Of a stretch of DNA of 35,450 nt, positions 1 to 35,450 are shown in pieces. The translations under genes were made by a program, and so were the position numbers. The notes below the pieces were generated by a model, which had not been told where the DNA came from, searched no databases, and saw only the letters and a program-made list of their open reading frames with translations. The DNA lies in assembly GCA_016650175.1 (NCBI GenBank), contig JAENWG010000015.1, positions 1 through 35,450 on the forward strand, written 5' to 3'. The stretch's first letter is position 1; every line of letters starts with the position of its first letter. This DNA is from Peptostreptococcaceae bacterium. GTDB taxonomy: Bacteria > Bacillota > Clostridia > Peptostreptococcales > Anaerovoracaceae.

Positions 1-77
1 CTAGTTGGTGTAATTCCGTCTAAGTATTCTTGAGCTACCATTGCTCGAAACTCAGCTGTGTGTGGTGATTTAGCCAT
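1..77 (-). CDS. IS3-family transposase OrfA, N-terminal fragment
   Basis: The minus strand encodes MAKSPHTAEFRAMVAQEYLD and continues off the window. The pattern of a short basic start followed by EFR..VAQEYLDG is that of the HTH OrfA proteins of IS3-family elements, which bind the transposon ends and are fused to the OrfB DDE integrase by frameshifting. The ATG at 75-77 is preceded by an AGGGGG ribosome binding site at a good distance. Only 25 residues are visible, so the subgroup and intactness cannot be judged. Confidence 0.65.
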   Translation of the reverse strand, partial: MAKSPHTAEFRAMVAQEYLDGITPT

Positions 78-83
78 AAAAAT

Positions 84-130
84 TCCCCCTAAGTAGATTT
101 TGGTTATTTACCATGTCTACTTAAGGGGGA
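84..130 (-). promoter_or_regulatory. Hairpin covering the transposase ribosome binding site
   Basis: Positions 84-97 (TCCCCCTAAGTAGA) are complementary to 116-130 (TCTACTTAAGGGGGA) with one bulged base and an 18-base loop. In a minus-strand transcript that enters from outside the element, the arm at 84-97 contains the AGGGGG Shine-Dalgarno, so folding would hide it. Such hairpins are a known way for IS elements to avoid being expressed by outside transcription. The structure is seen; the function is inferred. Confidence 0.5.
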
Positions 131-213
131 TCATATCAATTTGCTTAAAGGCTTTTTTATTGCTTTATAATCTATTTTCATATATAATATATTGATTAGA
201 GATAGGAGTTTTT

Positions 214-657
214 ATGAACGTTTTACTAAGCAACTATGTATTATTAGCTGCTGCCGCTTCATGGACAGTAGCTCAAATCACTAAAATAATATACTATAGC
301 ATAAAATCAAAACATTTCACATTAAAATATTTTCTTAGCTCAGGAGGATTTCCTAGCTCACATTCAGCAACAGTAACCAGTCTAGCCGCTTCATGTGCAA
401 TAACCTTGGGCATAGGCTCACCAGCTTTTGCCATCACTACAATACTAGCTAGCGTTGTCATCTATGATTCTGTGGGCGTTAGACAAACTACAGGCAGACT
501 ATCGGCAAGTCTAAATATGTTGCAATTATCTCATCCTGAACTATTTAATGAAAAAGAGCAATTTGATGAAGAAACCGGTCATAATATTATTGAAGTAATT
601 GCAGGCATATTTATCGGGCTTACAACTGGGATATTGCTACCTCTAATATTAATATAA
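214..657 (+). CDS. DUF212 / YuiD-like divergent PAP2-family membrane protein
   Basis: A 147-residue hydrophobic protein with about four membrane segments. The block GGFPSSHSA near residues 44-52 and the later D-x-x-GVR block (residues 85-90) are the signature of the DUF212 family, distant relatives of PAP2-type phosphatases. The usual DAxGVRR is DSVGVRQ here, so activity is uncertain. The start has a GATAGGAG ribosome binding site. It ends 12 bases before the thioredoxin-like gene and is probably cotranscribed with it. The physiological substrate of this family is unknown to me. Confidence 0.8.
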   Translation: MNVLLSNYVLLAAAASWTVAQITKIIYYSIKSKHFTLKYFLSSGGFPSSHSATVTSLAASCAITLGIGSPAFAITTILASVVIYDSVGVRQTTGRLSASLNMLQLSHPELFNEKEQFDEETGHNIIEVIAGIFIGLTTGILLPLILI

Positions 658-669
658 TGGGAGAAAAAT

Positions 670-1110
670 ATGAAAAAACAAATATTATTAATACTACTGC
701 TTACTATCTTAATGTTAAGTTCTTGTAGTAGCTCAGAAAACGATATAACTATGGTAAACATCTGGGCAACTTGGTGTCCCCCTTGCGTAGCAGAAATGCC
801 GTATTTAGCTAAGTTAAATGAACAGTTACCAGAAAACGTAGGATTCATCGGAATTTGTACGGATGCTGATCAAGAGCCAGATAGCGCAAAAGAAATATTA
901 GAGACTAACAATGCAACTTTTGCAGTTCTTATACCGTCTGATGAAATGTCAACAGGATTCTTATCTACTGTAGACGCTATACCGACTACAGTATTCGTCG
1001 ATTCAGATGGCAATATAGTAGGGAATCCACAAATTGGTGCTCCAGGGAGTAGTGAAGAAGCTGTCATAGAAGGCTACCTCGCTTTGATAGACGAAGCATT
1101 AAATCAATAA
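670..1110 (+). CDS. TlpA/ResA-like thiol-disulfide oxidoreductase lipoprotein
   Basis: A 146-residue protein with a lipoprotein signal peptide: a hydrophobic run at residues 4-16 and a lipobox LSSC with the modified Cys at residue 19. It is followed by a thioredoxin fold with ATWCPPC (catalytic Cys36 and Cys39) and the cis-Pro region IPTTVF. Proteins of this type act outside the membrane and reduce or exchange disulfides in exported proteins. The spacer between lipid anchor and thioredoxin domain is very short. It follows the DUF212 gene with a GGGAG ribosome binding site, and a strong terminator lies just downstream, so the two genes probably form one transcript. Confidence 0.85.
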   Translation: MKKQILLILLLTILMLSSCSSSENDITMVNIWATWCPPCVAEMPYLAKLNEQLPENVGFIGICTDADQEPDSAKEILETNNATFAVLIPSDEMSTGFLSTVDAIPTTVFVDSDGNIVGNPQIGAPGSSEEAVIEGYLALIDEALNQ

Positions 1111-1121
1111 CTCAGCAACTC

Positions 1122-1153
1122 AATAAAAGCTCATTTGAGCTTTTATTTTTTTT
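1122..1153 (+). terminator. Rho-independent terminator after the TlpA-like gene
   Basis: AATAAAAGCTC (1122-1132) pairs with GAGCTTTTATT, followed by a run of T (to about 1153). It ends the DUF212-TlpA transcript. Confidence 0.85.
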
Positions 1154-1240
1154 ACTCAAAATGCGAAATATAGTTGACTACAATAATAACTAGCTATATA
1201 ATTATATACAAGTTATTATACTGTTTATAAGGAGGTTATT

Positions 1241-1918
1241 ATGCAATATAACATCGAAGGCGGACAGTTACCAGTTCTAATTTGTACATTAGATTCAGGT
1301 GACTCAATGATTACTGAAAGTGGTAGTATGGGTTGGATGACTCCAAACATAGAGATGGTAACAAGCGGCGGTGGAGCTAAAAAAGTTTTAGGAAGAATGC
1401 TTTCCGGTGAATCTTTATTTAGAAATATATATACAGCTAGAGGAAATGGCGCTCAAATAGCATTTTTGTCAAGTTTTCCTGGTTCTATAGTACCAATTGA
1501 TGTTCGTAATGAAGACTATATAGTACAAAAGACTGCATTCTTAGCTAGCGATCAGTCAGTGGAATTATCTATGTTTTTCCAGAAAAAATTCGGCGCCGGC
1601 TTAGTTGGCGGAGAAGGTTTCGTTATGCAAAGATTAAGCGGTAGCGGAATGGCTTTTATTGAAATAGATGGAGCAGTTATAGAATATACTTTAGCTGCAG
1701 GGCAACAAATGGTAGTAAGTACAGGCCATTTGGCTTACATGAGTGGCACTTGTTCAATAAATGTTTCTACTGTTAAAGGTGCAAAAAACATTTTACTTGG
1801 CGGAGAAGGCTTATTTAATACTGTTATTACTGGTCCTGGTAAAATAGGATTACAAACATTATCACCTAGCGATATGGCATCAGCAATAGCACCATTTTTA
1901 CCAAGTAGTAATAAATAA
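1241..1918 (+). CDS. AIM24 / TIGR00266 family protein
   Basis: A 225-residue protein rich in glycine and beta-strand pattern, with no signal peptide or membrane segment. The N-terminal GGQLPVL..LDSGDSMITESGSM block, the GESLFRN block near residue 58 and the IVPIDV strand are typical of the TIGR00266/AIM24 family, beta-barrel proteins of uncertain role. The start follows a strong AAGGAGG site (1229-1235). It stands as a single-gene unit between two terminators. No catalytic function can be assigned. Confidence 0.85.
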   Translation: MQYNIEGGQLPVLICTLDSGDSMITESGSMGWMTPNIEMVTSGGGAKKVLGRMLSGESLFRNIYTARGNGAQIAFLSSFPGSIVPIDVRNEDYIVQKTAFLASDQSVELSMFFQKKFGAGLVGGEGFVMQRLSGSGMAFIEIDGAVIEYTLAAGQQMVVSTGHLAYMSGTCSINVSTVKGAKNILLGGEGLFNTVITGPGKIGLQTLSPSDMASAIAPFLPSSNK

Positions 1919-1928
1919 CAACAACGTT

Positions 1929-1962
1929 AATGGCAAAGACTAGCGTCTTTGCCATTTTTTAT
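1929..1962. terminator. Bidirectional terminator between AIM24 and VWA genes
   Basis: AATGGCAAAGAC (1929-1940) and GTCTTTGCCATT (1945-1956) form a 12-bp perfect stem with a 4-base loop. T-runs on the plus side and A-rich sequence on the other make it suitable for both convergent transcripts. Confidence 0.85.
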
Positions 1963-2609
1963 TATCCTCTTTTTTCAGTGTCTTCAACTATATCTTTTTT
2001 CCAACTTTCATTGATTCTTTCATCACTAGCTCTACATTTACATACGAAATCCGATACAACACCATAGCTCATTTGAACACCTTTTTTATCATTGATATAT
2101 GTAGCCGATCTGTCAGCCGATATTCCAAACTTTTCTGCTTCTTTCACAGCATCCATATTAGCACCTAAAAATACAAATTCCCATTCATATTTTTCCTTTT
2201 GTCTTTCAATTATACGTTTTAGTCCAGCATAAGTATACTCTCTACTAGAATTTTCATAGCCATCTGTAGTAATTACAAAAATAACTTTTTCAGCCTTCAA
2301 TTTATTATCCAGCTTTTTCTGGACATTACCCATTTTGCTTATTGTGGTTCCTACAGCATCTAGAAGTGCTGTGCAACCTCTTACATAATATTGGGTATGA
2401 TCCATGTCTTTTACATTCTCTATTGGCTCTCTGTCATGCAGTATCTCAACTCTATCATCGAACAGTACCGTCGTAATATTTGCCTTACCTTCAGTTTTCA
2501 ATTGTTTATGAATCATCGAGTTGAAACCACCAATTGTGTCACTTTCTAATCCTGACATAGAACCCGACCTGTCTAGAATAAATACTAATTCTGTTAATCC
2601 TTTTTTCAT
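1962..2609 (-). CDS. VWA-domain protein with intact MIDAS
   Basis: A 215-residue soluble single-domain protein. The metal-ion-dependent adhesion site is complete: DRSGS (Asp13, Ser15, Ser17), Thr80 in GCTALLDA, and Asp116 in TTDGYEN. VWA domains bind partner proteins through a divalent metal. There is no signal peptide, so it is cytosolic. The start has a strong GGGAGG site. It lies 82 bp downstream of the macro-domain gene on the same strand, so the two may be functionally linked; stand-alone VWA and macro-domain proteins are known neighbours in stress-response gene sets. The exact role is unknown. Confidence 0.8.
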   Translation of the reverse strand: MKKGLTELVFILDRSGSMSGLESDTIGGFNSMIHKQLKTEGKANITTVLFDDRVEILHDREPIENVKDMDHTQYYVRGCTALLDAVGTTISKMGNVQKKLDNKLKAEKVIFVITTDGYENSSREYTYAGLKRIIERQKEKYEWEFVFLGANMDAVKEAEKFGISADRSATYINDKKGVQMSYGVVSDFVCKCRASDERINESWKKDIVEDTEKRG

Positions 2610-2691
2610 TTTGCTTACCTCCCTTTTCTATATTGACATTTTATCAGCATTAAGAAAAGGTGTGGTCGCTTTGAAAGGGACATTTTAATAT

Positions 2692-3753
2692 TTATAAAAG
2701 ATGTTCATTAAACGCAAATAACGCTTCATTTATTTTAAATATATCATAATCTTCTTTCTCAAAAAAATACATTACTATTACATCTGATTTATGATTGTCA
2801 GTAAATGCAAATCCTGCCTTCCCCAGTAAATCTTTAGCTTCATCAAGCGATAATCTAAGAGAAATCGCTAGTGCTATAATAGTCTGCTTTTTAGGTGTGT
2901 AATCATTGTTGCTCCTTATTTTCGAAAAAAGCTTTCTATCAATATTGGCTCTCTTATAAACTTCCACATCAGTAAAATCTTTTTCATCTATCAACCTAAA
3001 CAGCATTCCTGTAAATGTTTCAACCGGATTCTTTAGTATATCAGCCAATTTTCTGCTTTGACTTTTTTCTAAATCGTCATCAAATGACATCGAACCGCTT
3101 ACATCCTGCGGCGTAAGATATTCAGGCATTTCCTTTTTATTAAATTCTTCATCAAAAGAATCTAGTTCTAAATCTTCTAGATTTATTTTATAACTGCAAT
3201 TATTGTATCTTCTTTCTGTATCTTCATCATAATACTTGTCTATATAGTGAATTAAATCATTAGTCAGTTCCTCTCCTAAAGTAACTGACTTTTTATCATA
3301 AACAACCAAATTAACTTCCATATCGTTATCCATAATAAATTCTTTGATAGTTGATACCGCAACATCTAAAGCCTCGCTTTTAGGATATCCATACACTCCT
3401 GAAGAAATAAGAGGAAAAGATATTGATTTACAATCGTGCTTCTTTGCTAATTCCAAAGAATTTTTATATGCATTCCTAAGAATTTTACCCTCGTTTCTAT
3501 CACCACCTTGCCAGATTGGGCCAACTGTGTGGATAATATACTTCGCATTTAAATTATAGCCTTTTGTAATGACTGCTTCTCCCATTTTGCAAGGTGCTAA
3601 AATGTCACATTCTTCTTTTAGTCCTGGATCATCTGCACCCTCAAATATGGCTCCGCATACTCCCGAGCCTCTTCTCAATCCAGAGTTTGCCGCGTTTACT
3701 ATAGCATCCGTATTCATCATTGTTATATCATTGTGTATAATTTGAAAAGTCAT
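2692..3753 (-). CDS. Macro-domain protein with C-terminal HTH-like domain
   Basis: A 353-residue, two-domain protein. Residues 1-175 are a macro domain (ADP-ribose binding or hydrolysis): VNAAN near residue 20, a glycine loop RRGSGVCGAIF (29-37; most deacetylase members have GGGGVxGAIH), and HTVGPIW plus SSGVYGYP further on. A charged linker (about 176-245) leads to a helical domain, residues 250-310, with a pattern like lambda-repressor-type HTH domains (VYKRANIDRKLFSKI, then ALAISLRLSLDEAKDLL). The start has a GAGGAGG site. Likely role: sensing or removing ADP-ribose, with the C-terminal part binding nucleic acid or protein. The His-to-Phe change in the loop may alter catalysis. Confidence 0.8.
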   Translation of the reverse strand: MTFQIIHNDITMMNTDAIVNAANSGLRRGSGVCGAIFEGADDPGLKEECDILAPCKMGEAVITKGYNLNAKYIIHTVGPIWQGGDRNEGKILRNAYKNSLELAKKHDCKSISFPLISSGVYGYPKSEALDVAVSTIKEFIMDNDMEVNLVVYDKKSVTLGEELTNDLIHYIDKYYDEDTERRYNNCSYKINLEDLELDSFDEEFNKKEMPEYLTPQDVSGSMSFDDDLEKSQSRKLADILKNPVETFTGMLFRLIDEKDFTDVEVYKRANIDRKLFSKIRSNNDYTPKKQTIIALAISLRLSLDEAKDLLGKAGFAFTDNHKSDVIVMYFFEKEDYDIFKINEALFAFNEHLL

Positions 3754-3781
3754 ATCAATCCTCCTCGTTTAATCTATTACT

Positions 3782-3809
3782 ATTATATCCCAATTATATT
3801 TAATTGCAA
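3782..3809 (-). promoter_or_regulatory. Sigma-A-type promoter of the macro-domain gene
   Basis: On the minus strand, TTGCAA (3804-3809) and TATAAT (3782-3787) are separated by 16 bp and lie just upstream of the macro-gene ribosome binding site. The -35 lies inside the 20-bp direct repeat that bounds the neighbouring module. Confidence 0.65.
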
Positions 3810-3812
3810 AAA
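3793..3812. repeat. 20-bp direct repeat, copy next to the macro-domain gene
   Basis: attatatttaattgcaaaaa occurs here and again, identically and in the same orientation, at 12557-12576. The two copies bracket the whole TetR-to-flavoprotein module. Outside the 20 bases the flanks differ. Confidence 0.85.
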
Positions 3813-3854
3813 TAAAGCTACTCTCCTATTTTTCTGACTGTTCTCTGGAGAGTA
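3813..3854 (-). terminator. Probable terminator of the TetR-to-flavoprotein operon
   Basis: TACTCTCC (3819-3826) and GGAGAGTA (3847-3854) form an 8-bp stem with a 20-base loop, followed on the minus strand by GCTTTATTTTT. The long loop makes it weaker than the other terminators here. The stretch 3855-3984 between it and the flavoprotein stop codon shows nothing recognisable. Confidence 0.5.
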
Positions 3855-3984
3855 ACTCTACTTCTTTTACTATTCTTTTCATTCTCCAAGAACTTGCTGT
3901 TTTCCTGTTCGTGGATTTTTATTATATTTCCAACGAACTTAGCAACTTGCGATAGAAACGAATTCTTGATTATTCTAGCATCTA

Positions 3985-5028
3985 TTAAACTTCCATTGCA
4001 AGCGCATAAGAACTTCTTACTGCATCTACAACTTTACCTGGCTTAAATGAATCTCCTAAGTTATATATTTCTGGAGCAACTCTTTCACTCAAAGCATTGT
4101 AATATAAACTGTTTTCTGAACGATATCCTAGAGCAATCAATACAAAGTCTGTATCAATTTCTTTTTCAACCGCATCTGTACCCGTTGATTTTGCTAATGG
4201 GTTATCTGTGTTTTTAGGTAATAATGGTGTCCAACACATATATGGATCTGAAAGATGTTTGCTTGTTTTTTGATCCGTTATTACTTTCCCGTTTTCAAAC
4301 TTCAAAACTTTACATCCATTATGAAGATTAACTTTATCATTCTTTCTCATATAGTTTAACAAATGACCACGATTTGCTGTACACGCACCGACCATAAAGT
4401 CATCAAGCATTTCAATTACATCAACCTGTTTCTTGTCTTCAAATGCTAATTTATAAGCTGTCTCTGTTCCAACAACACCACCACCGATAATTGCAATTTT
4501 TTCTTTTCCATCTAAAATCGATGAATCTAATAATGCATCCGTTGCCATCGCATGTGGAATGCCATCTAATCCTGGGAATGGAGGTATAATGTCGTTTGTT
4601 CCAGTTGCTATTACCACTACATCATATCTTGCTTTTAAATCTTCAATTTCAACTTTTTTATTGAATACAGCTTTAAATGTATACTCTTTTTCAGCTTTTG
4701 CTACTTGAACTCTTAAGTAATTTACATAGTTTTTTATGTCAAATTTAATCATTGGTTTTCCACCAGAAATTAATTTTCCACCGATTTCACCAGTTGCTTC
4801 AAATAGGGTAACATCGTGACCTTTTTTAGCTGATTCAAGTGCATATACACATCCTGCAGGCCCTGCTCCAACTACTGCTACTTTCTTTGGTTTTTCAACT
4901 TTTACTGGTTTAACATATTTTTCTTCAAATCCACAACGCGCATTAACAGCACATTGAATATGTCCACCTTCTACAAATTCGTTTACACAGCCCTCTTGGC
5001 ATCCGATACACGGTCTGATGTCTTCCAC
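3985..5028 (-). CDS. FeS/FAD/NAD(P)-binding half of an enoate-reductase-type flavoprotein
   Basis: A 347-residue frame matching the C-terminal half of 2,4-dienoyl-CoA reductase/enoate reductase/BaiCD-type enzymes. It begins right at the [4Fe-4S] ligand motif CX2CX3CX11C (Cys7, 10, 14, 26), then an FAD-binding GAGPAG loop near residue 55, an NAD(P)-binding GGGVVG loop, and the closing NLGD FAD motif. It would carry electrons from NAD(P)H through FAD and the cluster to FMN in the partner half. The only usable start is GTG at 5026-5028 with no Shine-Dalgarno. It is in the same frame as the upstream gene, separated by one TGA and four codons. The two frames therefore look like one gene cut by a stop, unless translation re-initiates. 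Confidence 0.85.
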   Translation of the reverse strand: MEDIRPCIGCQEGCVNEFVEGGHIQCAVNARCGFEEKYVKPVKVEKPKKVAVVGAGPAGCVYALESAKKGHDVTLFEATGEIGGKLISGGKPMIKFDIKNYVNYLRVQVAKAEKEYTFKAVFNKKVEIEDLKARYDVVVIATGTNDIIPPFPGLDGIPHAMATDALLDSSILDGKEKIAIIGGGVVGTETAYKLAFEDKKQVDVIEMLDDFMVGACTANRGHLLNYMRKNDKVNLHNGCKVLKFENGKVITDQKTSKHLSDPYMCWTPLLPKNTDNPLAKSTGTDAVEKEIDTDFVLIALGYRSENSLYYNALSERVAPEIYNLGDSFKPGKVVDAVRSSYALAMEV

Positions 5029-5040
5029 CTTATTATTAAA

Positions 5041-6249
5041 TCATTTTTCTGGCCAATAAGGGTCTGCTAATAATTGTCTTCCAAGCATAACCATGTCTGC
5101 CATATTATCTTTTAGAACTTCTTCCGCTAAATCAGGAAATCCAAGTTTACCAACTGCTACGATTACAACATCGCCACCTGTATTTGTTTTAATATTATTG
5201 CTTCTAAAATAATCTACTGCAGCTTGTGATACTGATTTGAAACATCCTGCTGGCATTCCTGCTGGTGGATGAGGTAACCACCAGTTGTCGTAACAACCTA
5301 GATCAACATCGAAACAATCAACGCCTGCTTTTACTAAAGCTTCCATAAATTTAAGTGTTTCATTTACAGTTCTACCTTTAGTATATTTTTTAAGTGTATC
5401 CATATTTTCAATGTTTTCATATGTTTCATTTAATGCAAGAGATAAATCTATACGATACATAATTGGATAATGTGGTCCAACATTCTCTCTAATTGCTTTT
5501 ACTAAATCTACTCCGAAACGATAAGGATCTGAATATTTACCTAATTTGCGACGATTAAATGCAGGATTTGTCATTTGTTCTAATAAGTATCCTTCATGAC
5601 CATGAAGATATACTCCATCAATACCTTGACATTGCGCATCAAGTGCGGCTTGTGCTCCATTTTTAATAATTTTATTTAGCTTGCCATCAGAAAGTCTTAT
5701 ACACGGAATAGCTGGAATATAAAAGTTTTTATTGAACGATGCAGAAACCGGAAACTTCAACTCGTTTGGTAAACAAAGAGGTGCTCCTACACGACCGAGT
5801 CCTGGTGTTAACTGAATAAATATTTTAGAATCATAAGCATGTACGCTTGAAGCTAAATCGCGCCATCCAACCAAATTAGTTCTTGTTTTATCAATTCTTG
5901 GGAAGTAAGACAACCCTCCTGGTTCCGAAACTGTCGGATCAATTCCATGTGAAATTGGAACAAGCCCAGTTGTAAGAAGACCACAACCACCTTTTGCACG
6001 TTCTGTAAAATATTGGATCATTTTTTCATTTGGTCGCCCACTTTCTTCGCACATTTGAAGATTTCCCATTGGCGCCATTACGATTCTGTTTTTTATCTTT
6101 GTTCTGTTTATATTGATTGGAGAAAACATCGTCTTAAAAGGATACAATTTCCCCGTCATGCCTTTTGCATCTTCTGGATGTTCTAGAAACCAATCACCAT
6201 AGCTGTCTACTAGTTCTTGAACTAGTGGGTCTTTTTTAAGTTCACTCAT
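5041..6249 (-). CDS. Old-yellow-enzyme (FMN) half of an enoate-reductase-type flavoprotein
   Basis: A 402-residue TIM-barrel NADH:flavin oxidoreductase. Visible family features are NRIVMAPMG (55-62), QLTPGLGR (146-153) and the active-site block HGHEGYLLEQ (His216, His218, residues 216-225), then a C-terminal LGRQLLADPYWPEK that in fused relatives runs straight into the Fe-S motif. Such enzymes reduce activated C=C bonds of enoates or enoyl-CoAs. It has an N-terminal extension of about 45 residues. Its ATG directly abuts the stop of the ACS-like gene, with a GAGGG site. It ends in TGA exactly one codon wide at the position where fused homologues have a linker residue, so it is either truncated by mutation or read through. 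Confidence 0.85.
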   Translation of the reverse strand: MSELKKDPLVQELVDSYGDWFLEHPEDAKGMTGKLYPFKTMFSPININRTKIKNRIVMAPMGNLQMCEESGRPNEKMIQYFTERAKGGCGLLTTGLVPISHGIDPTVSEPGGLSYFPRIDKTRTNLVGWRDLASSVHAYDSKIFIQLTPGLGRVGAPLCLPNELKFPVSASFNKNFYIPAIPCIRLSDGKLNKIIKNGAQAALDAQCQGIDGVYLHGHEGYLLEQMTNPAFNRRKLGKYSDPYRFGVDLVKAIRENVGPHYPIMYRIDLSLALNETYENIENMDTLKKYTKGRTVNETLKFMEALVKAGVDCFDVDLGCYDNWWLPHPPAGMPAGCFKSVSQAAVDYFRSNNIKTNTGGDVVIVAVGKLGFPDLAEEVLKDNMADMVMLGRQLLADPYWPEK

Positions 6250-7044
6250 TTATTTTCCCTCTTTTTCTTTTTTAAACCATTTCGGTTTACTTCCTTCTTG
6301 GCTTTGCTCCGTTTGTTTTTCCAGTTCTTTTTTCTCTTTTACTGATTTAAAATGAAGTTCTCTTAATACCTCAACATCATCACATATCGTTTGTAATGGG
6401 CAAATACTACAGTCTGTAATAATATTCTTCATAACATGTTCAAATGCATTTGTAATACTGTCCACTTCACGACTTTGTTTAACTAACTCCGGAATCATAG
6501 GATGATCTCCTACAATAAAAATCATCCATACATGATTTACACCTGGGATTTTTTTATAGCGGTTAATAAACAAATTCCCAATGATAGAAAAATCTAATCC
6601 GTTTTTTATTGCTTTTTTACTAACTCGAATATTTTCTTTATTTTCTACACTTGAAGTCAAAATCATATAACCTTCTGGAATAACTTTAAAACGTTCAAAT
6701 TCTAACCGTTTAATACGTGTATAAGCTATATTTGGATCATCTACATCATCTATGTCAATAAAGGTGATTCTAGAAAAATTTGTATCACTATTTATTTCTG
6801 ATATATCTTTCCCAATTAAGGTGATCCGATCTTCCGTTACAAATATTTCTTTACTTGTTGGGCAATTGTACACCGTGCACGGGGCAAGTCGATCTCCTAA
6901 CTCAAATGCAACTTCTTTACCCATTAAAAACTCATTGTTTTCTAAGCACTTCCACTCCACATTTGAATTCACAGCTAATTCTTTCATATTATACGGTTCA
7001 AGAATTTTGAATGTTTCATTAATCACCTTGTCGTATACTTTCAA
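6250..7044 (-). CDS. Acetyl-CoA synthase (ACS/CdhC)-derived domain protein, lacking a full A-cluster
   Basis: A 264-residue soluble protein. Residues 46-195 align by eye, almost without gaps, with the middle domain of acetyl-CoA synthase: FELGDRLAP, then TEDRITLIGKDISEI (like DGKIEVIGPDIDQI of Moorella AcsB), then RVSKKAIKNGLDFSIIGNLF (like RVSKDAVAKGFRFKNYGEIL) and MIFIVGD (like VTIFTD). At the point where ACS has its first A-cluster cysteines it has CSICPLQTIC (Cys212, 215, 221; CX2CX5C) and then stops with a charged Lys/Glu tail. The later GLCG and CGC nickel-ligand regions of ACS are absent, so it cannot be a normal acetyl-CoA synthase; the three cysteines may hold an Fe-S or other metal site. 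It starts at TTG (7042-7044) behind a strong GGAGG and is translated with the flavoprotein gene. Confidence 0.7.
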   Translation of the reverse strand: MKVYDKVINETFKILEPYNMKELAVNSNVEWKCLENNEFLMGKEVAFELGDRLAPCTVYNCPTSKEIFVTEDRITLIGKDISEINSDTNFSRITFIDIDDVDDPNIAYTRIKRLEFERFKVIPEGYMILTSSVENKENIRVSKKAIKNGLDFSIIGNLFINRYKKIPGVNHVWMIFIVGDHPMIPELVKQSREVDSITNAFEHVMKNIITDCSICPLQTICDDVEVLRELHFKSVKEKKELEKQTEQSQEGSKPKWFKKEKEGK

Positions 7045-7061
7045 ATTAACCTCCTCCAGGA

Positions 7062-7217
7062 CTAAATACTTTCTTCTATATCCCTATCATCATGGTATTT
7101 TATTAACTTATCATAAGTTTTTTCTACTAATTTTCCATCTGCATTTGTAATATATGCTACAAATAACAGAATAAATAAAACTACTAAAACAATTAGAATA
7201 ATTATTAATGCTTTCAT
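7062..7217 (-). CDS. 51-residue single-span membrane protein
   Basis: A short frame with ATG at 7215-7217, a strong GGAGGTG Shine-Dalgarno and TAG at 7062-7064, fitted tightly between the activase (17 bp away) and the ACS-like gene (17 bp away). Residues 2-22 are almost purely Ile, Leu and Val (MKALIIILIVLVVLFILLFV), then a Tyr/Asp/Lys/Glu-rich cytosolic or outer tail of about 28 residues ending DRDIEESI. The hydrophobic part is one membrane helix. No Cys or His residues for metal binding apart from one His in the tail. The family is unrecognised. The close packing and good ribosome site argue that it is real and may anchor a partner to the membrane. Confidence 0.75.
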   Translation of the reverse strand: MKALIIILIVLVVLFILLFVAYITNADGKLVEKTYDKLIKYHDDRDIEESI

Positions 7218-7234
7218 TCTTACACCTCCGTATG

Positions 7235-8038
7235 TTATTCTCCGTAAACGTCCATGCCTTTTTGTCTTGCAAATTCAGCTGCTCCTAAAGCACCCATTAA
7301 TTGAGGATCAATATCTAGCTCAACAACTTTAATACGAAGTACTTTTTCGAGAGCTTCTTTTAATCCCATATTTTTTGCACATCCACCGGTAAGTGCAATA
7401 GAATCCTTTGCTCCAGCTTTCTTAGCCATTACAAAACAACGTTTTGCTACGGCCTGTTGTATGCCTGCTGCGATTTCGTCACGAGGTTTTCCTTCACCTA
7501 CAAGTGTAATTACTTCTGATTCAGCGAAAACGGTGCATTGTGCTGAAATTGGAATTACATTCTTAGCGTCTAATGAAAGTTGTGAAAATTCATCTAATGT
7601 ACATTCAAATGCTCTTGCCATAGCTTCAAAGAAACGACCTGTACCAGCTGCACATTTATCATTCATCGCAAAGGTTTGAACAGTCCCATCTTCTGCAACA
7701 GCAATACCTTTTACATCTTGTCCACCAATATCAATAATTGCTTTTACATCTGGGTTAGTAATATGAACGCCCATTGCATGACAAGAAATTTCAGAAATGT
7801 TTTCTTCTGCTTGTGGCACTTTGTTTCTTCCGTAACCTGTACCAACTAAATAAGTAAGATCTTCAATTTTTTCCAATCCTTCTACTTTTGATACGACTTC
7901 TCCCATTGCAATTTCTGCACTTTCCGCACTATTCATTTTGCTTCTTACTGTTACACTTGAAGCTACTTTTCTGTTTTCATCTAAGATTACTGCTTTTGTG
8001 TATGTTGAGCCAACATCACATCCACCAAAATATTTCAT
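7235..8038 (-). CDS. 2-hydroxyacyl-CoA dehydratase/benzoyl-CoA reductase-type activase (BadF/BcrA/HgdC family)
   Basis: A 267-residue ASKHA-fold ATPase of the size and layout of the homodimeric archerases HgdC, HadI and FldI. Visible are the phosphate loop CDVGSTYTKA (7-16), GTGYGRN (66-72), DIGGQDVK (103-110), and the two cysteines that hold the bridging [4Fe-4S] cluster in NDKCAAGTGRF (Cys129) and SAQCTVF (Cys168), plus ALTGGCAKN near the end. It hydrolyses ATP to push one low-potential electron into the dehydratase-type partner. It lies just downstream of both candidate partner subunits, with an AGGAGG site. A single activase gene suggests a homodimer. Confidence 0.93.
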   Translation of the reverse strand: MKYFGGCDVGSTYTKAVILDENRKVASSVTVRSKMNSAESAEIAMGEVVSKVEGLEKIEDLTYLVGTGYGRNKVPQAEENISEISCHAMGVHITNPDVKAIIDIGGQDVKGIAVAEDGTVQTFAMNDKCAAGTGRFFEAMARAFECTLDEFSQLSLDAKNVIPISAQCTVFAESEVITLVGEGKPRDEIAAGIQQAVAKRCFVMAKKAGAKDSIALTGGCAKNMGLKEALEKVLRIKVVELDIDPQLMGALGAAEFARQKGMDVYGE

Positions 8039-8063
8039 TTTTTTTCCTCCTGTTTTGCACTTT

Positions 8064-9632
8064 CTACCAAGTTAAGTTGTCATCATAATCTATTAACGTA
8101 GGATCTAAAGGCTTTTCTCTAAATACGTTAATCATATAGTTATTCATCGCATCACGCATTGCTTTTCTTGAAACGGTTCTTGGGTCCATTAAATCATGAG
8201 GAACCCAGATTAGGTGAATGCCACGTTCTCTAGCTTGATCTTCATATAATCCATGTAAACCACCTACATTCTTGCAAGATACGTGATCATACATAATTAC
8301 AATATTCGTATTGAATTTTTCACACATTTTCCAACATTCATCCAATGAGTTTGCATACCCACCATTTGTATGTGAACGCATCATCATACGTTCATAACTT
8401 TTAGCCATATCCACCATTGCTTGTTTTTCATCTCCAATATGGAACATGTGATAAGAAAGCATACATTCCATATCAATTAAACATTTTACACCCCAACAAT
8501 GTTGAGCCCAATAGGTAAAATTCGTATAGTAATGTGCTGGACAAGCCCAAACAATTGCACGATATTTTGGTTTGTTTGCATCATTTTTCTTATCTTCCTC
8601 ATATCCTTTTTTCATCATCTTATCAATTTTTAAATCTGTTTTATACATATATGGATCCATGCATCCTGCACTTTGGAACTCATATTCTCTAGGAAGTGAT
8701 AATGCTCCTCCACATACTTGTGGATAATCAGTACAATTCACATCCCATTTATTGATTGCACATTGTGCTTCTTCGTTATATACTTTGCAGCCTTCCCAGA
8801 ATGCATCCCAATCCCATTTTACATTGTAATTTTCTTCAATAAACGAAATGCATTTTTCTAAATTCTTAACTGCATATTCATTTACTTCGGGTTCATTAAA
8901 ACGTTGTGGAGGAGTAACTTGGAATACTGGAATATCTTTAAAATATCTTCCCATAAATGTTGTTTGCCCAATAGAACCATCACATGGCATAGAGCTTGTA
9001 ATATATGTATTACCTACAATTGGATAATCATCTACAACCGCCGCCCCAGCTTCCGCTGCCGGAAGAGGACATACATCTGATGCTAATCCAAAATGTTCAA
9101 TCGCATCAATATAATACATATTCGCATTCTGATCAACTTCACCCGGCATTCCGATTACAAACATCGCTATATCAAACCATTCTACAGTTGGAAATCCTGC
9201 CATAATAAAGGAAGGCGTCATTTCATCAAACATTACTGTGTTTTTTCTTAATTTTGCTGCTTTTTTATTGTTCGGACGTAAATGTTCGTCTTTTTCAATT
9301 AATTTTGCAATATTTACAACTGAATTGTGTACTAGAGAGAAAAAAGCTTCATGTGTGTACCTTAATTCTTTTCCTCTAAGACCTATAGTATGTCTATCCA
9401 CCATGTTTGATGCGGTAATAAACGAAACCATCCAACGGTATCTCATTAACGCTTTAATCATTAAAATCGGATGAACTCCCAACTTAGCTGCCATAAATCC
9501 GTACAGTTTTAACCAACGTCCAAAATCATACGCCGTGTCTTTAAAACCTTTCCATTCACGATGAGTGAACGCTCTATGGTTTGCATCATAAAAGTTCCCC
9601 ATTCCTTTTCCAGTTTTAGGGTTATATGCCAT
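8064..9632 (-). CDS. 2-hydroxyacyl-CoA dehydratase-family subunit, long form (522 aa)
   Basis: Belongs to the HgdA/HgdB/BcrB-C/FldB-C superfamily. Three cysteines sit in the places used for the [4Fe-4S] cluster: VCPLP (Cys188), SSMPCDGS (Cys217) and DHVSCKN (Cys453). At 522 residues it is longer than the usual 380-480, with an N-terminal extension of about 130 residues that contains a basic, aromatic-rich stretch and no obvious motif. A GGGGGA site precedes the ATG, which directly follows the stop of the companion subunit gene (TAA-ATG), so the pair is translationally linked and probably a heterodimer. The reaction could be dehydration of a 2-hydroxyacyl-CoA or reduction of another substrate; the substrate cannot be told from sequence. 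Confidence 0.85.
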   Translation of the reverse strand: MAYNPKTGKGMGNFYDANHRAFTHREWKGFKDTAYDFGRWLKLYGFMAAKLGVHPILMIKALMRYRWMVSFITASNMVDRHTIGLRGKELRYTHEAFFSLVHNSVVNIAKLIEKDEHLRPNNKKAAKLRKNTVMFDEMTPSFIMAGFPTVEWFDIAMFVIGMPGEVDQNANMYYIDAIEHFGLASDVCPLPAAEAGAAVVDDYPIVGNTYITSSMPCDGSIGQTTFMGRYFKDIPVFQVTPPQRFNEPEVNEYAVKNLEKCISFIEENYNVKWDWDAFWEGCKVYNEEAQCAINKWDVNCTDYPQVCGGALSLPREYEFQSAGCMDPYMYKTDLKIDKMMKKGYEEDKKNDANKPKYRAIVWACPAHYYTNFTYWAQHCWGVKCLIDMECMLSYHMFHIGDEKQAMVDMAKSYERMMMRSHTNGGYANSLDECWKMCEKFNTNIVIMYDHVSCKNVGGLHGLYEDQARERGIHLIWVPHDLMDPRTVSRKAMRDAMNNYMINVFREKPLDPTLIDYDDNLTW

Positions 9633-10859
9633 TTATTCGTCCCCCTTTTTCGTTTTTTCTTTTTCTTCTTTTCTGGCTTTTATCATTTTGATTTCTAAAC
9701 TTTCCACAAACGCTTGTACTCTTGTTCGAAGCTGTCCACTTGTTCCACTTCTATAAGGTCTATCAATTGATAAAGCAGGAATACCATATTCATTTTGTAG
9801 CACATGACTTGCTAGTGTTCTTTCAAATGACCAATAAGTACAGAATTTCATTTGTTCATAGATAATTCCATCTGCATGAAAATGTTCTGTCAATTCTTTT
9901 GCTCTGTCATAACGATACTGCACTTTATGATCGGAACATTGTCTAGGACATTCAGTATCTTTTAAATATCTGCGACAAACTTGCGTAAGTGCATCTTCAT
10001 CATCTGTTAAAGTTATTTCAGATCTACCAGGGAATGAACCATAACAGAAACGATCCGCTACAACTAATGCGCCATTATCTTCAATTAATTCGATCAATTC
10101 AGGATCATCAATTTCAGAACCTACAATCGTAACTCTTGCTCTGTAGTGATTTTTAGAATCTGGTTCTCTTGTTTTTATTTCTTCCAATGTTTCTTCTAGA
10201 TAAGGAATAACATCTACCTTAGGACAAATATATGTTACTAAACATATTTTGTGAAATTCCGAGCCTGTAATAACAGGTTTCATTTCTGTTCTAAATTCAC
10301 CTATTTCAGTAATCAATCGGCAAATTTTATTGTGTTCTTCTACTGATTTTCGAATTTCTGCATCCGAAATATCAACACCATATTTTTCCTTGAGCGGTTT
10401 TAAAAAATTTCTAGATACTTGTTCGATTAGGTGTGTTACAGAATCTTCATCATCTGAACAAGGAATATCTAGATTTGTCCAAAAGAAATTTTCTTTTGTC
10501 GGATCATTTGTTTCTAATAATTCCATGTTTTCCATACAACGATTCATTGCTTCACAGCAGTCAACTCCTGCCATTGCATCTAGGAAATGATAATTTCCTT
10601 CGATAGCTCTTTCTAGCAATGCTCTACTATATTCACAAGAGCTACTTGCCATATAATATGTCGCAATATCCATTGAGCCCATGTTAGGAGCTCTCAGTCT
10701 TACTGAAAAGCAATCGCCCAAGTTTAATAAAACTTCAGGCATATGAAAGCAAGTATAGCCCAATGCTATTTTGCCATCATCTTTTGCTTTACGTACCAAT
10801 TCGTTATATGCATTTTCTAGTAAACTCTCGAAATAAATCATGTGTTTCAGATCTTTCAT
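9633..10859 (-). CDS. 2-hydroxyacyl-CoA dehydratase-family subunit, short form (408 aa)
   Basis: A 408-residue member of the HgdB/FldC/BcrC superfamily. The three expected cluster cysteines are visible as GYTCFHMPEVLL (Cys37), SSSCEYSR (Cys75) and EQMKFCTYW (Cys340). The motif around Cys37 matches the G-x-x-C-x-x-x-P-E-E/V-L pattern of the family. The protein is otherwise rich in cysteine (about 15), including CC at 101-102. The C-terminus is a Lys/Glu tail. The ATG overlaps the TGA of the ATPase gene (ATGA), a sign of coupled translation. With the 522-residue neighbour it would form the catalytic heterodimer served by the activase. No CoA-transferase gene is nearby, unlike the Fld and Had operons. 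Confidence 0.87.
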   Translation of the reverse strand: MKDLKHMIYFESLLENAYNELVRKAKDDGKIALGYTCFHMPEVLLNLGDCFSVRLRAPNMGSMDIATYYMASSSCEYSRALLERAIEGNYHFLDAMAGVDCCEAMNRCMENMELLETNDPTKENFFWTNLDIPCSDDEDSVTHLIEQVSRNFLKPLKEKYGVDISDAEIRKSVEEHNKICRLITEIGEFRTEMKPVITGSEFHKICLVTYICPKVDVIPYLEETLEEIKTREPDSKNHYRARVTIVGSEIDDPELIELIEDNGALVVADRFCYGSFPGRSEITLTDDEDALTQVCRRYLKDTECPRQCSDHKVQYRYDRAKELTEHFHADGIIYEQMKFCTYWSFERTLASHVLQNEYGIPALSIDRPYRSGTSGQLRTRVQAFVESLEIKMIKARKEEKEKTKKGDE

Positions 10860-11638
10860 TCCGGTTTTCCTCCATTTAATACTCCAAATTTTTTCAGTAC
10901 TTCCTTAATCTTCACTACAGAAATTGTATCATCTGGTAATTCCATGAAATTTTTAGCAGCAACATCATAAGTAATAATATTCTTATCTGTTGGTATAAGA
11001 CCCAAAAGTTCAACTTTCCCTGTATCAAGTTGTTCTACTAAAGACATATCTTCAATTCTATTGATTACAACACCAATTCTTTCATAATCAACCATTTCTT
11101 TTGCTACTTCATTGATTGTCTTGATTACCTCAAGACCTTTTCTACTTGCGTCAGTAACTAACAACAGATGACTTACCTTTTGCATAACACGACGATTAAT
11201 CTGTTCAATGCCTGCTTCTCCGTCGATTACAACAAAATCAAACTGGCTACTTACCATTTCAATTACGTTTTTCAAATAGGAATTGATTCTACAATAACAT
11301 CCTTCAGATTCCGGTCTTCCTATTGCTAGAAACGCAAAATTATCGGTTTCTACAATCGCTTCAAAGATTCGGTATCTTGATTCACTCACTAACTCCATTG
11401 CATTTTTTGTATCTCCTTCTTCAACAGAATTAATAATTTCAGTTCTAATATCATCTAGCGTAATTTCAGGTTTTACTTCCAATGCTGTTCCTAAACCAAT
11501 TGCAGGATCTGCATCAATTGCTAAAATCTTCTTATCTGGAAATTCTTTTGCCAATATTTTGACAATTGTTGCCGAAATAGAAGTTTTTCCAACGCCTCCC
11601 TTACCGGTAAGTGCAATAATTACTGGTTCTTTTTCCAC
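10856..11638 (-). CDS. CooC/AcsF-like P-loop ATPase (nickel-site maturation type)
   Basis: A 260-residue MinD/SIMIBI-class ATPase. It has the deviant Walker A GKGGVGKTS (12-20), the IDADPAIGLG block (41-50), and a VVIDGEAGIEQ Walker B. A CYC motif at Cys114-Cys116 within GRPESEGCYC is in the position of the CXC metal-binding pair of CooC, which loads nickel into CO dehydrogenase; AcsF does the same for acetyl-CoA synthase. Start GTG with a strong AAGGAGG. It lies in the same operon as an ACS-derived protein, which is the simplest candidate client; the alternative is maturation of the dehydratase-type clusters. No hook for assigning the metal is visible in sequence. Confidence 0.8.
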   Translation of the reverse strand: MEKEPVIIALTGKGGVGKTSISATIVKILAKEFPDKKILAIDADPAIGLGTALEVKPEITLDDIRTEIINSVEEGDTKNAMELVSESRYRIFEAIVETDNFAFLAIGRPESEGCYCRINSYLKNVIEMVSSQFDFVVIDGEAGIEQINRRVMQKVSHLLLVTDASRKGLEVIKTINEVAKEMVDYERIGVVINRIEDMSLVEQLDTGKVELLGLIPTDKNIITYDVAAKNFMELPDDTISVVKIKEVLKKFGVLNGGKPE

Positions 11639-11663
11639 TAAAATACCTCCTTATGTTTTTTGT

Positions 11664-12287
11664 TTATTTAACTAAATCTTTTAAATAAATTCCCAATCCA
11701 CTTATTACAAATAAGTTTAATTCTCGTATATTCTTTGTAAACCATTCTTCACTCTTATTTTCGCTGAGGTAACATTTTGTTAGTTCAATATACATTCCAC
11801 ATAAATTTTTAATCATAATGCTACTTGGTCCCTTTAACGTCGGAACTTTAGACCCTGAAAATGCTCCTGTCACTGACCACATTTCGTACTCATAATATCG
11901 TTCTACAATTTCATCACAAAAGCTTTCATATTTACTTCCTTTTGTTTTAAATATAAGAATATATAATAATTCTTTATTATTAATAATGTATGATTGTAAA
12001 CTTGCCGTTGCCGCTATAAGATACTCCAAATAATCGTCTTGACAGAGAGAAACTGGTTTAATTCTATTTATTTTTGATAAGGTTATAATCTTCTTATAAA
12101 ACTCGCCAACCAATGCGTCTAGTATTGCTTCTTTATTATCAAAATAATTATATAAGTTACTTACCGAAATATGACATGCTACAGCTATATGGCGCATAGA
12201 TGTTGCTTCATATCCATCCTTTTTCATCATTTCAAATGATTGATTTAAGATGTCATTCATAATTGAATCCTTTTTGACTTGTGCCAA
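11664..12287 (-). CDS. TetR/AcrR-family transcriptional regulator
   Basis: A 207-residue regulator with an N-terminal HTH (about residues 25-55: ATSMRHIAVACHISVSNLYNYFDNKEAIL, quoted in part) and an all-helical ligand domain. It is the first gene of the operon and ends 25 bp before the ATPase gene, so it most likely controls itself and the whole module in response to a small molecule. TTG at 12285-12287 with GGGGGTG upstream is taken as the start; an ATG nine codons later (12258-12260) behind AAGGA is also possible. The ligand is unknown but is probably related to the substrate or product of the module. Confidence 0.88.
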   Translation of the reverse strand: MAQVKKDSIMNDILNQSFEMMKKDGYEATSMRHIAVACHISVSNLYNYFDNKEAILDALVGEFYKKIITLSKINRIKPVSLCQDDYLEYLIAATASLQSYIINNKELLYILIFKTKGSKYESFCDEIVERYYEYEMWSVTGAFSGSKVPTLKGPSSIMIKNLCGMYIELTKCYLSENKSEEWFTKNIRELNLFVISGLGIYLKDLVK

Positions 12288-12300
12288 TTACTACACCCCC

Positions 12301-12327
12301 TAAACATTCATTGTTTATTAATTAACA
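12301..12327. promoter_or_regulatory. Palindromic candidate operator for the TetR regulator
   Basis: Two overlapping palindromes lie between the promoter and the tetR ribosome site: TAAACA-TTCAT-TGTTTA (12301-12317) and TGTTTATTAATTAACA (12312-12327, imperfect only at two symmetric positions). This position, just after the transcription start, suits TetR-type repression. Confidence 0.5.
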
Positions 12328-12339
12328 GTGTTCTCTTTT

Positions 12340-12368
12340 AAGATACCTTATTTGTTGCCAAAAATCAA
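12340..12368 (-). promoter_or_regulatory. Candidate promoter of the TetR-led operon
   Basis: On the minus strand, TTGATT (12363-12368) and TATCTT (12340-12345) have 17-bp spacing. Each matches the consensus at four of six bases, so this is a weak promoter call. An inverted repeat TTTTCTG/CAGAAAA (12375-12396) lies just upstream. Confidence 0.4.
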
Positions 12369-12556
12369 CACTTTTTTTCTGAAATGACACAGAAAATACA
12401 CAATAAATACACTTAAGCATTCTCTTATGCTATGTTCTGCATGTAATATTGTTATTTTTTTCTTTAACATGGATACAGCTTGTAAAAAGGCAGAAGGTTA
12501 TTCCTACTAATTCCTGAATGAAATATTGCCAATTTAGCGATCATTCTCATAGCTTC
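12369..12556. other. Non-coding leader region upstream of tetR
   Basis: Together with the adjoining promoter and terminator this makes a gene-free stretch of about 330 bp (12288-12619). It is AT-rich and holds short inverted repeats at 12375-12396 and AGCAT/ATGCT at 12416-12431. I see no coding frame with a ribosome site and no recognised RNA. Confidence 0.5.
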
Positions 12557-12576
12557 ATTATATTTAATTGCAAAAA
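12557..12576. repeat. 20-bp direct repeat, copy next to the DUF1294 terminator
   Basis: Identical, same-orientation copy of the repeat at 3793-3812. It overlaps the T-run of the terminator that ends the DUF1294 operon. Together the copies mark the likely edges of an inserted module. Confidence 0.85.
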
Positions 12577-12606
12577 AATATACCTTTGTCTCTATTAACA
12601 AAGATA
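12572..12606 (-). terminator. Terminator of the yhaM-to-DUF1294 operon
   Basis: On the minus strand TATCTTTGT (12598-12606) pairs with ACAAAGGTA (12581-12589), loop of 8, followed by a run of seven T (12572-12578). Confidence 0.8.
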
Positions 12607-12619
12607 CATTTTAATAACA

Positions 12620-12895
12620 CTATTTAGAATAAATCGTAACTATATATACGAGTAATATTATCTGCACTATTAGAATTAATGGAAATCCATATTTAAATTG
12701 CCAATGATTAGTCTTATGTCTAAAAATTTTCATTCCTACTATACCACCTATACTTCCCCCTATTAATGAAAAAGTGAAAAGTGTCTTCTCGGGTATTCTC
12801 CATTTGCTCTTTCCAGCTTTATGTTTATCTGCGCCCATAACAAAAAAAGTTATAATATTAACAACTACCAGATAAACTATTATTCCTATTATCAA
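12620..12895 (-). CDS. DUF1294 small membrane protein
   Basis: A 91-residue protein with about three hydrophobic segments. The block MGADKHKA-x-x-x-KWRIPEKTLF, followed by GGSIGGIVGMKIFRHKT and a final membrane helix, is the hallmark of DUF1294. Members often sit with or are fused to cold-shock domains, but the function is not established. It is the last gene before the operon terminator, 23 bp after fumC. Confidence 0.85.
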   Translation of the reverse strand: MIIGIIVYLVVVNIITFFVMGADKHKAGKSKWRIPEKTLFTFSLIGGSIGGIVGMKIFRHKTNHWQFKYGFPLILIVQIILLVYIVTIYSK

Positions 12896-12918
12896 TTTTG
12901 ATTACACCTATTACCTTT

Positions 12919-14292
12919 CTATCCTAAAGGTTTGATCATATTTTCAAGCTTTACCCATATATCATAGTTTTCACTGTTAAAATATTCCAACTGTACTCCT
13001 GCTTCTTTTAAAGATATGTTTTCATTAAAAGCTTTCTTAGCTACAATTGCAGACTTTTCATAGCCTATAAATGGGTTAAGTGCCGTTACTATCATGAGTG
13101 ATCTATTATTGTTTTCATTTATTTTTTCCATATTAGGTGTTATCCCCATTAAGCAATTTTTATCAAACGAATGTATAGCCTCTGCCAATAATCTCACTGA
13201 TTCTAAGAAGTCATTTATTATCAATGGCATAAACACATTTAACTGAAAATTTCCTTGTGATGCCGCTATTCCAATTGATGTATCATTACCCATAACTTTT
13301 ACCGATACCATCGTAACAGCTTCGCACTGAGTAGGATTTACTTTGCCCGGCATTATTGAGCTTCCGGGTTCATTTTCTGGTATGTTTATTTCACCAATTC
13401 CGCACCTAGGGCCACTAGCTAGCCATCTAACATCATTAGCTATCTTCATCATATCCGCTGCTAGGGCTTTTAGTGCACCATGCGTAAATACTAAAGCGTC
13501 TTTTGATGTTAAGCTATGAAACTTGTTTTCTGCCGTTACAAATATCTCTCCAGTTATCTCGCTTATTTCATGTGCTACCAATTTACCGAAGTCCTTATGA
13601 GCATTAAGACCAGTACCAACCGCCGTACCTCCAAGTGCTAATTCGCTTAGGCTTTCCAAAGTGCTTTCTATCATTTTTTTATCATGAATTATCATTGATT
13701 CCCAACCGCTTATCTCTTGCCCAAGAGTTAACGGCGTAGCATCTTGAAGATGCGTTCTTCCTATTTTAATTACATCTTTATTTTCCTCTTCTAAACGACT
13801 TAATGTTTTAATCATTCCGTCGCAAGCAGGAAACAATTTATTTTTAATTTCAATTATAGCCGAAATATGCATTGCTGTAGGGAAAGTATCATTTGAACTT
13901 TGTGACTTATTTACATGATCATTTGGATGCAATATTTTTTCTTCTGCTATTTCATTTCCTCTGTTAGCAATCACTTCATTTACATTCATGTTACTTTGTG
14001 TACCGCTACCTGTTTGATAGACTACAAGAGGAAAATGTTTATTTAGTTTTCCGTCGATTATTTCATCGCATACATCACAAATCAAATCAGCTCGATTTTC
14101 TCCAAGCTGTCCTAGTCTCGCATTAGTAATCGCTGCTGCTTTTTTCAAAATACCAAAGGCCTTTATGACTTCAATCGGCATTCTCTTCCCGATTCTAAAG
14201 TTTTGAAAACTTCTTTGTGTTTGAGCACCCCAGTATACATCTCTAGGAACCTTTATTTCACCCATAGTATCTTTTTCAACTCTGTATTCCAC
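12919..14292 (-). CDS. fumC: Class II fumarate hydratase
   Basis: A 457-residue member of the fumarase/aspartase superfamily. It has the family's three conserved regions: VYQTGSGTQSNMNVNEV (about 90-107), GRTHLQDATPLTLGQE (about 178-193) and the signature GSSIMPGKVNPTQCE (about 310-325). It interconverts fumarate and L-malate without Fe-S clusters. Wording of the first and second region (GTQSNMN, THLQDATP) fits fumarase better than aspartase. It begins 9 bp after the malic enzyme gene with a GGAGG site, so the pair would link pyruvate, malate and fumarate. Confidence 0.92.
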   Translation of the reverse strand: MEYRVEKDTMGEIKVPRDVYWGAQTQRSFQNFRIGKRMPIEVIKAFGILKKAAAITNARLGQLGENRADLICDVCDEIIDGKLNKHFPLVVYQTGSGTQSNMNVNEVIANRGNEIAEEKILHPNDHVNKSQSSNDTFPTAMHISAIIEIKNKLFPACDGMIKTLSRLEEENKDVIKIGRTHLQDATPLTLGQEISGWESMIIHDKKMIESTLESLSELALGGTAVGTGLNAHKDFGKLVAHEISEITGEIFVTAENKFHSLTSKDALVFTHGALKALAADMMKIANDVRWLASGPRCGIGEINIPENEPGSSIMPGKVNPTQCEAVTMVSVKVMGNDTSIGIAASQGNFQLNVFMPLIINDFLESVRLLAEAIHSFDKNCLMGITPNMEKINENNNRSLMIVTALNPFIGYEKSAIVAKKAFNENISLKEAGVQLEYFNSENYDIWVKLENMIKPLG

Positions 14293-14301
14293 GATAACCT
14301 C

Positions 14302-15474
14302 CTACTTTCTAATAAGATCCAACTCAATAGCTTTATCTGCTACAGCTTTAGCTACAACTTCTACAACCTTTTCATTGAAAACATCCGGTAATATATATAT
14401 ATCGCTTAGTTCATCATCTGTTATCACGTAAGCCAGCGCTTCCGCTGCAGCGACTTTCATAGAATCGGTAACTCTAGTTGCTTTTACCGATAATAGCCCT
14501 TTAAATATACCTGGAAACGCCAAAACATTATTTACTTGATTAGGATAATCAGACCTTCCTGTTCCTACAATACAAGCACCCGCTTTTTTTGCAATATCTG
14601 GCATTATTTCGGGAATAGGATTAGCCATAGAAAATACAATAGGGTCTTTAGCCATCGATTTAATCATCTCTTCATTTACTAAATTAGGTTTGGAAACTCC
14701 TACAAATACATCGGCATTTTTCATTACTTCTGCGAGATTTCCTTTTCTACTATCCTTATTTGTTATCTTTGCCACTTTTTCTTGTTCGCTATTGTTAAAC
14801 TCTGAACCTTCATAAATAGCTCCATTAATATCACATACTATTACATCGCCAAATCCCATTTTTACAAATAATTTAGCTATAGAAAGTCCTGCAGCTCCTC
14901 CGCCGTTTATTACTATGTTAAGAGTTCCTTTTTTTCTTCCTGTATATCTTATTGCATTTAACACTCCAGCAGATGTAATAATTGCAGTTCCATGCTGATC
15001 ATCATGAAATACTGGTACATCACACTCTTCAATTAATCTTCTTTCGATTTCAAAACATCTAGGCGCACTAATATCCTCAAGATTTATTCCTCCAAAGCTC
15101 TTAGAAATAAGCTTGACTGTGTTAATTATCTCCTCCGTGTCCTTTGAGTCTATACATATAGGAATGGCATTGATTCCTGCGAATCTTTTAAAAAGAGCGC
15201 ACTTTCCTTCCATGACAGGCATACTTGCACTTGGCCCTATATCTCCTAATCCAAGTACTGCAGTCCCATCGGTAATAACCGCAACTAAATTGCCTTTACC
15301 CGTATATTCATATGCGAGCATTTCATCCATTTCAATTTCGAGACACGGTTCAGCAACTCCAGGTGTATATGCAATTGCTAAATCTTCCATAGTTTCAATT
15401 TCTGCTTTTGAAACCACTTCAAGTTTACCTCTCCATTCTAAGTGTTTCTTTAAGGCTTTTGTTTTGCTAGGCAT
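14302..15474 (-). CDS. NAD(P)-dependent malic enzyme (short bacterial type)
   Basis: A 390-residue malic enzyme: oxidative decarboxylation of malate to pyruvate, or the reverse. Visible are AYTPGVAEPCLEI (about 34-46), LGLGDIGPSASMPVMEGK (about 74-91), the metal-ligand region FHDDQHGTA (about 155-163) and the nucleotide loop NGGGAAGLSIAKL. It lacks the C-terminal phosphotransacetylase-like domain of the long MaeB proteins. The gene starts 25 bp after the raiA-type RNA, with a GAAAGGGG site, and is followed by fumC. Cofactor choice cannot be told with confidence. Confidence 0.92.
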   Translation of the reverse strand: MPSKTKALKKHLEWRGKLEVVSKAEIETMEDLAIAYTPGVAEPCLEIEMDEMLAYEYTGKGNLVAVITDGTAVLGLGDIGPSASMPVMEGKCALFKRFAGINAIPICIDSKDTEEIINTVKLISKSFGGINLEDISAPRCFEIERRLIEECDVPVFHDDQHGTAIITSAGVLNAIRYTGRKKGTLNIVINGGGAAGLSIAKLFVKMGFGDVIVCDINGAIYEGSEFNNSEQEKVAKITNKDSRKGNLAEVMKNADVFVGVSKPNLVNEEMIKSMAKDPIVFSMANPIPEIMPDIAKKAGACIVGTGRSDYPNQVNNVLAFPGIFKGLLSVKATRVTDSMKVAAAEALAYVITDDELSDIYILPDVFNEKVVEVVAKAVADKAIELDLIRK

Positions 15475-15498
15475 TAATTACCCCTTTCTAAAATAGAA

Positions 15499-15678
15499 CA
15501 TATAGTGGCTGCTCATCTGACCTGGTCTTTGACCCCACACTCGCCTTTACCCGGATTTTCCGGAGGACTTACTTCTAAGCTACGCCATGATCACTGCCGC
15601 TTTGCGACAGCTTACGTGGATCCTTTTGCCCGCAACTGGCTTGGACTTTCAACCACAGACATGAGCAGTCACTATATG
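15499..15678 (-). ncRNA. raiA: raiA-type structured non-coding RNA
   Basis: This 180-base stretch is clearly more GC-rich than its surroundings and has no convincing coding frame. On the minus strand its two ends, CATATAGTGACTGCTCAT (15661-15678) and ATGAGCAGCCACTATATG (15499-15516), form an 18-bp terminal helix with one A-C mismatch. Inside are several A-looped hairpins: CTGTCGC-AAA-GCGGCAG, CCGGA-AAA-TCCGG and GGTC-AAA-GACC. The size, closing helix, hairpins and position right after comFC match the raiA RNA motif of Firmicutes, a large conserved RNA linked to sporulation and aggregation in Clostridium. Here the next gene is malic enzyme, not raiA/hpf. Family naming is from memory of the motif. 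Confidence 0.75.
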
Positions 15679-15686
15679 CTCCCTGA

Positions 15687-16436
15687 TTAATGTATTATTA
15701 AATCTCCTCCTGCTACAAAGGATAAAAAGTATATCTTATTAACTCCTGCATTTTTAAGTATTTTGCTTATTGCATCAGCAGTAGCACCTGTTGTATAAAT
15801 ATCATCTATTACCAATACATTTTTACCTTTGATATCGCTTTTATCATACTTATTAATATTAAAAGCATTAATAAGATTTAGCTTTCTTTCTTCCGAATTT
15901 AGTTTCTTTGAAACATCTGTTTGCTTTGTCCTTATTAAATATTTAGAATTAAGAGTTGTTTTTTCGAGCCTTGTAAAATATCTCGCTATAAGCTCAGCTT
16001 GATTAAAACCTCTTTTTTTGAGTCTTTTACTGTGTATTGGCACCGGAATTACTATATCATATTTGATTTCTTCTATCAACATTCTATCATACATAATTTC
16101 TGCTATAATTTTTGACAAGTAAGTTTTCTTTTTATATTTTAAATTGAATATGACTTTTTTTTCATAAACACCGTATTGAGCACAAGTAAAGCCTCTGTCA
16201 AAATAATGTTTATTTTCCTGACAGTTATAGCATAGTTCTTTAGTGTTATTTTCACTTAACAATTTACCGCACTTACTGCATGTTCTCTCATTTGCCCACC
16301 TGAAATGTTCCATACAATCATTACATAAGGCATACGGCCTAGATTCATCAATAATATTACCGCAACAAATACAATAAATGCTATGAGGAAAAATCAATTC
16401 TGTTAACTTTTCCCATAATCTTTTAAGTCTCATCAC
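15687..16436 (-). CDS. comFC: ComFC-family phosphoribosyltransferase-like protein
   Basis: A 249-residue protein with two N-terminal zinc-finger-like cysteine sets (CICCG...CNDC near residues 20-40 and CSKCG...CYNC near 53-73) and a C-terminal phosphoribosyltransferase domain with the PRPP loop VLVIDDIYTTGATADA (about 207-222). Members work in DNA uptake or DNA processing in competent bacteria, but are also widespread in non-competent ones. It lies between recD2 (6 bp) and the raiA-type RNA (8 bp), in the arrangement commonly seen for that RNA. Confidence 0.9.
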   Translation of the reverse strand: MMRLKRLWEKLTELIFPHSIYCICCGNIIDESRPYALCNDCMEHFRWANERTCSKCGKLLSENNTKELCYNCQENKHYFDRGFTCAQYGVYEKKVIFNLKYKKKTYLSKIIAEIMYDRMLIEEIKYDIVIPVPIHSKRLKKRGFNQAELIARYFTRLEKTTLNSKYLIRTKQTDVSKKLNSEERKLNLINAFNINKYDKSDIKGKNVLVIDDIYTTGATADAISKILKNAGVNKIYFLSFVAGGDLIIH

Positions 16437-16442
16437 ACACCT

Positions 16443-18683
16443 TTAAATATTTAAGCCCATTAAATCAATTCTTTTAAGTCTAATTCCAAGTCCTGAACAT
16501 CTATTTTCTATTCTGTTGTTATCTATCATAGCTTTCATCCTTTTTTCAGAACCCACAATAGTAACTAAGTTCTTGCCTCTTGTAATCCCTGTATAAAATA
16601 GATTTCTAGTTGCAAGCATCGGTGGGAACCAAGTCATAGGAATAATTACCGCAGGGAATTCACTACCTTGACTTTTATGTACAGTTATAGCATATGCCAA
16701 TTCCAACAAATCCAATTGGGAAGATTCGTAGCTTACATATTTTTCATTATCAAATATAACTGTTATTGTGTCATTTTCTTTATCTATTTCTTTTATGAGT
16801 CCCATATCTCCGTTAAAAATCCCGTCGCCTGTTACCAAGCTACCTTCTTTTCTCCATTTAATCTGGTAATCATTCCTTATCTGCATTACTTTATCGCCGA
16901 CTCTAAAAGTTTTATCTCCATACACCTTTTCATTTACACCAGGTTTTTTAGGATTTAATACTTCCTGAAGTCTTTTATTTAGATTATGGGTTCCTAGGGT
17001 TCCTTTCCTACTAGGTGTTAGTACCTGAATGTCAGATGGTGAATTTACAAAATCATAATAGGTTTCTATTCTGCCCGAAACAAGTTCAATTATCTTGTTT
17101 AGCATATCCTTTTCATTGTCTATATTTATTAAAAAGAAATCCTTATCTCTCTCGTTAAAGCATGGATATTCTCCTTTATTTATCAGATGCGCATTAACTA
17201 CTATTAAGCTTTCTTTTGCTTGTCTAAATATTTCATTAAGCTTAATTGTAGGAATGAACTCACTATATATAAAATCTCTAAGTACATTTCCTGCGCCAAC
17301 TGACGGCAATTGATTTGCATCCCCTACAAGGATAACTCTAGTTCCAGTGCTAATTGCGTCTAACATACTACTCATAAGCATAAGATCTATCATAGATGCT
17401 TCATCTATGATGATTAAATCCTGCTCTAGCATTGAGTCTTGATTCTTTAAGAATTTAGCCTCTCCAGAATCTGTCGAATAATGATATTCCAACAACCTAT
17501 GTATAGTGGACGCTTCATATCCTGATGTCTCAGTTATTCTTTTGGCTGCTCTTCCCGTAGGCGCAGCTATTGCAGAAGTAATACCGCATATAGTCGCTAT
17601 TTTAATAATAGTATTAATAATTGTAGTCTTTCCCGTACCAGGTCCGCCTGTAATTACAGATACATTACTTCTAAGCGAACTCTTAACTGCTTTTTTCTGT
17701 TCTTCAGATAAACTAATATTTTCTTCCGCTTGAACTTTAGCAAGTAAATTATCAAGGTCATAACTTATAGGTTTAATCAACCCGTCTTTTAATCTTATTA
17801 AATTGTTGCACACCTTTTTTTCGGCATAATAGTAACCCGAAATATATACAACATAAGCTCCTTCTAAATCATCAACTTGAACTGTTCCATCAAAAGCAAG
17901 AGTCACTATATTGTCTTCTATCATCTCGCTTGACAAATCTAATACTTCTACCGCTTTATCAATCAACACTTCCTTTAGAACATACGTGTTTCCTGAACCA
18001 ATATACTGATTTAAACAGTATATAATCCCACTTTTTACTCTATATTCGCTTTCCTTAGAAATCCCTAATTTTTGAGCTATTTCATCAGCCTTATGAAAAC
18101 TAATTCCATAAATATCTTCGATTAGTCTATATGGATTTTCCTTTATCATTTGAACAGCCTTGCTCTCATATTCTTTATAGATTTTAAGAGCATACGTGGT
18201 CGTTATTCCCCACTTTTCAAGTTCGAAAGCAATATTCGCAAATTCTTTTCTGATTACATAGGAATTATGTATCTTTTCTGCCGTTTTAGAGCCGATTCCT
18301 CTAATTTTTAATATATCCATATGGTTATTTTCTATAACATCTAAAGTTTTTTCACCATATTCTGCTACTAGCTGCTCAGCCATTTTAGGACCTATGCCTT
18401 TTATAGCGCCTGATGACAAAAAAACTTGAATACTGCTAACATCATTCGGCAATATTTCTTTAAATGAATAAAAAGCAAACTGCTCACCATATTTTTGGTG
18501 AGTCTTATATTTGCCTTCTAGTTTATAAACTGCGCCGGGATTTACATATGCTAAATTACCAGTAATTGTAATTACTGCCTTTTCTGTTTCAAATATTGCT
18601 ACAGTAAAACCATTACCCTCGTTGTGATATATAATCTCGGTTATTTCTCCGGTTAATATTTCCATCTGTCCTATTTTATCCAA
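16443..18683 (-). CDS. recD2: RecD2-type SF1B DNA helicase
   Basis: A 746-residue RecD-like helicase of the kind found without RecBC. The N-terminal OB-like region and helix-hairpin-helix repeats (IKGIGPKMAEQL near 94-105, IRGIGSKTAEKI near 127-138) are followed by the helicase core: Walker A TGGPGTGKTT (345-354), IIDEAS, VILVGDANQLPSVGAG, and motifs V-VI near the end (TVHKSQGSEF, LFYTGITRGK). It unwinds DNA 5' to 3' in repair. It overlaps the upstream CCA-like gene by 13 bp. TTG is the listed start (18681-18683); ATG at 18663-18665 is an alternative. Confidence 0.93.
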   Translation of the reverse strand: MDKIGQMEILTGEITEIIYHNEGNGFTVAIFETEKAVITITGNLAYVNPGAVYKLEGKYKTHQKYGEQFAFYSFKEILPNDVSSIQVFLSSGAIKGIGPKMAEQLVAEYGEKTLDVIENNHMDILKIRGIGSKTAEKIHNSYVIRKEFANIAFELEKWGITTTYALKIYKEYESKAVQMIKENPYRLIEDIYGISFHKADEIAQKLGISKESEYRVKSGIIYCLNQYIGSGNTYVLKEVLIDKAVEVLDLSSEMIEDNIVTLAFDGTVQVDDLEGAYVVYISGYYYAEKKVCNNLIRLKDGLIKPISYDLDNLLAKVQAEENISLSEEQKKAVKSSLRSNVSVITGGPGTGKTTIINTIIKIATICGITSAIAAPTGRAAKRITETSGYEASTIHRLLEYHYSTDSGEAKFLKNQDSMLEQDLIIIDEASMIDLMLMSSMLDAISTGTRVILVGDANQLPSVGAGNVLRDFIYSEFIPTIKLNEIFRQAKESLIVVNAHLINKGEYPCFNERDKDFFLINIDNEKDMLNKIIELVSGRIETYYDFVNSPSDIQVLTPSRKGTLGTHNLNKRLQEVLNPKKPGVNEKVYGDKTFRVGDKVMQIRNDYQIKWRKEGSLVTGDGIFNGDMGLIKEIDKENDTITVIFDNEKYVSYESSQLDLLELAYAITVHKSQGSEFPAVIIPMTWFPPMLATRNLFYTGITRGKNLVTIVGSEKRMKAMIDNNRIENRCSGLGIRLKRIDLMGLNI

Positions 18684-19954
18684 TGTACTCTTCTTGTAAT
18701 TACCGCGAATTTGCTTTTACTTAATTTCTTGATTTCTTTAAGCAAATCGTTTCTGTTGTTCTTGTTAGGTTTAAGATGTATGATTTCTACTGCTAATCTT
18801 AAAAGTTCATCAGCTCTTTCTTTAGTATCGGCATACCCAGCTTCCATAACATCATTAGCATCCACTACTAAATCTTCAGGAAACACAGCGTCCCCAGTCT
18901 TTCTAATTTCAGTTAAATAATACTGCCTTGAGTCTATCTTACTCGCTTGAAAATCATATACCATCCTCTGCGCTTTAGAAAGATTGTTTAAATAATTGTA
19001 TCTATCCCAACCTTTTTCACATATATAGTTCTTATATTCTACAAAACTTCCTATGAAATTAAGCTTAACTTTTTCTTTAATTGCATCATGCAGCCTATCA
19101 TTTGTTTTTTCAGAAAAATCCAATCTATCTATAGCTAAATGGGCTTTCTTATCAGCAAAACAGTAATAGAAAAGACCTAATCTTCTGTCTGTAACTCTTT
19201 TAGTTTTATCTATGCCTTCACATAAACCTATATAGTCACTTCTGTTAGATGCTTTCATGCTTTCAAATATCTCTTTTCCTACTACTACACCTAAGAGCCC
19301 CGTATCCGCCAATATATTTAATCCTAGTCCTGCATGTTCTGATGATACTATTCTTTCTAAAGATCTTGTGACATATCCTAAACAGTCATCTCCTAACAAG
19401 CCCACGTTGGCTACTATACCTTCATAAACGTCATTATCTACATCAAATCCAAGTTCAGCAGCTAATTCTAAAGCTTCAAACATCTTAACCGGTGTTTTCT
19501 TAAATACTTCCTTAGGATCTCCTATAGTTTTAATTATTTCTGCTTTTATATCTGCTCTTGCATCATAAATATCATAAAACTTTCTGTCAGGATTATCCGC
19601 CATTGAATTAAGAACAAAACTTTCCTCTTTGAGTTGGCTTTCGATATCATCATAGAATTTTATATTTTTATCACCTATAGCTGTTCCATATGGAGAAACA
19701 TCTACGATAATCATATCTTCTTCAGATTCTTCATTGAATGTCAATCTTATAATTTCTCTATTTTCATCAATTATTTCGGCTCCAGGAAATATTCTCTTAA
19801 GCTTATCAAGCCTAGCATTAGTGACTAAATCCCAATCCAAAGGTTTTTCTCCTAAATAGCTTTCTCTAACGCATTTGCCATAAGCATATGCTTCAAATCC
19901 ATTTTTTTCTAGTTCCTTTAATATATTATTTACTTCTTTAGTTAATTTAATCAA
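18671..19954 (-). CDS. Degenerate class II CCA-transferase/poly(A) polymerase-like protein
   Basis: A 427-residue protein of the tRNA nucleotidyltransferase family. The overall plan is kept: a nucleotidyltransferase head with DWD metal ligands (Asp40, Asp42) in LDWDLVT, then FVLNSMADNP, then the neck LAAELGFDVD. However, the usual GG-x-VRD-x-LLG is YGKCVRESYLG, RRDFTINAMA is KEESFVLNSMA, and the nucleotide-recognition stretch EDPLRMLRAxRF is KTPVKMFEALEL. The arginines that pair with CTP and ATP are therefore gone. Catalysis may survive on another substrate, or the protein may be regulatory. It lies 13 bp after yhaM. Confidence 0.75.
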   Translation of the reverse strand: MIKLTKEVNNILKELEKNGFEAYAYGKCVRESYLGEKPLDWDLVTNARLDKLKRIFPGAEIIDENREIIRLTFNEESEEDMIIVDVSPYGTAIGDKNIKFYDDIESQLKEESFVLNSMADNPDRKFYDIYDARADIKAEIIKTIGDPKEVFKKTPVKMFEALELAAELGFDVDNDVYEGIVANVGLLGDDCLGYVTRSLERIVSSEHAGLGLNILADTGLLGVVVGKEIFESMKASNRSDYIGLCEGIDKTKRVTDRRLGLFYYCFADKKAHLAIDRLDFSEKTNDRLHDAIKEKVKLNFIGSFVEYKNYICEKGWDRYNYLNNLSKAQRMVYDFQASKIDSRQYYLTEIRKTGDAVFPEDLVVDANDVMEAGYADTKERADELLRLAVEIIHLKPNKNNRNDLLKEIKKLSKSKFAVITRRVHWIK

Positions 19955-19967
19955 AATCTACCTCCAC

Positions 19968-20927
19968 CTAAAACTCAGCCTTATATAATCTTCTGTAATC
20001 CAATGTCCAAACACCATCTGTAAATTCTCCTGGTTCTACGCTCTTGAGCGCATCTTCCATATCGAACATTCTTGCATCCAAAATGTCTAAATAGTGCAAT
20101 ACCTCTGCTTCTGGAAATAGAGGTTTCTTAGGACTTCCAAAGTCAGGTTCATAATGATGAGATAATATCATATGCTCAAGCATAACAATTTTTTCTCTGC
20201 TCATTCCTATTTCAGAAGCTTTTATCTCAATGCTCTTAATTCCTTGTACAATATGACCTAGTAGTTGTCCTTCAAAAGAATAACCGTCAGACACACCTCT
20301 TTCATCACTGTTAATTTCGTTTAACTTTTCCATATCATGAATAGCAACTCCACATAATAACAAATCTCTATTAAGATTTTTATATATTTGGGTAATATGG
20401 TCGCCTGTCATCATCATTCTCTTTGTGTGATATAGGAGGCCACCGTACTCTGCATGATGATTCTTCTTTGCTGCAGGGTAATACATCAGTTTGACCTTAT
20501 TCTCTGTATATAAATCTACACAAAGCTTTTTAAGTTCTTCATCTTCAAAAGTTTCAAATATTCCCATTAAATATTCATACATATCTTCTGATTCTTCAGG
20601 AGCAGCCTTAAAGAAGTCCCTTATGTCTAGTTCATCTGTAGGTGCGGATTTTCTAATTTTTGTAACCCGCATTTGTTTCATGCCCTTCCATTCATTGATA
20701 GTGCATTTAACTCTTACAATTTCACCGTCAACTATCTTATCTATTGAAGATTGCTCTTCATCTGATATGTCCCACTTCTTTGCAGTTATCTCACCTGAAC
20801 TATCTCCTAATACCAAGTCCAAATATTTCTTTCTGTTCGAGCCTAGTTTTACAGCTACGCTTTTAACCAAGAAAAACTCTGTTATTTCTTGATCCGTTTT
20901 AAGTTGAGTAATATATATATCTTTCAT
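19968..20927 (-). CDS. yhaM: YhaM-family 3'-5' exoribonuclease (OB fold + HD domain)
   Basis: A 319-residue protein with an N-terminal OB fold (residues 10-92) and an HD phosphohydrolase-type domain (about 155-300), marked by HHAEYGGLLYHT (157-168) and IHDMEK (196-201), and HMILSHHYEP later. YhaM/CBF1 proteins trim single-stranded RNA and DNA from the 3' end. I place the start at ATG 20925-20927 behind AAAGGAGAC; the longer open frame upstream runs through the promoter region and is not likely translated. It is the first gene of a long operon through to DUF1294. Confidence 0.88.
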   Translation of the reverse strand: MKDIYITQLKTDQEITEFFLVKSVAVKLGSNRKKYLDLVLGDSSGEITAKKWDISDEEQSSIDKIVDGEIVRVKCTINEWKGMKQMRVTKIRKSAPTDELDIRDFFKAAPEESEDMYEYLMGIFETFEDEELKKLCVDLYTENKVKLMYYPAAKKNHHAEYGGLLYHTKRMMMTGDHITQIYKNLNRDLLLCGVAIHDMEKLNEINSDERGVSDGYSFEGQLLGHIVQGIKSIEIKASEIGMSREKIVMLEHMILSHHYEPDFGSPKKPLFPEAEVLHYLDILDARMFDMEDALKSVEPGEFTDGVWTLDYRRLYKAEF

Positions 20928-20957
20928 TAATTTGTCTCCTTTACAACAATCTTTATC

Positions 20958-20986
20958 ATTATATATCATAATTTCAATTTCATCAA
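20958..20986 (-). promoter_or_regulatory. Promoter of the yhaM operon
   Basis: On the minus strand, TTGATG (20981-20986) and TATAAT (20958-20963) at 17-bp spacing, upstream of the GGAG site of yhaM. Confidence 0.6.
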
Positions 20987-21005
20987 CCACACAGACAATT
21001 TTCTC

Positions 21006-21033
21006 TTCACTTTTACACAAATTAGTATATAAT
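21006..21033 (+). promoter_or_regulatory. Promoter of nadE
   Basis: TTCACT (21006-21011), 16-bp spacer, TATAAT (21028-21033), 28 bp before the nadE start. The -35 is a weak match. Confidence 0.5.
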
Positions 21034-21060
21034 TGTATTGTAAACTGAAAGGGGAATATT

Positions 21061-21810
21061 ATGGAATTTGATGTAAAGAAAGCAACAGAAGCTGCAGTAT
21101 CTTGGATTAGAGAGTGGTTTTACGAAAACGGTTATGGTTGTAATGCAATATTGGGAATTAGCGGAGGTAAGGACAGTTCGGTAGTAGCAGCTCTTTTAGT
21201 AGAAGCTCTAGGTAAAGACCGTGTAATTGGAGTCCTTATGCCTAAAGGAATACAAGACGATATCCATATGGCCAGATTATTAGTTGATCACTTAGGTATA
21301 AAGTCATATACAGTAAACATCAAGGACTCATACGAAGCTTTGGTTAACGAACTCGAATCTAAAGTAGGCGTTATGAGTAAAGACAGTAAAATCAATCTTC
21401 CTGCTAGACTTAGGATGTCTACATTGTATGCAGTAGCTCAAACAAACAACGGAAGAGTAGCAAATACTTGTAACCTATCTGAAGACTGGGTTGGCTATTC
21501 AACTAGATACGGTGATTCTGCAGGAGACTTCAGTCCTTGTTCATTTTTTACTACCAAGGAAATTAGGTCGATAGGACGCTATTTAGGCATTCCTCATGAG
21601 CTTGTAGAAAAAACTCCTATAGATGGATTAAGCGGAATGACTGACGAAGAAAAATTAGGTTTTACCTACGAAGTTTTAGACAAATATATTAGGACTGGTG
21701 AAATTGAGGACAATAAAACTAAGGCAAAAATAAATCACTTACATGAAATTAATAAATTTAAACTTCGATTCATGGATTCATTCAACTACGAGGAGACAAA
21801 AGATGAGTAA
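21061..21810 (+). CDS. nadE: NAD+ synthetase, ammonia-type
   Basis: A 249-residue ATP-pyrophosphatase-fold enzyme that amidates nicotinate adenine dinucleotide to NAD+. The PP loop GISGGKDSSVVAALL (33-47) and the C-terminal block GDSAGDFSPC...TDEEKLGFTYE fit NadE. There is no N-terminal glutaminase domain, so it should use free ammonia. An AAGGGG site precedes the ATG. It overlaps the homoserine dehydrogenase start by 8 bp. Confidence 0.93.
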   Translation: MEFDVKKATEAAVSWIREWFYENGYGCNAILGISGGKDSSVVAALLVEALGKDRVIGVLMPKGIQDDIHMARLLVDHLGIKSYTVNIKDSYEALVNELESKVGVMSKDSKINLPARLRMSTLYAVAQTNNGRVANTCNLSEDWVGYSTRYGDSAGDFSPCSFFTTKEIRSIGRYLGIPHELVEKTPIDGLSGMTDEEKLGFTYEVLDKYIRTGEIEDNKTKAKINHLHEINKFKLRFMDSFNYEETKDE

Positions 21811-22813
21811 AAAACTTAAAATTGCTATACTAGGATTTGGTAACGCAGCAAGGGCTTTCGCGAAAATATTAGAAAAAGAAAGATTTAACATACTATTGAA
21901 TTATGATACCGCTATAGTAACTACGGGAATTGTTACAGGTTCTCACGGCGCGCTATACAATCCTTTAGGCTTGCATCTAGACAGCATAACCGAGCACTAC
22001 GATAAAACTGGTTCATTAAATAGACCAATTCAGATGACCTCTATGGAGCTATGTGAAAAGGGGGATTATGATATTTTAATTGAAGCTACTCCGCTAAACA
22101 TTAAAACCGGCCAACCTGCTACAGATCATATAAGAGCAGCGCTTAAACGTGGCAAGCACGTAATAACAGCAAACAAAGGTCCTATTGCTTGGTATTTTAA
22201 AGAACTAAACGAACTAGCTAAAGCAAATAACTGCAAATTCTTCTATGAAACTACAGTGATGGATGGTACTCCTGTCTTTAACTTAGTTAATGACACATTG
22301 AAAATGTGCACAGTAACAGCAGTAGATGGCATTCTTAATACCACTACGAACTATATATTAGAAGAACTTGAACAAGGCAAAGAGTATAGCGATATAATTA
22401 CTGAAGGTACAAAAATTGGCTTCATCGAAGCAGATCCTGCGATGGATGTTGAAGGCTATGATGCTGCAGCTAAACTAACAGCTCTTCTTAATGTACTTAT
22501 GGATGCAGGAATAACTCCAAATGATATTGATAGAACTGGTATAGAAAATATCACATACGATGATATCGTTAAAGCAAAAGAAGATAACAAGGTTATTAAA
22601 CTAATCTGCCACGGAGATAAAAACAGTGCTTTCGTAAAGCCTACTTTAGTAGACAAGTCCGACTTAACTGCTAACATCGACGGTACTTCTTCTATGGTTC
22701 AAATCACTACAGATTACATGGGTAAGCTAAGCATCATTGAACATAATCCAGATTTAGTTCAAACAGGTTATGGAATATTCAGTGACTTAGTGCGTGTTAT
22801 TGAAAAAAATTAG
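21803..22813 (+). CDS. hom: Homoserine dehydrogenase, short form without ACT domain
   Basis: A 336-residue enzyme that reduces aspartate semialdehyde to homoserine, for threonine and methionine synthesis. It shows the nucleotide-binding loop LGFGNAARAF near residues 9-18, ITANKGPIAW, GTPVFNL and the family block EGYDAAAKLTALLNV. The common C-terminal ACT domain, which gives threonine feedback, is absent. I use the ATG at 21803 because GAGGAG lies 8 bp upstream; the longer frame begins inside nadE without a ribosome site. Cotranscribed with nadE. Confidence 0.9.
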   Translation: MSKKLKIAILGFGNAARAFAKILEKERFNILLNYDTAIVTTGIVTGSHGALYNPLGLHLDSITEHYDKTGSLNRPIQMTSMELCEKGDYDILIEATPLNIKTGQPATDHIRAALKRGKHVITANKGPIAWYFKELNELAKANNCKFFYETTVMDGTPVFNLVNDTLKMCTVTAVDGILNTTTNYILEELEQGKEYSDIITEGTKIGFIEADPAMDVEGYDAAAKLTALLNVLMDAGITPNDIDRTGIENITYDDIVKAKEDNKVIKLICHGDKNSAFVKPTLVDKSDLTANIDGTSSMVQITTDYMGKLSIIEHNPDLVQTGYGIFSDLVRVIEKN

Positions 22814-22826
22814 CAATGTTAAATTT

Positions 22827-22870
22827 AAAGGAAGGGATGTACCACATTGATACAATCACTTCCTTTTCTA
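22827..22870. terminator. Terminator between hom and the DUF4405 gene
   Basis: AAAGGAAG (22827-22834) pairs with CTTCCTTT (22859-22866) around a 24-base loop, followed by TTCTATTT. It lies between two convergent genes and may serve both. Confidence 0.6.
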
Positions 22871-22871
22871 T

Positions 22872-23639
22872 TTACTCACTAATTTCATAAGTTTCTTCAT
22901 ATTCAACTTCAGCCACTGCCGCTTGACCAACGCCCTTACTGCACTGTGGCGCTAGCAATGAACAATGTTTAGGACAAGCTGTACAATATAGGTTTGATAA
23001 GTATTCATTTAACGTAGGAGTCTCATCCACGATTGCGCTAACATTACTGGTATATGTCTCATCATTGATTTCTTCATCGTCTTCATCATCTGTGTAAACA
23101 ACCACTCCAGTATTAACAAAATTACCAACGGATATGTAAAGGGTAAGCACTATTGCTGCCATAGCAGCAAAACTTCTTACTCCCTGTTTAACATTTTTTG
23201 TATTATATCCGACTACACTTCTTTTGAATACTGCAAGAAAATAATTTATATGCAGTGACGCGTGTAGTAACATTATTCCTAAAGAAACATATGATGAAAA
23301 ATAGTGTATTGTGTATGTATTCCCGTTCATTGCGTTTTGAAATATAACTCCTGAAATCATTATACCTGTAATTATAGATATTGGCATACTTATCATTAGC
23401 ATAACATCTGAAATTCCTTTTAGCTTTTTTTTGAACCCAGAATTTTTGCTAATAATATTTTTTAGTGCTATCTTAGTTTCTTTTTTATTGAGATATACAT
23501 GGGCTGCAAAAAGCCCTCCAATCATCATTCCCATTATCTCATGAAAATATGGACTTATATTGTATCCAAACATTAATAGTATATATATCACCAACATAAA
23601 AATATCTAATAGGATTTTTACGGTGTGTTTGCTTTTCAT
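22872..23639 (-). CDS. DUF4405 cytochrome-b-like membrane protein with C-terminal Cys motif
   Basis: A 255-residue protein with four or five membrane helices. Histidines in the helices (His33, His47, His112, His126, His130) are spaced as in b-type heme or quinone-linked membrane subunits. After the last helix (about 156-176) and an acidic loop comes CTACPKHCSLLAPQC (Cys219, 222, 226, 233), which could bind an Fe-S cluster or another metal; a similar tail occurs in other DUF4405 proteins. A role in membrane electron transfer is inferred. The start has AAGGAG. Directly repeated boxes in front of the gene suggest control by the adjacent two-component system. Confidence 0.75.
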   Translation of the reverse strand: MKSKHTVKILLDIFMLVIYILLMFGYNISPYFHEIMGMMIGGLFAAHVYLNKKETKIALKNIISKNSGFKKKLKGISDVMLMISMPISIITGIMISGVIFQNAMNGNTYTIHYFSSYVSLGIMLLHASLHINYFLAVFKRSVVGYNTKNVKQGVRSFAAMAAIVLTLYISVGNFVNTGVVVYTDDEDDEEINDETYTSNVSAIVDETPTLNEYLSNLYCTACPKHCSLLAPQCSKGVGQAAVAEVEYEETYEISE

Positions 23640-23664
23640 AATTATTCTCCTTCATAGTTTTAAT

Positions 23665-23697
23665 ATTATATTACATTAAAATTATGGACGAATTATG
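23665..23697 (-). promoter_or_regulatory. Promoter with 11-bp-spaced direct repeats before the DUF4405 gene
   Basis: TATAAT (23665-23670, minus strand) lies 9 bp from a pair of CATAATT repeats (23680-23686 and 23691-23697) with an 11-bp period that cover the -35 region. OmpR/PhoB-type regulators commonly bind such repeats, and one is encoded next door. Confidence 0.5.
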
Positions 23698-23712
23698 ACA
23701 GTTTAATTTTAT

Positions 23713-25359
23713 TTATTCACAATACTTTTTCAAGTGTAAATTCGCCTTAAAATAGTCTCCATCTATCTTAATATCAAACTTACCCCCGATTAGTACAGCC
23801 AAGTCTCTTGCTATAGACAATCCAAGTCCACTACCGTCAGAAGTTCTAGATTGGTCGCCTCTCATAAATCTTTCCATCAGTTCCTCTTCCGATACATTTA
23901 ACTGTGCTTTTGAAATGTTTTTAATTTCAAGTTTTAAAGTCTCACTGCTTTCTTCGTAAATATCAACATAAATTCTGCTGCCTTCTATTGAATACTTACT
24001 CGCATTTACAAATAGATTTTCTAGAATTCTGTATAAAAGTCTACCATCTGCACATACTTTTATGTCTTCAACATGAGTATTAAAAACCACATCTAACTCC
24101 TTTGGCTCAAAATAGTTATCCATTTCACCTAGGCTTTGGTTAACAATCGCAGATAAATCCATTTCAACTAAATCCACTGGGAAATCTCCGCTACTTGCTT
24201 TTGCAGCATCAAATAAATCCTCTGTTAATTTTTTTAATCTCTGCGTTTTTTCATCTATTACTCTTAAATATTCAGGTGCATTTTTACTATCTAATCCTTC
24301 AAATTTTAAAAGATCTAAATACGTAATCATAGAAGTAAGAGGTGTTTTTATGTCGTGAGAAACATTAGAAATAAGGTCAGTTTTAGTACGCTGATTCTTT
24401 TTCTCGTTTTCCATAGCAATGCTTAGCGATTCAGATATATCATTTAAATCAGAGGCTAATCTATCAAGTTCACCTTTCCCTTTAACTTCATTCTTGTATT
24501 CAAAATTACCATTTTTAAGTTGGTTTACACCTTCTTTAACTGTATAATATTTATCCATAACCTTCGGTAAAAATATTATTACAAGAAGCACTACTGCTAT
24601 AAGTGATTCTAAAGATACATATGAAAGAATCGCACCTAGTAGAAGCATGGCTAGTATTTTCCAATACGCTGTTGCTTTATATTTTAGACTTCTCTCTATA
24701 TCCCTAAACAGTCTTCCAAGCAAGGTATAATGTGTAAATTCTCCGGCTTTTCCTTTTTTAATTAGTGACAATAGCAACATCAAACACAAAAGAGATGCTA
24801 TCAACATTACTACTACTGCTGATAACAGTCCAAAAAACGAACTATATGAATATTCACTTCCCCACAAATAATAATCTAAACTCTTCTCTAATCCAATAAA
24901 TATATTTGGAATAGAATACAAATAATTATATACGGTCTTTCCTGTATATATAACAGCTGCTATTCCCACTGCAAACATGATTACTATCTGAACTTCTCCA
25001 AATATTTTGTCAAACCAGTTAAGTTTTATTTTTCCATCTTCTTCTTTCTTTCCTACAATAGCAAGAGATACCACTAGGGATACTATGCTAATTGTTCCTG
25101 TAAATACAGCTACAGCAGATAATTGTTTAAATATAATGCTTATCACAGAGTATAAAGTCATTTCAACTTCCTGCCCTGAAGTATTCTCACAAATAACTTT
25201 TGTAATCTTTGCTCCATCCATATTCATAGCATCATATAATGTAAATATTCCTACAATAGACACCGCAAATATTGTAACCACTAGTATAAACATAATTATA
25301 CTGGCGGTTATTTTTACTATATATGGTTTTTTATTGTAGTTTTTCAATTTTGTATCCAA
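23713..25359 (-). CDS. Membrane sensor histidine kinase
   Basis: A 548-residue kinase with about six hydrophobic segments (residues 15-40, 75-102, 123-147, 174-200, 235-248, 250-267), a HAMP-like linker (about 270-322), the phospho-acceptor block NVSHDIKTPLTS (His335) and an ATP-binding domain with the N box (FVNASKYS) and GSGLGLSI. The multi-span input region without a large outer loop suggests sensing in or at the membrane, as in cell-envelope sensors. It overlaps its response regulator by 29 bp. The start is a TTG behind GGTGG, less certain than most. Confidence 0.9.
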   Translation of the reverse strand: MDTKLKNYNKKPYIVKITASIIMFILVVTIFAVSIVGIFTLYDAMNMDGAKITKVICENTSGQEVEMTLYSVISIIFKQLSAVAVFTGTISIVSLVVSLAIVGKKEEDGKIKLNWFDKIFGEVQIVIMFAVGIAAVIYTGKTVYNYLYSIPNIFIGLEKSLDYYLWGSEYSYSSFFGLLSAVVVMLIASLLCLMLLLSLIKKGKAGEFTHYTLLGRLFRDIERSLKYKATAYWKILAMLLLGAILSYVSLESLIAVVLLVIIFLPKVMDKYYTVKEGVNQLKNGNFEYKNEVKGKGELDRLASDLNDISESLSIAMENEKKNQRTKTDLISNVSHDIKTPLTSMITYLDLLKFEGLDSKNAPEYLRVIDEKTQRLKKLTEDLFDAAKASSGDFPVDLVEMDLSAIVNQSLGEMDNYFEPKELDVVFNTHVEDIKVCADGRLLYRILENLFVNASKYSIEGSRIYVDIYEESSETLKLEIKNISKAQLNVSEEELMERFMRGDQSRTSDGSGLGLSIARDLAVLIGGKFDIKIDGDYFKANLHLKKYCE

Positions 25360-26020
25360 TTCCCCAGACCACCTTTAAATATTTAGGATTTTTAGTATTT
25401 ATTTCAATTTTTTCTCTTATTCTTCTGATGTGAACAGCTACAGTGTTTTCAGGATTAATTGCAGGTTCATTCCAGACCGCTTCATATATCCGGCTCATTG
25501 AAAACACTTTACCCGCATTTTCAGTTAGAAACTTGATTATACCGTATTCTATAGGAGTAACTACTACTTCATTGCCTTCAACTGTAACTGATTTGTTATC
25601 ATCATCTATGGAAAGTCCCCCTGTTTCAAAAACTTTGTTTTTAGAAGTAATGTTTCCAAAGTCAGTATATCGGCGTAGCTGAGATTTAACTCTAGCAACA
25701 AGTTCAAGCGGATTAAAAGGTTTTGTCATATAGTCATCCGCACCTACATTTAATCCCGTGATTTTATCATAATCTTCTGATTTAGCAGATAGCATAATGA
25801 TTGGAATATTCTTTTCTTTTCTTATTCTCATCGTAGTTTGAATACCATCAAGACCCGGCATCATTATATCCATAATAATCAGATGCAAATCATTATTTTT
25901 AGCTATATCAATTGCAGTAAGACCATCATTTGCTAACAAAACATTATAGCCTTCGTTTATTAAATATATTTCTATAGCCTTGGCTATATCTTTGTCATCG
26001 TCGCACACTAAAATATTCAT
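25331..26020 (-). CDS. OmpR/PhoB-family response regulator
   Basis: A 229-residue regulator: receiver domain with acidic pocket DDD (7-9), phospho-acceptor Asp51 in IIMDIMMPG, Thr/Ser in MLSAKS, Lys in MTKPF, and a winged-helix DNA-binding domain (about 130-227; TPIEYGIIKFL, NTVAVHIRRIREKI, VWGIGYKI). It is cotranscribed with and overlaps the kinase. Likely targets are the 11-bp-spaced repeats before the DUF4405 gene. Confidence 0.94.
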   Translation of the reverse strand: MNILVCDDDKDIAKAIEIYLINEGYNVLLANDGLTAIDIAKNNDLHLIIMDIMMPGLDGIQTTMRIRKEKNIPIIMLSAKSEDYDKITGLNVGADDYMTKPFNPLELVARVKSQLRRYTDFGNITSKNKVFETGGLSIDDDNKSVTVEGNEVVVTPIEYGIIKFLTENAGKVFSMSRIYEAVWNEPAINPENTVAVHIRRIREKIEINTKNPKYLKVVWGIGYKIEKLQ

Positions 26021-26090
26021 CTTACTTACCTCTTCTACTCATATTATCATGATAGTATTACAAAACAATTTACACTTTATTAAAATATTA

Positions 26091-27410
26091 TTAATTTATT
26101 AGTGCTTCAAGTGTTTTTCTAGCCACCGGACCTGCGCTTGTGCTTCCATTTCCGCCTTTTTCAACGAATACTACAAAGGCATATGGATAATCTTCATTTT
26201 TAACGAAACCGACAAACCATCCGTTAGGTTGCTCCCCGATTACTACTTCAGCAGTACCTGATTTAGCATAAATATCTAAACCCGGATAATTCTCTTCGCC
26301 GTATGTTTCAACTACATTGTTTTTCATCATATCTTTAATTTTATCAGCCGTTTCTTCTGATAGGTAATTACCTAAAGAGTTAGGCTTAACACTATTTCTT
26401 TTAATCAAGCTTGGTTCTACCGCTTCACCGCCGTTTGCTATCGCCCCCATATAAACCATCATAGCACAAGGGTTTATTAAATCATTATACTGACCAATAC
26501 CTGACCACGCCAAGTTAACACTGGTGTCTGAAGGAAACTCAAAACTACTAGGTTTCGTCATTATTCCGTCTATGTTATATGAATTGGTAAGCCCCGCTTT
26601 ATCAGTGTATTCCTCTAATTTATCTGCTCCCATCTCCATAGATAATTCTCCAAATGCTCCGTTACATGATTTTGCTAGTGCCTCTTCAAAATCCACAGTA
26701 CCATGTGCATACGTACAATTGATTACGTCACCTTCTACTTCACTGCTACCATCACAGTCAAAAGAAAACTCATCTAAATTATCTATACTATCAATCGCTG
26801 CAGCTGCAGTTATTAACTTAAATATAGATCCTGGTACCATCGTGCCTTGTATGAATTTATTGTAGTATGTCCCATCTTCTGGATCATCAGGTATATCCAT
26901 TGGATCAAATGTCGGCTTACTTACCACGCAAAGGATTTCTCCTGTTTCATAATTGAACACTCCAACAGTCCCATTATGGTCCCCTAGCGCATTATACGCC
27001 ACTTCGCAAGCATTAGCATCTAAAGTTAAATAAATCTCGTTACCCGTATCATCAGGGCTATATATGCCGTTAATAAAACTGTAACCTATCAGGTCACCTT
27101 TTTTAAGATTTAATAAACCATTTGAAATATTACCATAGATATCTCCTACCGTATGCACTGTAGCTTTACGAATTTCGGCATCGTTCGAATATATTATACC
27201 GTCCTTGGTACATTGTATTAGAATTTCTCCATTTCTGTCATATATACTTCCCCTACTTAATTGTCCGTCTGTATAAACGTTCATGTTGCCTTTAAATGTT
27301 GACCATTCCTCACCATTGACGGCCATCTTGTAAATAAAATAGCACAAACCAAAGAATAATATAACGGCTAATAATAGGCAAGCTAAAGCTCTGCTTTCTA
27401 CTTTACGCAT
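26091..27410 (-). CDS. Class B penicillin-binding protein (PbpA-like transpeptidase)
   Basis: A 439-residue peptidoglycan transpeptidase with one N-terminal membrane helix (residues 8-28). The catalytic motifs are all present: SIFK (Ser195, Lys198), SCN (Ser248) and KSGT (Lys383). It is short, without a large dimerisation domain, as in mycobacterial PbpA. It overlaps the preceding FHA-RodA gene by 8 bp; the polymerase and transpeptidase would work as a pair in wall synthesis. Confidence 0.92.
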   Translation of the reverse strand: MRKVESRALACLLLAVILFFGLCYFIYKMAVNGEEWSTFKGNMNVYTDGQLSRGSIYDRNGEILIQCTKDGIIYSNDAEIRKATVHTVGDIYGNISNGLLNLKKGDLIGYSFINGIYSPDDTGNEIYLTLDANACEVAYNALGDHNGTVGVFNYETGEILCVVSKPTFDPMDIPDDPEDGTYYNKFIQGTMVPGSIFKLITAAAAIDSIDNLDEFSFDCDGSSEVEGDVINCTYAHGTVDFEEALAKSCNGAFGELSMEMGADKLEEYTDKAGLTNSYNIDGIMTKPSSFEFPSDTSVNLAWSGIGQYNDLINPCAMMVYMGAIANGGEAVEPSLIKRNSVKPNSLGNYLSEETADKIKDMMKNNVVETYGEENYPGLDIYAKSGTAEVVIGEQPNGWFVGFVKNEDYPYAFVVFVEKGGNGSTSAGPVARKTLEALIN

Positions 27411-29154
27411 CTAACCCCACCTCGTCTTCCTCCGATATATCTTTATCAACGATTATATTTTTAACCCTGTTGTTAATAGCTAAGCTCGCATTTTTTCTCA
27501 TGTCAGCGGCTTTTAAAAATGATAACATTCCCCACGATACCGCCATGCTTGTTCCTCCATGTGAAACAAAAGGAAAAGTAACTCCCGTAAGTGGGAAAAA
27601 GTCTAATGCACCAAACACATTTAACATAGTTTGAAATATCAGCATTGTAGTTGCTCCGCATGCTGCTATTGAATAAAATGTGGACCTGCCTGCTAAAATA
27701 GAATTGCTTGTAAAAAGTAATAACGCTATTATACACAGCACCATAAGCGCCGCTATAATTATGCCCCACTCTTCAACTACCATTCCAAACACAAGATCCG
27801 TATTGGCGGCTGCGACATGTCTAAGCATACCGTTTCCTGCGCCAAGACCTGCTAATCCTCCGTTCGCACTAGCTGTCATTGTTCTTGTTTGCTGATATCC
27901 CAACGAATCCGCAAATTCCCAAACATGACCCCATGCCGAAAATCTATCGGCTATATATGGTTTAAATCTAATTACCATTATACCTAAAAGTATTGCACCT
28001 CCGATAGTTAATGCCATCCTTGAAACGTCTCCGCTTCTTAAAAAAGAAATCAGTAGGAATGTCACAAAATATATTGATGCTGTTCCAAAATCACCCATTA
28101 TAGCAAGTGATGCTAAGCAAAAACCGGAGAACACCATGAATATTGTCAGATTTCGTTTTTGATAGAGTTCATCTAATGTTGCTGCGCCTATCCAAATAAA
28201 GGCAAGTTTAACTATTTCAGACGGCTGAAAGGATATTCCGCCTATCTCCAGCCAATTTACAGCACCATATTTAAGAGTACCGAAAACCAAATTCACTACA
28301 AGTATCGCTACTGACAATATTATTAACATAGGTCTAATAAACTTAGCCCTTTTTAAATTTCTAAGAAATATACACATGAAAACAAATAATACTATTCCTA
28401 TACCTATTGCAATAAGCTGTTTGAAAACCATCTCTGGTGCAGACGAAGCCACAATGGCCAGACTTATAGTTGATAGGAAAAATGCCATTATTTCCAATTC
28501 AAAGCCACGACTGCCTAGCGCTCTGAACCCAAATACATAAAACCACATTATAAGCATAAGAATGAAAAACGAAACTGAAACCATCGGAATATACCTATCA
28601 CCAAGTCCGATAATTAATTGTATTACAGTTAAGATTTGAAAAAAAGAAAGCGCTACAATTATTTTCCACGGCGATACAGGTTCTTTATCCATTTCGCGCA
28701 TTTGTTTATTGTTTTTTTGTTCTTCTAAGCTAATAGGAAATAGAGTGCAGCTAACGGAACCCATTTTAATTTCGTCACCTATTTCGCATAACATTTTTTC
28801 ACGTTCATTAGCCTCTTCATCATTTATTGAAGATCCATTTGTAGAACCCAAGTCCTCATATATCCAAGTACCATCTTTATTTCTTATTAATAGACTATGA
28901 TTTCTAGATACGCTTTTATCTTTAATTCTAAGATCAACTGAAGACGAACGTCCAATTACATTTTCCCAATGGGTAATAGGCAAACTGTCTCCGTTTTCAA
29001 TATGTAAATACGCCCAAACTTCGGGAGTCGCTCTAGTCGAAAGAAGAGACCTAATCGATTTAATTAAAATATAACCGGCCAACAGGACTAACACCCATCT
29101 AACTCCGGTCGTATAAAGCATACTTATACTATAACTTTGAATTATATTTAACAT
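27403..29154 (-). CDS. FHA-domain / FtsW-RodA fusion protein
   Basis: A 583-residue protein: an N-terminal membrane helix (about 13-32), an FHA phosphothreonine-binding domain (about 60-140; IGRSSSVDLRI, SVSRNHSLLI, DLGSTNGS), then a ten-helix SEDS glycosyltransferase domain (about 165-550) with WLEIGGISFQPSEIVKLAF and, near the end, FPFVSHGGTS. SEDS proteins polymerise lipid II. The FHA domain suggests control by a Ser/Thr kinase. Its partner transpeptidase gene overlaps its end. The start has an AGGAGG site. Confidence 0.93.
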   Translation of the reverse strand: MLNIIQSYSISMLYTTGVRWVLVLLAGYILIKSIRSLLSTRATPEVWAYLHIENGDSLPITHWENVIGRSSSVDLRIKDKSVSRNHSLLIRNKDGTWIYEDLGSTNGSSINDEEANEREKMLCEIGDEIKMGSVSCTLFPISLEEQKNNKQMREMDKEPVSPWKIIVALSFFQILTVIQLIIGLGDRYIPMVSVSFFILMLIMWFYVFGFRALGSRGFELEIMAFFLSTISLAIVASSAPEMVFKQLIAIGIGIVLFVFMCIFLRNLKRAKFIRPMLIILSVAILVVNLVFGTLKYGAVNWLEIGGISFQPSEIVKLAFIWIGAATLDELYQKRNLTIFMVFSGFCLASLAIMGDFGTASIYFVTFLLISFLRSGDVSRMALTIGGAILLGIMVIRFKPYIADRFSAWGHVWEFADSLGYQQTRTMTASANGGLAGLGAGNGMLRHVAAANTDLVFGMVVEEWGIIIAALMVLCIIALLLFTSNSILAGRSTFYSIAACGATTMLIFQTMLNVFGALDFFPLTGVTFPFVSHGGTSMAVSWGMLSFLKAADMRKNASLAINNRVKNIIVDKDISEEDEVGLDA

Positions 29155-29176
29155 TCAAACCCTCCTACACGAATAG

Positions 29177-29205
29177 ATTATATCCTATTTAGCATAATAT
29201 GTCAT
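29177..29205 (-). promoter_or_regulatory. Promoter of the FHA-RodA/PBP operon
   Basis: Minus strand: ATGACA (29200-29205), 17-bp spacer, TATAAT (29177-29182). Confidence 0.65.
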
Positions 29206-29214
29206 CTTTTAGAT

Positions 29215-29243
29215 ATGAAAAATACCGAGGTTACCTCGGCATT
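29215..29243 (-). terminator. Terminator of the glnS-ydbS-ydbT-ptb operon
   Basis: AATgCCGAGG-TAA-CCTCGGtATT on the minus strand (29221-29243), followed by TTTTT. Confidence 0.8.
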
Positions 29244-29254
29244 TAATTGTGTGT

Positions 29255-30169
29255 TTATTCAGCTAGCATTAATGAAAATGCTATTGAGTTTAGTTTGGTT
29301 TCTGCGCTATCTCCTCTTGAATATATAGCAACAGGTTTAGTGACTCCTGCAAAGTTGCTTCCAACTTCCATATCAGCCAAATATACCGCACTTTTATATA
29401 GTATATTGCCGGCATGAAGATCCGGCATTATTAAAATATCTGCATCTCCTTGTATAGGTCCCTTGAACCTTTTTCTTTCACAAGCTTCAGGAAAACATGC
29501 CAAGTCAAAAGATATAGGTCCGTCTACTATTAAATCTCCCAGTTGACCACGTTCAGCCATTTTAGCTATTGCCGCGCTTTCAACCGTAATCGGAATAGAT
29601 TCCGCAACAGTTTCCATAGCTGTTATTAGCGCTACTTTAGGTGTTTTAATTCCCATCTTCCTTGCTACTGCTGCTGTATTTTTAATCATTTCAATTTTTT
29701 CTTTATAAGTTGGTTCTACAACCATTCCCATATCACTAGCTAATCTAGTTTTGCCTAGTCTAGGATGACTTAGCGCTGTAATTACGTGAACAAACCCACC
29801 TGATTTAATGCCGCTCTGACTGTTTAATATAGCTTTCATAAATGTTGGAGAATGAATCAACCCCTTCATTAGCATATCGGCTTCGCCATTTCTAACTAAT
29901 TCGACTGCTTTTTCCGCGATAGCCTTTTCACCTGTTATATTTACAATACTATTTAAGCTTAAATTTAAACCTACGACTTTTGCTTGTTTGATTATTTCAT
30001 CTTCATCTCCGATTAGTATTCCTGTAGCAAGTCCAATATCATTAGCCATTTTTATTGTTTCGAGTACTTCTTTATCTCCAGCGGCTGCTACTGCAATCTT
30101 CTTGCTTTGGTTTTTAGAGGTTTCTATTACTTGTTTTTTAATATCTTCAAAACTATTTATCTGTTTCAT
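29255..30169 (-). CDS. ptb: Phosphate butyryltransferase/acetyltransferase-family enzyme
   Basis: A 304-residue phosphotransacylase of Ptb size. It has the N-terminal VAAAGDKEVLETIKMA block, VELVRNGEADMLMKG, LIHSPTFMKAIL, VFV-type ITALSHPRLGKTRLASDMGM, and the late MPDLHAGNILYKSAVYLA and GVTKPVAIYSRGDSAETK blocks. Such enzymes transfer an acyl group between CoA and phosphate. No butyrate or acetate kinase gene is next to it, so the acyl chain length is uncertain. It begins 3 bp after the ydbT-like gene. Confidence 0.85.
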   Translation of the reverse strand: MKQINSFEDIKKQVIETSKNQSKKIAVAAAGDKEVLETIKMANDIGLATGILIGDEDEIIKQAKVVGLNLSLNSIVNITGEKAIAEKAVELVRNGEADMLMKGLIHSPTFMKAILNSQSGIKSGGFVHVITALSHPRLGKTRLASDMGMVVEPTYKEKIEMIKNTAAVARKMGIKTPKVALITAMETVAESIPITVESAAIAKMAERGQLGDLIVDGPISFDLACFPEACERKRFKGPIQGDADILIMPDLHAGNILYKSAVYLADMEVGSNFAGVTKPVAIYSRGDSAETKLNSIAFSLMLAE

Positions 30170-30172
30170 AAT

Positions 30173-31654
30173 CTACATCCTTTCATAAATATCATTGAAT
30201 TTATCTTTATGAAAAATCCCTGTTACATTAACGTTATTTACGCTATTTGCCAATATAAACAATTTGTACCTTTGAAGATTCTTCAATCTTTCAAGTGGTG
30301 ACTGATTCGCTCTTAAATATTGTATTTTATCATACTTGATAAGCTTAGTAACTTTTTTATATGTGCCACTAGCTATTGCTATATAATCATTCCCCACATT
30401 TACTCCTGCCGTTTTAAACTGAATAAGTGCGGAAAACATGAAGAATGCCATAAGCACCGTATAAACTAATACAGGGATATATAAAGCTAAATGGGTATAC
30501 TCCTTTAACATAATAGCGGTTATTAATGCTATTGTTAAGGGTACAATATATACCAATTGACGAATTAATATTATCATTCTTGCAGCTTTAGGCTGTTTTT
30601 CGAGATTTTCATCGGTATTAGTTACGAATTCAGGAAGAAGTATTTCCATGAATTTATCAATGTCTTCCTTTGTTTTAGAAAGAAGTAAAAATGCACCTTC
30701 GTCTTTTTCATCTCCTGCACCCACATTTACAAGTTCAATGCTTTGTTTATTGAATACTCTAGATATAGCAGGTTCAATTATTTTTATTGCATTTATTCTA
30801 TCTATTGGTATTTCATACGTTCTTTTTTTTATTAATCCTTGAGAAATGATCAACTTATTTTTAAATCTTTTCGCTCTAAAATTGAAAAACGTAAGAAAGG
30901 ATAAAACGCCTCTAGCAGCGCTAGTTGATAGTGCTAAGAATAAAGCCAGCATTCCTCCAAAAGACTTTACCACTATTTCCATTATATTCTCATCTGTATC
31001 AATAGCTCCAAAAAATACTAATGCCACCCCTACAAGTAATGCTACTGAAAGTATGCTTGATAACGGAAGCGCATAAAGAGAATGCATTATTATATCTTTT
31101 ACAGAATAAGAAATGTCATAGTCCTTAGTTGTCGCATATTGCATTTCTTGTTCGTCTTCTTCTGTTATATTCTTATTTTGAGCTACAAGTTTCATCACTT
31201 CTGCTTTAAACGCTAAAGCCTTATCTTTTCCAAGCACTATTTTTATATCTGTTGCATTAGAAGTAGATAAAGAATCAGTGTCTATCTTTATTTTATATGT
31301 TCTTAATATTTGCTCAAATATATTTTGCTCTAAATTAACATTTGAAATATTTTTAATTCCATACGATTTGTGTTTTCTGTTTATAGTGTTTCTTTCTATT
31401 TCTATCGTCCCATCAGTTATGCTAATCAGAGTTTTATACCATATTTTATATTGCCAAAATACGATTCCACCTAATATAAGAAAACCTCCTACAAACGAAA
31501 TTATCACTCCTTTAGCTGGTATACTTTCAATCCCAGACAATACAGACCCAATGCCTGCAAATCCGTTAATCATTACTAGTACTAGTCCTATAAATGCAGC
31601 TCCTAAGTTTTCGATTATTATGCTAGGATGGCATCTGAACTTTTCCCTTGTCAT
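30173..31654 (-). CDS. YdbT-like membrane protein with bacterial PH domains
   Basis: A 493-residue membrane protein with three bacterial PH-like (DUF304/bPH2) units, each after a pair of membrane helices (about 15-55, 195-240 and 360-405). The PH units show the pattern L/I-x-R-x-K/R-T-Y-E-I-P-I-D-R-I-N-A-I. In Bacillus the YdbS/YdbT pair is linked to antibiotic tolerance; the mechanism is not known. I choose ATG 31652-31654 because GGAGG lies 6 bp upstream. It overlaps the ydbS-like gene by 32 bp. Confidence 0.82.
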   Translation of the reverse strand: MTREKFRCHPSIIIENLGAAFIGLVLVMINGFAGIGSVLSGIESIPAKGVIISFVGGFLILGGIVFWQYKIWYKTLISITDGTIEIERNTINRKHKSYGIKNISNVNLEQNIFEQILRTYKIKIDTDSLSTSNATDIKIVLGKDKALAFKAEVMKLVAQNKNITEEDEQEMQYATTKDYDISYSVKDIIMHSLYALPLSSILSVALLVGVALVFFGAIDTDENIMEIVVKSFGGMLALFLALSTSAARGVLSFLTFFNFRAKRFKNKLIISQGLIKKRTYEIPIDRINAIKIIEPAISRVFNKQSIELVNVGAGDEKDEGAFLLLSKTKEDIDKFMEILLPEFVTNTDENLEKQPKAARMIILIRQLVYIVPLTIALITAIMLKEYTHLALYIPVLVYTVLMAFFMFSALIQFKTAGVNVGNDYIAIASGTYKKVTKLIKYDKIQYLRANQSPLERLKNLQRYKLFILANSVNNVNVTGIFHKDKFNDIYERM

Positions 31655-32129
31655 CAGCATCCTCCACATTTTCTTTTCTTACTATATTGTTGATTCTAGC
31701 TTTTAGCGTATCAGCTATGCTATCCGCTACGTCTCTTTCTAAAAATCTTATAGTAACATCTCCGCCTGCCGTTGTAACTTGAACCTTGGCAAGTTTATAC
31801 ATTCTATCAATCGGGCCTTGTGCTATTTCAATTTTATGTAGTCTTTCAATAGGTACTATATCTCTTTTCACCCATAGAAAACCTTCTATAACATCTATTT
31901 CATCATCAGTAATTCTATATTTATATCTTTTATATCTAATTATAGGCACAACAATAACCGATATTACGTTAAGTGTAAGTAATACTCCTAATACAATCAT
32001 AAGCCAAATAACATCTCTTAGCAGTATAACGAACACTATAGAAATAATAATTAATACAACCGTGCCAATTAAGGCGGTCATTCTCATGCAGTTAATTGCT
32101 TTCTTATTTAATGCTCTGTATTCCAACAT
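31623..32129 (-). CDS. YdbS-like membrane protein with one bacterial PH domain
   Basis: A 168-residue protein with two membrane helices (about 18-62) and one bPH2 unit marked by WVKRDIVPIERLHKIEIAQG and a late TTAGGDVTIRFL. The start is set at ATG 32127-32129, where AGGAG lies 6 bp upstream; a TTG 21 bp further up would overlap glnS. It is the natural partner of the following ydbT-like protein. Confidence 0.85.
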   Translation of the reverse strand: MLEYRALNKKAINCMRMTALIGTVVLIIISIVFVILLRDVIWLMIVLGVLLTLNVISVIVVPIIRYKRYKYRITDDEIDVIEGFLWVKRDIVPIERLHKIEIAQGPIDRMYKLAKVQVTTAGGDVTIRFLERDVADSIADTLKARINNIVRKENVEDADDKGKVQMPS

Positions 32130-32137
32130 CTTTACTC

Positions 32138-33778
32138 CTATTTTTTCCAAGAACTTTTAAGCCCGACTATGCTATTAAATACCTTGTCATCTCCACTTGA
32201 AAGCTTTTCGTCCAATATATAATAACCTTTTCTAAAAAATTGGAATCTTTCCGCTGGCTTAGCATCTTTAATTGAAGGCTCTGCATAACCCCAGGTTTCA
32301 TTTAGCGAATTAGGGTTTTCAATGTATTCATCATCTTCATTTTTAACCATCAGGTAATCATACTCTCTAATTTTTATCTTAACAGCAGTGCTAGCTTCTA
32401 CAAAATGAATAGTGCCCTTAACTTTACGCTCAGCAAATCCACTACCACTTCTAGTTTTAGGATCGTATGTACAATGTAGCTCCTTTATATTTCCTTCAGT
32501 GTCTTTAATTATTTCCTCACAAGTAATAAAATATGCGCCTTTGAATCTTACCTCGTTGCCAGGGAACAATCTGAAGTATTTTCTAACTGGAACTTCCATG
32601 AAATCATCCCCATCTATCCAAAGTTCTTTACTAAAAGGAATCTCTCGATTTCCAAGTTCAGGGACATTTCTGTTATTTTCAACTCCACACAGCTCAACTT
32701 CATTTTCTGGGTAGTTTGTAATCACAACCTTAATAGGATTCATAACTACATTTCTTGCTTCTACTTTATCCTTTAAATCATCTCTAACACACGCTTCTAG
32801 TTGCGCTACATCTACTCTAGAATTGGCTTTAGCCACTCCAATATCATCACAAAACTTTCTAATTGATTCAGGAGTATAACCTCGTCTTCTTAGACCTGCT
32901 ATAGTTGGCATCCTAGGATCATCCCAGGCTTCTACTTTTCCTTCATCAACAAAACTTTTCAGAATTCTCTTGCTCATAACTGTATTTGTTATATTCAATC
33001 TAGCAAATTCAATTTGTCTAGGCGGGTTTGGCCAAAAGCCTACCTCTCTTATTACCCAGTCATATAAAGGTCTATGATCTTCAAATTCCAAAGTACAAAT
33101 TGAATGTGTGATTCCTTCGATTGCATCCTCTATAGGGTGTGCAAAATCATACATTGGATATATACACCATTTATCACCTGTATTGTGATGCTCTGTATGA
33201 GCAACTCTATATATAATTGGATCTCTCAAGTTAATATTAGGAGATGACATATCTATCTTGGCTCTAAGTACTGCTTCACCGTCTCCATATCCACCAGCTT
33301 TCATTTTCTCAAAATCAGCCAGATTTTCTTCTATTGTTCTATTTCTATATGGACTATCTTTGCCTGGTTCTTTTAAAGTACCTCTATATGATCTTATTTC
33401 TTCAGCATTTAATAAGCAAATATATGCTTTCCCTTTTTTAATAAGCTCTACAGCTGCTTCGTACATTTGATCAAAATAGTCAGAGGCCCAAAGTCTGTTG
33501 TCCCATTCAAAACCAAGCCACTTAACATCTTCTTCTATTGAATTTACATATTCTATATCTTCTTTAACAGGATTAGTATCATCATATCGTAAATTACACG
33601 TCCCTTTATATTTTTTTGCTGTACCAAAATTTAAACATATGGATTTAGCATGACCAATATGCAAGTACCCGTTTGGTTCCGGCGGAAATCTAGTTGCAAC
33701 CTTATCTCCATAAACTTGCTCTTCTATATCCTTATCTATAATGTTGTGTATGAAATTATTGTGTAATTCTTTTTCCAT
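32138..33778 (-). CDS. glnS: Glutaminyl-tRNA synthetase
   Basis: A 546-residue class I synthetase. The [17 protein letters not shown] block carries the HIGH signature (about residues 40-43), and VMSKRIL is the KMSKS counterpart (about 267-271). The C-terminal anticodon-binding beta-barrels are present to the end. It charges tRNA-Gln directly, a route that only part of the Firmicutes use besides the GatCAB amidotransferase. Strong promoter and CAGGAGG site upstream; first gene of the operon with ydbS, ydbT and ptb. Confidence 0.95.
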
Positions 33779-33809
33779 GTTTTCCTCCTGTAGTGTAAAT
33801 ACTCAAAAT

Positions 33810-33838
33810 ATTATATCATACGCCGTAAATTTTGACAA
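33810..33838 (-). promoter_or_regulatory. Promoter of the glnS operon
   Basis: Minus strand: TTGTCA (33833-33838), 17-bp spacer, TATAAT (33810-33815). No T-box element is visible between it and glnS. Confidence 0.8.
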
Positions 33839-33934
33839 TACGCAAACCTCAGTAATTTAAATGCATTTAGCTTGTTTTCCATGTAACTCTACTCACCTTT
33901 ATGACATTGTTTTTTATACTTACAGTTTTTATTT

Positions 33935-34204
33935 TCAGATGTCAATTCCAAAAAAACACTTACTGAATTCATCAATAAATTCTTTATTTATATTGTAGTG
34001 CTTCCATTTTCCTTCAATTCTAACAATTAGTATGTTAGCATCTATTAATACCTTGAAGTCGTGTGACATAGTTGGTTGTGTTACATCAAACCTTTCTTGA
34101 ACGTTACAAGCACACTGCTCACCGCAAGATAACACATCTACTATCTCTAACCTCTTAGGATCAGATAATGCTTTAAAAACCTTTGAACATTCCTTATAGT
34201 CCAT
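33935..34204 (-). CDS. ArsR/SmtB-family regulator
   Basis: An 89-residue winged-helix repressor: FKALSDPKRLEIVDVL (10-25), then GEQCACNVQERF with a CxC pair at about Cys31 and Cys33, in the place of the ELCVCDL metal site of arsenic-sensing ArsR proteins, and the recognition helix TQPTMSHDFKVL. It may sense a soft metal or thiol-reactive compound. No transporter or resistance gene is next to it. The start has AAAGG upstream. Confidence 0.88.
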   Translation of the reverse strand: MDYKECSKVFKALSDPKRLEIVDVLSCGEQCACNVQERFDVTQPTMSHDFKVLIDANILIVRIEGKWKHYNINKEFIDEFSKCFFGIDI

Positions 34205-34227
34205 TTTTCATCCTTTCTTCTAGAATT

Positions 34228-34553
34228 TTACTTGGTTAATTTGTAACTGTTATTTATCATATCTTTTATAATACTATCCGGTACTGTTTCGTCTAATATT
34301 ATCGTATTCCAATTTTCTTTGTTAAGATGATATCCTGGAATTATAGCTTTATATATATATCCCTTAATAAATAGTTTTCTTCAGGTACCCCTTTAACACT
34401 TATTCTAGTATAACCTTCTCTATCTGAAATTATAGCAAAGATTTTTTTCTTTCCCCTATGCCTGATAGTTGCTGTTTCCATATCAAACGGATAATCTTCA
34501 TAAACATTTGTAAGCGTTAAGCAATATTTAATTGTTTCTTTCCTGCTCTTCAT
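34228..34553 (-). pseudogene. MmcQ/YjbR-family gene, frameshifted in an AT repeat
   Basis: The frame from 34553 encodes 70 residues ending ...YLLRDIYIKL with a stop at 34341-34343. The sequence just past it, in another frame, reads AIIPGYHLNKENWNTIILDE and goes on to a stop at 34228-34230; this is the conserved C-terminal part of the MmcQ/YjbR family. The join lies in an (AT)5 tract (34351-34360). Removing one AT unit restores one frame of 107 residues, RDIY-KAIIPGYHLN, close to the family's usual length. The cause is thus a one-unit repeat expansion, a sequencing error, or a phase-variable state. ATG with AGGGAGG upstream. Confidence 0.85.
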
Positions 34554-34665
34554 AAAAATTACCTCCCTAATATATCAATTATACAACAAAACTCCTTCAA
34601 TAAGTTGCCTAAATAAGTGTTTCTCTTCTATGCAGATAATTAAGAAGCATTAAACATACAGAGTC

Positions 34666-34694
34666 TTTAAACATTGTCATATAAATGCTATAAT
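34666..34694 (+). promoter_or_regulatory. Candidate promoter of the DUF1499 gene
   Basis: TTTAAA (34666-34671), 17-bp spacer, TATAAT (34689-34694). Confidence 0.4.
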
Positions 34695-34766
34695 TAATTA
34701 TCGAATTAGATATTTCAATCAACAGTGAAGGTATTAGAACCTTTAAATATAGAGGGATGTGAGCCT

Positions 34767-35234
34767 ATGAAAGAAAAGGTGAAAATAATGAAGTTTATAT
34801 TAATTGGTTTATTGATTGTTTTTATTATACTAATGTTCATCAAGAATTCAGTAACGCCATCTAACCTTGGCGTTATTAACGGAGAATTGTCGCCGTTACC
34901 TAAGTCTCCCAATTGCGTCTCTTCCTATACCTTAGACAAAGAGCGCTACGTAGAACCTATTCCTTTTATCGGAACTTAAGAAGAAAGCAAAACTGCACTC
35001 CTTGAGGCTATGAATAATTATGGCGATATGAAGATAACTGAAGAAGAAGGTAATTACATTCACATTGTATTTACAACCAAATCAATGCGATTTAATGATG
35101 ATGTTGAATTACTCTTTGACCTTACCCTTAAACAAATATACTATCGATCAGCTTCAAGAATAGGTTATCGCGACAACGGACTTAACAAACAAAGATATCA
35201 AGATATCAAGAAAGCATATTTAGACAATTTATAA
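34767..35234 (+). pseudogene. DUF1499-family membrane/lipid-anchored protein gene, broken by an in-frame TAA
   Basis: The first part (34767-34979) has a membrane helix (IGLLIVFIILMFI) and the DUF1499 entry motif PLPKSPNCVSS..., ending at TAA 34977-34979. The same frame continues at once with EESKTALLEAMNN and carries the rest of DUF1499, including VFTTKSMRFNDDVELLFD and RSASRIGYRDNGLNKQR, to TAA at 35232-35234. A single nonsense codon therefore splits an otherwise complete gene of about 155 codons. Starts at ATG 34767 (GAGGG 9 bp upstream) or at 34788 (AAGGTG 7 bp upstream) are both possible. The later part has an ATG at 35010 but no good ribosome site. Confidence 0.85.
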
Positions 35235-35278
35235 ACGAAAGCATAAAACCACTTCTAGCTTTGATAATATACTAATAC

Positions 35279-35308
35279 AAAAACTCCCGACTATAAAGCC
35301 GGGAGTTT
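35279..35308 (-). terminator. Terminator of tuf
   Basis: AAACTCCCG (35281-35289) and CGGGAGTTT (35300-35308) form a 9-bp stem; a T-run follows on the minus strand. Confidence 0.85.
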
Positions 35309-35327
35309 CATTTAACTATTCAGTTAA

Positions 35328-35450
35328 TTATTCGATGATCTCAGTTACAACGCCAGAACCTACTGTTCTTCCGCCTTCTCTGATAGCAAATCTTAATCCT
35401 TCTTCGATAGCAATTGTAGTGATTAATGTAATCTCCATTGTTATGTTATC
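35328..35450 (-). CDS. tuf: Elongation factor Tu, C-terminal fragment
   Basis: The minus strand encodes the last 40 residues of EF-Tu, from DNITMEI to GVVTEIIE and TAA, with the unmistakable block [20 protein letters not shown]. The rest lies beyond the window. Minor differences from the usual GxGVVxxI end are within normal variation. A strong terminator follows. Confidence 0.95.

Follow-up and report, generated by a model that had tools for sequence, protein, structure and literature searches.

A raiA-family RNA with a lengthened closing helix between comFC and a malic enzyme gene in a Peptostreptococcaceae bacterium

In the 35,450-nt stretch of Peptostreptococcaceae DNA analysed here (hereafter the window), a GC-rich segment between comFC and a malic enzyme gene was read in the initial annotation as a raiA-type RNA that is followed by malic enzyme rather than by raiA/hpf. 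This locus raises the question of whether the segment is a true member of the raiA family and, if so, whether it serves the genes behind it or a task of its own. The first part is answered by a covariance-model search. The segment matches the Rfam raiA model (RF03072) over its full length (1-209) with 141.6 bits (E 3.2e-35), about 40 bits above the gathering score of 101.3 bits, which bears out the family assignment. The conserved core nucleotides are present in the covariance-model alignment, and P6 is a short hairpin, so that the RNA belongs to variant 1 and not to variant 2 with its P6-P8 domain; variant 1 makes up 32% of the known raiA sequences according to the available part of the cryo-EM paper (PMC11751092). 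The pk-1 pairing between the P3 loop and the pk-loop was recognized by eye as a 7-nt complement (AGUUGCG/CGUAGCU). Positions 15499-15680 fold at -65.9 kcal/mol (z -4.8), an energy reached by 0 of 200 shuffled sequences, and a 261-nt stretch including the flanks folds less strongly (z -3.25; 1/200 shuffles as low). No frame in the ORF list, which starts at 80 aa, spans the RNA, and the RNA is present in a single copy in its own genome (1.63 Mb, 78% complete). That the match arose by chance, or marks a degenerate remnant devoid of a functional RNA, is hardly credible in view of its score, of the presence of the family in 48 of the 61 genomes of the first set (own included), and of the congeneric RNA, which shows only 4 differences in 162 nt, one of them converting a P1 A-C mismatch to G-C. 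The segment is a genuine raiA-family structured RNA at its usual site behind comFC.

The order of genes on the minus strand is recD2, comFC, raiA RNA, malic enzyme, fumC and DUF1294 (Table 1). Profile HMMs recognized RecD2, a zinc ribbon and a ComF-like PRTase in the comFC product (under NCBIfam's own comF cut-off), the N and NAD domains of malic enzyme, and class II fumarase in the fumC product (716.5 bits against a cut-off of 664.75). The gap of 8 nt after comFC was found as first described, and the ORF and HMM data place comFC directly upstream, in agreement with the known raiA context. The HMM domains likewise uphold the earlier identification of the downstream gene as malic enzyme; its adjacency stands, with 24 nt measured to its start rather than 25. 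No raiA/hpf gene lies directly downstream, where the malic enzyme is found instead, and a profile search found no hpf in the own genome, which is 78% complete. Farther along the window (3985-11638), the ORF translations inspected by eye reveal what we take to be a cluster resembling 2-hydroxyacyl-CoA dehydratase with its activator, together with enoate-reductase-like genes. A literature search by title and abstract returned no paper on an arrangement of raiA RNA with malic enzyme, a result that does not establish its absence from print.

Table 1. Positions of the features of the raiA RNA locus in the window
Feature	Position	Strand	Basis or remark
raiA RNA, variant 1	15508..15669	-	Rfam model 1-209; 2 nt in place of 43 model positions
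Short P6 hairpin CCGGA-AAA-UCCGG	15551..15563	-	sequence, covariance-model alignment
P1 5' strand	15661..15682	-	folds, host-family covariation; beyond Rfam model from 15670 outward
P1 3' strand	15495..15516	-	folds, host-family covariation
U-rich tract UUCUAUUUU at P1 end, candidate termination point	15490..15498	-	sequence
Likely malic enzyme ribosome-binding site AAAGGGG	15481..15487	-	sequence; outside P1
Weak -10-like TACATT over comFC stop codon, 7 nt before helix start	15689..15694	-	shuffle p 0.42
Promoter-like TTAAAA-18-TATACT inside comFC	15728..15757	-	promoter scan
comFC	15687..16436	-	ORF list and HMM; stop 15687-15689
Malic enzyme	14302..15474	-	ORF list and HMM; ATG 15474-15472
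Class II fumarase fumC	12919..14292	-	ORF list and HMM

Within the host family, the raiA RNA was found in 176 of 197 genomes (own included; 173 above the cut-off) and in 104 of the 109 better ones, defined by a completeness of 90% or more and a contamination of no more than 5%. Among 32 RNA-bearing representatives, 24 have comFC on the same strand no more than 135 nt upstream; the gene behind the RNA is hpf, on the same strand, in 24 and malic enzyme in 3 (G000, G001 and G033), and the remaining five either show no hpf in the fetched flank (three) or reach the end of the contig (two). When all 197 genomes are considered, malic enzyme with fumarase follows the RNA in at least four (G000 and G001 of genus g1, G033 and G132 of g33) and fumarase alone in at least six (G100 and G154 of g95, G115 of g110, and G147, G183 and G084 of g79). 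Other genes can occupy this position: the ATG of cdaA (diadenylate cyclase) is found 32-33 nt past the end of the RNA model in genus g65 (G070 and G140; loci L053 and L054), the serine dehydratase beta chain gene sdaAB 46 nt behind the RNA in G149 and, by eye, a flavoprotein oxidoreductase gene 29 nt behind it in G107. The gene behind the raiA RNA changes between genera while the RNA stays. The malic neighbour is unusual and not anomalous, since the published synteny, as quoted in the available part of PMC11706538 (comFC upstream in 74%), has only 66% of the RNAs followed by raiA.

A wide association between malic enzyme and the RNA was rejected, the RNA being present at 0 of the best 80 of at least 594 malic-enzyme loci, a set from which the window itself and its closest records may be missing. 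Twelve of these loci were screened by cmscan; a sequence pattern with a recovery of 67 of 68 control loci was applied to the full 80, and its sole match, L116, was not confirmed by cmscan. Concerning fumarase, the eight RNA-linked genomes of a first FumC tree form one group (100/100). After the addition of G000 and G001, in a tree that leaves out five divergent FumC rows, the link label needs two changes, and one change suffices in 32% of the bootstrap trees. A ComFC+RecD2 tree covering 8 of the 10 linked genomes, in which four ComFC-only rows were kept (one of them, G031, only 37% filled), also gives two label changes, with a single one in 31%. A single origin of the fumarase link would be compatible with both trees, neither of them deciding the matter. 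As a separate observation, loci L177 and L180-L186 from other families display, by eye, a GTGAGGGG- or GCGAGGGG-type site after the RNA, and seemingly one gene kind, not hpf, starts behind it (M.F.DK.L.C...), with a T-run before the ATG in most.

One possible explanation is that the RNA is a cis element of the malic-fumarase operon, which would respond to a signal by regulating read-through or translation of the genes behind it, in the manner of a riboswitch or an attenuator. The malic start is merely 24 nt away with no promoter-like site found between, Rfam labels RF03072 as cis-reg/riboswitch, the congener is identical to the window in the 16 nt past the model and in the distance to the malic start, and malic enzyme or fumarase stands behind the RNA in at least 10 genomes from 5 genera. 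In the MFE structure, the malic start codon and the GGG of the ribosome-binding site also form a weak hairpin of 5 bp; this hairpin, however, is not seen in the centroid, and P1 takes no part in it, the predicted fold keeping the ribosome-binding site clear of P1. The presence of hpf behind the same RNA in 24/32 representatives, the result of a scan in which no terminator-like hairpin was detected between 14200 and 16500, and the trans action published for C. difficile (available part of PMC11706538) all speak against such control, which is in our view rather improbable. The idea, put forward in the initial annotation, that the RNA might act on the malate-fumarate transcript fares poorly for comparable reasons: the downstream gene varies by genus while the RNA stays, and the malic/fumarase link is found in few genera. 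A malate/fumarate riboswitch in particular is disfavoured by the lack of a conserved neighbour (malic-fumarase pair in 3/32 representatives).

The closing helix P1 provides another line of evidence. The 18 bp attributed to it earlier are recovered once G15679-U15498 is counted, the ends 15499/15678 forming the C-G pair just within the outermost of the 18 pairs. Positions 15679-15670 pair with 15507-15498 and, after an A-C mismatch (15669/15508), 15668-15661 pair with 15516-15509; the fold of the longer stretch carries P1 to 15682/15495, with 20 pairs in the MFE and 21 in the centroid. The outer 12 positions were compared in 30 of the 32 RNA-bearing host-family genomes, two with too little flank being left out and G000 and G001 belonging to one genus. 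In this sample 322 of 360 cells are paired, against 177 with shuffled partners, and every position shows at least four standard pair types; the corresponding figures for 16 genomes from other families of the order are 81/192 and 71. An extension of at least 8 outer bp was found in 26/30 host-family genomes, versus 0/16 in these other families and 0/10 among further full-length raiA matches in the phylum. By an ungapped rule, 6 of the 10 fumarase- or malic-linked genomes (those of g79, g95 and g110) have fewer than 8 outer bp. Three long-form host-family RNAs, from a comparison that includes 20 loci picked mostly because hpf seemed elsewhere, also carry the extension, which indicates that it tracks lineage and not the P6 variant. 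P1 of the host family runs at least 12 covarying bp past the Rfam model, a feature that is possibly new: the term "P1 stem" is absent from the available part of PMC11706538, the one paper checked for a helix extension. A 113-nt miniature raiA-like RNA was also noticed in family f48 of the same phylum (L184:3089-3201, L185:3165-3277, L186:3318-3430 (-)); it accounts for three of the 14 genomes with a match in a set of 149. Its score of 49-57 bits is below the gathering score, and it retains P1 and the P3 region but has lost the P6 domain and most of P4/P5.

In the window, P1 is followed by UUCUAUUUU, by the likely ribosome-binding site of the malic enzyme and by the ATG; the first four bases of the tract are paired in the longest fold, and the tract is interrupted. 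A U-tract stands at the helix end in 16/30 host-family genomes (control rate 0.19; p 3e-5), a clear one being missing in the other 14/30; among the 16 genomes from elsewhere in the order it stands there in 2, against a control rate of 0.51. When the 110 nt downstream were searched for a terminator hairpin separate from P1, 3/30 host-family genomes (0.8 in shuffles) and 10/16 from the other families (0.6 in shuffles; p 3e-4) showed one. Base composition is not the same in the families compared, T-rich windows occurring in the controls at 0.19 vs 0.51, and this could favour simple terminators elsewhere. In the host family P1 probably doubles as the terminator stem, and expression of malic enzyme and fumarase would rely on read-through past the raiA RNA.

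The start of the transcript is less sharply marked. The initial annotation envisaged a promoter of the RNA's own inside comFC, which is possible; the candidates (Table 1) are however no better than chance, the scan giving 9 hits in total against 9.3 in shuffles. The counterpart of the -10-like site in the congener reads TAAAAT (shuffle p 0.19), and no promoter-like site on the minus strand reached the scan threshold in 15728-15152. In a sigma-70-type search, the best -10 box lies between 14 and 2 nt ahead of the helix in 16/16 genomes of other families versus 26/51 host-family loci, among which are the 20 picked mostly because hpf seemed elsewhere. An RNase could instead cut the RNA from a long comFC-RNA-malic-fumarase transcript, the long P1 serving as an element of processing or protection. 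This is consistent with the very tight packing on both sides of the RNA, with promoter candidates at chance level and with a long, nearly perfect P1, but is opposed by the enrichment of U-tracts at the helix end, by the promoter-like sequences with which the RNA begins in all 16 genomes of other families and by the start site mapped in C. difficile (available part of PMC11706538); we consider it unlikely.

The host family also offers natural experiments on the role of the raiA RNA, with sporulation markers missing and hpf displaced or undetectable. SpoIVA was matched in 59/197 genomes (42/109 better ones) and SpoIIIAE in 61/197 (43/109). The RNA is present in 41/43 better genomes with either marker and in 63/66 without (Fisher p 1; counted by hand from the match listings, either SpoIVA or SpoIIIAE being accepted). 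Neither marker was matched in G000 or G001. A Spo0A C-terminal domain was observed in these two genomes within a frame of 136-137 aa (G000:C4:4961-5239, locus L173; G001:C93:22950-23231). As for hpf (PF02482), it was detected in 173/197 genomes, and the RNA is kept without detectable hpf in the g79 genomes G084, G147 and G183 (L152, L150 and L149), which are 91-99% complete. The persistence of the RNA without sporulation markers and with hpf displaced or undetectable speaks against either being its main task.

The window RNA is best fitted by a housekeeping trans-acting RNA. More precisely, we think it rather probable that it is a trans-acting RNA of the raiA/ModT type with a lengthened P1 at which most transcripts terminate, malic enzyme and fumarase being expressed by read-through. 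The RNA would be transcribed from the end of comFC or earlier and fold into the compact raiA core closed by the lengthened P1. This helix would close from the inside out while its 3' strand is being transcribed and stop on the U-rich tract, ending most transcripts and shielding both ends of the RNA, and some polymerases would read through to express malic enzyme and fumarase. The RNA itself would act away from the locus, its downstream genes being passengers that differ between genera. Family membership, context, the covarying P1 extension, U-tract enrichment and retention of the RNA without sporulation markers and, in three genomes, without detectable hpf were all observed here and support this scheme; that this organism uses termination, read-through and trans action is what we infer from them. 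Against the scheme stand the 14/30 host-family genomes with no clear U-tract and the chance-level promoter candidates. The insert of 160 nt, moreover, far exceeds an ordinary terminator loop, and so long a helix might just as well be cut by RNase III or act as a clamp that protects the ends. In view of the hairpin over the malic start and of the six P1 extensions that are short, we weigh this scheme slightly lower and cis control slightly higher.

A bolder version, which we hold to be doubtful, would make the raiA RNA of the host family self-terminating: the P1 extension is the terminator stem, the finished fold releases the RNA, and a core that is misfolded, or held by a ligand or a protein, lets the polymerase through. 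The trans-acting RNA would in that case also be a folding-controlled gate for the gene behind it, here for malate-fumarate metabolism.

Among known systems, the trans-acting RNA favoured here is closest to the raiA motif RNA / ModT (RF03072), for which the available parts of PMC11706538 and PMC11751092 give no settled molecular function and report, where measured in clostridia, a place among the most abundant RNAs. The window RNA shares with it the full-length match, the conserved core, the short P6 of variant 1 and comFC upstream; it differs by malic enzyme and fumarase downstream in place of raiA/hpf and, relative to the Rfam model, by an outer P1 longer by 10-13 bp, a host-family trait. For C. 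difficile ModT, trans action, a SigA promoter, isoforms and abundance are published (available part of PMC11706538). The proposed end of ModT(L) is a separate intrinsic 3' terminator, whereas none was found for the window RNA, whose P1 ends on a U-rich tract; the same part of that paper suggests terminator loss in orthologues without a predicted one, and in the host family the terminator may instead be fused into P1. The likeness extends to both flanks: a comFC-like gene lies upstream of ModT(S)/ModT(L) (available part of PMC11477304), and the downstream gene is there, as here, not raiA, being a PTS antiterminator (available part of PMC11706538).
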